A DNA stretch of 64,000 nt from Panopea generosa (Eukaryota; Mollusca; Bivalvia; Adapedonta; Hiatellidae): positions 3,969,616 to 4,033,615 of the forward strand of contig CM055896.1 of the NCBI GenBank assembly GCA_029582155.1, given 5' to 3'. This document shows positions 1 through 64,000 of this stretch, one piece after another (the first letter of the stretch is position 1; each line of letters begins with the position of its first letter). The notes beneath the pieces were generated by a model. That model saw only the letters and a program-made list of their open reading frames with translations, was not told where the DNA came from and made no database searches. The translations under genes were made by a program, and so were the position numbers.

Positions 1-263
1 TATCGTATCGATATCTACTTGAGACAGTACTCTAAGCGCTGTCACATTGGAGTATCATGTCACAGACACAATATGCTATGATACCCCACCTAGTCACACT
101 ACAATGACACCGGTCTAACCAGACCTAGAACTATCCTATGAATACTGAGCACCAAGCGAGGAAGCTTTTAGTACCATTTTTTGAAGTCTTTTGTGTGACC
201 CGGCCGGGGACCAAACCTTATGCATGAAAAACTGACGCTCAACCACTAGACGACCGCTGCGGT
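1..263 (-). mobile_element. tRNA-derived SINE, family A, cut by window edge
   Basis: The reverse complement begins with a tRNA-like head (AACCGCAGCGGTCGTCTAG near 263) and runs into the same body as the copies at 58772, 60091 and 62856: GAGTCA/GGGTCA after the head, a segment with CTCGCTTGGTGCTCAGTATT, and an end with CTGTCTCAAGTAGATA. The 3' tail lies beyond position 1. The head does not fold as a functional tRNA, so this is a SINE copy. Confidence 0.75.
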
Positions 264-390
264 TATGCTAATACGTAATATATGGTAACAAACTTACTTT
301 TTCTTATGGTATTTTTAATGTGATAACATTTATCTAGAACCAGCGACATATAAACTATTAAGTCAATGCTAGAACAGATCTAGGTATACA

Positions 391-674
391 ATTTGATTGA
401 TTGAATCGATTGATTGAATATTTAGCGTCAATTTTGTGCCATCGAAGTTAACCTAACTTCTATTTTCTGGGATCCTTAAAGTTAACCAGTACTCGAGCAC
501 ATCCCATTACCGCAAGTAACTGATAACTTTCCCACTTGAATCAGCTGTGAGAGACGAATGATAATGAGACACAATGTCGTATATCAATCATCACGGAAAC
601 TGTTGCCGGGCGGGGATTCGAACTCACGACCCCCGGATTGATAGACAGGCATGTTACCGACTTAGCTAATCGGG
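391..674 (-). mobile_element. tRNA-derived SINE, family B
   Basis: On the - strand the head has an A-box-like TTAGCTAAGTCGG and a B box GTTCGAATCCCC. The body follows (GTGATGATTGATATACGACA, then TCAGTTACTTGCGG) and the 3' end is a simple repeat of TCAATCAA. The same order is seen at 4297, 54246 and 54550, which defines the family by comparison within the window. Confidence 0.8.
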
Positions 675-1505
675 TTCACATACAAAGCATACACTTTGAA
701 AACGTGTGTGAAGTATCCGAACAATGGACATAACTACCACACAAGCTATAGTTTAACTATTATTATACATGTTTACGATCAATACTTTTACTCTGATATT
801 CTCTTTTCATTACAATATTGTTTTCTCAACTCTAATACTTTTCAAGTCATATAGGCAAATGGAGAGGAGTTTTTTAAAATGTTAACATAATTCAAAGGTC
901 ACTCTGTATGTATAGTAACGCCGACTCAGGGATAAAACGGTGTACAGTACATATTAAACGACGCCGTGTTAGAAGTGAAGTGTGACATTTACAATATACA
1001 AGTAGTTGTTGTGTATACTGTATACTGTGCACAGACATGCTTTTATTAAATAAGAAACTAAAATTTATTACAATTAGTGCTTGATTTACGTTTAAAGCCA
1101 GTGTTATGCTATCATCAACATACGTATGTGTATGGGCAGGCAGACATGATAAATACAATGTATATGACAGACAGTGTTTAAGTAATGCCATAAATAAAAG
1201 TAACAATTAGCCAAATAAAAATACACAATAAATATAATAAAATTAATTAATACAAATAATTCATAACAATATATTAATTAAATCAGAAATGGTGGCACAC
1301 AACATTTGTGTATCTGTGATAAAGGTACAGACACATTTGAATGTTCTTAAAAGAATAAACGCATATTGCTTTTAAATTATGTATTTTTTTTATTTTCAAT
1401 TAGTTATTTTTTATAATTTCACTGTTAAAATAGTGAAATTATGAACTGTAATTTCATTAATATCAATCATAAAATATAAAAAAAATAGTTTCAGTGAAAT
1501 ATCAA

Positions 1506-1612
1506 TTTAATTTCTCTCATAAACACAATAATTGACATATTCAATTCAGTGTCCATGAGTTTTAATTTCTCTCATAAACACTAGAATTGACATATTTACT
1601 TCAGTGTCCATG
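1506..1612. repeat. Tandem duplication, 55-bp unit x 2
   Basis: Two adjacent copies start with TTTAATTTCTCTCATAAACA at 1506 and 1561 and end with CAGTGTCCATG. They differ at only a few positions. Confidence 0.85.
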
Positions 1613-3237
1613 GTTGAACTAAAAATGATATTTCATTGAAATAAAATCGGAACTTATATATTCCTTAAAAAAATAATGATTATTTAATACGCAGCATAAA
1701 GCGTAATAAGTATTTTAAGCAATGTTCTCATCGTAAAAGTCATTCAAAATGAATCCGTTATAAATAGAATTCGTCCTTAAATAAGCGAACCCTGTGTTAT
1801 CTCACTGAAATGAAAGTGTAACTAGCTAACTGGATTAAAGCGATAAACAAAATGTGGATAAACATTTCTTAATGTCCTGTCATTGTTTTAACAACGAAGG
1901 TACTTGTGGGTAGAGTCTGAGATAAGAGCATTAGATGCTCCAAGGTCGTACATACCTGTATTAAAAACGGATTAGTTGGTAATGACCAAGACGTAGTGTC
2001 TACCCAGCATAGACTGAGCAAAGAAACGTAACTGATATATTTGCTATCTCCTTTATATCTGCCATAAATTACTATGTAATGGTCTGACATCTCTCTTAAA
2101 AGAAAAAGAAAAAATGTACGACATTCACTGAAATTGATAAATAGTTTAATCGGTAAATAATCCGTCATTTTGCACAATGACGTTTGTTGTGTGTTTTTAC
2201 ATGACAGACAAAAGTTTCCATATCCATCATTAAACTATCCTATTTAGCTTCCAGTGTTAAAGGGAATTCATATCAGGATTTTTAAAATTTTAAAATTGTT
2301 TTTTTTTTTCAAATATATCATATATTTGTACTCATTTAACCTTTGTTGCCAAAAGGATATCTATTAAAACATGACTAAATAATATATTGAAAAGGGATTT
2401 CCTAACTTGTGCTACGTGCCTAGGTTTGATGTAGATATATTTCTCGCTTAAAATGGTATCATATCTTGTGATGTATTTAATAAGTCACGTCATGTCATTT
2501 TGATTTTAATTTGATCGTCTTGTATGTTTACACGTTGTAGTTTGGTCTTAGAAAGAGTTCGAACGACGATGTGAAAGTCGTCAAGCAGTATTTAAGTACT
2601 GTCTAATTTAGATCTGGGATTTGTTTCAAGTTTATTAAAAAAATCAATTTCGTCACGTCTTGGTGGTTTGATTTAACAAATCATTCTGATTTTATTTACT
2701 TACGATGCTAAGATTTTCTTATCTAGTTTTAAACTTATATAATCCTTTTAGACATTTAAAACTTTTTTCTTGATGTACTCCCCTTAAAGACGCACACAGT
2801 TAAGTGTAAAAAAACAGCCTATGAAATATGATTATTTAAACCTGTTATAACTATTAATTATTGGATGACGTAAAAGTTATGAGTATGTTTACAATTTTAA
2901 TAACAATAAATACATGTGAACGATATCAACCAGTGAAAATTGATATCAATATATTGTTAAGTGTTTTGGCAAATTTTCACAAAGATATGTCAGCGATTGG
3001 AAGCTAGTAAAATATCCCATGATTATAGAGCGCATACCTTTATGTATGCTCAAGTAAAATAAAAACAGAACAAAAGAAGGGATATGAAAACGTAACATAT
3101 TTAGCACGAGCGTATATATTTATACCTAACAGTAATCATTGTCGTTCAATGTTATTGGTTGCTAAAGAATAATTTGGTACTTCCAGCATTGGTGTCACTT
3201 TTTTCATTTCAAAGTAAGTCCCCTTTAAATCAAACCT

Positions 3238-3356
3238 TGCGTTTTCATATATTTTCCTGCTTTGCGATTTCTTATATCTTCCTGTGTTGCGTTTTCATAT
3301 CTCTCCCTGCGTTGCCTTTTTATATTTCTTCCTCTGTTGCGTTTTCATATCTCTTG
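3238..3356. repeat. Minisatellite, about 25-bp unit x 5
   Basis: Five pyrimidine-rich copies of a unit near TTGCGTTTTCATATCTCTTC, starting about 3238, 3261, 3287, 3312 and 3337. The overlapping small open frames here are by-products of the repeat. Confidence 0.8.
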
Positions 3357-4296
3357 AATGTATGTATTTAACATTGGATACTTATCTGAGGAATCAGATA
3401 AATCTCTTCCATGTCATTCATAATTGTAAAATATATCAAAATTATTCAACTAAAAATCTACTAAAATCTTTTTTATGATTGCAGTATATGCCACAGTTCA
3501 TGTAAACATGTAGGTTAGAACAACAGAAAACATTTTCCGTGAATACTAAAAACTTAACTAAATTTGACTGGTTGTTTATCTATTATATGGTCAATATAAA
3601 TGAACCTCTATGTAATTTTACTGGAACCAGTCGAAAATCCTGATTGCCTGGCTGCTTTTCTTACTAATAGATTTAAGTACTTAAGTAGATATTGTTGAAA
3701 AAAGAGCTTGCTCTCATATTTTTAAACGTTTACATAGATTCACTGTTGCTCGGTATTGAATATAAATAGACGTGTATTCGGTAGCTATTTTCTCAGACTT
3801 CCTACATGACAAAATGATTTTCCATTTATACAGTGCAATAGGATTATGAAATTATACTTAATAACAGAAAAGTGTCTGTCGCCTGTCCTTTTTCTCTCTC
3901 ATTATGTGCACTTTATACGTGTTTCGTCTTTGGGTGTTTCCAGTCAGACAGACATTTCTATTACGTTTAAACCTGAAAATGGGAAAGTTTAAGAGGTTAT
4001 CTGCATTTAGTGTATCAGCTACTGTTGTGCTTTCTAAGAAGCACTTCCCAATATTTGAAATCTTATCTTTTTCATGTTTCTGTAAATCTAGCATTTTTAT
4101 ATAGGGAAAATAGCATATATTCATTAGCTTTGTTATCACAAAATTGTCGTTGATATCTTACACTTCGTGATAGCTAAAAAGGACCTTACTTGAGTATTTT
4201 ATTATTGAATTTATCAATAGACATAGCAAAATACGTGATGATCTGAGTTTAAGAAGTGTTACAGAATGAGCACGAATGTTATATTCAGTTTATTAA

Positions 4297-4588
4297 GCCG
4301 GGTATGCTTAGCTCAGTCTGGAGCGCGTCTGACTATCAATCAAGCGGTCGTGAGTTTAAATCCCCACCCGGTCTCCGTGATGATTGATATACAACATTAT
4401 GTCGCATTATCATTCGTCTCTCACCGCTGATTCAAGTGAGAAAGCTATCAGTTACTTGCGGAGATAGGGTGTTGCCGAGTACAGATTAACCTTTCAGGAT
4501 CCAAAGAAAGAGAGGTTAGGTTAACTGATCATCGGTTATCCCTTTGTGGTATAAAATGACGCTAGATATTCAATCAATCAATCAAATT
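4297..4588 (+). mobile_element. tRNA-derived SINE, family B, near full length
   Basis: Head with TTAGCTCAGTCTGGAGCGCG (A box region) and GAGTTTAAATCCCC (decayed B box), body with GTGATGATTGATATACAACA, CTCACCGCTGATTCAAGTGA and TCAGTTACTTGCGG, and a 3' end of repeated ATCA units. The best preserved family B copy in the window, about 290 bp. Confidence 0.85.
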
Positions 4589-7097
4589 GTTTATCAACAA
4601 GTTTAATCAATGATAAAGTGTACATTAACCATTTATTTTCAGGCCATCTCAATAACGAACACATTTTTGTACATATTCTATTAATAATACTATTATACGA
4701 GATAAAATCAATTGGCAATATTAATTTTAAATGCTGGGTAAAGTCGAAGAATAGCACAGCTTTTTTACGAACGAAAACAGCGTTATACGGAAAATACCGA
4801 CCGATGAATTGATAGTGATAATATACTGGGTTAATAGCAAACATATACCATGGGTTTATTTCACTCATGGTGTGCATTTTACAAATAAAATTACGACAAA
4901 ATTCTTCATAAACATAAATCAACGATAATCAATACTTAATAATATTCATTGAAATGAACGCAATGTCATTAGAAAATGATATAGTTCTGGAAATACATTC
5001 TTTTTAAACGTCGATCAAAATTTGAACATACATTGAATAAAATTATCAAATTTTCTTAGTACATGTAGTTTGATTTCTATCATAAATTTCATTTTTGAAA
5101 TGCAGTATGTCACTGTTTTTATTTTATTAATACCGTTTAGACAACGTATCCCAAGATCAAATCCACTGTCGTCTTTTACGTGGGTATTTCCAATCTATGA
5201 CGCTGGGGTCTAATTAAGGCATACCTGGTCAACTTAAGAGTAATTGCTGATATTACATGTAACGTGATAAAACAAATACCAATTAATAGACTGGTAAATT
5301 ATTTTATTCCTTATATTATAACATTTGAACTCAAATTGTAAACATTAGCAAAGGTGTCAATAAATGTGTTAAGTTGCATATCTGTGTGTGTTTGTTTTCA
5401 ATATATTTAGATTATTGTATATTTTATAACAGAAAACATATAAAGAATATACCAGAGTGAATTTTAACCAAGGATATTTACTAAGAGTGACTTCTAACTG
5501 AATATTATACTGACCACTGGAATAATCTATTGACGGAATTTTACATACATTTTATTGTAAGTGTCTTTTATTTGACCCAATCATTTCATTGAATTCCAAT
5601 AATGACACAATCCGGCTTTCGGATTTACAAAAACCAACCAATCCATTTTTTATCATTATTTGAATATTCGATTATATTTGAAAGCAATAGATTACGTCAA
5701 ATATTTTTGAACAAGCCTTATAGCTTATAGAGACACTAACTTCAATACCATTTTATGTATTTTTCTAAAATATCGTAGTTTTCATCTTTACAATAAGAAT
5801 CATGGTAGTTTTCAATACAAGAGAACACATCTTAAAATGTACATATTCAAACTGGGGTACACACTTCATTTTGAATCACGTGCCGATAGCCATCGATAAT
5901 TGGCGGCTATTTCAAGTCAGTTATTTTCGACTTCCATTTATAAATAAGTTCAGAAGTCGCCAGAAAACAACTATTTTGTTTATAATTATATATAATTATT
6001 TTAAATCAAATTTAAATTTTCATCACATGGGCGTTTACTCGAACACAAGTTAGATATCGAATGTTTGTTACTTTATTATGCTGTTGCTTTGTTTTCCCTA
6101 ATGCTGTCTTTGCGTTTCTGGCACCTTATTTTATAACTTTATATTGTATGTGTGTATGTTTGTATTATGGGCCAGTGGCCTAAATTAATTGACCTAAACA
6201 ATTGCAAACACTTTCAAAAAAATAACAACTAATATGTATTATATAGAAAGACGAAATTTATCTAAAAACTACTCCACGTTCGGTTCCGTTGTTTTTATCC
6301 GTGTGGTTCCCGGTAAGAATATAATTACTGTCGATCTCTGCAGATGGGTAGGAATCCTCCAAATGTATGTCATGTTCATTTTATCATGTTTTTGTCATAT
6401 GTATTATTGCGGCTAAATTACCAACACCTGTGTGTTTCCAGGGAGCCATATGAGTGATGGCAGTAATAGGATCACTGAAGCTCATGCATGTCATAAGAAG
6501 CGACAATTTGAGTGATATGATAATATTTGCTGAAAATCTGCATTTCTGCAGGTATCAAGGTTCTAGGTTCATTCTGCATATTAATTTTAAAATTTTGAAA
6601 AATCATGATAAATTCCCTTTAAAAGAAATGAAAAAGAAAAGTAAATTATTCCAATGTAAGTTTACACGTGAACACTGGCACTGGTATGTTCGTTACAGCG
6701 TCGGAAAAATTAAATAATATTTCACTGAGACCAGCAACAAATCTCTGTGTGCATGTACATATGTGAATTTCTTTTAAGTTCAAAATTGTATTAATGATTT
6801 CAGTTTCTGTAACACCTATTTAAGACTTAAGATTATTGTTAGAAAATTTCCTTGCCATATTATTACATAATTATCTTGAATTTCATGGCTAAACTTGGAA
6901 GAAAGATACATTGCGATAATCTTATTTGAGCCGGGCGTGTATGTGCACAGCTGCTGTTTGTGTCTTAACATAGACATTTCACGATGACGGTCAAAATAAA
7001 TTGACGTACGGAACATCAACGTCACCATTTAGCTATATTTACATCTTTGTTCTCTGTAAGGAGAGAGGGAGAGAGAGGGATAAAAATATAATACAAC

Positions 7098-7102
<5 letters not shown>

Positions 7103-7178
<76 letters not shown>

Positions 7179-7321
7179 GGACAGGACAGGACAGGACAGG
7201 ACAGGACAGGACAGGACAGGACAGGACAGGCAAGGACAGGACAGGACAGGACAGGACAGGACAGGACAGGACAGGACAGGACAGGACAGGACAGGACAGG
7301 ACAGGCAGGCAGGCAGGCAGA
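7103..7321. repeat. Compound microsatellite (GACA)n-(ACAGG)n-(AGGC)n
   Basis: A GACA tetranucleotide run to about 7178 turns directly into an ACAGG pentanucleotide run to about 7304, interrupted once by GCAAGG near 7230, and ends in about five AGGC units. All six frames look open here, giving false proteins such as repeated RTGQD; none is a gene. Confidence 0.97.
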
Positions 7322-8073
7322 TAGACAGATATAACCACTTCGAATCAAATTAAATGAAAATTTTAAATACATGTAGTACATGTAGCATCTCTTCTCTAGC
7401 ACTCCTTATGACCTATGATATATTCAAAGGTATTTAAACTTTAAACTCAGATTCTTTTGATTATCTTTGCATCCAAGCAAGAGAAATTGATTCAACATTA
7501 ACTTTGATATTTCCATAGATGTGTAATTTTAAATAGCATTTAATCAAAGGTGCTATCATTTGCTTAATCTTAATGTACACAGACGACGAAAAATGTAAAC
7601 TTCGGTAGCGAATATTTGATAAATGAAATTGCTGACGGAAAGTATGAAACCGATTTGTCGTGAAAATATTATAAGGCGCGACAGGTCATTGACTTAGGCT
7701 TGGTTCAGTACCGTAAAAACAGTAAACACATGTGTAGGACCCCCAAATATGAAAACGGTTACAAATGTAAAATTGGTCAGATATGTGAAATAACATTTGT
7801 AAAAACTTTCAACAAAGGCGAAACGCACAAATGTAGAAATGACGATGGTCACATATGTAAGTAAAAAGTCAAAATTGTAACGTCATCTGTCTGGATCTTT
7901 TAAGTGTGATACTAAATACGGCTTGATCTTTGATTTTCACATTTTCTTTTTTAATGCGATATTAATGGCTCAATTTGAGGGTCGCTAGGAAGATTATTCA
8001 CTGCTGTATCATACTTATTGTGTTATCCTCTTGAAAAAATCTTTATAATCATTAGTTTTTTTGTTCCTATTAT

Positions 8074-8471
8074 CTGTAAAACACTAATATGGATATATAT
8101 AAATATCATATGAATCTCTATAACTCATCATCAATCTATGTACGTTGGCATTCTAATGGCTACGACAAAAATACCTCTCGTATAATTTAACAACAACACA
8201 GAACAGTCTATAATTTTTATGTTTGTGTTAATAGTATGCGCTAATTGGTGGACGAACAATGGATTAATAATTTATCGTTCAAATATCTTGATTTAAGCAA
8301 AAGTTGCAATAAAGCAAGTAGATAAAAACACATAAATCATCTAATTGTCCTCATTGGCACAAATCAATATTTAAGTCAGTATACCTGTAAAACATTAATA
8401 TGAATATATAATATTTATTTAAATATTTATAGCAATCTAGATATGTACACATTCAAATGGCCACGACAAAA
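8074..8471. repeat. Pair of direct repeats about 310 bp apart
   Basis: The segment at 8074-8170 (beginning CTGTAAAACACTAATATGGA, ending GGCTACGACAAAA) recurs diverged at 8385-8471 (CTGTAAAACATTAATATGAA to GGCCACGACAAAA). Possibly two ends of one decayed element. Confidence 0.6.
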
Positions 8472-9126
8472 AGCAATAACACATAACGCTCAACGATAAA
8501 TATCATGCATGCGTCATATAAGTGTGTTAGTTTAATATGGTCAGGGGAGACTATTTAAGTGGATGGAAACTTATATAAATTGGTTGGTGGAATTTTGAGG
8601 AATAAGTTCATCAAAAGACAAACGAAAACATTAAAGTAATAATATCTGGGCACCTCCTACTGATACCCGCGTTATATACAGCAGAATTCCGATGGTTCGA
8701 ACCGACGGGACTTGACATAAAGTTTGACTTAACGGTTGTTTGGGCCAAGTATTGTTTAATAACATACCGTACATGTACATACATCGAAATTGGCATTCGG
8801 CCGGAACCAGATAAATGGTTCGAGCTTTATATGGTGTCCAGCTATCTTTGAACAAATCAACGAAGAAGAATCAATCATGAGTGCATTCATATGAAATCGC
8901 ACCTTCCGGGTCAAATTCACATACGGAGAACTCGACAGAGCCCCGTTCCTGCATGTAATTTGGCACAGAAGGTGAACTTTTGTTATCCCACATGGATGAA
9001 CTCGTGGTTGATATTTTTCACCTCATAAAATATTCTTATTTGCAACACATTTCAGCAATATTTTTATTTTCTTGAGGTGAGAATTATGTTTGCAATAGCA
9101 AGTGCAGTGTTTATGGCATCAACACA

Positions 9127-9211
9127 ATGGAATATATTTCAGTTACGATGAGGTCATTTGTCATTCTGTTCACCAGCGCATTGTATGTCTTCCTTCAACT
9201 TACGAATGCAG
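9127..9211 (+). CDS. aGPCR exon 1: start codon and signal peptide
   Basis: The ATG at 9127 has A at -3 and G at +4. The 28 codons read [28 protein letters not shown], a hydrophobic secretion signal with a plausible cleavage site after the final NA. The exon ends in phase 1 before donor GTATGT at 9212. A second in-frame ATG (codon 8) could also serve. An upstream frame, ATG 9086 to TGA 9151, overlaps the start; if transcribed it could dampen translation. Confidence 0.8.
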
Positions 9212-11001
9212 GTATGTACGTTGTTGTGACATAATCCATTTTATGTCATTGTTAAGAACCTTAACATGCATTGTGAACATATAAATATAGTTTTGGCTAA
9301 AGTACATATAACAGTGATACAAGTACATTTCATATTTACATATACCTGAATTCCTTTGGTAGCAACCGGTTCATGCGGCATCCTGACACCCATCTTATTT
9401 ACATACATTCCACACACCGGAACGATATGATAGCTGCACTTAAAGATAAAACATATTCTTTCTTTCTTCGTCTTATTTCCTACTATGTGAATTTGGTATT
9501 TTCATTTTATTCATTCATTTCCTTGGGTTAATTGTTTGCCTCATGATATGACTTAAGGAATTGTCTATATAACGGCAATATATTGAATAACTGCTATCTT
9601 ATCTTCTACTATTATTGTAATCGCAAAAATATAACACATATAAATACACATGTATTAGATATATTGTCTAAATTGACACTATAGCTTTAAGAATTACATT
9701 AAGTTACCATGATTATTTCATTGACTTGATCAGCATTCCCCAACTAGTCAGCGTCCTTCACACACACTAGTAATTGATCTTACACGAGAACAACTATTGC
9801 TCCGCCCATTGGTCACGTGGCGCTTTTTCCCAAGTAAATACAATGTAGTATTTACTTACACATTGAGCTTGTCTATGGAAAATGGAGGTATTTGAACCAA
9901 TATTGTTTGCTGATTGAATTATCGACTTGTTTGATTGACAGCCCGCAGCAGGTCAATACTGTATGTCCATAACTGACGTCGATTACGTCTTCCCATAGTT
10001 TACGTTAGCAATGCGTCAATATCTGCAAATCGATTATTATTTTTTCTCTTGTTAATTATTTCTTCTTCTTACTTTCACGTTTTACTTGTTCGATGCAACT
10101 TATGGACGATCAAGGCACAAAACAGATCCGACAAGGAGCTGGGGTGCAGATCCGGACTTTCTACGTATTATACACATGTACTATAATTGTAAATAATCTT
10201 ATACACATACCTAAAATAATTTCGTAATTATATGTGTATTTTATTAAACATTGGCATTATAGTAATGCCAGTATTATAATGTAATGTCATGCCTTTCTAT
10301 TTCTCATTTTTATTACAGAAATTGACCCAAGATGTAATCTACCAGCGATCTCCCGAATATTAAAAAATGCAACAGGGCGGATAGTCAGCCCAACCTTCAA
10401 CACAGGAACCTACCCTGTTAAACAGTACTGCACGTGGACAATAGTTATCCCGCCAAAGTTTTCTTTATCTGACGCACAAGATGTCTATCTAACTCTGAAG
10501 TTAGATGCGTTTGATCTGGGAGAGACGGCTATCTCTGATTGTCAAGGGTCCGGGGATTATTTACTTGTTAGTGCTTACAAATAAGATAGTGATCTGTTAT
10601 TGTTTATGTCATATGAGTTGTTTTTGGATCACGTATTTATTTAGTTTGACAAGATTAATTAAATTCATTGTGAGAATTTTAGTTGTATATGGAACACGTG
10701 TTTAGTTAAGTTATATAGCTATAAAATATTGACTTTTCAATAAAAAACTATTTTATGTATATATATACGATCGGCGAATGCAGATTAACTTGTAATAAGT
10801 CAAGGACTTATTTTTCTCTACATAATTCCTTATAATAAACATATAATGTGCATCGATGTCATTAATGGGACAACAGCTTAAAATGACTGATTGGATGGAT
10901 GGATGGATGGATGTCGGGTGGGTGGTTGAACGGATGGATGGATAGATAATAATAATAGCAATTTCACCACTACTACTATTACTACTACTACTACTGATAA
11001 T

Positions 11002-11041
<40 letters not shown>

Positions 11042-14000
11042 GTAATAATAATAAAGTTTGTATTTAATATACTTTTGCTGTTGCATACTACAACATCACA
11101 CTTTAAATTATTTCAAGCTTTATTTCACTTCAGATTACCACACAAGTTGGTAACACTCAGCGTGTTTGTAATGACGCCGGGAACCAGCATATCAGTTATA
11201 GGGTATTAGCAAACATGCTGGGAGGAGCCGTCACCCTTCAGTTTATTTCTGATGCTAATTCAACTTCTGGCGAAAAAGGTTTCCAACTCACATACGACTG
11301 TTAGTATGATTCATTTGAAATTGATCTAGAATTTTCAAAAATTAAAACCAACAGTTCTGTGAAATATTTGTTTTAAAAAATGGCTTCGTGGTTCAGCATT
11401 GTCAAGAATAAAGATAGCGATCGCTTTATTAGATTTTGAATTTGAAATCGCTTCGCAGCCCAACATTTTATAAAAATGAAAACAAATGATTTTCTGTGAC
11501 GTGTTAATCGCTAACAACGGCTTCGTTTTCCAGCATTTTCAAAAGTAGCCAAAAAAAATCAAACACGATTGCTCTATAAACATTTTAAAGTAGCCAGGTT
11601 TTCTTTAAAAATCAATTGAAACTGAATGACTTTCAAGTACAAAATTAATCAGAAATTAACGTCTACCTTGGCAGAGAATACTTTCTCGGTATCATGTATA
11701 CATATTTTATAAATAGTATTGTAAAAAAGTAGGATTAGAGGATGTTCTGTTGACAATTTATTTGTTTTAAATATATACTTTAACGCGATCTGCACGTTCT
11801 CAACGAGTACCTTTAATGAAAATAATGAGATGAACTTCTCATTAAAATCTCATTTTATTAAACGATATACGTTTTACTTAAAGAAGCTTGACCTACAATA
11901 GCTTTGTGTTAGTAAATTGTCTTCATATTATTGAATAATAAAAAAATAAGTAATTATAGCATGATGTCTGATTACGTCATTGTAAAATAAGTAATTATAG
12001 CATGATGTCTGATTACGTCATTGTAGTCGATCTTGTGAAAGCGAAAATCAGTTTAAAGTGGTTAAGAAATGTCCGTTTTTGGTTTTATCTGAATGTTTTA
12101 GTACAGCTGTTTGAGCGGTATCGTTTGTGGAACTGTATCGCTGGTTGCGATTATTGATTACATGGAGTATAGGTTACAAGTTCTATATTACATACACATT
12201 ATAGATGTACAACATAGGTTCTTAACTGAATCCATATCAATTTTACTTTTTATATAAATATGCAGTAAACAATAACATATAATAAATATGAACAAACATG
12301 CAGTCTGTGCATTGTTTATTTGAGAAAATTAAATAGTAATGTACGATACAAATAAGACAGGTGTGTATACTCAATAATGAATTATTTGCATTGGAAACGG
12401 TAATTACCCGTCTTAACTATATATATCGTGCAATGAAAAACTTACCCAATTTTCAATTGACTTTGAATCGAGTTGTAGTTGCTGTTCAGAATGTTGTACA
12501 ATATATCAGTATATGGCTGGTGAATTTAGATTATTGTTGTTTTATTCATACTGTTTCTATTCTAATTTCAGTTCCATGTGCTCTGTGTGACCATGGCGAA
12601 TGTGGCAATAAAACGGACTTTGGGTGTGACTGTATTGACGGGTTTACAGGTGTGAATTGCGATATACGTGTCCCTGAAGACCCCTGCGTCTTGTCGCCGT
12701 GTTTACATGGCGGCACGTGTGTCGTTGATTATACAGCCGAGGTAAACTACACATGCACATGCGCAGACGGTTATACGGGTGATAAATGTGAATCGCTTGT
12801 AGATAATTGTAACGAAAATGCGTGCAACGGTCATGGAACTTGCAGATCATTGGGTAAAATACGTGACTGTGACTGCTACGAGGGATTTAAAGGCACCCTG
12901 TGTGATGAAATTGATCATTGCGCCCCAAACCCGTGTAAGAATCAGGGTACATGCCAATCTTTGACTACCACACATGTATGCAAATGTACGAGTGGATACA
13001 AAGGCGTCAACTGCAGTGACATAGATCACTGTTTTTCCGACCCTTGTTTGAACCGAGCAGCATGTACGTCAGGTAGTGATGGTCCCTTATGCGAGTGTGC
13101 TACTGGATACAAGGGGACAACGTGCAGTGAAATAGACCGTTGTACATTCAATCCGTGTAAAAATGGAGGCACGTGTCAAGACAATGGCAACGGCGGGTTC
13201 AAATGTGAATGTGCACCGCAGCATAGGTATCGTGGACAAACTTGTGACGAGCTAAATGGTAAGACATTGAATTAATATAAAACAAACACTGGACCGCGTG
13301 GCCGAGTGGTAAAGCATCAGGTCCAAGATCGGGGAGCGGGATCTTGAGTTCGATCCTCTGACTTGCCTATAATTTGTTTCCTTGAGAATGACACTTTATC
13401 TGCATATCCTTAGTAATGGTCATACCCGGGAGGGCTTTAAGCTTGATTTGTGAGAACTTGTTTACAAGCGGTATCAAATTAATCAGTTAACCGCCCCGCT
13501 CCTCTAGCCTCCACCCCACACACCCTTAAAACAAACAAAAGATACAGTATACAACACGATACAACAACTAAATTATTTGTCCTATCAATAACAAGTTATA
13601 AAAATTTCGTGATTATGGATGTTATCCATCATTTGTATTGTAACATTAGTACATCCCAAACCAAGACATCTTCCGAATCATGTCTATTAACCCGCAATGA
13701 AAAAGCAGGGAAGGTTATGCCTGTCCCACAAGTCAATGTAACTGAACGCTTACTAAACTGTGGCGTCATTCAAACTTTCAGTTGAAGCAACTGACCAATC
13801 AACGTGCTCAAATGAGGCTTTCCTAACATTGCTATTTAACGGACCCAATCGGGAGAGCTGGGTCCGTTATAGAGACTAAAATTATTGAAAATGTTCTCAA
13901 TACTTCCTCGTTCCAAGAGACTGTGCGTTGCATTGTATGAATTGGGAATACATTGTATTGTTTATCTGTTTGTATAAATGAGTCACGCTGTCCTCTGAAC

Positions 14001-17000
14001 ATCTACATTTTTCTGTTGATACTCGGTATACGTGAATGGTTTTGCCTTTTTACATTTTAAGAAACCACTTAACATCATTTATTTGCTTAAATGTCTTTTT
14101 AATTACATTATTTTCAATGTCTATTTTCATTCGGCAATGAGAAAGTAAATAAGATAAAACAAACGTTGCAACACACTGGCGGTCCATATAAAACTATCGA
14201 AATATTAGAGATACTTCAGTGACACTTTAATGTGGCCTTTATTAGGTAATTTAGGTGGGCTGACATTTTTTGCGAAAATCTAAGATTCGCGTAATTCGCA
14301 AACATTATTATGTCACAAAATTGACCACTTATACGGCATGTGATGTATTGATTATGTGCAATTATATATCATTAATTATATTAAATTATACTGATATTCA
14401 TAAAACTAATTATTTTGATAGTTCTTTTCGAACTAAAATTACATGTAACAAGTAAGTCCAACTACTAGAACAACACAATAACTAAACAGACAAACCCGTT
14501 TGTCACTGATTAAATATTAATGATTTTACTACGATTCTGAAACAAAATTTTACAACTTAGACAAATCACGTTCGAAATATTCTCGGGTACAACCAGTACT
14601 ACGCATATACCGTAACGGATAAAGTGTCTTGATCAAGAACACCGGTGCACATTACTCATTTAATCCAAATAGTGACACAATCTAATTTATTTCCCGATCG
14701 TTAACAAACTTTCTTCAGAAGTATCAAAACAATCCGTGTTTGCTTATATTTCACTCATTACCATTAAGGTATGTTTGTGTATGTGTTTTTTGTTTTTCTT
14801 TAGATGGGACTTATTGCCTAGAAGGAAAAGATCCGTACGCAGGAAGCAAAATAATTTGGAGTGAAACAAAGATGGGATCTTACGACACACAGCAATGTCC
14901 AGAAGCGGAAGGCAAGCACTTAACAACCATTAGCACTTATCGTTTACACTTTTATCTAAAAAGAAGAGAACCCATCTTCAGGTTGATACCTTAAAATCCT
15001 CTATTCGTTTTCCACTATCGTGCATGTCGTTTTAAATCCATGATTTTATAGTACCAATATTTTATAGTGTTTTTTTTTTAATTTTAGGACACGCAATACG
15101 TCATTGCTTGGTCAATGATACCGCAGATAAAGTACACGGCGTATTGGTCACAGCCGGATTTAAGCGGGTGTGTCAGCGAACGATTTAGAGCCATTTTAAA
15201 CGATGCTGAACTTCTCAACAAGGCAAAGAAAGTTGAAGCCGAGTCTGTCCTAAATTTCACATCAGTTCTTACCGAGTCAATAGAAAATAAATACAACAGA
15301 CGGCTGTATGCTGGTGACCTTGCTGCAGCAGTGGATGCCGTCAGTACTGTGGCGAAGATTGTTAAGAAAGTAGAAAGTAATTGCGACAAAATGTTAGATG
15401 TTGCTACGGTATTCTTATTTCTTAATACGACTGTTATCCTAACCAGTAATAAGTGTTGTTTTGTATAGAGGTATCTGGTCGAGCTGGGGATCGAATTTGC
15501 AACCTTTGGCGTGAGGGGCCAACACTTTATCCACTCCACTACCGGGCCGCTTAACTTTGAAGTTAACATAATGAAGAAGAGTCGTCATGTTAAGCTTTGT
15601 TTGATATGTTAAATTATGATTCATTTTACTCATACAGAGTAAAATGTAGAAAAAAGTCTGAAATTATGATGGCCACTAAGTGAAGGAAACCAATTCAAAG
15701 TTTAATATACATTGTACTTACTTCACAGTAATGCAGTTCTGATAACAACTTTGTACTCATAACTTAGTCTATAATTTGTCGTTAAATGTGCTCACATGAA
15801 AATTTGTGAAATAAAAACGCACATCCATCAATACACACTTGTGCTAATTACTTGTTTTATACTTATTTACAAGTGTTTTGAACTGCTATATTTGGTTGTG
15901 TTAGCTATCGTTTCAGAATTGTTCGGTGACCATAGCTAACTTAAAGCTTCTGCTTATAATGAAATTGCTTCGTAGAAAAAAGAATCTTTTCTTTTAGCTT
16001 CATGTGTTAATCAGAATGCCATATCGTACAACAATTTTGTGTTTACGTTAATCTTTGATAATCATATTAATCGAAAAAACCCACTAACATGTCCTTCATA
16101 TATCAGGATAGGTAGTGACCACAGAGCAGTTTGAACATTTTAGAAATAGTATAATCAATCAATGCAAATTGTATTGGCAATTTCGGCAAACATTCGCCTT
16201 TGGCCATTTAAAATGTTTTTAAATAAACATATCCAAGACACATTACACAACAAAACCATACATATCATTCACATACAAGTTTAGTACTAAGCTATACATA
16301 TATTGAGTATAAGAAACAGTTACATCATATACGGATTTGCTAATTTCGTAAATAATAGTACCTTTTGATTCGAAATGCATTATACGGTATTAAGTGGTCG
16401 GTGATATCCTGATTACTTTGGTGATTCAGTTTAGTGCACATACCATTGTGTTATAGGGATATGGGAATGTTGTTGGGAACGTTGTTGACCCCGGTACAGC
16501 TTCCGTCTGGAGGTTTACTGAAGAGGTAAGTGGATGTTTGAACGTATCGCTGAGTTCATTTTGTATCATTTTATTCCCTTATCTATTACAAATAAACATC
16601 TTAATTTTAAAACTATCTGAGAGATGCGGTACATACAAACAATTTGCATACACTTGAAGGGAAAAGCTTTGGTATTGTTAAACATTTTATATAAACGGAA
16701 GAATATACCTCTCCATATAATGTCGTTGTTTTAAAGGGACACATGAATATTTCGATATCTCAATAATATTTGATACTTTTGTTGGAAATTATGTATCTAC
16801 TAGATGCAAATAAAATTTTTATGCTAGTAACAAAGTATGTGACGAGAGCCTTAATCTAACAATTAATTGATAACACTGTTCACTGACTTGTTGTTAAGAC
16901 AAATGTTTGACTTACCTTTCTTAACAGAAAAAAGATATATACTTATGGGAATTTTATTATATTTTCTTTGTGTGTTTATATTTATTAAAGAGGTATATAT

Positions 17001-20000
17001 TATTGGAATGATGTTTAAACATATTTTCCTGTGTATTAATGTTTGGTGTCACACTAAACTACTAATTTAATATTTAATCAGGTTCAACACCGAACAAACC
17101 ACTTCATAGACTCATGAGAAAAACTTTCCTTAGTCTATTAGACAACTTTTATTATCATCTGCAACGTCAAATTTATTGTTTCATTTTTTTATTTTTTTAT
17201 TTTTTATTTTTTGGCTTATGAACACATTTCATAACAGAAGTAGCTCCAACTATAGTTTATAATATATTGAGACTCTGTTGGTTCTCGTTTAAGATTATTA
17301 CATATGTATATTGATCTGACTCATGAATATATGTGTACGGTTTGTTGAGAGATGTTGCACGCCGATCCTCACATACCTATTGCGGGTGATTAAATTGATC
17401 AATTTTTAATGATTGAAATAAAAAATGAAAAAGAAAAATGTTTTGACTTACGTCTTAAACTTTTTAAGGATATCAAGACAAACTAAGATTCATACCAGAA
17501 ATATCTTCGTTACTAGTTAAAATGGGCTTTCTCACTATTAATGTTAACATTTGAACTGCTGAATTTCCTAGAAAATGTTCATGGAAAGAATCGTTACGAA
17601 CACCGTTAATGATTTTCATGACCATCACCAGGAGAGACAGATAATAATAAGTATTTAAGTATTAGGATTTAAGTACTTACGACAATATTATAGGAACTAC
17701 ATTGATAGAAATGTTGAGATTCTCCTGATGACATGTGTGCTTTCAATTCAACAACACTTCAAGTATCAGCTGATCAATGAGCTCACCATCGAAGCACTTA
17801 CAAATTATGTTACCATATAATTAACGATATATAAAAAAAGAAAAACGATCTACTCATAGTATGTCCACACTTTAGTATGAAACTGCTATTAATGTGGCCT
17901 TGGGTTCCCAGACAATTCTGTCGAACTTATTCTGATAACCTTATACGAATCTTGCAATGCTGTTTTAATTCATCACAGCTGTCGAGAGATGATACAATGT
18001 ATACACTGTTTGTCAAAACATCTTCTGTGTAAATTCATTCGGTCTTTCAAAAGTATGACAAAAAATATAAATGTTAGACTTTGTACCGTTCGACCAAGCA
18101 TACTCATATGTTCAATGTGAATAACAAATCAACTCTGAAGAGTTTGAACATTAAGTATTCCCTAAATTCATGGCTTGTAGTTCGTGAATATAGAACACGG
18201 GACATGCAATGCCTTGCTACTTGTCAGTGATACAAACAGATATATATATGTGTGTGTAAATATTGTAAAATAATTTTATATGTTGTTGTCAGTGTATATG
18301 TATATGTTTCCATATATATATATGTATATTTCCTGTATTATCTTTTGTTTTAATGCATTGCAATTATTCCATGAATTTTTACTATCTCTGTAAAGGCGAA
18401 TATTAAAGAGTATATTATAATATTTTATGTTGTGTACTGTGAACTATGGAATCTAAATGTTAACATGTATTGATTAAATCAGAATTTTTATTTTAACTCA
18501 TTTGAACCAAACGTTTTATCACGATGTACTATTTAAGCGAAAAGATTCATTTTGAATACTTTATATAATTGATAGGGATGCATCAAACAACAGTTTACCA
18601 TAAATCAAAATTTGTAATTAGCAATAATAGATATTTGAAAGTAATACTTTACTACATGAGATAATAAATAAATACGTTTTAATTTGTTTGAATGGTGAAT
18701 GTTCAAGTATGCATTTATTTCATCAGGGATATCTCGAAAAGCAGATGACATCTTTGCTAACATCGGTCGAGCTGCTGTCTAAACATATAGCTGAACGGGT
18801 TTCAATTCTGATGACGACTGGAAGGACACGTAGAAGTATCAAGGGAGGAAATGACATTTTGTTTGCATCAGATAACATAGGTAGTTTATATAGATTTTGG
18901 TTCATATGTAACATTTGTGTACCACGTCTTAAGTAGGTGACCCCTTAGGGATTCATGCAAACTTTGCTTGTTGCTCTCACTGACAACTTGTGTAGATATA
19001 ACACATTAAAACCTAACGAGAATCTAATAATAGTAATCATAATATTATTTTTTTTCATTTTCTGAGGACTAACATAATTGGCTATACAGCCAGTCTGACA
19101 TAATTATGGTCCACTAAAACAGTTGTTTTCAACCCATTTTATCATAAAATAAACATATTTAATTCTGTTATTTGGTCTAAATCTTAATAATTTCCGTTTA
19201 AATTTAACTGCACAATCGTATAATAACATGTTTTCTTTATTTTTTTTCTGTTTCATACAATTTAGCATTTAGCATCCAAATTCTTGATCGTGTCTACAAC
19301 TTTAGTAATTTTAAGTACGATGGTGATGTCAGCGATAGTTCGATCGTTCTGCCCGAAGATGTCTTCACAAGAGCTATACAACGGACAAGTGGTACGTACA
19401 TCGGCATGTATTCGTTAAAGTGATTCTTAAAATTGAATTCAAATATAGGTATAATTTTTAGATAAGTCAGTAACAATATGTTGTCGTATGTCAGTTTAAT
19501 CTTGATATGTGTCATCTCATCACGCAACTGATGTTTTATTCAGAAATTAAATTTTGTTTTATTTTATTTTCTGTTTTGTTTCAAAATTATGAAAATCATA
19601 TGTTTTTTTTTATCATTTACGTTAAACAAACTCATATTCTTTTAATATTTGTTCTATTTTTTTTGTAATGGTTATGGAAATAATTTTTCTAAGATTTATA
19701 AAACAATATATCATAATATGTCTTTTTTCTAAATATGTAAACTAACGTTTTTATATTAATACTTTTGTCTGTTTTTGCTCATTGTTTAAATGCGAGAGAA
19801 TAAATATTTTTTCGCAGAAGGTCGTCAAAAATTCTAGAATGCTTTTTCAATTAATCATCAATAATAAAACAATGTGAATATTTAATCGGTTAATTAAAAT
19901 TTCTTCACTATCATAAAGCGATAAGAAAATATTAACAAATTACTTACATGACCGAAGGGACCGATACTCGTCTTTAATGTAAAAGACATGAACAGATTGA

Positions 20001-23000
20001 TTGTGATTTCTATACGTGAAAATTTTAGTTCCATTATAATGATTTGTAACTAAAGCATATCAATAGCTCCCCAATACTGGTTTTCGCTTCTCTCCATTCA
20101 ATGCTGTTATCTCATTTGGCACATTGTCTTTGCATATGTATTGTATTTATTATAATGATTGTATGTTTTGAAGTTGGTGCTTCAGGGATGACAGTTTGCA
20201 ATTTGAATACTACTGTCACGGGTATTAAGCATACATTGGCTTATCTTTTAAAAATGTTTTATATCGCCATTTCGCAACTTTAGTTTACATACGTGCAATA
20301 CTTTTATCTTATTCAATTTACTTCGATTGCGAAACAATTCATTACAACGGATACAAATCACGATCGTCTTCCTGGGTAGAACCAGTATTAAGCATAGGCA
20401 TATGTCTTGCTCAAGGACACAACACATAACCTTAGGTGAGGATCGAACACACGACCCCCCGATCATGGGTTCGATGCTCTACTGATGGACCATGCGCTCC
20501 ACATGTAATAACTAAACACCTGTTTATTATTGATTATTTGAAACAATTAATTTTTTATTGTATTTTTAAGATCCCTATATTCACGTGTATAGTGCGAAAT
20601 TCTCAAGTCTGTCCAAACTGTTATTCGATACAAACGAGAAAATCCGCGAAACATCTATGTAAGTATTTTTTAATCAATAACTATATCATTAAATTTACAT
20701 GGTGTCAGTGTAGTACTGTTTTCGCACACAGTTCTATATCTTGTTTTACCGAACGAAATCCCACAACTCCCTACAAAGGGATCGACCATCTACCTTAGCG
20801 GATGCATAATCTCAGGTTGTATATAACCCTGTTTTTGTGCACAACTCTATATATTGTTTTGCCGAACGATGACATAACGTGAGTGAAATTTCAGAATTTG
20901 AACCTTCAACCTGCCACTTCCGAGACGAATGAACCACTAGGCCTAAAATGTGGTTATGAGTGAAATGGGCCTAAAACTGAATCGACGATCTGCATTGACT
21001 TATATATTTTCTCTTGGCCCGAGATGGCAGTCCTATTTAGTACACAATTATATATCCTGTTTTACTGAACGCAGATATAACGTGCATAGAAAAAGATTCA
21101 ATCATCTTCCTTGACCGATATATATACTCTTACATATTGTGAAAGTGGAAGAATTACTTTTCCTTTTCGATTCTCATATTTTAATCTAAGATATAAAAAA
21201 TGTGTATTTACTTGGAATCATCTCCATTATGCAAAGTAGAACTCACATCCTAAAATCAAATGGAATTAGGTATTTTCTCAGAAACTTTAAAATTGCTGTC
21301 GATTACAACATTTGCGACACATTACTGTCATTTAGTGCAATCATAATTCCATTTCAGGACCTATAATTTGTCGTCTTCGGTGAACTCTGCGGTGATATCC
21401 AGCAAAGTACTCAATGTTCCCGAGTCAGCATTTCAAGATTTGCATGACAGTATTAGGCTAGAATTTACGTTACAGGTATGTGTTATCTGTCACTTTGAAT
21501 GATTTGTGTTAGGTTTGAATAGACGTTACAGGTATGTGTTATCTGTCACTTTGAATGATTTGTATTAGACTAGAATAAACGTTACAGGTATGTGTTATCA
21601 GTCACTTTGTACAGTTTTTTTTTTACTTTGTTCCACTTTATATGTCATCTACAATGTACATTTAAATAAAATCTGCATAGCTCAGCATTAAATAATGACT
21701 TTGAACTTGTAAACGTTTCCAAGATGCTTCGTCGGCCTAATTTATTTGTATTAAATGTTCTAACTATTTTCTGATTTTTTTCTTTACCTTTCTCATCATC
21801 CCATCTTTCTCTCTTCTTAATCATTTATGCTCGGATTTTTTTTAAATTTTTTTATAAAAGGTCTGATTTTGTACCAGTTAGATTTGTGTATATTGATGGT
21901 AATGCATCCCAGCTGAACACATATCGCATGCTGTGACGAATTACACCTCATTATCAACTTTATTTAGCTACATATCGTATTTGTTGAATACATAAATGTG
22001 TCTAGTTTGATATTTAATATAAAATGATGCTCAATTTTTAATTTGCATCATTTGATGAAAAACCGTAGGCTTGTGTTATGTCCGTGGATTTGTTTTTAAA
22101 CTCTGCCAAGCTGCAAATGCTTTTGATCGGAAAATTCAGAATGCAGTTGTCCTATATCACGTAGGGTCCTCCGTTGCTGAGTGGTCTAAGACGCCGTCTC
22201 AAGATCACTTACCTCTCACCCATAAAGTCGTAGGTTCGAGTTCCGCTCTCTCCAAAACCTTAATGTAAGAAACGTTGCCAGTTACTTGCAGAAGGACGGT
22301 GTTTCTACTCAGTCTGAGGTCTTCCTTCACCAATAAAACTTGATATACCATATATAACCTGAAATGTTTTGAAAATGGCGTTAAGCCCATCTATCTATAT
22401 CACGTAGTTCATTATTTTTTACTAATATATTTTTAATAAGCCCGGGACCGAACCTGCAACCTCTGGCGTGAGCGGCCACCAATCATTTTATTACCGACCA
22501 CGCTCATTTAGACCGATTGCAGTAAGCGTGTAAACATTAGTTGCATAACACTGACCATTTTCATCAGTCTTATAGTAAGCATAACTAAGGTTATGTCCAA
22601 AAACAAGCTAAATTTTTATCAAACAATATTTATTTCCAGGCATGTTTTTGATACTGTTTCTTGTTTTCGGTGTAACACAGCTTTGCGAAGATTGCTAATT
22701 TCTTTTTCAGAATCCAGAATTATCTGATATTCTTGAACAGAATTGCGTATTCATGAACATGTCCTCAACGTAAGTATGCGGATTTTGAGTAATGCCACAT
22801 TATGATTGCTTTACATTAACCTGCTTTCTGAATAAGATATTTCTTTCAATTACCAGGTCTACATAAAACGGAAGCATGATGTCCGCTTAAACATTCACGG
22901 ACTTTTTATATTAGCACCAAGTATATATTTTACACAAACAACTTCAATGTGGGTGGCAAGTTTAAACACATAAAGGCGTACATGTAGGTCTTACAGCTAC

Positions 23001-26000
23001 ACTGAAGGTCAATAAGGTCAGCGTATCTATCGGTTTTACCACAAACAGACTTTAAAACAATATATCAGAAAAAAAACCAACGCTATAAGTGTCTTACAAA
23101 ATAGAATTATTTTTAAAATGCATAAAAAAGCATCTCATTGTCATTATCAAATAAAATCCGAATGGTTTGGTATGTCAAATCAACAAAATAACATGACAAA
23201 ATCGTTGTTTTAATAAGTGTTTAACTTGAAGCAAAATTCCCATTCTAAGAAAACGTCATGCAATGTGTTGTAATTTTAAGCAGGAAATCTAATTCAGTCT
23301 TACCTAGGCGCGTAGCCAAAGTTAGGAAATCCCTTTTCATTATATTATTTTGGCAATATGGAATGAATGAGTATATTATGCGCATAATTTATAAAAAAAA
23401 CAACATGATTTTAACCAATTTTAAAATTTTAGAAAATCACGATATATTCCTGTAAAATACACGACATACATTAACAGCATTTTTAAATCCCATTAAATCT
23501 CAAATAAAGTACTAAAGTTTTCAAATACATGCAATCAAATATCGATAAAATCGGTTATCTGACCAACTTTAAAATTACGTTGAGTGATATGACATTGATC
23601 ATCGCTGCTTTAAATACAACATTATGTGCTTAAACTTGTCTATAATTCTGAAGTTTTCAGTGTAAACTATATTCTTATTGCTCCAATACACTGCTAGTGA
23701 GTAGAACTCGAATACGATATATTGATATTTATTATTTAGATAGCGTGTTTTTTCTAAAGCAGAACTCCTGCTTCTGTTTTTATGTTAACTATAACCACGT
23801 CCCCTTCCCCATAAATTTGATTTACAAATGCAATTGATAAGTACGATAAAGCTATCTGATAAAAAACAAGACTTAGTGCAACCATATATCAGGTTTAAAC
23901 TCAACATTGACAGTTTTGCTACTGTTCGTTTCAAGGCGGTGACCTCTATTGTCTCTTTTATATGTATTTTCTTTATAATTGTTACATTAATGCTTCTTGC
24001 CAAAAGCCAGAAGGGAGATATATCACGGTAAGTTGCCTGCTTTCCGTTTTCCGTCGTCTGTTTGTTAACCTTCTTCCTGTAGACGCGATAGTATAACCTT
24101 ACAGAAAGCACAATACCCGTACTTTCATCTATAAACTGTATAGTCGTACTTTTCTTCACATGTAACAGTTCGAGCGAACATCGATGGTCCAGCCAAGGGT
24201 GTTTAAGAAGTGCCAATGAAAGCAATGCCACTCATACAGTGTGCTATTGTAACCATTTAACCAATTTCGCTGTCCTTATGGACGTATATGACATTAGGGT
24301 AAGCAATTAATCATAAATTTATATAATTTTATATACAAACTATGTTAGGTTCATTTATGTTGCTTGTTCAATGTTGTTCGAAAACGGAACAAAACACGGG
24401 GGAGAGATGTGAGCAATGGAAAAAGCAGTTATAATACGCTAGATTTGTTTTATTAACAATAGTAATAACCATTGTTTAACTTCAATTATAAATTCCCAAT
24501 GCACAGACAGTTTGTCTTTATATTTAGCGATCTTATACTGCAATGCATCATAAACATGACACTTTACATTAATAACCCAGCTTTTATTAGCGCAATGTCC
24601 ATGGCATCATGTCTAAAGAACGCATTATCCTAGTTTATCCTGATGGTTGATCACATTTTACAACTTTCTTCAGGATGTATTGACTTAACGATCAACCCAA
24701 ATGAATTGCATTATTTAACGTTACAAACTGTCGTTCCAGGACACTATTGATGAGTTAAATTCCAAAATATTAACCTATCTGTCATTCGGTGGCGGCGGCC
24801 TGTCTATCCTTGGATGCGTCGTGTCGATTATTGTTTTCGAGTTTTTTAGGTATGGAATTATTCACTGTTTAATATAGATAAATGTATATGAGTAATATTA
24901 TTATTTTAACATATGGCTATTACTTTTTCATATATTAAAGAAATATGGAGTTTATTTTATTTTTATTAAAATTTACTTCGATTGTGAAATAAAGGTTTAA
25001 CAACTTATACAAATCACGCTTAAACCAGAACCAGTACTTAGAATATGCGGACAGTGTCCTGCTCAAGGATACCACACATGCCAGTAACGGAGGATCGGAT
25101 CCACGACCCTCCAATCATGGGTCCTATGCTCTACTGCTTGACCATGAATACTATTGTTTAAATAATAAATCATACGTTAAAGTTAACTATTGGGATACAT
25201 AAGATGATTGTTGTTATCTCGCTATATTGTGTCATTGTTCTATTCATTGTCATTATCATTTAAATTTGACTTTATAAACGCATCACGTTTTATACACAAC
25301 GCCTTGTAGTCGCCGCATTTTGAACTGCATACTAATGGCCACCAATGAAAAACGTAGATAATATTAAATACAAACCTTTTAGTTGTATATGGGACAGATT
25401 ATGCAAATGTAGTAGTAACTATTTTGGAGAATAATTTAGTCATAATATGCCATCGAAATGATGACACTTTAAGATTATGATATACCTAATTAGATATTAA
25501 TATTTGTGTACTCCAGATATTATTATATTGTCTTATTTCAGATTAAAAAACGAACGTATACGGATTCATGAACAACTTGCGCTAACCATCATATTGGTAC
25601 AGTTGTTCTTTTTAGTTGGAATAGACAGAACGCAAAACCTGGTCAGTATCGTCACAGTAACAACGCATCTATTGAAACTACATATATTTTTTTAACAACG
25701 TACCCGTATACGCAATAACTACACCAACATAACCATTGAAACTTAAGGTCAATGAGCCAGTAAATATCGTAATTCCTTTCTAAAGTATAACATTAAGCTT
25801 GAAATTATATACAGCAGCTACTTACTGTTTGAAACTTTACTTTATAAGTAGGAGATAAAATGATATGTTATTCAAAATGTGCATAAAGGTGATAAACATA
25901 TAAATTTTACTAACTCAGAAAGGACACTTTGTATGATTTATCTGATGTTCCTGCCGGTAAAACACCTGATCCAATATATCTATTCAATGTTACAATTCAT

Positions 26001-29000
26001 GTTTAGTGTTAAACCTTTACTACGAAGGTTTTTATTACGAAACAAATTGTGTATTCATTGAAATACTCGATAGTTATAACACATTATCTTATTTGCACGA
26101 GCTATATATAGTTGTTGTTTTGAGTTAGTATATATTTATTAAATATATCTCTACTACTTTCACTTTCATTTTCTATATTTTTTTCCCATCCAGATGATAT
26201 ATATATTTTTTTACATAAATTATGAAACAAGATGAAATAACTATTAGTCATCACGCTCGAAAAAATAAATATTCTGGGAAGGACCAGTACTAAACATATG
26301 AGAATAAAATGTATTGCTCGAGGACAACAGGCTTGGCTTTGGTGGATACCCGAACTCTTGACCCCTACCCCCGCCGAAACTTGGTTCGATGCTCTAATTC
26401 TGGACTACGCACTCCATTGATCTAGAAGATATTTGAGAAGTGGTTTCTTTTTCAATTTAAAAAAATAGACACGATATATTGAATTGACAATGACTATTCA
26501 TTTATGAACAGTTCACATAATTGTTATCGTGTCATTGTTACATAGTTTATAATATAATGCAACAAATTATTCTATTTTAAACATTTTGCAATTAATGTAT
26601 GTTTAATACATTTGTATTACTGCATCGGATGTTAACAACAAAACTCGGTATGTAATAGATGTATATATATTATTGATATATTACATGATGTACGAAATAA
26701 AAAGATAAATTGGTCCTTCAATTATAAATTTATATTCTGTACAGCTACTGTCACAACGAGTTCAATAATGGAGCATATACCTCACTCGTTATATAAGACT
26801 TAGTGTCTTATCCCTCAGACCTGCAGGGCCAGTTCTAAATATCTTGATTCTATGATTTAACACTTTCAGTGGTATATTTTTTCAAAACATGTAGCATATG
26901 TGTCACACGTAAACACCAACATCAATTGAGTAAGAAGCGTTACAATGTATATTTGCTAGCACGATGCTATTGTTCTGATTAACGCTGTTGATGCGCTCAT
27001 AAACTGTGACAAATTGTTTCGCATTTCACTTGTGAAACAGGATTGTTAACAACTGTTCTTTGTTTTTTCAATCTCCATTTTCTAGAGAGAAGGTCAGTAT
27101 TATTTCCCTGTTTATGGATGGAATGTGTAAATTGTATATTGAATTTTCAAGAGTATAAAACCCATAAATGGTTCAAATATCAAACGGACTATTTTATTAA
27201 TTTTCACTTTCGGTTGTTCTGCAAATGATGTTAATATGCCTCAAGTATGTATGAATACCATAAATATCATTTCTATTTTGCAAAAGTGTTAACCTCTGAT
27301 CAATGTTTGAACTGTACCCCATTACGCTAAGTCGTGGTCCTCTTTCATAAAACTCTTAGGGAAAGATCTTATTTAAATATTTCCATTTGTCTATATGTTT
27401 TTAGATGTAAAGATTGCTTTGATTCGTGAACCTCGGGTATCAATATAGTCATTTGTTTCATTAAAGGCGCATTAAACTTACCTTAATGGCCGTTTTTTGT
27501 TTATAATTTCACTACATTTTACTATTCCAGTCAATAGATTACATGTTTATCTGACTTCTGTGAAAGTATGTAAACAAAGATATATAATAAAATATATATT
27601 ATTTTAAATAACTGCGAACATGTGTTAATGGTCGTCTCTTTTCGATAAACACATTCGGCATAAAACGGCCGCAAACTACGTCACTCCATTCGGAATGGCG
27701 ACGACTGGGAATTTATACGCACAACGGTTTATTTATTCCCGAACATTGGCGGATGAGCTGTCGGTAAACAACCGTGCCTTTACGAAATGTCAAACATGTA
27801 AACAATAGTTCAGAGCTCAGTCTGCACTTTTAAAAATACACATTTTTATAGCTATTTGTTTACTCGCTTTTCTAAAACAGTCACTAAAGGGTCTTTAGGA
27901 ATTGTTTTAACAATACTATAAACACATTTGATTACAATTATTTTTGTTATTATAATTAGTTTATTGGGCCGTTAAACACCATTTTTTTCATTTACCCACT
28001 ATTTTTTGCAAATGTTAACGTGGCATTAATTTTTAATTATTTCAGTATGTGTGCAAAGCTATTGCTATTTGTTTACACTATTTCCTGGTGGCTATGTTTT
28101 GTTGGATGTTGGTAGAAGGGACGCATTTGTATCTGCTTCTTGTGAAAGTTTTTAGGACGTCAAGTTCCCACATGAAGAAATATGTAGCCATCGGTTGGGG
28201 TGAGAATATTTTCCATTTTACACTTTTCCTTTAAAGTGAATGTTTCATTGTGTGCACATCGGCACCAAATTGTCATTTCAAAATCTTCAACTAAAATATC
28301 ATGGCACGTGTGTGTTCATGTTTTCGCGAAGTGTTAAGACTATTAAAACCATGGACAAGCATTATTGTCGTCAAATGTTGTGTTTGAATTGATATAATTG
28401 TCGCTGTAGGATAAAAGCAGTGCAGAGAACTATATGAATTTGCATTATTCGCTTATTTCAAAAGTTTTTATCTAAAACAAATTTTTGTAAGTGTTCATGT
28501 TTTATGGAAATGTAACTAATTTACTTCCCAGGTGTCCCTCTTGTCATAGTTGGTATATCGGTTGGAATTTTCCACGATCAATATGGAACAGGACCTATGT
28601 ACGTACATTAACATATCTTACAGCAGTTAGACATTTGTTTAACATTGTCATTTTCGTTCGTCTTTATGCATTTCTTCAAAAATGTTACATTTTGCAGGCG
28701 TTAGGGTATGATTTAATTGACATGTTAACTTAACATGAATAACGGAAACGAACATATCTAAAAAAACTACCTTACAGTCTGCCAAGGGAAATAAACAAAA
28801 CAATGCAGATTGTTAAGAGTGATGGAATATACAGTCTGGTTTGCATATGCATGTAATAGTTATAAATCTCTACTTTATATTTAGATGACGGTTTTAAAAT
28901 TGATATGAATACTTCAAAGGATAACATAAACATACTTGTTACAACACACTTTAATCTAATTTTATACGTGTGGTAAGAAAGAGAAACTTAACTATACATT

Positions 29001-32000
29001 GAACACAATGATGTTTTGGTAAGCGTAAACCAAATGTTTTGTTTTATCGTTGACTTGTATCAAATTCATAAAGATGATATAATATTCTTTTCTTTATCTT
29101 AATTTTTTATTGTTATTGATAGTCACGTATTATTCTTTTTCGTAGATGCTGGATAACACGAAATGTTTTATTAGTAGCCTTCGTCCCAGCTGTCTGTCTC
29201 GTAATAGTGGTAAGAGCATTTCCGTATTAGTGTTTTTAAATTAGAAACAAACAAACATTAATATCAAAGTTTTAAACTGACATTTTATAAACATCGGATT
29301 GCCCACTACTTTAACTTTTCACTTATATTTGGTTTCGTGAATCATTGTGCTTTATTGTTTTTGCTGGAAAATAGATTAATACAAATGTTCAGCCAGTGAG
29401 TTCAATCAGTGTTGGATGAGCGGAATGCATGCTGCGTATTTTCTTGTTCCTCATATACATACTCGTATCATTAATCGAAACAGAACAAAACAGTTGAACT
29501 ACCTTTTTTATTCGTAGTTTCTATATGCATCCAAAATAATCTTCTTTTCATGTATTATGTTATCGTCGTGTTGAGCATAATGAAACTTAAAAGTGTCTGC
29601 AGTAATTGTTACATCTTAAAAAAAAATGTATAAAATATTCTAAAAAAACTATTAGAAAAAAAAAACATTCAAATGATCTTTGTCTCATACAAATATATAT
29701 ATCGACAGGTTTAAGAAATACTTGGTCAATCATTGATCCACATTATCAATGCAATCTATTGTCAGTGATATTTAAAATTTTAAAATATGTTTATAATTGT
29801 ATTTTTTCTTTGATGATTTTGTTAATATGATTATAATTATTGACAAGATCATTAATGAAATATAGCTACATACATATTTTAAAACTGTAAATATAATTTG
29901 GTTCTGATATTGACTAGTCGTGTCTTTACCAGTGCATGTACAGTGGTATATCGTACCGTCTATAAAGTAGATGCAAACACATGTCGTTATTGATGCAATT
30001 GTATTTATAATTTTTTATAATATTTCATCATATATTACACATTGACTCCATGCTACCAAGTGTAGGCACAGTTTAACTGATGTACCAAATAAATTTACTA
30101 TTTTTGCACTCTCGCCTCATATTGTATCAACGAAAGACAGTGTCATAAACTTTTATTTTATATACAATACGACTATTACTCAGGGGTTATATGAATCGAT
30201 CGCGAGTCAGTTTCCTAGACAGAATCAGTCACTAATTGATGTTTTAAGGAGACAGAATGCCTGGTGGGGTCGAACGTAGAATCAGATCAAACGTAGGATC
30301 GAACACGCAACATCTGGTTTAATCGGTCAACGCTCTATTGTCTGCACCTCGCTTTATTTGCTTTAAAATCACTTGTATCATAATGTGTACTCGTTAGTAT
30401 TATATTTTACTCTATAACGGAAATATGTTACTTATTACATGTTGATAACCGACATCAAGACAGAAGAGTGAGTTTGACTATGTGTACATTTACACACAAT
30501 GTACATGGATAGTACATGTAAATAACGGATGTTATATATTTCAACGTCTATCAATAATAGTCTCTACTCTGATAACGGCTTTGATATCTTAAACGTAACG
30601 TCTGAACCATTTTAATTCTCCTGATTCTAGATAAACACAGTTGTTCTGATGGTGGTGATGAGAATCATGCTCAAATCCATGTCAAAAGGATCAAAATCAA
30701 CAGTGGAGGATAGGTCTTCAATCAAGTAAGTTAATTGGAAGCGGTTATCCCAATATGATACAGATCCGACTTAAGATAATCGTAGTATATCAGAAGATGG
30801 CAATTTTCTCCGGTCACGGTTCTAGGCGATTAGCCAGCGCATGGTAGTATTATGTTCTCTCATAAGTCAGAAACAGGGGCGATGTTGTATGTTTTGCATA
30901 ATACCTAATTTACGGTTTAATTAACCGATATTACACACATTATTAAAGCATAATACACAATATAATACACAAACAATTCGTTTCATTTATTCAAAGTACG
31001 ACAATGGCGATGAATGTCGGTTTATTCTCCCACTTGCTGCCATCCAACTGAGCTGATGCCAATCATGTTCGCCCACCTACAATAAATTACGTATTTTGAT
31101 AATTCGTATATTATCATCAAAGCCGAGTTATCAAAGGAAAATCTTTAAAATAATTGTTTATTTCATAGTCTAAAGACGGTAATTACATACTCTCTGCGGG
31201 AACATAGGCGTTCTTCTATGTTTTAATCTAAACGTTTGAACAAGGAGACCCGTCTCTAAAATGAAAAATTCATTGAAACTACTAAAATATCGTTTATTTA
31301 TAAATGATGCCGACCAACTTATACTTAACGTATATATTGACAGTTGAACACCGGATCTATATGAATAATACCTATGGCATACACGAATCATACCTATGAC
31401 ATGTATGATTAATATCTGCGACATATAGTAATAATACAGGTGACACATGATTAGTATATATGACATATATGATTGATATGTATATGACACATATGATTTA
31501 TACGTGTGCAATATATCATTCGTACACTTGACATGTATGATTAAAACACGTGTCATAAATATTAAATACATGTAACATATATTAATTGTACATGTGACAT
31601 ATGTGATTTATACCTGTGATATATATAATAAATACCTGCGACATGTATGATTAATACATGTGGCATATATGATAATACATGTAAGATATGTATTTAATAC
31701 ATGTGAACTATATGATAATTACATGTAAGATATGTGATTAATATACATGTATGTAAAATATATGATTAAAACTTGTGAGATACTTGATTAATACGTGTAA
31801 CATATATGATAATACATGTGAGATATGTGATCAATACCTGTGAAATATATGATAATACTTGTGACATATATGATTAAAACATGTGATATATATGATAATA
31901 CATGTGAGATATATGATAATACACTTGATATATGTGATTAATACATGTGAGATATGTTATTAATACAAGTGAAATATATGATAATACATGTGAGATATAT

Positions 32001-35000
32001 GATTAATGCATGTGACATATATGATTATAATGTGAGAAATGTTATTAATACATGTGAGATATGTGATTAATACATGTGGAATATACGATAATAATATGAT
32101 ATATATGATTAATACATGTGACATATATGATAATATATGTGAGATATGTGATTGATACATGTGGCATATATGATAATACATGTGAGATATATGATCATAC
32201 AAGTGAGATATGTGAGTAATAAATGTGCATATATGAAACATACATATGATATACACAATTAATCCCTGTGATATATATTATAAATACCTGTGACATATAA
32301 CTATGATAAATGTCTATGATTTATATGAATAATACTTCTACCATATATGAATAACGCATATAATTTATATAATTAATACCTGTGATATATATGACTTATA
32401 TCTGTGACATATAACTATGATTCATACCTGTGTTTTATATTATTAATAATGCAATCGTATATCATTGATGCATGTAACACATATGCTTAGTACATGTGCA
32501 CTCTATTATTAATACATGTGACATAAATTATATGATTAAAACATGTGACATATATGATTATTACATGCCACTTATATCTTTAATAAATGAAATATATATG
32601 ATTAATATCTGTGACATATATGGTAATTATATGTGACAGATATAATTCATACGTGTGACATATATGGTAAATACCTGTGACATATACGATTAACACTTAT
32701 GATTAACACATGTGACATATGATTAACATCTATGATATATATGATTAACACAAATGCAATATAGTAGCATTTATGTCATTTAAAATTACTGTTTATGAAC
32801 TAATTATGAGATATGTATATATGACATGTATGGTTAATGTATGGTTTATACATGTGACATATATGCTTAATATACTAAACATTTATTTAGCTTACTTGTA
32901 AGAACTTGTTAATAACTCAAAGTTAGGTGTCTACTTCAACAGTTACTGTTTAAATAAATTAAACATGTTCATTGTTACATTATTACTGATTAAACCCGAC
33001 CCAGTTGCTTAACCCTTTTAAAATTTATAAACGACAACTCTTGTACGTCTTCGTACTAAAAGATATATCATTTGTTTCCCATATGTAAAACACAATGAAT
33101 ATGTATTCTGAGTATCCTATCGTTGATTAGCATTTTATATTTATATAGAAGACGGTTTCGTTAGTTTTTGGTCATTTTTTTCACATAGATCTATACAAAA
33201 TTTGACGAAACTTCCCAGTATTTAAGATTGATGTATGCAGTATGGAGAAAATGATCCATTTATAACTTCGGGGATGTAGCCATCCATGATCGAGCGTTTG
33301 TCGCAAATATGAACAAAATACCTCATGAACATTTATTTACATATATTTAATTTTAATTTTGATAAGGTTTCATTATATTAAATGTAATATTTGCCAAGTT
33401 ATTCACAGTGTTAGGGCTATTTAACAAAGCTATACAGTCACAATTTAATTTCAGGTACCTGATGATTATTGAGCTCAATTAATTATAAGTCTGTATTTAC
33501 TAAGACAATGTTTAAGTATTGTTTGTGTCTTTCCTGTAAAACCGACATTTTTAGACATAATTTAAAGACGGAAATATTGTTGATAAGGTAAAAAAAAACA
33601 CTTGACGGTAACCTATTATTTTTATTTTAGAATCTAATTAATACACGTTTGCATTACTTGAAATGTTATATTTGCAAAATTATTAGACACTCTTTATAGA
33701 AAAAATGGAATGACGATTATATTCACGTTGTTTTTTTGCAGAATTGGACTGAAAGCAGCATCAGTGTTACTTCCACTCCTGGGTCTAACATGGACATTTG
33801 GATTCTTGTCAGTCACCAGTAAAGAAACTCTTATTTTCACATATTTGTTTACATTCTTCAATTCAATGCAGGTAGCTGTTTTATTCACTACATAAACTAT
33901 AAACCATAAAACAAGGTTAAGTCATTGACAAGCCAACATAGTTTGGCAAGTTCTGTTAATACAAATTAACAGTATTAGATAGACTATCAATTATAAATTT
34001 AAAATAGATATTGCCTACGCGCATCTTGACGATCATTAACTAGTCATTCAAATTATATCTAAGATGTAACTGATACACATGGCGGATTAAATCAAAGTTA
34101 AATTGCAGTCACTGTTCATGACACACTCCCTATATCAATCAAACAATGGCGCGTATGCCAAGTTATGACATCGCTAATGATAACGTATATATTCTTATTA
34201 TTCTTATGACAATACGGAACCAGTGACTATAGCTTATCATGATAAATTAGAGGAAAAAAAGTGATTAGCCAGTCTTAAAATTGCAAACAAAAACTTGAAA
34301 TAGCATTAGTATTTTATCAATGAACTATATGGTTTCGAATCGGTAATTTTATTGATACATCTAAAAATGCGATTATCTAAGCAATCCTGGCTCATCTAGA
34401 ATAAATCTAAACATGGTTTTATGTTCGAGAGAGAAAACTGACAGGCACCCTTTAATGCATGTATTTTATAGTAATGGTGAGAATATATCTTACCATTTTA
34501 TGTTGGATAGAGAGAGAAAACTGACACACACCCATTAAAACATGTATTATAAAAGTAATAGTGAGAATATGTCTTACCATTTTTTGTTGGAGAGAGAAAA
34601 AAGTGACACACACCCTTCTATACATGTATTATAACAGTATATTAAACAAAGTTAAAAACTATTACTGACAGTTAATAAAGTTCAAGATATGATTGTCTTT
34701 ACAAGTAGTATCCACATACTGGAATAATTATTGACCAATGTGCTTTGTGGTTTATATTTATATTAAGTCCATAATTGTGACATATAAGTTACAACGGTTA
34801 CAATACTTAGTACAGTTGATTTTATATTTCAGGGTGTGTTCTTCTTTGTTTTCCATTGTCTGCTGAGTGTCGACGTAAGTGCTTATATTCATACCATTAT
34901 CAGGGTTCCTCCGTGGCCGAGTGGTCTAATGTCCAGTTTCGATATCACTTACCTGTCACCGCTAATGTCGTAGCTTTGAGTCCCGATCGCTCCAAAAACT

Positions 35001-36269
35001 TTATGTGAGGAATTTTGCCAGTTACTTGCGATAGGAAGGTGGTCCTACCCAGTCTGACTAAATCCGAGGTCTACCTTCACCAATTAAACTGGATTTGCCA
35101 TAATTAACCTGAAATTGTGTAGAAAAAGGCGTTTAACCCCATTTAAAAAATATACTAATAACAAACAAAAGTTCAGTTAAAAAAATGATTATCTATCTTA
35201 TCTGTGTCTTTTTTCCTGTAATCCGATAAAACATTAACATCAAATGTCGCCAAGCATACAGTTACGCCTGAGTGGTGCGTTATAAATCTCTTTGCGATAT
35301 CGATTTGTATTATAGGTTCAGAACGCGTTTGAACGACGCAGTAGACGTCAGAGCCATCTCAGAATGACAGAATCTTCGATGTCCAAACGTGACAGAAAAG
35401 ATTCAGATTTCGATTCTTCAGTATATTCCTTCAGTAAAACATCGGTAAGATAATGCAAATAGTAATGAAAAATAATAGTTTATCAAACATCAGATTAAAT
35501 AGAATAATGTACTAAGTTCAATACATGTCAATTCTTAAATACCTATTTTAGCGTTTGAACAACCATGAATGCATATTTCAAAGACTTTATTTTTATGTGT
35601 AATAAAACGTTTTGCATGTATGTATTCGTTACAATGTATCCTTCAGAATTCTAGAACATGATTACTTGTTGTGTGGCAGTTTTTTTAAAGTCTCTCTGGA
35701 CGTTATCCTCGGTTTTGTTATCATTTCTGGTTCCTTGGAAGAGAGCTCATTAGATGTGGCTCGGAACAACAATACCAGAAAACTCCTCGAGTCGGTACTA
35801 GGGAGCTCATGAAAAACTCATAACATAGTGAAATCATTTTCTTATTCAGATCAAAACGGCAACTACGGATGCACATTCAACATTAGACAGAAAACGACCC
35901 TACCATAGCAGCGATTTCACGAATGTGACGCGGCCACAATCTGTGACGTTTGACGATGACGTGTTCTATTCTCCGACACAGTCACAACATGGCAGCGTTT
36001 CCAGTCAAGTCAGCGGAACACATCCGAACAATATCGCTATGAGTCAATTGCCTCTAAAACATACACCAACCGACGGCCGCCGTCTTGAAAATATATCGTA
36101 CCATCGTGAGCCTGTACTGAATAATGCGAATCGTAGAACAAGTCGCAATGGACCCGAATCTTCGAATGGTTATGTATTTTACTATGGCAAAGACAATAAA
36201 ACTCCGAATGATCTTGAAGCATATATGGATTTTGAAAAGAACCAACTGTATGCAGTCGTTCAAAAATAA
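9127..36269 (+). CDS. Adhesion GPCR (CUB-EGF6-HRM-GAIN-7TM), 23-exon gene
   Basis: The coordinates span the whole coding locus; exons follow. The product is predicted to be a surface receptor that sheds or retains an autocleaved N-terminal fragment and signals through a 7TM bundle. Approximate residues: signal peptide 1-28, CUB 29-166, six EGF repeats 167-395, HRM-like 396-470, GAIN to 786 with GPS motif [11 protein letters not shown] (cleavage HL|T near 773), TM1-TM7 787-1040, tail to about 1222. TM3 carries the family signature [18 protein letters not shown]. Intron phases agree across every junction except one base in exon 6. All introns are GT-AG save intron 5 (GC-AG). CUB is known in vertebrate ADGRG6 and EGF arrays in ADGRE/ADGRL relatives; this mix is probably an invertebrate lineage, so no symbol is given. 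The gene is probably functional; the exon 6 conflict is the only damage seen. AATAAA overlaps the stop codon and recurs near 36637. Confidence 0.92.
10319..10566 (+). CDS. aGPCR exon 2: CUB domain, first part
   Basis: Follows acceptor TTTTTATTACAG. Phase 1 in, phase 0 out at donor GTTAGT. It encodes the opening of a CUB domain: cysteines at CNLP and YCTW, the strand [17 protein letters not shown] and then [10 protein letters not shown]. The pattern of two disulfide cysteine pairs continues into exon 3. Confidence 0.88.
10889..11052. repeat. Simple repeats in aGPCR intron 2: (GGAT)n and (AAT)n
   Basis: A GGAT tetranucleotide run at about 10889-10945, interrupted once, is followed by TAC/TAA trinucleotides and an uninterrupted AAT run to about 11052. 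Confidence 0.9.
11134..11299 (+). CDS. aGPCR exon 3: CUB domain, second part
   Basis: Follows acceptor TTTCACTTCAG and ends at donor GTTAGT in phase 1. It completes the CUB fold: RVCNDAGNQ (fourth cysteine), then [18 protein letters not shown] and QLTYD, the usual closing strand of the domain. An N-glycosylation sequon NST lies in the loop. Confidence 0.88.
11944..12026. repeat. Tandem duplication, 43-bp unit x 2, aGPCR intron 3
   Basis: AATAAGTAATTATAGCATGA to GATTACGTCATTGTA occurs twice in direct succession with almost no differences, suggesting a recent duplication. Each copy includes TTACGTCA, which resembles a cAMP-response half site; that resemblance may be chance. Confidence 0.85.
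12572..13258 (+). CDS. aGPCR exon 4: six EGF-like repeats
   Basis: A single 687-bp exon holds six EGF modules, each with six cysteines and the C-x-C-x2-G-[YF]-x-G-x2-C ending. Module starts are at [51 protein letters not shown] and [11 protein letters not shown]. Modules 4 to 6 are preceded by EID or DID but lack the acidic residue just before the first cysteine, so they are not classic calcium-binding EGFs. The open frame extends 5' to 12361, but those codons are intron: the acceptor TCTAATTTCAG at 12571 restores the phase left by exon 3. Donor GTAAGA at 13259. Confidence 0.93.
13291..13500 (+). mobile_element. tRNA-derived SINE, family E, in aGPCR intron 4
   Basis: The head GACCGCGTGGCCGAGTGGTA carries an A box and TTGAGTTCGATCCTC a B box, spaced as in a Ser/Leu-type tRNA. 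An unrelated body follows to about 13500. No acceptor-stem pairing is seen. Confidence 0.7.
14520..14660 (-). mobile_element. SINE family C fragment, aGPCR intron 4
   Basis: Shares the family C body seen better at 20318 (CAAATCACG, CCAGTACT, TGTCTTGATCAAG). The tRNA-like head is missing. Confidence 0.55.
14804..14911 (+). CDS. aGPCR exon 5: HRM-like module, first part, with GC donor
   Basis: After acceptor TTTCTTTAG the frame reads [31 protein letters not shown] and PEAEG. The W-x2-T-x2-G-x6-CP spacing is that of the hormone-receptor-like module before GAIN domains. There is no usable GT donor in the right phase. AAG|GCAAGC at 14911/14912 fits the rare GC donor class and makes the junction PEAEG-HAIRHC, matching the family pattern G-x-A-x-R-x-C. 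Confidence 0.8.
15088..15408 (+). CDS. aGPCR exon 6: HRM end and GAIN start, frame conflict
   Basis: Acceptor TAATTTTAG at 15087, donor GTATTC at 15409. Entered in the phase left by exon 5 it reads [14 protein letters not shown], the expected HRM continuation. The end of the module, WSQPDLSGC, and the rest of the exon ([47 protein letters not shown]) lie in the next frame, which joins exon 7 correctly. One base too many (or two missing) therefore lies between about 15130 and 15155. It could be an assembly indel, a strain lesion or a true frameshift. Confidence 0.8.
15467..15553 (-). mobile_element. tRNA-like SINE head, family F, just after aGPCR exon 6
   Basis: On the - strand: CGGCCCGGTAGTGGAGTGGA then GGTTGCAAATTCGATCCCC (A and B box). 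A second copy sits at 22438-22512. It lies only about 60 bp past the exon 6 donor. Confidence 0.6.
16457..16525 (+). CDS. aGPCR exon 7: GAIN domain A segment
   Basis: A 69-bp phase 0 exon, acceptor TGTGTTATAG, donor GTAAGT. It encodes [23 protein letters not shown], resembling the helical GAIN-A stretch where other family members have a V-x-N-x-L-D-x2-N-x2-AW pattern. Confidence 0.82.
18727..18880 (+). CDS. aGPCR exon 8: GAIN domain helices
   Basis: Acceptor TTATTTCATCAG, donor GTAGTT, phase 1 out. It encodes [19 protein letters not shown] followed by a basic stretch [11 protein letters not shown] and [14 protein letters not shown] could be a proprotein-convertase-like site within the GAIN region; this is inference only. 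Confidence 0.82.
19266..19391 (+). CDS. aGPCR exon 9: GAIN domain
   Basis: Acceptor ATACAATTTAG, donor GTACGT, phase 1 on both sides. It encodes [18 protein letters not shown] then [18 protein letters not shown], the GAIN strand and the 'I-x-L-P' segment before the next helix. Sequon NFS is present. Confidence 0.82.
20318..20503 (-). mobile_element. SINE family C, aGPCR intron 9
   Basis: The - strand head includes GGTCCATCAGTAGAGCATCG and GTGTGTTCGATCCTC boxes. The body contains TGTGTCCTTGAGCAAGACA, CTTAATACTGGTTCTACCC and CGTGATTTGTATCC. Copies or fragments at 14520, 24970, 26218 and 62575 are in the same orientation. It ends about 70 bp before exon 10. Confidence 0.75.
20571..20658 (+). 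CDS. aGPCR exon 10: GAIN domain
   Basis: Acceptor GTATTTTTAAG, donor GTAAGT, phase 2 out. It encodes [19 protein letters not shown] and [11 protein letters not shown]. The 'v-x-S-x-f-x-n-L-x-k-L-F' strand is typical of GAIN-B, shortly before a VISSKV-like strand in exon 11. Confidence 0.82.
21358..21475 (+). CDS. aGPCR exon 11: GAIN-B strands, tandemly copied donor
   Basis: Acceptor TCCATTTCAG; phase 0 out at donor GTATGT 21476. It encodes [19 protein letters not shown] and [11 protein letters not shown], ending IRLEFTLQ. The last about 20 bp of the exon plus the donor region recur twice more downstream at 56-bp spacing (donor copies at 21532 and 21588). Confidence 0.87.
21457..21606 (+). 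repeat. Three tandem copies of the exon 11 donor region, 56-bp unit
   Basis: The exon end plus GTATGTGTTATCTGTCACTT recurs, giving ACGTTACAG|GTATGTG at 21476, 21532 and 21588. Only the first copy keeps the reading frame of the GAIN domain as conserved. Confidence 0.93.
22164..22395 (+). mobile_element. tRNA-derived SINE, family D, aGPCR intron 11
   Basis: The head CCGTTGCTGAGTGGTCTAAG with B box TAGGTTCGAGTTCC is Leu/Ser-tRNA-like. The body contains TTGCCAGTTACTTGCAGAAG, and the end is AAAATGGCGTTAAGCCC. A sister copy lies at 34902-35143. Confidence 0.75.
22438..22512 (-). mobile_element. tRNA-like SINE head, family F
   Basis: The - strand shows GGTTGCAGGTTCGGTCCCG and an A-box region. It matches the head at 15467. 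Short, decayed copy. Confidence 0.5.
22711..22769 (+). CDS. aGPCR exon 12: GAIN-B before the GPS
   Basis: Acceptor CTTTTTCAG, donor GTAAGT, phase 2 out. It encodes [19 protein letters not shown]. The cysteine of CVF-x-N is the first GPS disulfide residue. The usual tryptophan two residues after the V is replaced by methionine here. Confidence 0.87.
24169..24298 (+). CDS. aGPCR exon 13: GPS autoproteolysis site
   Basis: Acceptor CATGTAACAG, donor GTAAGC. It encodes [18 protein letters not shown] followed by [20 protein letters not shown]. All GPS landmarks are visible: WSSQGC, C-x-C, and HL|T with the nucleophilic threonine. The tethered agonist would begin TNFAVLM. The receptor is therefore predicted to self-cleave. 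Confidence 0.95.
24740..24849 (+). CDS. aGPCR exon 14: TM1
   Basis: Acceptor CGTTCCAG, donor GTATGG, phase 2 out. After [16 protein letters not shown] it encodes the first membrane helix [20 protein letters not shown]. Confidence 0.92.
24970..25147 (-). mobile_element. SINE family C, aGPCR intron 14
   Basis: Same order as the 20318 copy: CAAATCACG, CCAGTACTTAG, CTGCTCAAGGATACC, then the reversed tRNA-like head with GATCGGATCCACGACC and GCTCTACTGCTTGACCATG. Confidence 0.7.
25542..25641 (+). CDS. aGPCR exon 15: TM2
   Basis: Acceptor TCTTATTTCAG, donor GTCAGT. It encodes [16 protein letters not shown] then helix [18 protein letters not shown]. The R-x-x-R-x-x-I-H-x-x-L start and the F-L-x-G-I-D end match aGPCR TM2. 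Confidence 0.92.
26218..26420 (-). mobile_element. SINE family C, diverged, aGPCR intron 15
   Basis: Retains GGACCAGTACTAAACATATG and TTGCTCGAGGACAACA, then a decayed reversed head with TTGGTTCGATGCTCTA. The oldest-looking family C copy. Confidence 0.6.
28046..28199 (+). CDS. aGPCR exon 16: TM3
   Basis: Acceptor TTATTTCAG, donor GTGAGA, phase 1 out. It encodes [17 protein letters not shown] then [19 protein letters not shown] and [13 protein letters not shown]. The cysteine at the helix start (extracellular disulfide) and the WMLVEG motif are diagnostic of class B2 receptors. Confidence 0.96.
28532..28598 (+). CDS. aGPCR exon 17: TM4
   Basis: Acceptor TTACTTCCCAG, donor GTACGT, phase 2 out. 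It encodes [18 protein letters not shown] then GTGP. It continues GW-GVP from exon 16, the usual TM4 motif. Confidence 0.92.
29146..29209 (+). CDS. aGPCR exon 18: second extracellular loop and TM5 start
   Basis: Acceptor CTTTTTCGTAG, donor GTAAGA. It encodes [18 protein letters not shown] followed by VIV. The CW-x-T/S motif supplies the loop 2 cysteine that pairs with TM3. Confidence 0.92.
30247..30352 (-). mobile_element. Decayed tRNA-like SINE head, aGPCR intron 18
   Basis: The reversed head contains TAGGATCGAACACGCAACAT and CGGTCAACGCTCTATTG. GGGTCGAACGTAGAATC just before it may be a partial duplication. It has decayed too far to place in a family. Confidence 0.4.
30631..30725 (+). CDS. 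aGPCR exon 19: TM5 end and third cytoplasmic loop
   Basis: Acceptor TGATTCTAG, donor GTAAGT, phase 2 out. It encodes [20 protein letters not shown] then [12 protein letters not shown], a basic, serine-rich loop likely to face G proteins. Confidence 0.9.
31330..32890. repeat. AT-rich minisatellite, about 22-bp unit, aGPCR intron 19
   Basis: Roughly 1.5 kb of imperfect copies of ATTAATACATGTGACATATA (about 20-24 bp). Units vary between GACATATATG, GAGATATATG and GATATATATG. Long open frames on the - strand (runs of SHMYYHI-type residues) are artefacts of the repeat. Confidence 0.93.
33742..33871 (+). CDS. aGPCR exon 20: TM6 and start of TM7
   Basis: Acceptor TTTTTTTGCAG, donor GTAGCT. It encodes [20 protein letters not shown], then [23 protein letters not shown]. 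The LLPLLGLTW-x-FG motif is the aGPCR TM6 hallmark. Confidence 0.95.
34427..34640. repeat. Tandem repeat, about 83-bp unit x 2.5, aGPCR intron 20
   Basis: GAGAGAGAAAACTGACA, CATGTATT and GTGAGAATAT-TCTTACCATTTT recur in order, starting near 34427, 34511 and 34591. Confidence 0.85.
34833..34874 (+). CDS. aGPCR exon 21: TM7
   Basis: A 42-bp exon, acceptor ATATTTCAG, donor GTAAGT. It encodes [14 protein letters not shown], continuing SMQ-G-x-F-x-F-x-x-H-C-L from exon 20, which is the conserved TM7. Confidence 0.93.
34902..35143 (+). mobile_element. tRNA-derived SINE, family D, aGPCR intron 21
   Basis: Head CTCCGTGGCCGAGTGGTCTA, decayed B box TAGCTTTGAGTCCCG, body GCCAGTTACTTGCGATAGGA, tail GGCGTTTAACCCC. 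It lies 28 bp after the exon 21 donor. Confidence 0.78.
35316..35444 (+). CDS. aGPCR exon 22: juxtamembrane cytoplasmic tail
   Basis: Acceptor GTATTATAG, donor GTAAGA. It encodes [16 protein letters not shown] then [16 protein letters not shown] and [10 protein letters not shown]. Arginine-rich helix-8-like start, then many serines suited to phosphorylation. Confidence 0.87.
35850..36269 (+). CDS. aGPCR exon 23: tail, stop codon
   Basis: Acceptor TCTTATTCAG. The frame runs phase 0 for 139 codons to TAA at 36267. It encodes [38 protein letters not shown] and the end [13 protein letters not shown]. Polar and serine-rich with several tyrosines, including FYSP, FYYG and LYAV; no PDZ-binding C terminus is apparent. 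It reads in phase with exon 22, so the start codon for this frame is far upstream. Confidence 0.88.
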   Translation: MKTATTDAHSTLDRKRPYHSSDFTNVTRPQSVTFDDDVFYSPTQSQHGSVSSQVSGTHPNNIAMSQLPLKHTPTDGRRLENISYHREPVLNNANRRTSRNGPESSNGYVFYYGKDNKTPNDLEAYMDFEKNQLYAVVQK

Positions 36270-37939
36270 AATAAGTGTAAATCATAACTGTTGCAAACTG
36301 AAATCGAAAACTATTCATATATAAAAAGTACATCGAATATTCTTCCAGGCTGTATTTAGTGACAGCAAACATTTGAGGTATTATCTAAATCTAACTTTGG
36401 TTGAAATAACATCTTGATAGCAACGAACGTTAGCTTGTGTACAACTGACATTAAATACATGTGTTATGACGGCAACCAAGTGATTCAACGTTAAGGAAGT
36501 GAAGCGCCGAAGATTATGTAAATCGATACAGTTTTAATTCTCGTACAGATGTTGATTATAGACGTTTTTAAATGCTATAATGTACTACAAATGTAGCCCC
36601 ACACCGAAAACAATTCAGTGAAATATTTATCAATCCTAATAAAAACGATATATACTATAACAATATATTGCATTGTATGTATACAATAATAACACGTGTT
36701 GATATAATTACGTACAAGGAACTTGTCCTTTCGATAGATTCATATACATTGGTATTTATAATATAATTTGTTACATTTCCTCTTATCTTTTTGCATTAAT
36801 ATTCATTAAAAATCAAGGTAATAAGCTAAGTTTATTTCATAAATTTCATCCGCTAATCTATTCCTATGAGTGTATGGGTCAACTTCATAGTGTAATTAAA
36901 GTTCTTACATATACTATGTTTTTTTTATTTAATGTATCCCAATTAGATAAACTTTGTTTCTATATGTTATGACTGTTAAATGACAAAAAATAATTTAATC
37001 GAAAGTAGTCCAAGTATTAAGTTTATTTTTATTGAAGGTCATCATTTGACTCGTGGTAACATGCAATTATTAAAGAAATTGTTGAATACATTTTGATCCC
37101 TATCACAAATAAATCAACCTTAAAAGTTTTAAATAAGTTAATGTACAAAAGCAGACATCAGCTTATAGTGGCTAACTTGTTTTCAAACGTTTAGTAAATA
37201 TATACGAACATATCAAGTTGTCTGTCTTTCCTTTATAGCATCCATGCCTAGTTGATGTGTGTTAATATCACGTCATCATGTACAGTCACAGTCTTATGTA
37301 ACTTATGTATACTGTAACTGATCCACGTGTTTGTCCTAGAAACTGGCCAAGGTCAGTCTGTGCGATATAGATCGTAACTAAACTATAAACTCGATATGTT
37401 GCTGAAAGAACACCTTGATTCTTACACTTCCTGTGTACCTTTTGAAAGTTTATGGGTTTCGCCGATACAATTAACATTGGAGTTGCCGATTAGAACAAAG
37501 TCATCATTAAAGGAGCCAAACGGATGAAACATGGAAGGGCGAACATGGTCTTATTTCCGGTAGATTGAAACCTTGATGGCAACGTTTACTAGGGGAGGGT
37601 CCGTTAAAATCACTATTAAATATTGTTGTTTTTAGAAGGGTGCCTATATAAACTAGAGAAGGCAGTCTCTTACGTAGTGGACACACTGATCTGTCGCTTA
37701 GCCACTTGTTATTTGTTGCTAAGAATTAAAGTACTGTTTGTAAAACCACGTGTTTGTCTTAAGTAATACCATAGTAGTACAGATGTACAGGTACTTACAT
37801 TTTGGCACACACATTTATGTTGAAAAAAAGACTCTTGGTTAGAGTTTAGCTCGGTCCTAAAACTAAATGTAATAAAGGTAGTCAGTTACTTGAAGACAGA
37901 ATATGGTTCTACTCCGCTGATCTAACATGATTTGCAATT
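36270..37939. other. Receptor 3' UTR and downstream spacer
   Basis: AATAAA motifs at about 36265 and 36637 could end the receptor transcript. A short segment at 37640-37750 (TGCCTATATAAACTAG, later AATTAAAGTACTG) has a TATA-box and start-like layout reminiscent of a solo LTR, but no boundary repeats are evident. No coding frame is supported. Confidence 0.45.
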
Positions 37940-39450
37940 CAGGCTTTACAGGTAACTTTGAATGTGATAAGTTTATCTTCATATCCACTAGATATATAGA
38001 TGTAGTTTTGAGTGTTACATGTATTAGCCCATATGGAATATTCGCGAGAGGTGTCACAGGTAACTTTAAATGAGATTAGCTTAGCTACATTTTAACTAAA
38101 TAGATTACAGGTAGCGTGGAGTGTGATTAGTTTATCTTCATATTAACTAAGTATATTACAGGTAACGTTGAGTGTGATTAGTTTATCTTCATAGTAACTA
38201 AGTATATTACAGGTAACGTGGAGTGTGATTAGTTTATCTTCAAGTAACGTTGAGTATAATACGTTTATTTTCATATTAACTAGATATATTACAGGTAACG
38301 TTGAATATGATTAGTTTATCTTCATATTAACTAAATATATTTCAGGTAACTTTGAGTATGATAAGTTTATCTTCATATTTACTAGATATATTACAGGTAA
38401 CGTTGAGTGCGATTAGTTTATTTTCATATTAACTAGAATATATTACAGGTAGCTTTGAGTATGATTAGTCTATCTTCATATTAACAAAGTATATTACAGA
38501 TAACGTGGAGTGTGATTAGTTTATCTTCATATTAACTAGATATGTTACAGGTAACGTTGAGTATAATACGCTTATTTTCATATTAACTAGATATATTACA
38601 GATAACGTTCAGTATGATTAGTTTATCTTCATATTAACTAAATATATTTCAGGTAACTTTGAGTATGATAAGTTTATCTTCATATTTACTAGATATATTA
38701 CAGGTAACGTTGAGTGCGATTAGTTTATTTTCATATTAACTAGAATATATTACAGGTAACTTTGAGTATGATTAGTCTATCTTCATATTAACAAAGTATA
38801 TTACAGATAACGTGGAGTGTGATTAGTTTATCTTCATATTAACTAGATATGTTACAGGTAACGTTGAGTATAATACGCTTATTTTCATATTAACTAGATA
38901 TATTACAGATAACGTTGAGTATGATTTGTTTATCTTCATATTAACTAAATATATTTCAGGTAACTTTGAGTATGATAAGTTTATCTTCATATTTACTAGA
39001 TATATTACAGGTAACGTTGAGTGCGATTAGTTTATTTTCATATTAACTAGAATATATTACAGGTAACTTTGAGTATGATAAGTTTATCTTCATATTAACT
39101 AGATATTTTACAGGTAACGTTGAGTGTGAATAGTTTATCTTCATATTAACTAGATATATTACAGGTATCTTTTAGTAGGATAAAATGATCTGATATATAA
39201 AAAAAGGTGTTACAGATAACGTTTAGTGGGATTTATGTCATAACATATTCGCTAGATTTATTAAAGGTAAATTTAAGTAAATGGTACATGTGTTAGGCCA
39301 TCTGACATATTTACGAGTGGTGTTACGGGTAATTTTAGGCTGATTAATTGATCTGTAATATAAACGAGAGATGTTACATGTAACTTTGAGTGTGATTAGC
39401 TGATCTAACATTTTCACGATAGATTTTGAAAGTTATTTCGACTTTGATCA
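37940..39450. repeat. 51-bp minisatellite with 307-bp higher-order unit
   Basis: Each monomer is close to ATTACAGGTAACGTTGAGTG then TGATTAGTTTATCTTCATA and TTAACTAGATAT. In the core, a six-monomer block repeats as a unit: its marker GAGTATAATACG occurs near 38253, 38560 and 38867, 307 bp apart. Flanking monomers (37940-38240 and 39110-39450) are more diverged, as expected for array edges. Confidence 0.95.
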
Positions 39451-39858
39451 GCCGATTTTTCAAGGAATCGAGTTTTTTTTGGTGTATAGTTATAGTATAT
39501 AAAGTGAAGAAAAACTTACTCATATCCAAGGTCATATGTATTGTATCTGTATTATCATCTATATATTTTATAAGCCAATTCGTTCAATTTGTTTAACTGC
39601 TTAAACACATGTTCTTATACAGTCAATAGCTGTATCCAAGCTGTCAACACTCGTAGATTTCAAAAGATAAAACTAGAAACACAGTTTAATTTTAAGAGAT
39701 AAAGCATCTCCGAACTAAATTCTGCGTCAGCCTTCTGCCATTACAATCTTCGTGTTATCTCATTATGATATATACCGAACAATATATCATTAAAATAAAA
39801 GCAAATAAATATGCCAACCGGTACTTTATGTTGGTTAATGCTAACATTCTGTCTATTA

Positions 39859-39940
39859 TCCCAGACAATATTCTCCAATTCGAAAAGGTGAAATCTCGCT
39901 CTCGTTAGTGACGAGATCTTGAGCTCAGGGGAATCGGTCA
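39859..39940 (+). repeat. Candidate left terminal inverted repeat
   Basis: Runs from CCCAGACAATATT through TTCGAAAAGG and AATCTCGCTCTCGTTAGTGA to TGAGCTCAGGGGAAT. It pairs with 56338-56421. The central segment is nearly self-complementary, so it matches the other end in both orientations. Confidence 0.5.
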
Positions 39941-40617
39941 CAATATAAACAAACGGTAGTGATGTTTCTGGCAGCGGTTTATACAACAAAAGTCTACACT
40001 TAACAGCCATGAAAAGAAAAAAAAACAACACAAGATACGAAAGAAAATGAAAAAGTAAGTTTCTCATGATAAAATAAAATTACTTTTTATTGTTTAGTGC
40101 GTGTCTGTAATAATTTAATACTTGTTTTTCTGATGATGGGTGGGGTAATTTGTAAATTTCAGAAGTTCAGTATCCTATTGAATTTTGATCACTTACCTTA
40201 CTGTCATTCACAAATAAAGAATGGGTATACCTTAATTGTTAAATAGTTTAAGTGACATGACGGAATTTATTAATTATTCTGTCTTTAAAGAGATGTATTG
40301 TCTTATGAAATTTCTAACCCTAACTGGCAACATACTTGTTGCACTGTCAGTTATTCAGAAACAGTGATTTTATATCATAGTTATTACATTTCTTAGACAT
40401 TTTAATAAGTATTGTAATTTTCAGACACATTGACATTGTTGTTTTGAAAAGTGGTAATATAATTCTCGGACACAGTGGTAATTTAATTTTGAGACTTTGT
40501 GAAGATATTTATATGCTTTGTATTTGCATACACTTCAAAAATTTGTGTACCAAATAATACAGAGAAACCCTGCAGGAATTGTCTTATGAAGCTGTGACCC
40601 AATAATATAATAACAGT

Positions 40618-40700
40618 CACTACTGTCATGAACCAGAGATCAAACCTGAAACCCATGAATCACGGGTCTGACATCTTATCATGTAGTCTGACATTGCAAA
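40618..40700 (-). mobile_element. Decayed tRNA-like SINE head
   Basis: A reversed head-like segment with ACCAGAGATCAAACCTGAAA, CACGGGTCTGACATCTTATC and an A-box remnant. Too diverged to place. Confidence 0.35.
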
Positions 40701-41195
40701 AACAAGCATGATTGAATTTTAAATAGTAATATTACCCTTAGCTTGATGAAGAAAAGCTATATTCTTCTTTTAGTTGATTTTTGCACTACGTGTTGATGTA
40801 GACCCAGGCTAGCCTGCACATCTATGTCGTAATATCAGGGTCTATGCTGTTTAATCAATAAATTATCAAAAAACACTATAAAAAAAGGAATGGAATTTAA
40901 GGTAACATGGTCTGTTATTTTTAATTGTCTAAGAAGGAATAATAAATTATTGATTTAAATAAAATCTTATTTAGCTGAAATGTTAAAATTGACAGCATTA
41001 ATATTTTTTTATATCTTTTTTCTTATCATATTAAGCTGCTGCATCCATTGCTGCATAGCAGGAAATTGTTATAAGATTTTAATTTCATACCCTTTTTAAA
41101 TAAATGTAGATCAAGCATAGTTGTTGGGGGTATGGGGAAGGGTGTGGTTGTTGTTTTACATAACCGGCACTGTTTTTTTATAAATCACATTGTGC

Positions 41196-41590
41196 ATTTT
41201 ACCAGTAAGTGAAGAAGCAGATAGGGCGGCTAAGGAGGGCCTAGGAATACAAAACTATTTCCAATTCAGTCCCCCTTGCACCAACCGAGGTCTATTCCTT
41301 AACAAGGAAAATAATCATTAAGAAATGGTCCACTTTTATTTCTAAAAAAACATTTAAACAAACATTTCGCAGGACCTCGGTTAATTTCAGACGACCAACA
41401 AATTACTCTAATAATAAGAGAATTGATGAATGCATTACTCGTCTGAGATTGGGTGTAAATCTCCTCCCAGGAAATAGAGGATAATATATAATTAATAAAG
41501 GGAGATATTGCACCCAGTGCAAGGAAAAAATTACCACTGAACATCTTCTGCTACACTTGCCCGATTCACAGGGTTCCCCCGGTCAAATTT
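41196..41590 (+). pseudogene. LINE ORF2 3' end (RNase H and zinc-knuckle end), broken
   Basis: The frame at 41202 gives ILPVSEEADRAAKEGLG, the closing part of a retroelement RNase H (N-x-x-AD-x-AA-x-E). A frameshift near 41310 leads to IIKKWSTFISKKTFKQTF, RIDECITRLRLGVNLLPGN, a stop, and then RYCTQCKEKITTEHLLLHL. The LRLG and C-x2-C...EHLL pattern is the C terminus common to non-LTR reverse transcriptases. It has at least one frameshift and one stop, no upstream RT domain in the window, and no poly(A). It is a dead 5'-truncated copy, nested in the candidate transposon. Confidence 0.75.
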
Positions 41591-42574
41591 AAGGACTGCG
41601 CTTGCTGGAAATAAGGTAGATTTCGACATTAATAATATTTTGAACCCCAGCAAGGCAGTCCGGGCCTCAGTCTATAAAGCTTTGGAATGTTATATTCTAG
41701 ACTGTCAGATGTCTGACAAAATATAGACTTAAAAATTCAGGCCCTAATTTCATCAGTTATCCCTGAAACTACCACCCAGGGTCAGCAAAAATGTTTTATA
41801 GTACTTTGATTGGGGTTTCCAGTATGGTTTGATTTACTTGTTGTAGTGCTTGGTCCTTCTAAGTACAAAAAGTATCAGTTTCTAGTGGGAGGTGGGGTGA
41901 GACCACAATGCAGTCCACAAAAATGTTGTGTGGCCTGGGGTGTGGACTCATGCCACCTCCCACAGCTGAGCCATGCTTACCCAGAGAGAATTGTCATGTT
42001 AAAATATCAGATATGTAGTAAAATATTTTTGTCAGGCTTACATTCAGTCTGATTGAATTATAAATTGATTGGCATGAGAGTGATTTTTTTTTATGCCACC
42101 TTAAAATAACCTCCATTAAAAAGGAGATTGTATATGGGATTTATAACATTCACAACAAATATATGCTGACCCTGGGGAATGATAATATTCATTATATTAT
42201 CAAGGGACCTGGCCCGGTACCCCAGCACGGGTGATAAAAAATTTTTTACAGGGCCCCAAAATTCAGTGGAATACTATTATTAGCAATATTAATTAGGCCT
42301 GGACCTGTTAGGCCCAAGCGGCTAATTAGCTCTATCCTAAATGCAACAATATATTATTTTTACTATCAATGTTATATATAATGTACAAAACTTTTAATAA
42401 TATGTTGTTTATTTTATAACCCTAAACTGGGCCGTTTTGTACGTAGGAGACAGGATTATAACCATTATTTTTAAGTAACTTATTTTAAATATGTACTATT
42501 ATTTTAATAAAATATTGTTGCACTTAGAAAACAGCTTTTTATCCTACACCACATGAACATCATATAGCCTGTGT

Positions 42575-43809
42575 AATTCCAACCAAGATTCACTGGTGTG
42601 TGTATAAGTTTTTATTTATCCTCGCGCTTTGAACAAGTCATTTTGGCGAGCAGGATAGGATGATTATTAAAAATTAAAAGATGATTACACATTTCTGTGA
42701 TGATTAATGTGTGATGAATGGAGATGATTCACATAATAAGTCGTGTCTATATTCAACTTTGAAGTTTGTTATTAACTGAGTTGTTTAATACAACAACATT
42801 TTTATATTTTTGCATTCGGTGCTTACTAATTCTAACATTGTTTATACTCATGATATTTTTAAATTTGTAGATTGACGACCAAAGTGTAGATTAATCGACT
42901 AAGAATATTATTATTTCTTTTTGTATTTACCGATTGCAGCCATATATTACTTATTAGTGCATGTAATTGATTAATTTAAATAAGGTGCACATATGGTTGT
43001 TCACCAATATTTTAAGTTAAACAACGCTGCTCATAGCGCAAATTGCTTTGCTTATAACGTCAGCGATATTCAACCTAACTATAAACCTTAGATAAAAATT
43101 TAATTCCATCCAAGGTGTTATCTGAACACATTAATTGTGTGTGGTTACAATGGTAAAATATAAGTACTTATCTTATGTAACCATGTATCCAGCGTACCAC
43201 CAATAATTGTCAATAGTAAACCATCAACAAATTATGGTGTGCCGTAAAACCCCAATCATAGTGTTTGATGGTATAAATGAACTGACCTAAATGGTTTGGC
43301 TGCAATGGAATTTATGGGATGTGTATTATTTTTGTACATTGTCACAGCTACTTATCATGCTATTTGTATATATTTGTAGTATCAGCTGAAGAGGGTATTA
43401 TCCATCAGCATATCGCACTTTATTTAAAAAATGACCAGTCACTGTTAATCGTACCATTCTGCATCAATAATGGTAAAGAATGGTTTAAGAGTGTGTTAAA
43501 ATAAAGTGACGTTAAACTGTGAAATATGTATAATAGGGCACCCGGCAGCTCGCGCGTACCTTAAAAGTGCCAATAATAAAAAATATTTTAAGAAATCAGA
43601 TATCATCTCAGATCAGATCTGAAATGAACTGATTAACAGTAACTGGTCCCAAATATTTAGAATAAAAAATAGTCTTGTGTAACTCTATACTGAATATCAG
43701 GGTGGTAGTAACCATAATATTCCCTACAACCGCACTCATTAGTGTATATTGAGTGCGATGAGACATATAATCCCGTACCAACAGGTACGTTATTATTTTT
43801 ATGCGATAG
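42575..43809 (+). repeat. Copy 1 of a large unclassified repeat (direct)
   Basis: Begins GATTCACTGG and includes CTCGCGCTTTGAACAAGTCA, TTTTGGCGAGC, TTGTCAATAGTAAACCATCA, GTGTGCCGTAAAACC and GGGCACCCGGCAG. The same landmarks in the same order occur in copy 2 and, inverted, in copy 3. No coding frame is recognisable. Confidence 0.85.
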
Positions 43810-45208
43810 ATTCACTGGTCATCAAGTGCAATCTTTTGTATGTATAAGTGTTTCTTTACCCTCGCACTTTGAACTAAGTCATTTTGGCGAGCCGGATAAG
43901 ATGATTATTTAAAAAACAGGATGATTGCTTAAAAAGCAAGGTGATTATATTAAAAGATAAGATGATCATTTAAAATTAATGATAATGATGATGATGAAGA
44001 TGACGGCGATAATCGGTGATTACCCACTATGGAGTTTAAACACTTATTGTTTTATAAATATGGACATTCCTATTTTTACTTAATCAGTTGTTTAATTAGT
44101 TATTTTTAATTGCTTATATTGATGCAGACTTTATACGATTTACTTCAATATTCAAATACTAATGTTTAATTATTGAGACTCCAGGCATTCTACTCTACCT
44201 TGTGCAGCCAAAATATGATTTAAAAATATTAGTACCGATTGTACTAGCATTACTATGGTATGTGTAAAACCTATATATTAGGCCAGACGCTTTTGCTTAT
44301 AGCGCAAATAAATTTGCTTGAGATATCATAAGCGTCCGACCCAACTTGAACCCTCAACAGGAATGATTCCCGCTGATTGTTTATCTGTGCACACTAATTG
44401 TGCTCAGTTGCTATGGTAATATTTTATTTGTATGACAGTACCGTTAGCAACCGTATATACCACATACAGAGAGTAATTGTCAATATATAAATATCAACAA
44501 ACTAAAGTATGCCGTAAAACCAGCAACAATATTATTTTGTTGCTGGTATGGTACTTGACTTAAAAGAATATGGCTACACAGGTATTAATGTTTAAGTAAA
44601 TGAGGTTTCATATATTAGTATATTTTCAGTCGATCGTCTTGCATAGCTCTATATTGAATGCCTATGATACTAATAACATCATTTGACATTCTCTAAAACC
44701 ATTATACAGTAGTATTTACTGTTAATGGTGAACCATATAACCCTGTACACACGTACATTGTTATTTATATACTTTAAATTGTATATTTGTATTTGTATGG
44801 TAAACTAGAAAGTTGTAATAACTTCTAAAAGTGTTCAACCATTTTTTTTTAATAATATAGCGGCAGGTACCGCTATATCATAGTTTGAGCTACGCAAGTT
44901 TATGAATAATTAATTTATTGAAAAATGTTCGTCAGCCTTGCAATATTTTGCTAGTATACCACACTATTAAAATGTGACCAACCACCGCTAATCTCCCATG
45001 ATGTATCAGATATTGGTACACAATGGACTAAAAGTATGTTAAAAATTGTTATTAAATTAAATTGTGATGTTTGTAAAGAAGCACCCGGCAGATTGCTCGT
45101 ACCTAAAAAGCGCCATAATTAAAAAATATCTTAAAAAATCCGATATCCCCTCAGGTAGTGAATACGGAGTTACTATATAGTCCCGTAATCAACATGATAT
45201 ACGTTATC
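43810..45208 (+). repeat. Copy 2 of the large repeat; left arm of a giant palindrome
   Basis: A direct tandem neighbour of copy 1, with CCCTCGCACTTTGAACTAAG, GGCGAGCCGG, a GAT/GAC-rich run near 43980, AGCAACAATATTATTTTGTT (itself a hairpin), GCACCCGGCAGATTGCTCG, and the end TCAACATGATATACGTTA. Compared with copies 1 and 3 it lacks about 140-160 bp near 45155. Confidence 0.9.
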
Positions 45209-45265
45209 GCAATCTTTTGTTTACATCTTCTCCGGGTCAACATTCCATTGAAGGTCAAACGCTGC

Positions 45266-45378
45266 CGATTGGCTGGATTTCAATCACGGACCTAATAGTG
45301 AACAGTTCTATTTTTACTTCACAGTTTTATGTCCTGAGCTTAAAGCCGAAAACGGATTGAAATCTAGCCAATCGGAAT
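45266..45378. repeat. Short inverted repeat in the palindrome loop
   Basis: GCCGATTGGCTGGATTTCAA near 45267 pairs with TTGAAATCTAGCCAATCGG ending near 45377, giving a nested hairpin of about 20-bp stems with a loop of about 70 bp. Confidence 0.85.
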
Positions 45379-45587
45379 GAGCGTTTCATTCCCGATCGAA
45401 CCACTCAGCGACCGGCTTTTATTGGGGCCTTTGGCCCTACTGATGTTGATCTGGGGAAGAGATGTATTATTAAATATGAACATGAACGCTTTATATCTAG
45501 TAATGGATGTGTATTATACACATTTTAGCGTTTTTTGCATGTTTATATTAATTTATAATGATTATAATTTTAATAATTATTTAAATA

Positions 45588-47090
45588 GTAACGTATATCA
45601 TGTTGATTACGGGACTATATGGCAACTCCGTATTCACTACACAGCATTGAGTACGGTTCTAGGGAATATCATGGTTAGGAAATGCCATGATACTCATTAT
45701 TGAATTACACAAGACTACTTTATAAATATATAGTGACCAACTTCTACTAATCAGTTCTCAGCAGATCTGATCTGAGGGGATATCGGGTTTTTTAAGATAT
45801 TTTTTAATTATAGCGCTTTTTAGGTACGAGCAATCTGCCGGGTGCTTCTTTACAAACATCACAATTTAATAACAATTTTTATCATATTTTTAGTCCATTG
45901 TGTACCACTATGTGATACATCATGGGAGATTAGCGGTGGTTGGTCACTTTTTAATAATGTGGTGTACTGATAAAATATTGCAAGGCTGACGAACACATTT
46001 TAATAACTTAATTATTCATAAACTTGCGTAGCTCAATCTATGATATAACGGTACCTGCTGATATATTAATAAAAAAAATGGTTGAACACTTTTAGAAGTT
46101 CTTACAACTCTTTAGTGTACCCTACAAATATACAATTTAAAGTATATAAATAACAATGTACGTGTGTACAGGGTTATATGGTTCACCACTAACAGTAAAT
46201 ACTACTGTATAATGGTTTTAGGGAATGTCAATCGATGTTATTAGTATCATAGGCATTCAATATAGAGCTATGCAAGACGATCAACTGAAAATAGACTAAT
46301 ATATGAAACATCATTTACTTAAATATTAATACCTGTGCAGCCATATTCTTTTAAGTCACGTACCATACCAGCAACAAAATAATATTGTTGCTGGTTTTAC
46401 GGCATACTCTAGTTTGTTGATATTTTTGTATTGGCAATTACTGTCTGTATGTGGTATATACGGTTGCTAACGGTACTGTCATACAAATAAAAATATTACC
46501 ATAGCAACTGAGCACAATTAGTGTGCACAGATATACAGTCAGCGGGAATCATTCCTGTTGAGGGTTCAAGTTGGGTCGGACACTTATGATATCTCAAACA
46601 AATTTATTTGCGCTATAAGCAAAAGTATCTGGCCTAACATATAGGTTTTACATATAGTAAAGAACCATAATAACGCTCGTACACTTGGTACTAATATTTT
46701 AACTCATATTTTGGCTGCACAAGGTAGAGTAGAATGCCTGGAGTCTTAATAATTAAACGTTAGCATTTGGTTGTTGAAGAAGGTCATATAAAGTCTGCAT
46801 CAATATAAGCAAATAAAAACATTCAATAAAACAACCGGTTAAATAAAAATAGGAGTATCTATATTTATTAAACAATAAGTGTTTAAACTCCATAGTGGGT
46901 AATCATCGTTTATCGTCGTCATCTTCATCATCATCATTAGTTTTAAATAATCATCTTATCTTTTAAATAATCACCTTATTTTTTAAGTAATCATCTTGTT
47001 TTTTAAATAATCATCTTATCCGGCTCGCCAAAATGACTTAGTTCAAAGTGCGAGGGTAAATAAATACTTATACATACATACCAGTAAGTA
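45588..47090 (-). repeat. Copy 3 of the large repeat; right arm of a giant palindrome
   Basis: In reverse complement it has the same landmark order as copy 2: TAACGTATATCATGTTGATT at the inner edge, CGAGCAATCTGCCGGGTGC (reversed), the hairpin around 46370, the GAT-rich run near 46930 and CCGGCTCGCCAAAATGACTT at the outer edge. The region 45640-45780 keeps the piece lost from copy 2. The two arms of about 1.4-1.5 kb are separated by a loop of about 380 bp. Confidence 0.9.
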
Positions 47091-47681
47091 GCCAATTTAA
47101 TATATGATTAGCTTTTCAAACAGTTCACTGGACAAATAGGGACAGTGTCATATAGAATATTATACCTACAGGCATACTGCACAAAGTCCAGCTGCTGGCA
47201 CCCTGTAGAGCTTTCATAATTCACCAACACCACATTCACACCATGTGGTAATGGGAAATACCATGCCACAGTGTGCATATTGTACCCTAATTAGCATAAA
47301 TCACTCTAGGGTTTATGACCAGGATGTATGTAATATCACATAGTGTTATGACTTTATACATATTTAAACATTTTTTCGAAGTGACATTAAACAATCAATT
47401 TAAATACAAAATCTTTTATTTTTCTTGTTGCCTAAACTAAAATGTGCATCAGAAATTTAAAAAGAAAAAATCCTACACAACTTTGTATGATGTATTTGTA
47501 TTTAATTACAAAATATATGCAACTTTCTTAGTAAGTTCACAAAAAGGTTGAAAATGGTCAATTAGTATTTTTTTATCTCCATTTTTTAGAAATTATTCAT
47601 ATCTTAGTGGCACTCTGCTAACACATATTTTATACAAATAAAGAAGTTGATGATATAAACTAGAAGAAATAGAATTTATAT

Positions 47682-47751
47682 GTAACGTCCGTCCCAACTA
47701 CATATACATGTATATGTAGTTGGGATGTATATGTAGTTGAGACGGACGTAA
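47682..47751. repeat. Short near-perfect palindrome
   Basis: ACGTCCGTCCCAACTACATA on the left pairs with TATGTAGTTGAGACGGACGT on the right. The centre CTACATATACATGTATATGTAG is given by position 47698-47719 and is itself fully self-complementary. It may be a minimal foldback element. Confidence 0.85.
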
Positions 47752-48625
47752 GATATACATTTTACACTTCAGTGAATATCTTTCTTAAGCACACATGGGT
47801 CAATTTTTAGATTTTTTTTATAGTACATTAATATGTATGACAGCTGGTGAATGAATCATTCTTATTATCTTCTTGGAAGAATATATGCCAGTTTGTTTTT
47901 TTGTCACAAATTGAAATTATTTGATTTTATGTATTTTTTCTCAAATACACTATTTTAACAGTAAAAACAAAACTCTGCTGTTGAATAACATACAATAGCA
48001 AAGCGTTAGAAGGAAAATAACTTTGATTTAGTACATTTTCACATATATTTATGGATAAATAAAGGAACAAAGGTTTTAATTTTTATTTTCCATAACGAAG
48101 TACAGGACTGTATCAAATGTCTATTTAAGAATAAATGACCTACCTGACCGTGAAAAGCCACATATCAACATAAAAGTAATTAAATTATCTATCGATCAAA
48201 ATGAATAAAATGAGTTTGTGAACAATTAAATGACGTATTTGTATTTGAATAAAGGGTAAATTTTAGATGCCAACACATTATGCTCCCAAACATATGTTTT
48301 TAGGCCATTCTAAGCTCTAAAATAAAAATCATAGCTTTTTTGTGATAAATTAAAAAAACACAGTTAAGTAGTATTGATATGTTTTAATAGTAATGGTTAA
48401 AATTAGAAATTAACTTATATTTTGTTTTCTAAAATAATTTTCCTATTATTTTTTTTAAAAAATGGCCTATTTACTGTACAACAGGCACCATTAACTGTTA
48501 AACAGGCAAGCACAAGTTATATTTTTAAATACCACAATAAAAAATGTTTCTCTTATGAAATTCAAGCTGTTTTCATGTATGTGAGTTGTAAATTCTTCTA
48601 AAATATTTGTTTTGCTTATTTTTAG

Positions 48626-50701
48626 GTTTCTGATGTGCATTTACCAGACAGCCTTCGAGAACTCCACCAGTTAACGAACCCACAGCTTTCAACACTATTA
48701 AGACAACTACATATACCTTCTAAAGGAAAAGCGCAACCATAGAATCACGTTATTAGCCAAAAAACTGAACAAATGATCCTTTCATCAGCACTTTGAAGGA
48801 TGTGTCTAATATAGTTGAAGGCTGGGAAACTGATATACGTCTGGTGCCAGAGGTAAAACTTGATTATATAGTTCAATACCTTCTGGCATCACATGACATC
48901 ACTCCAAAGAAGAATGGTGACTATGAAGTCTATGATGAGAAGAGCCTTCGTTGCTACAAAGCCCTGCGTTCGTATAATTTGTGGGAGTCGGGCCATATCC
49001 ATGGCATTGAATACAATGAACTTGTAAGTCTCAGTAACCTTTTGTGCACTGAAATGTAAAGCCAACCCATCCTTCGACACTTCTGGAACACAATATGAAG
49101 TCATAGTTATACTGAAAGAATCTGGTGAACCAGTCGGGGCATGTTGTTCATGTGTTGCTGGGCTTGGTGAGGCATGTACTCATGTCGCTGGTTTACTTTT
49201 TGCAATTGAAGATTTCATTTCAAGAGGATATAAAGATCTACCGGACTGCCAAACCACAACAGAAAAACTATGTAAATGGGTTGCTCCTAAAGGTCCAAAG
49301 GTAACGCCCAAGCCATTAAAACAAATTCCTGTACAAAAACCATCAAAGTACAAAAAGGTTAAACTGTATAGTGCTAGTGAATTTAAACCAGTTCCAGAAA
49401 ACCTCAGACCAGTGGATATGAATGATTTGCAAACATTACATAATTCCCTATGCCTTATTAATCCAAATTTACCCTGGGTTAGAGGAGTGGCCCCTCAAGT
49501 GTTAGAGAAGATTCATCCCAGAGATGTTCTTGATCCAGTTCCAGTTTTAAGTTTACAGGACAATGTAGAATATTTGAACGAATCAATAGCACCTTCAAGA
49601 GAAGAAGAAGTATCTACTAATGAACAACCCCTGACATTAAAGGAAAGATTAACATATATTTTGCACGGTGACCAATTCGCAGAAGTTGTGAAAAAGATAG
49701 CAATGACGCCAGATGAAAGAACAATAGTGGAACATTTGACATTTGATCAATCTGCTTCTGTTGAATGGTTCCTTTACCGCCAGGGTATGATAACTGCATC
49801 AACTTTTCATCATGTTTCTGTCCATGTCGACAAACTCATCAGTTCAGGTATAAAAGAAAATACAGCAACAGATAAATTAGTGGATATGCTCGTCAACGGC
49901 AGTAAATTTAAAGGTAATGCTGCTACACGCTATGGGAGCAGTAGTGAGTCTGTAGCGGCAAAATTGTATGAACAGCAGTTCAAGAAGTCTCATCAGAATG
50001 TGGAAGTTTGTAAAAGAGGCCTTGTGATTGATAGTGAACATTGTTACATAGGCGTTTTTCATGATAGAATTGTTCAGTGTGACTGCCATGGAAGAAGACT
50101 GATGGAAATCAAATGTCCTTATACTTTCCAAACCAAAGATATTACGTTTGAGAGCCTTGATTATCTTTTTCAAATTAAAGGAAAATATCACCTGAAGCAG
50201 AAAGGCAATCCATACTATTCCCAAATCCAAGTACAAATGATGGTTACTGGTATCCGAGTCTCTGATCTTGTCATTTTTTATGGCAGTAGTATATGTGTTA
50301 TTCCTGTGGAGTATGACAGTGCCCATTGTGGTTTATTAATGAAGAACCTGAATTTCTTTTTCATTGAACATGTGCTGCCAACTCTTCTATGTCAAACCAA
50401 CAGCCCTTCTCTCAAAAGTGAGCAGGAAAGTTTAAATTGTGGTATTTTACAGGAAAGGAGAATTGTTCAAAACAGTGTAAGTGTCGATAGTGATAGATAC
50501 TACTGTGGTAAATGTGGAGAGTTGTTATCAGAAAACATTTCAGATAATAAACAGGCCAGTATTAAGTGTGAATGCCAATGTCAGTGCAATCAATGGTTTC
50601 ACTGGAAGTGTGTAGGCTATATTCCAGATCCAGACAACTTTGATGTTGAACCTCCATGGTTCTGCAGAAACTGTGTGAAATCTTGTGACATTGTCATGTG
50701 A
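48626..50701 (+). pseudogene. SAP-SWIM-YqaJ nuclease-PHD protein, N-terminal part broken
   Basis: After an acceptor-like TTATTTTTAG at 48625 the sequence encodes a SAP-like start (LRELHQLTNPQLSTLLRQL, PSKGKAQP) ending at a TAG (48740). A different frame from 48793 gives YDEKSLRCYKALRSYNLWES, and near 49035 a +1 shift leads to FCALKCKANPS. From there the frame is open to the TGA at 50699. The zinc-binding SWIM motif CSCVAGLGEACTH is at about 49150. The YqaJ/lambda-exonuclease core lies at about 49780-50300: MITAS, TRYGSSSESVAAKLY, LMEIKCPY (catalytic E-x-K), YYSQIQVQMMV. A PHD-type C4HC3 finger ends the protein (YYCGKCGE, CNQWFHWKCVG, PPWFCRNCV). The family is a nuclease common in mollusc, cnidarian and fish mobile DNA. 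Two frame breaks and one stop suggest a decaying copy, though assembly indels are possible. Confidence 0.85.
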
Positions 50702-51880
50702 GAATTAACAAATATTAGTTGGTGGGCCTGCATGGATCAGTAGGTAACATGTTTGACTCAATGAAGGTATCTCGAGATAGAATCCCAGCCTGGCTTCAGT
50801 CTCTGTAATTGTTCATGAACTTTGTCATGAGTCTACCCCTCTAAATATGTGGGGAAGTAGTGACTTGAGGAGATCAGGCAAATCTTGTACTAGGCTAATT
50901 ATAGCATAGTGCATCCCAGGAATGATAAGTGTACTACCATTGTTAATAACTAATATACTGTTGAAAAAAAATCGGCTTTAAATCCTTATGTTTACATTAT
51001 GTTTTCCATCTACTTAAGTTAAAACTTAAGTTATTTTAAGAACGGCCCTGGACTGCTCAGTTGATTATGAATTTGACTCTCAATCAAATAATTGTTTGTT
51101 TGAATCCGCGGGCCAGACTGACTCAGTCTTTTTTATGATTGTTCATGATCTTGTTCTGCAACCATCATGAATCGTCTGTTTAGGAAAGAAGTCAGTGATT
51201 TACAGAGATATGGTCAGTCTAGTATTTGTGTATCCCAGGAACAAGCAAAAGGTGTGGTAGCTGCCATTAAATAACTGAAAAACTTTTACAGGCAGGATTT
51301 TAGACAAAATCACAGCAATATGTGTACCCAATGCAACATTTTAATATTATCGTTTTTAAAATATGTTGAAAGTTTTAAAGACTCTTAATAATAGTCTGGA
51401 ATGTCTTGTTTGCAGCTTAAGTTATGTTTGTCTTGTAAACTGTATCACCAGACAAATAGCACAAGGCCAAATGTAATAATAGCTGTGATAACTATTTCCC
51501 ATCTGTCCCTTGAGATTTCACCATTTCATGTATTACATTGCTTGAAAAAAAAAAACATACGAATTTGAATGACAGGTGCTCACATAATTATTAAATGTGA
51601 TTTGATGATTTATTTTGCTTTCATTATTGTCTTTCAGTTATATGTACATGTATCATTTATATGTAAATATATATATATATATATTTAAATCCTATCAAGT
51701 CCTTCTTGGAGGGAAACAATTAACATGGCTATCATTTTATTTAACCTATTAATACATCCCTGCAAGGAGCTGCCATTAGTTGTTGAGAATACTTTCAAAA
51801 CTTGAATTTAAACTTGAGATATATGTGTATTTTGTTGAGTTGTCATAAAATAGTCTTAAGAAATTGAATTTGCTGTTGCA
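50702..51880. other. Spacer between converging genes, with SINE-like remnants
   Basis: Two decayed tRNA-like segments: 50722-50800 (GCATGGATCAGTAGGTAACA, GAGATAGAATCCCAGCC) and 51045-51180 (TGGACTGCTCAGTTGATTAT, TTTGAATCCGCGGGCC). A TA dinucleotide run sits at 51668-51685. No coding frame. Confidence 0.45.
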
Positions 51881-51898
51881 CTTGATATACATATATAT

Positions 51899-52118
51899 TG
51901 AACAGAACAGCTAACGAGCCACCTGACATTTTATGTATTAATATCGAAAAACTATTGAAGCTATTTCCTCAAAATTTAAGTGAAAATTGATATTTTAAAC
52001 ATTTAGGACTATCATTCAAAGTAAAAAAACAATACTGTTGATGAATTTTAAAAACCCTACTAAATATATTGACACAGATATTGGAAATAAAAAAGTGGCA
52101 GGTTAGCTGTTCTGTTCA
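51899..52118. mobile_element. MITE with perfect 17-bp terminal inverted repeats
   Basis: It starts TGAACAGAACAGCTAAC and ends with the exact reverse complement GTTAGCTGTTCTGTTCA, 220 bp in total and AT-rich inside. It has no coding capacity. A partial relative occurs near 59322 (CTGAACGGACCAGATAACCC then GCTGACATTTTGTG). Confidence 0.88.
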
Positions 52119-52868
52119 GTATACATTCATAATTAAAAAATATGAAGAACAATGATTTTTCAAGTAATTGTTTTTATTTACTCTCCCTCTCAGCTGTAAT
52201 CCACCATAAATGTAAATGCGGTTCAAGCAAATTTTACTTTAAAAGTATATGACTGGATTTTTTGCTACTATATGTTAACATGTGGTTCATATATATTGAC
52301 TTGCATACAAATATATAAATACAAGTTTAAAATAAATTCACTCAAATTTCTTTATGTCTCAAGTCGATTTGTTAATATCAAACATGCAAGTAACTTTTGT
52401 AAGCTTTCTATGAATCGCACATTTGTTTTCTCTTAATGGATAATAAAAATATACACGATATATACAGTGTCATTTAAAAAGAAGCCTTTCTTAATATTTT
52501 CTCAACTAAAACACTTTTGCTTGAACTTCAGAGACAATGAATTTGCTTTTCTTTCATATTTAGATGGTCATTAATGTGTAATGTTTCTCTTATCTAGACA
52601 ATATGATTATAGATATTCAATATTAATTGATCTCACCCAAACTCATGCATCCACAAACACGCTTTGAACATTAGACTAGAACTACACAAGATATTAACAT
52701 GGATAAAGAACAAATAAAAGTTAATCTGGTGTGCTATCAAGTTAACCTTTTCCTTGAAAAGCTTTTTGTTCATTACATATCAAGACTTCCCTTCTTGACT
52801 GTTAACTGTTAGCACATTTAACTCAACTACAACTATTTCAAGTTCATACAATCTTCACTTAATCAATT

Positions 52869-53994
52869 TCAAACTTTCAAGAATGGATCCTGAAAGTTGA
52901 TGAGATAACCACATGCTTTAAAAATGTTTTCATAAGCATCTATTTGACACAGTTTCATCTCTTTGGCCAAGAAAGCAAACTGTTTTATTCTTCTGATGGC
53001 TCTTTCAATATGAACTCTTGCCTCTGAAATCTTCTTGTTTTTCTTCAATTCTTCTTTGCTGAACTGTGATTTGTCTTTATGTTTTAATGATGGCATTACT
53101 AAATGAACTCCAGGAGGCAAGTCTTCGCTGATAATAAAGCCTCGGTCAACTTTTTCTCCGGGATAAAGGGCACCAAGTAAATCACAACTCTCATTCGTAA
53201 TTAATTTATCCGAGGCTCTTCCTCCGTACATTTGGGAAATGTATGTTATTGCACCTCCTGCATTTATTCCAACAAGAAATTTGATAGTACTGTGGTGCTT
53301 ATAGTAGGAAAACAATTGCTTGTGTGCAGACAATGATGATGGTGTTTCTGCAAAAAGTTCTGTGCAGTCTAGAATGATTCTTAGGTTACTGAACTCGGAG
53401 AAACAGTCAGCTGTCGGTACTTGCTCATTTCCAGTGTCGGATAGCTTTCAAATTTTCTCAAGTTCAATTGATAACAGACAAACCCAGGCATTGAATATGC
53501 TGGAAAATGTTGATTCGGCAATGCCAAATCTCACCGCCATGTCACCTGAGGGAATGCCCAACCGCAAACGTACTAGTGTAACAAAGAATTCATCTCTTAG
53601 ATCTAAAGTACGGATTCGTCCAGGTCGTTTCTTAAATTTCTCAGAATAATGGGAATGTGCCACTGTTCTTTCACCATATGGATATTTCATGTGAATTGCT
53701 TTTGGTTCTAAATAGTTAAACAATGCCTCAAACACATCATAGGAGGGAAATCCAGTATAGTATTTAAACATTTTTGGGTTCTGTTTAACATTGTAAAGTG
53801 TTAGGATTTGGCACTTGTCATTCATAGATTCCAATGTTTCCAACTATTCCTTGGCTTTCTCGCCTTTTTCAATGTATTCCTTAAGGGAAGGATCAACAGT
53901 TACCATGTGAATGAGGTTTGGTCAACTTCTGTTTTTAAATAGTCATGTCCATGTGGCTGAAAATCTGATGTATCCTCAACATAGCCTTCCCTCT
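52869..53994 (-). pseudogene. IS5/DDE_4-type transposase, with in-frame stops
   Basis: Reading leftwards from an acceptor-like AG at 53995, an N-terminal part (TVDPSLKEYIEKGEKAKE) meets a stop near 53847. Then come FKYYTGFPSYDVFEALFNYL, LRDEFFVTLVRLRLGIPSGD and a helix-turn-helix-like VRFGIAESTFSSIFNAW. A TGA lies at 53448-53450. The same frame continues with LRIILDCTELFAETPS, FSYYKHHSTIKFLVGI, ASDKLITNES, VDRGFIISEDLPPG and ARVHIERAIRRIKQFAFL. The catalytic triad is visible: D of LDCTEL, D of VDRGF, E of HIERAI. Order and spacing match the DDE_Tnp_4 family (IS5, Harbinger, ISL2EU). Intact catalytic residues with two stops suggest recent inactivation. The THAP exon upstream on this strand may be its first exon. 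Confidence 0.85.
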
Positions 53995-54245
53995 CTGGTA
54001 TAATTGTAAGATTTTGGATATAAAAAGCAAAAAAGCTTTAAAAAAACACATAACAATATATATGCAATCATTTCACTGAGCACCAGGCCACTCACTTTTG
54101 TACTTTTCACGTATACCGCAATAAAAGGAAGTACTCAGCCACTATCAATTGGTTAAAATATTTTTGAACCGACAAAATGTCAACTATGGTCATTAAGTAT
54201 GTGGTAATATATGTGAAGTTGCATTATATTTCTTGATCCCTTACT

Positions 54246-54463
54246 GGCAGGTCCTCATTAGCTCAATCAGTAGCGCGTCTGACTATCAATCCAGAGGTCA
54301 TGAATTTGAATCCCAATCCTGCCAGTCTCCTAGATGATTGATATATATATTATGCTATTGCACGTCATTATCATTCATTTCTCACCGAAGATTCAAGTGT
54401 GAAAGTTATATATAAGCCGTCAATGGCATAAATATGATGCCTAACATACAATCAAACAATAAA
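54246..54463 (+). mobile_element. SINE family B, internally deleted
   Basis: Head TCATTAGCTCAATCAGTAGC and GTCATGAATTTGAATCCC, body to GATTCAAGTGTGAAAG, then a jump to the tail GTCAATGGCATAAATATGAT and CAATCAAACAA. It lies in the putative intron between the THAP and transposase exons. Confidence 0.75.
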
Positions 54464-54549
54464 AATCCTTACTGATTAAATTGGTGTTGCGGTCTATTAA
54501 TAATTATAATTAATATCAATACTATTTATTCTTTTACAATTCGTTCAAG

Positions 54550-54840
54550 CTGGGCCTGATAAGCTCAGTTAGTAGCATCTGACTATCAATCCAGGGGCCG
54601 TTAGTTTGAATCCCCGCCTGGCAAGTCTCCGTGATGATTGATATATAATACGTCTCATTATTATTTGTGTCTCACCTCTGATTTATTTGGGAAATTTATC
54701 AGTTACTTGTATAGATGGAAAATGCCCGAGAACTGGTTAACCTTTCAGGATTCCAGGAAACAATGGTTAGATTAACTGATCGTCTTTTAACCTTCGATGG
54801 CATAAACATGATACTTAAATTCAATCAACCAATTAAATTC
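54550..54840 (+). mobile_element. SINE family B, near full length
   Basis: Head GATAAGCTCAGTTAGTAGCA, GTTAGTTTGAATCCCCGCC, GTGATGATTGATATATAATA, TCAGTTACTTGTATAG and tail GGCATAAACATGATACTTAA then TTCAATCAACCAA. The small open frame at 54715-54918 is a by-product of this SINE. Confidence 0.82.
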
Positions 54841-55379
54841 ATTAATGAATTAAAACTAAATGGAGAGAGCAGTCGTAGATTCTTACCAAAGGGAGCGTCA
54901 TGTCATCACAGTTGTTAATATTACTATGACTTACATCCATAGGAGTAGCCTGCAAAATGAATTAATAAAAATTAAAAGAAACAAAACAACCTGAGCTAAA
55001 TGACAATTTGGCAATGAATCATAAATGGCATTTATGGGCTTGAATTTTTTATTTTTTTTGCAAAAGCTTACTTTCCTGTAAATCATTATTTTCGTTGAAT
55101 ATCTTTTCGTCTTTTAATGTCTAAAACATACTAAATATAATGACTGATTCATACAAGTTTTACTAATAAAATATATTTTAATGAGTGCCTTACACAGCAA
55201 ATGTGCTGGAAGGTGTTTACGTGCTCTTTACCCAGTGCTTGCACTCCTTCCTCAGGAGAACCCTGGTGTGTGTGCGTGCTATGTTGCTTACAGACGTTTT
55301 TATACTACCGGTTCAGTTAAATGTTTGTTCCATGTTCTCTAACATCAATACAAAACTAAATATAACTTCATTTTTATTG

Positions 55380-55809
55380 GAAAATTTAATACTAGAAAAG
55401 ATAAATTTAACATACATAATACAGTTTCCTTGGTTTTCTGTGGTTCTCTGTGGCAAAACTGCTGATTTGTGGATTTGATGGTTGACCTTGGTTTTTTAGT
55501 CGATGAGTTCCGTCTGTTTGGAAATATGGAGGGCAGTACATATTTCCTTCCAGGTCGTCGGCATTTGGGATGCAAAATAGTTGTCTTCTCCTCGTCAGTG
55601 AAATGGCAGTCACATATACGGTGGTTGTCTGTTGGTATCCATTCCCTAAGTTTGCCATCTCCATCCTTGTAGCTCCGTTTTATTCTAGACTGCCACTGTT
55701 CATACAATCTTTTTGGCTTTTTTGGAATTGTATAAAATGTTGCACAGGGTGGATTTTTACTTCTCTTGTGGTTACACATAGGTACATAACAGTAGTCGTC
55801 TGATGGCAT
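55380..55809 (-). CDS. THAP zinc-finger DNA-binding exon
   Basis: From ATG at 55809 leftwards: MPSDDYCYVPMCNHKRSK, ATFYTIPKKPKRLYEQW, REWIPTDNHRICDCHFTDEE, then KYVLPSIFPNRRN. The C2CH zinc ligands (C of CYVPMC pair, C and H of CDCH), the conserved tryptophan and the closing LPSIFP (AVPTIF box) define a THAP domain, about 90 residues. A basic, serine/threonine-rich linker follows until about 55440; the exact donor is uncertain. THAP domains bind terminal DNA in P, Kolobok and ISL2EU transposases. Position and strand, 1.4 kb upstream of the DDE_4 transposase with SINEs between, fit a first exon of that gene. An independent THAP gene is the alternative. Confidence 0.82.
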
Positions 55810-56337
55810 TTTTATTGAACTGAAATAAAATTTATATAACAATAAACTTAAGTCACTAATAAATAGTTGTTGAGTAAAAATATTTATCAAAATTAAATGA
55901 ATAATGAAAAATGTACAGTACACTTACATGGGAATGTTGGTTTATGTATGTTGAAACTAGGCCACTCAGACACGAAGTTTTAAACTTCTTATTCATCTTT
56001 ATGTTCTCTTTATATATCTTGAATGCATTATGTATTTGAAACAAATTGATTAATTTCTTCTGCTATAATAACTTGTAATAATTTACATTTATTATGCCAG
56101 ACACACACATAATTTTAGTTTATGCTAACTTCACCTGCCCACACACTTGCAACAGTAATAAAGTCGCAATAAATAGATAATCATGGTCAAAAACCGCATA
56201 ATTTCTTATGTTCGTCCGTGTTACTAGCATACTCGCTAAAACTAAACTGCTTAAATAAATATTTGTATTACTAATGTATTAAAATTCAATTTACTTACGT
56301 GAAATCTACATTGCTTTAGCAGTGGACACAGTGAAAT

Positions 56338-56421
56338 GAATTCCCCTGAGCTCACATCTCGCGCATAATCTCGCTCTCGTACGCGACGAGAGTTCGGGAT
56401 TTCGAAGAGGTCAATACTGGG
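56338..56421 (-). repeat. Candidate right terminal inverted repeat
   Basis: Reads ATTCCCCTGAGCTCA, CATCTCGCGC, AATCTCGCTCTCGTACGCGA, CGGGATTTCGAAGAGG, CAATACTGGG on the + strand. Its reverse complement matches 39859-39940 in order, with the hairpin segment flipped. Confidence 0.5.
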
Positions 56422-56899
56422 TAATTAACTCTAATGAAGCAAATATAACAAAATAAAATAAGTGTATGTCTTGTAAAATTACTGCTAAAACATAACGTGC
56501 GTCAAACATTTCAACTTTAAACTATATTTATTATAAACATTTGCATGATGCAAATATGATCCGATAGTAATACTTTGAGATAAATGCCGTGATACGTTCA
56601 TGTTCGTATATATTGATTTGATGCATGAAACAATTTGTAGTTATTCCCTTTTATATGTTTTTTTTTGTTTTTCCGTTACTTCCCTTTGATGCATTTTCGA
56701 GGTCGAGAAATATGCTTTTCTCTGCACACGGAACCGATTATTACGTAAATTGAACGTGGTCGGTCTTTGAGCAAGCATGCTAACCATAATAGCATACTGT
56801 AAACTAGTAGGTACTAAATTTATAGCAATTGTGATAATAATTTTATTTTTTATCGTCGCCACCGGTTTCCCGCCTCCAGAAGAGTATAAGTAGTGTGTA

Positions 56900-57103
56900 T
56901 AGTGCCGAGATACAGAAGACCCTTTTGTAGCCTCTCTGGTTCTTTTACATGCCTGGTGTAAAGCACTGACATGGGACCTCGATTTTTGTTTAAGTTACAT
57001 CCGAGAGAATGATAGATATTTTAGTTGGAGGAGTGAGGGATCGAACCTGCGATCCCTGGGTTCGCAGTCCGAGGCCTTAACCACTGGACCACTAATCTGC
57101 TCT
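56900..57103 (-). mobile_element. tRNA-derived SINE, family G
   Basis: The - strand head TTAGTGGTCCAGTGGTTAAG with B box CGCAGGTTCGATCCCTC has good A/B box spacing. The body continues leftwards with GGTCCCATGTCAGTGCTTTA. The head lacks acceptor-stem pairing, so it is not a working tRNA gene. Confidence 0.65.
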
Positions 57104-58771
57104 TTTTTATAACGATTAAATGTTTATTCTGACAAATCGAGTATTTCATGCAAAACTGCTCTTATTCATTATAAACTGAGAAGGCAGACAATCTCGTTTT
57201 GTGATATGCTATATATTACTAAATATTTATTGTGTAATGCAAAGATGCATCCAAATGTATTTTTAATTGAAGTATTTTAAACTAAATCGATATACTAAAC
57301 GCAGGAGTCTAATGACATTTTAATGTAAAATACTTGTGCGCGGTTATGACCAGCGATGCAAGGTGTGCATGACAGATTGACTATCAATGAGATCTTTGCG
57401 CTACATTACTGCGTAACATTCCAGTAATCTGTAATAGCGATAGTGTTTGTAAATGTGTGTTACTGAAAGCTGTATAATAACGGTGCATAGTATACATAGA
57501 TGTGCAGTTTTGTATTCTTAACGCATTTAAAACGCAAACTTATTGTATTATTAATTTCATCTGCGTACAACGAAATACTAATAACATCAATATCATACAC
57601 TATATGTACATAGCCATTCAAATATGTATATAACAAGAGACTATCACACAATGCAAAAGACACAATTAACTTTCACGTAATAAACTATGTGTTATAGTAT
57701 GTAATAGTGTGTAATAGTGTGTAATAATGTGTATCATGCTCAGATAAACAAGATACTAAAAACTCTGACAAGAAAAATGAGAGCACTATTGCGCAATATA
57801 AAATATCGAGTATCTCCTTAATATGAATGATGAACCAATACAAATATTTTTTACTATGCTTTTAAATATATCATTCCTTCAACTTCAACACTTTACTTAA
57901 AACACAAAATAATATGTCAACGGATAGCAGATCTTGGATAAAAGATTTTTCAACAGTCAAATACTGGCGGTTTTACAAGCGTTAAATATATATTATCATG
58001 CTTTTTATTGCTGGTCTGTTTACGTAGTGAATCTGGCGTAATGCACGTAATTTGAATTAATTGATGCTGTTTTCATGTTATCCAAGTCTTGATGGATTAT
58101 GAGGTTGTAGATGAATGGTACGTGATGTCACATGTAGATATTCACGACATATGACAAGGATGCTGATCGCGTGATTCTAACTTATTCGAAAATAATCGAC
58201 CATCTGATTAAATAGATGAATTCGGTTGTCGAATTTCGAATTATTGACCACAATGGTGTGAGGGACTATTTTTATTTGAACTTATAAAATACACATTTTT
58301 CTTTCTTGATGTGGTTGGGATTTGGGTTTACAATTTTTAACCGTTTTTACAGTTGGTAGATACACCGTTCTCGGGGTCTTCTTGGTGGTTAAGCAGTATA
58401 GATACACCTTATATGATCGGTAAGTCATCGATTACCTTCCCGACTATTCATACGTGGACAACTCGTAGCTGTAGAACAAAATTAAGGCTAATCATCACAT
58501 AAACAATGGCCCGGCGCGTATTCGAACTCGTGATCCCTGGATTGACACCCTAGGCTGAACTAGGCAGATACTGCCCTTCTTCAAGTAGCTGGCACATTTT
58601 TTTCCACCTATAGCCGGACTAAGAATTTCAGGTTTGCGACGTAGTTGATCTTGAGACAATGCCTTTGGTCACTTAGTCGTGCAGAACCTTTGAACACTCT
58701 GTCATACATCTCGTGTAAAACGCGCTCTGGACTGCTGCAGTATCATGCATTATATTATATACATTGACTAA
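57104..58771. other. Intergenic stretch, no gene seen
   Basis: AT-rich. Short GTAATAGTGT repeats lie at 57690-57735. A reversed tRNA-like fragment at 58505-58570 (GCGCGTATTCGAACTCGTGA) is probably another SINE remnant. No supported coding frame. Confidence 0.5.
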
Positions 58772-59090
58772 GACCGCAACGTGGTCTAGTGGTATAGCGT
58801 TCGCCTCGCATGTGGAAGGTCGTGGGTTCGATCCCCAACCGAGTCATACCAAAGACTTTAGAAATGGGACTAAAATCTTCCTCGCTTAGCGCTCAGCATT
58901 TAGAGGAAAGTTCTAGGTCTGGTCCACCCGGTGTCAGTGTATTGTGACTGATGTTGGTATTATACCATGTGTCTGCGGCATTATACTCCAGTGTGACAGC
59001 GCTTAGAATACTGTCTCAAGTAGACACCGTCGCGATATGACTGAAAAAGTGTTGAAAGCGACGCTAAAACACCATAGAACAACAACACCA
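58772..59090 (+). mobile_element. tRNA-derived SINE, family A, full length
   Basis: Head CAACGTGGTCTAGTGGTATA then GTGGGTTCGATCCCC, linker GAGTCATACCAAAGAC, body CGCTTAGCGCTCAGCATTTA, GTGTCAGTGTATTGTGACTG, CTGTCTCAAGTAGACACCG and end TTGAAAGCGACGCTAAAAC followed by an A/C-rich tail. The best copy of the family, about 310 bp, with well-kept Pol III boxes. Confidence 0.9.
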
Positions 59091-59317
59091 TTACATTGAC
59101 TAGTCTATAGAACCATTAATATCCTAACGTTCATATACCACATAGAATATAGTAGTAGTAGTATATTACAAAACGTATACTACTGTATAGATTTAAAGCA
59201 TGATATCAAACGGTGGAGATCACAATTATAGTTATTTCATTTTACTACACATTTCTTATTATAGTTTAAATCAATGGTGTGTAGATAGTTTCGCCCATTC
59301 TTCATAGTATTTTTTAT

Positions 59318-59460
59318 ACTGAACGGACCAGATAACCCGCCAGCTGACATTTTGTGTACCTGAACTTTTATGTATTTTCTCAGAAAATAATTTCCTTTAA
59401 AGTTTGACTTCAATTAGAAAAATTGATGCTATGATAATTGTCAGTTAAATGGCGATAAAC
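59318..59460. mobile_element. Partial relative of the 51899 MITE
   Basis: CTGAACGGACCAGATAACCC then GCTGACATTTTGTG, a TTTTATGTATT stretch and a run resembling TTGAAGCTATTTCCTCAAAA. It is diverged and has no clear right end. Confidence 0.5.
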
Positions 59461-60090
59461 CTCTTCAAAAAAGAACTGCTCTCCCTCATTCAATATCTAA
59501 TATTTGAAATGATATTTGATCCACAATATAGCGTTGACAAGTTTACCATTTTTAAAATATTAGTAATGCCCACATGATCATGTTTACGTATTAATTAAAA
59601 AAGAATAATGCGTTTATATATAAATGTACATTTTAATTATCCATGCCTGAATGGGATTGGGAATTTAATATAAGACTGTGTGTAGAGTAGTATTATTTTG
59701 ATGAATTAAGTTTCGAATTGCTAATTTCACTGTTCATGGTGTGTCGCTAACAATATGTTAATTATTGTGAAAAACATCTTAGTCATATATCAATATCTAA
59801 ATTATATAAATTTAGACCTATTATGCTAACTAAGAAAAATAAGAAGTTAAACATTTTAAAATGTATTTAAGAAAATCCTTCTATAAGAAATAATACCCCT
59901 TGAAAACCAGATTGTTTCGTAAATATGTATATCGAATATACGAAATTTGTTGTTTGTTCAGTTGTATATATATATATGTACAAAATCGTGTCTTTGTCAT
60001 GTTTTATGTATATCTTTGTTATGTATAAGAGGTTATCGATTGCACATGATCTTGAATATAAGTTTATTGTTGATGTAGTTCATGTATAGT

Positions 60091-60385
60091 CTTTAGCGTC
60101 GCTTTCAACAAATTGTCAGCCATATCGCGACGGTGTCTACTTGAGAGAGTTTTCTATGTGCTACCACACTTGAGTATCATGCTGCAGGCAGTATGATATC
60201 CCGTCAAATAACTTAATACTGAAACTGGGCCAATCACACGTAGAACTATCCTCGAAATGCTGAGCGCCAAGCAAGGTAGCTTCTAAAACAATATCTCAAG
60301 TAGTTTGTAGACCCGATTGGAGGTTGAACCCACGGCATTCTGAAGCGTGGCATGCGCTCTACCAATATACCATCGCGTTGCGGTT
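60091..60385 (-). mobile_element. tRNA-derived SINE, family A
   Basis: Starts CTTTAGCGTCGCTTTCAACA (the reversed 3' end) and closes with TACCATCGCGTTGCGGTT (reversed head). The body landmarks match 58772. The B box is decayed to GGTTGAACCCACG in reverse. Confidence 0.85.
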
Positions 60386-62574
60386 TAATTGAAATTTAAT
60401 TGTTTAAATAAAATATAATAGTGAGTCATTAACTTATATAAAAATTGTATGTCTTGCTTTTAAACACAATATGAACGATTATAGTTTTAAATGTCAAAAC
60501 GTCCTTTAAAATATAAAAGTTTGTCACAACAATTAAATTTTTTGAAATAGTACTTTAAAACGCAAAAATATGTAACTAAGGATTTAATAAAACTGCGAAC
60601 GAAAACTGCGAAAGCTGATCCATACAATATAATTTCGTTTCAATTTATGTCAATAAAAATAATTGCCCTGTGACGTTCATGCATTCAAATTGTTATTACA
60701 TCGTGAAAACAATCTAGTAAATATATATAATATTTGCCCTGATCAATACATGATAATACTCCCTAAGCACCGTTTGAAAGAATTAAACTTGATGCACAAT
60801 GCATTGATATATTAATGGATTAATACTTGTGTTTTCAAACATTTAAATGAAAAATAAAGTGAATACAAATAGTCCCCTACGTTTTTAATGAAATAAGAAC
60901 GACATTTGTTTAAATTGTATGCTTAATACTTGACATTTATTTTAATTCTATGTTAAAAAAGCATATTTTAATATAATAGATAATCAGTACTGTTATTATG
61001 AATTCGAATCGCACTACAATTCAATTTAAAGTAAACTTTCTATAAGAGGTAAACAAATATAAAGTTTAACGGCGTAACGCCTATCTATTTTAGTTTAATA
61101 ATACTTAATATAAAGATTAAAAATAAATATATTCAATGGACCAGCCACTAACATATTTATCATAATACTAATCCTGTACACATTTTTGGTAAGTAAGTGT
61201 CAAACTGTTTATATACAAATAATCTAACTCAATAACAAATAAACAATTTTATAAAATATATAATATTTTAATTCCCTTTTTCACAATTTCTAAGTATACT
61301 GTACTATATATTTTGCAAGTGTTACGGCCCTTTGGAACATATGTGTTGACGTTTTTGTATACTTCTTCGTTGTTAAGTATTTTCATTGTCCTATCAACAT
61401 GTTTTTGTAAAAAAGCATTATTTCAGTTTACATAACTATCATTATTAATATTAATAATATCAGTATTATCATTATAAATATAACAATTATAATTATGCTT
61501 ATATAATTATACTAATAATGCTTATTATAATTATTATTACTATAATCACGACCATCATCATCATCATCAGAAGTAGCAGCAGCAATACTAGTGAGTTTGT
61601 ATGTAAGTTCACATGACTATTCAGTCAGCTCGACCATTCCCGCCTCTGATACGTTTCATCTAGGCCTTTTCCGCCTACGTTGCGGGGTATCTCGATCATT
61701 TCCGCCATTGTCCGATATACTGCTATTGTTTGTTGAAGATATCAGGTTTAAACAGATCTTATAAAATATTCAAACACAACGTCAGAAGAATTACACATGG
61801 GACTGAATATAACAAATGAGCAATGGTTAGATACATAACTGGAATGTCAGTAAGAAAGACATTAATTTAATTCACAAATCTTGAGAAAGGTAAAATAAAT
61901 ACAGCACTTGTAACTGTATATAAGAGATAGAAAAACATGAATAGTGTGTACGAAAGAAAGGGTCAGATTAGAAATGCAGAAACGTTTGCAGAAATATCAC
62001 ATTAAAGATTGAATCGGCAAGTATAAATGGAAATGAACAGTAGAAGGTAAGTACTTATATGCCCTTGAACGATGGGATTAAAGCATGTTAGATACCGAAG
62101 GAAAGTGAGAGGTAAAGAGAGAGAACGGTGCTTAAGCCTTCGAGACCGGTGCTTAAGCTTTTGTAAGAACAGTCTATCAATGTGAGATGGACAGACCTCA
62201 TTTGATGAAGATTTCAAAATCAGGGTAATACTATTTGTTTTACTAGCAAACGGCCAATCTAAATGTAGGCATGCAATGGGTTTATTTCTAGTCATTTTAT
62301 ATATCTCAGTAAAGACTAACCACTGGTTGCGCACATTTCTATGACGAAATGTAAACGTTTGAATTAATTGTATTTCCGGTCAGTAAGAATGATGCCCCTT
62401 TCCAGATTTTATCAAATTTTAAGGTGGTCTAAGCGTTTGGTTGTCAAACAAGATGTCGAGTGTTCAAACAGCAGTCAGTACCATAATAATGTTTTTTATT
62501 TATTCCATAAAACTGTTTTATTTATCATTGAACTAATTGTAGTATATCATTTTTAAATTAAACTGTTTATATTA
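60386..62574. other. Intergenic AT-rich stretch, no gene seen
   Basis: Includes a low-complexity AAT/ATTAT-rich tract at about 61436-61570 ending in a CATCAT run, and a small C-rich segment at 61625-61715 with CCGCC repeated at irregular spacing (CATTCCCGCC, TTTTCCGCC, CATTTCCGCC). A short duplication CGGTGCTTAAGC occurs at 62128 and 62147. Confidence 0.5.
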
Positions 62575-62690
62575 TTTATTTTACATCGATTGTAAAAGCT
62601 CTTACAATAAAGACAAAGAACTTCTTGGTAGAAACAGTTCTAAGCACAGGTAGATGAAGTATCTCTCTCTCTAGGACACTCATCAAACTA
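62575..62690 (-). mobile_element. SINE family C fragment
   Basis: Shares ACATCGATTGTAAAAG, CTTGGTAGAAACAGTTCTAA and CTAGGACACTC with the family C body. The head is missing. Confidence 0.5.
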
Positions 62691-62855
62691 AAAAAACAAT
62701 CAATATATTTAACACTTTGATACTTACTTTATCGTTGTATGTATAAGTGTCCATTTTAAAAAGATAGACATAGAAATGTGCTTTACTCAATGCTGGTTTC
62801 GCAACTTGATTCTAGTACGCAACAAAATAAGTCCATGCTTCAACAGTTTGTATCA

Positions 62856-63095
62856 AAACCGCAGCATTGGTCTAGGGGTAGACCGTCCGTCTCACAAGCC
62901 GTTGGTTCGATTCCTGGCCGGGTCATACCAAAAACAAACTTAAAATATGGTACTTGGAGCTAATTCGCTTGGCGCTCAGTATTCAAAAGATAGTTCAAGA
63001 TCTGGTCGGTCCAATAAGTGCCATGTGACTTGTTGGAGTATCATATTACGTATCTGAGGAATGGTACTTAAGCATGGCAGCGTTTCTCGAAACAC
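62856..63095 (+). mobile_element. tRNA-derived SINE, family A
   Basis: Head CCGCAGCATTGGTCTAGGGG, B box GTTGGTTCGATTCCTGG, linker GGGTCATACCAAAAAC, body CGCTTGGCGCTCAGTATTC, CAAGATCTGGTCGG. The 3' part beyond 63095 is diverged. Confidence 0.85.
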
Positions 63096-63765
63096 ATCCA
63101 CGTGACACATTCATTGCATAACTGGACATTATAAATATGTACGAAAAGTAAGGGATTGTTTGTCCAAGTGGCATACAATATTAAAGTGTTTTTTTTACAA
63201 GATTTAAAAGCTTTTTTTAATTTCTACCATATTTTCACCATAAAAAAACAGCAATGTTGACATTTAATAGAATAATTCCAGTTGGTCCTTGACATAATTG
63301 TTTACAAATAAATAACCAGTATACTACAAAATAAAGACCGCATTGTTACTATTAATATGATGTCAACGGTAAGGAAGAAACATGAATTTACCTCATACAA
63401 TATTTACCGTAAAATATCACTCATACACAAATTATCACAATATGAAATGCATTAGGCATTCTCTTTGTACAAGCTAACAATATTGAAATGGTGAAATAAA
63501 TGAGATGATGATGATATAAAAAGGAGGGACTTTTAAAAACAACTACTCAACGTTAAAAACTATTTTGAAACAAGAAAATACTGGGGGAAAATAATTTTTA
63601 GAACTAAAACATGTCTGTCCGCGAACATTATAATTACATATTTACCAGTAAAATAGTTCTCATCAAATAATTAGACATTCTTCTCGATTGCCATGAATAT
63701 TCGCACATTTAACATTCCCTAATAATGTTCGAGATTACTAATAAATCAGTTTATTGTGGTTGAGG

Positions 63766-64000
63766 TGGTGGAGATCCATACATCCATTGACTATACATCA
63801 TTGCATATTTTTGTAAATCTCATAGATTGCCACCAGTTTTGTTCTGTTGATTACCATAAGCTTCACCTACATTCTGCATGTTGGGCCTACTTTGTTGCTG
63901 CTGCTGTGTACCGTTACTACTACCATTGCTTTGAAATCCAACTCCATTCATTTGTCAACCACTTTCCGAGAATCCACCAGCACTACCACCACGAGAACTG
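63766..64000 (-). pseudogene. 3' end of a Q/G/S-rich protein, broken, cut by window edge
   Basis: Leftwards from 64000 one frame reads SSRGGSAGGFSESG, stop, QMNGVGFQSNGSSNGTQQQQ, RPNMQNVGEAYGNQQNKTGG, NL, stop, DLQKYAMMYSQWMYGSPPPQ, PQ and a final TAA. The composition (GGS, poly-Q, NQQN, PPPQPQ) resembles the low-complexity tail of an RNA-binding protein such as an hnRNP or TIA-type factor, but I cannot name it. Both in-frame stops are TGA, at places where TGG or CGA would fit, suggesting point decay of a retrocopy. Alternatively this is genuine sequence with a spliced layout not visible here. Confidence 0.5.

Follow-up and report, generated by a model that had tools for sequence, protein, structure and literature searches.

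The 64,000-nucleotide stretch of Panopea generosa DNA that we analysed (the window) contains a decayed DNA transposon that, judged by the published description, very probably belongs to ISL2EU, a group within the PHIS superfamily, and was once an autonomous element moving by cut-and-paste. In the available part of this description, ISL2EU is defined by an AT target-site duplication (TSD), a transposase with DDE, HTH and THAP domains, a second open reading frame with a YqaJ domain and occurrence in animals (PMC4482050). Because this definition matches, we assigned the window element to the group, with which it shares the AT target, the THAP-HTH-DDE transposase, the YqaJ second gene and an animal host (PMC4482050, PMC9179366, in the parts available). 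The element is a good example of an already known animal transposon group and is nothing new in kind. We observed defined ends, an AT duplication, the joint presence of both genes at four dispersed loci, damage specific to each long copy and, in the window copy, a later 5.9-kb insertion. The features in the window are as follows.

39872-56413, no strand: whole element, very probably ISL2EU; 16,542 bp with the nested insertion; collinear with the long copies C7, C11 and C16
39870-39871, no strand: left TSD, AT; tip set by other copies, AT duplication from the empty site of another copy
56414-56415, no strand: right TSD, AT; tip set by other copies
39872-39934, plus strand: left end, TCTCCAATTCG onwards to the inner core TGAGCTCAGGGGAAT (39920-39934)
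56340-56413, minus strand: right end, TGACCTCTTCG inward to the core TGAGCTCAGGGGAAT (56340-56354)
41200-41210, no strand: left-hand target duplication TACCAGTAAGT flanking the nested insertion
41211-47078, no strand: nested insertion, 5,868 bp; absent from 3 of 3 sister copies, exact 11-bp duplication
47079-47089, no strand: right-hand target duplication TACCAGTAAGT flanking the nested insertion
48626-48739, plus strand: possible upstream nuclease exon, weakly SAP-like (Pfam SAP E 0.04, below the cut-off)
48769-49059, plus strand: part of the nuclease gene, frame-shifted against the next part in the window copy
49028-50701, plus strand: main open frame of the nuclease, 557 aa, with a SWIM-like motif, YqaJ (49763-50254) and a PHD-like finger (50504-50674)
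52869-53447, minus strand: DDE_Tnp_4 domain of the transposase (E 8.4e-36)
53448-53843, minus strand: HTH_Tnp_4 part of the transposase, with an in-frame stop at its end (E 8e-14)
55345-55923, minus strand: 5' exon of the transposase, with the THAP domain at 55522-55791 (E 1.3e-8)

Ends, target site and copies of the element

The first-pass annotation had proposed a single THAP/DDE/YqaJ transposon at this location, and such an element was recovered, but its boundaries shifted inward by 13 bp on the left and 8 bp on the right. Because other copies start at AT|TCTCCAATTCG and AT|TGACCTCTTCG, we placed the element at 39872-56413. The motif CCCAG, previously read as part of the ends, falls outside the element as a coincidence of the flank; it was present in the outer 20 bp of only 4 of 56 flanks of copies and was rejected as a terminal motif. 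The TA target expected at 39857/56422 was replaced by the AT at 39870-39871 and 56414-56415. By contrast, the inverted occurrence of TGAGCTCAGGGGAAT at both ends was borne out by exact matches on opposite strands. Within the window, at least two matches with up to three mismatches arose in 9 of 100 shuffles; across the 1.47-Gb genome, exact TGAGCTCAGGGGAAT was found at 484 places (237 + 247), compared with 10 (5 + 5) for the reversed control. The window pair alone is not very improbable, and it is the genome-wide counts that make the block decisive.

A script that examined 33 copies found AT/AT flanks in 24 of the 28 with both tips clear, and the remaining four displayed AC/AT, CT/AA, GT/AT and TT/AT; AT/AT also flanks the window copy, which the script missed. 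One copy, L024, lies inside a 28-bp minisatellite and served as an empty-site proxy: the 20-mer predicted upon removal of the element and one AT is intact six times in the same flank, showing that the duplication is the 2-bp AT. The suggested search for empty sites therefore yielded an AT duplication at another copy and not a TA target, and the empty site of the window copy was not found, the joined-flank search matching just the two flanks themselves.

A search of the genome for copies with the same ends, as had been recommended, identified three other dispersed long copies (C7, C11 and C16), each with the same tips, AT on both sides, and the nuclease and transposase genes in the same order and orientation. 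Their identity to the window copy was 92-94% over blastn pieces above 85%, and YqaJ matches at 81-95% identity came only from these same four loci, the others among the matches listed being at or below 43%. C16 lacks the THAP exon, and C11 retains little of it. In comparisons with the three sisters, dN/dS was below 1 in 12 of 12 cases (YqaJ, 0.38-0.72; DDE, 0.40-0.50; HTH, 0.14-0.55; upstream nuclease part, 0.17-0.61). None of the four long copies is intact, and each is damaged in its own way; the window copy is a dead, degenerate fossil, a formerly autonomous element split by a later insertion. Within this insertion lies a large inverted repeat with imperfectly matching arms, chiefly 43837-45206 and 45589-47078. 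Nested insertions had been invoked to explain the large size of the element; this one contributes 5.9 of the 16.5 kb, but ~10.7 kb remains without it.

Ends occurring alone beside differing neighbours, or a framing of the genes by other inverted repeats, had been named as observations that would count against a single element. DDE, HTH and nuclease matches were indeed absent from all 31 fetched shorter loci with these ends (E 1e-3), yet all four two-gene copies have these ends. The shorter loci look like internally deleted relatives, and 17 of the 31 keep a relic of the THAP exon. However, their inner block was inverted relative to the ends in each of the 27 short loci where both were readable, and it was present in both orientations in L018 and L022. 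Because of this inversion, the short copies are not simple deletions of the form seen in the window, and their reading as collinear deletions was rejected.

The transposase and nuclease genes

The converging nuclease gene and THAP plus transposase gene described by the first-pass annotation were both found, on opposite strands, by their Pfam domains. Across the genome, 53 YqaJ clusters had a DDE match no more than 10 kb away, and 52 of these pairs were convergent. The DDE_Tnp_4, HTH_Tnp_4 and THAP matches in the window all exceed the Pfam cut-offs, and the THAP exon is presumably spliced to the HTH-DDE part. The in-frame stop of the HTH_Tnp_4 part does not occur in C7 or C11, and the stretch is missing from C16. 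A search with the 192-aa DDE part matched no solved structure at an E-value of 1 or below.

In the window nuclease, YqaJ scored above the Pfam cut-off (E 4.2e-16), and a second open reading frame with this domain is likewise present in C7, C11 and C16; we take the YqaJ protein to be of the lambda-exonuclease type, PD-(D/E)XK. In each of the three sisters, the counterpart of 48769-49059 shares its frame with the beginning of the following nuclease part. This gene had been described as a PHD- and SWIM-bearing exonuclease. The PHD match in the nuclease tail is weak (E 5e-4, below the Pfam cut-off), and the 16 PDB sequences found at E up to 1 all match the PHD-like region (E 0.033-0.52). SWIM was seen by eye as C-x-C...C-x-H and was not recognised by Pfam in the window part, the C16 sister frame or the spliced relative peptide.

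Placement among related transposon groups

The window element departs from the published picture of ISL2EU in several respects. ISL2EU ends usually begin with GG, and the part of the source available calls an A|AT|T target context conserved (PMC4482050), whereas the window ends start with TCTCC and TGACC, and in this family AT is mostly preceded by T or A (of 51 flanks, T 23, A 18, C 7 and G 3); genome-wide, the left-end pattern had A before AT at 55 places and another base at 124. Because the same source defines groups by TSD composition, we took A|AT|T to be a preference of the sampled families and not a definition. The core of ~10.7 kb is more than twice the published ISL2EU average of ~4.84 kb (PMC4482050). 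The window nuclease additionally has a PHD-like finger, a SAP-like exon and a SWIM-like motif, which go unmentioned for ISL2EU in the available parts of two sources (PMC4482050, PMC9179366). None of the literature matches listed described a SAP, SWIM or PHD domain for the second gene of ISL2EU, although such a description may exist, and no match joined YqaJ, a PHD finger and a transposon.

PIF/Harbinger proper or another PHIS group, with a 3-bp TWA, CWG, TNA or ANT target and a Myb/SANT or unknown second gene, would bring the same DDE_Tnp_4/HTH_Tnp_4 type of transposase, and the lack of the GG start usual for ISL2EU would suit either of these placements. PIF/Harbinger resembles the window element in its related DDE transposase and second accessory gene, but neither its 3-bp TWA target nor its Myb/SANT accessory protein is found in the window element (PMC4482050). 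On the features given in the accessible part of that source, the 2-bp AT target, a second gene that is YqaJ and not Myb, and the presence of THAP argue against all of these groups (PMC4482050), and we regard them as very unlikely.

Among the families suggested by the first-pass annotation, ISL2EU fits and Kolobok does not, on the basis of the AT target, the DDE_Tnp_4/HTH_Tnp_4 domains and the YqaJ gene. Kolobok elements also combine a THAP domain with a DDE transposase, and the THAP domain in the window is in keeping with this; however, their target is TTAA, whereas the duplication here is a 2-bp AT, both at the empty site of L024 and in the clear copies. Moreover, the DDE domain here is DDE_Tnp_4 with HTH_Tnp_4 and a YqaJ gene lies alongside; Kolobok elements are not known to carry one. 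A Kolobok identity is even less probable, and both it and Harbinger proper were rejected on target length and second gene. Equally improbable is a chance assembly of YqaJ and transposase genes from different elements between unrelated end repeats, which the gene-less shorter loci and their inverted inner block would favour, but which is opposed by the shared ends, genes, order and orientation of C7, C11 and C16, by the near-uniform convergence of linked YqaJ-DDE pairs and by the THAP-exon relics in the shorter loci.

Possible role of the second gene, and a relative family

For the ISL2EU element, we infer that the THAP domain would bind subterminal DNA such as the common TGAGCTCAGGGGAAT block, that the DDE domain would excise the element and join it at AT, and that the YqaJ protein would serve as an accessory nuclease, its likeliest substrate being the DNA ends that excision or insertion leaves behind. 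It is conceivable, though rather doubtful, that the second gene encodes a putative exonuclease directed to chromatin by several domains (SAP-like, SWIM-like, YqaJ, PHD-like) and that transposition in this ISL2EU lineage requires this protein. If so, the exonuclease might, for example, resect the donor break and lead through template repair to semi-replicative elements, and the 52 of 53 convergent pairs would mirror an obligate two-gene mechanism. Because the available part of the published description states the function of the ISL2EU second gene as unknown (PMC4482050), the present genome, with its many convergent YqaJ-transposase pairs, lends itself well to studying that function. The copies described here document an ISL2EU family that is large and old; its ends are defined, an empty site backs its 2-bp AT target, and the exonuclease gene it carries is linked to the transposase gene.

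The same genome also holds a relative family (L066/L067), whose two copies are 99.4% identical, ~5.84 kb in length and endowed with long open frames. Unlike the window element, its ends start with AGTCCTGTCCGA and the aligned frame of its nuclease shows no PHD tail; its YqaJ frame is 31% identical to that of the window. Like the window element, it displays convergent YqaJ and HTH-DDE genes, a THAP exon, terminal inverted repeats, flanking AT at either end and a SAP domain, which in L067 lies upstream of the YqaJ frame (E 1.9e-5).

Ends and target site of the element

The core block TGAGCTCAGGGGAAT, which the first-pass annotation placed in inverted order at both ends of a candidate transposon, was found exactly at 39920-39934 (+) and 56340-56354 (-), and a search of the genome (1.47 Gb in 39 contigs; window at C3:3969616-4033615) returned 484 exact places, compared with 10 for the reversed control. 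Among 100 listed of these 484 places, 31 inverted pairs lay less than 20 kb apart, including the window pair, which is spaced by 16.4 kb (remaining listed pairs, 1.05-10.8 kb). Of these pairs, 29 were retrieved whole and one as two halves. The retrieved copies displayed two end types, left TCTCCAATTCG... and right TGACCTCTTCG..., each directly after AT. Because both types begin immediately after AT, the window element was delimited to 39872-56413, with the CCCAG words outside it. CCCAG, previously taken as part of the ends, was found in the outer 20 bp of 4 of 56 flanks and was therefore rejected as an end motif. One short copy, L019 (C2:45118927-45120980), has a right-type end on both sides, and the other 27 clear copies have one of each type. 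Just left of the element (38056-39256), a 51-bp unit is repeated in tandem, with a higher-order period of 307 bp.

The target was assessed in 33 copies: 29 shorter ones, three long sister copies on contigs C7, C11 and C16, and the window. Both tips were clear by script in 28 copies, 24 of which had AT on both sides (exceptions: L012, L017, L063 and L064). Tips were unclear by script in L010, L015, L020, L021 and the window, which was outside the script's search range and whose flanks, by reading, are AT/AT. The L024 element lies inside a 28-bp minisatellite, CCCAGCCAATATTACTCAGACCTCCAAC (right flank), and this repeat acts as an empty-site witness: the 20-mer predicted without the element and one AT, CCCAGCCAATATTACTCAGA, is intact six times in the same flank, which establishes a 2-bp AT duplication at the target. 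By reading, the tandem repeat surrounding L009 also has the length expected under this rule, though it is mutated. A search with joined flanks did not find the window's own empty site. L023 and L025 resemble a single insertion copied twice.

Two converging genes

The anatomy proposed earlier, a nuclease gene converging on a THAP plus transposase gene, is real.

Open frames of the window element
49028-50701, plus strand: YqaJ-bearing open frame, 557 aa
52869-53447, minus strand: DDE_Tnp_4 frame, facing the YqaJ frame
53448-53843, minus strand: HTH_Tnp_4 frame, facing the YqaJ frame
55345-55923, minus strand: THAP frame, facing the YqaJ frame

The nuclease had been described as a PHD- and SWIM-bearing exonuclease, of which the YqaJ domain is clear (Pfam, E 4.2e-16); D346, E360-x-K362 and a QIQ-Q stretch are common to it and L067, one of two loci of a relative family. 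Its C-terminal finger matches PHD weakly (E 5e-4, below the Pfam cut-off), and the finger region is where each of the 16 PDB sequences at E ≤1 matches (E 0.033-0.52, none reaching 0.001), most being named Pygopus, TAF3 (TFIID subunit 3), ING2, KDM5B (demethylase 5B) or PHF2. The putative SWIM-like motif is assigned from its C-x-C, C-x-H pattern, and Pfam finds no SWIM match. A possible upstream exon of the nuclease is weakly SAP-like (E 0.04); in L067, SAP matches at E 1.9e-5. The interval from the THAP exon to the HTH part holds two repeats (54275-54347 and 54575-54647; 81% alike) that appear tRNA-like (SINE-like) by eye; ARAGORN finds no tRNA genes in the window.

Genome-wide, 89 YqaJ matches (78 of 321 candidates scored) formed 72 clusters, and 53 of these had a listed DDE match within 10 kb (52 convergent, one in the same direction, none divergent). 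The other 19 had none within 10 kb, possibly because only 150 of 347 DDE candidates were scored. The relative loci, L066 (C2:10677400-10683300) and L067 (C15:8007300-8013200), are a young ISL2EU-type family of ~5.84 kb, and an alignment of 5,867 bases shows the two to be 99.4% identical. Reading of their flanks gives AT on either side, their inverted ends are ~43 bp long, and in L067 the SAP, YqaJ, HTH-DDE and THAP domains lie in long open frames. Expansion or high numbers of YqaJ, THAP or HTH_Tnp_4 genes are reported for a vesicomyid clam and for scallops (PMC7826175, PMC10225492).

Long sister copies, nested insertion and decay

C7, C11 and C16 are further copies with the same ends, of the kind that the first pass suggested searching for: their tips are the same as those of the window element, with AT/AT, and they are collinear with it (mean identity in blastn pieces >85%: C16 92.2%, C7 93.8%, C11 93.3%). 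Among the 150 of 347 DDE candidates scored, the only near relatives besides the window were C16 (94%), C7 (91%) and C11 (76%), the remaining listed loci being ≤53% identical; the YqaJ search returned the same four loci, window included, with others ≤43% (78 of 321 scored).

The expected nested insertion was located at 41211-47078: this exact 5,868-bp stretch is absent from all three sisters and bordered on both sides by the 11-bp TACCAGTAAGT, which marks it as having inserted later. Subtracting the insertion and one 11-bp repeat leaves an element of 10,663 bp; C11 extends over 9.9 kb. Other stretches of at least 40 bp are missing in C16 alone (349, 120 and 2,038 bp), C7 alone (277 bp) or C11 alone (388, 59 and 375 bp). 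The insertion contains an inverted repeat (~1.3 kb per arm, 91%). Judged by eye, its opening codons look like an RNase H end, which suggests a 5'-truncated non-LTR retrotransposon.

All four long copies are broken, each differently. In the window, the nuclease gene changes frame near 49.03 kb and a stop separates the HTH part from the DDE part. This stop is absent in C7 and C11 (C16 lacks that stretch), and each sister carries stops, shifts or deletions of its own. dN/dS against the window was below 1 in 12 of 12 comparisons (0.14-0.72), suggesting constraint on both genes before they decayed; the comparisons rest on small numbers and also take in neutral decay.

Short copies and classification

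The first 20 short loci compared have in common with the window parts of 39870-40347, 40692-41203, 47140-47958 and 55508-56416, at ~64-90% identity. Of 29 short loci, two (L010 and L019) are without the 47140-47958 block; both this block and the ends were readable in the other 27. In all 27 the block has the reverse orientation with respect to the ends when compared with the four long copies, so that a short-copy order like the window's was dropped; L018 and L022 contain it both ways round. The DDE, HTH and nuclease parts had no match in any of 31 shorter loci. A THAP-exon match is kept in 17 of the 31 (in 14 of the 17, stops interrupt the longest piece of the match), and the notion of copies without any gene remnant was likewise abandoned. 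Over the first 220 bases, short copies are 93% (left end) and 83% (right end) identical among themselves and 76% and 72% identical to long copies; long copies are 80% and 70% identical among themselves there, values lowered by one insertion each in C16 and C7. Over longer stretches of the left end, C7 and C11 are 91% identical to the window and most short copies 74-83%. We read the short copies as non-autonomous relatives that form a distinct and more uniform subfamily.

The inverted inner block of the short copies, together with the THAP exon, which is unmatched in C16 and matched by its 3' part alone in C11, would favour a chance assembly of YqaJ and transposase genes from different elements between unrelated end repeats; set beside the collinear sisters with the same tips, we consider this extremely improbable. 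For the window element, the ends, target, co-carriage of both genes, nesting and decay are established, and it is very probably a decayed ISL2EU transposon with an exonuclease gene and a later insertion. It resembles ISL2EU as published (PMC4482050) in its AT target duplication, THAP/HTH/DDE transposase and YqaJ second gene, but differs in end bases, A|AT|T context and size; on these grounds we filed it as a probable new member of the group. By analogy with their families, THAP and HTH would bind the element ends, DDE would cut and join DNA, and the YqaJ nuclease may process DNA ends.
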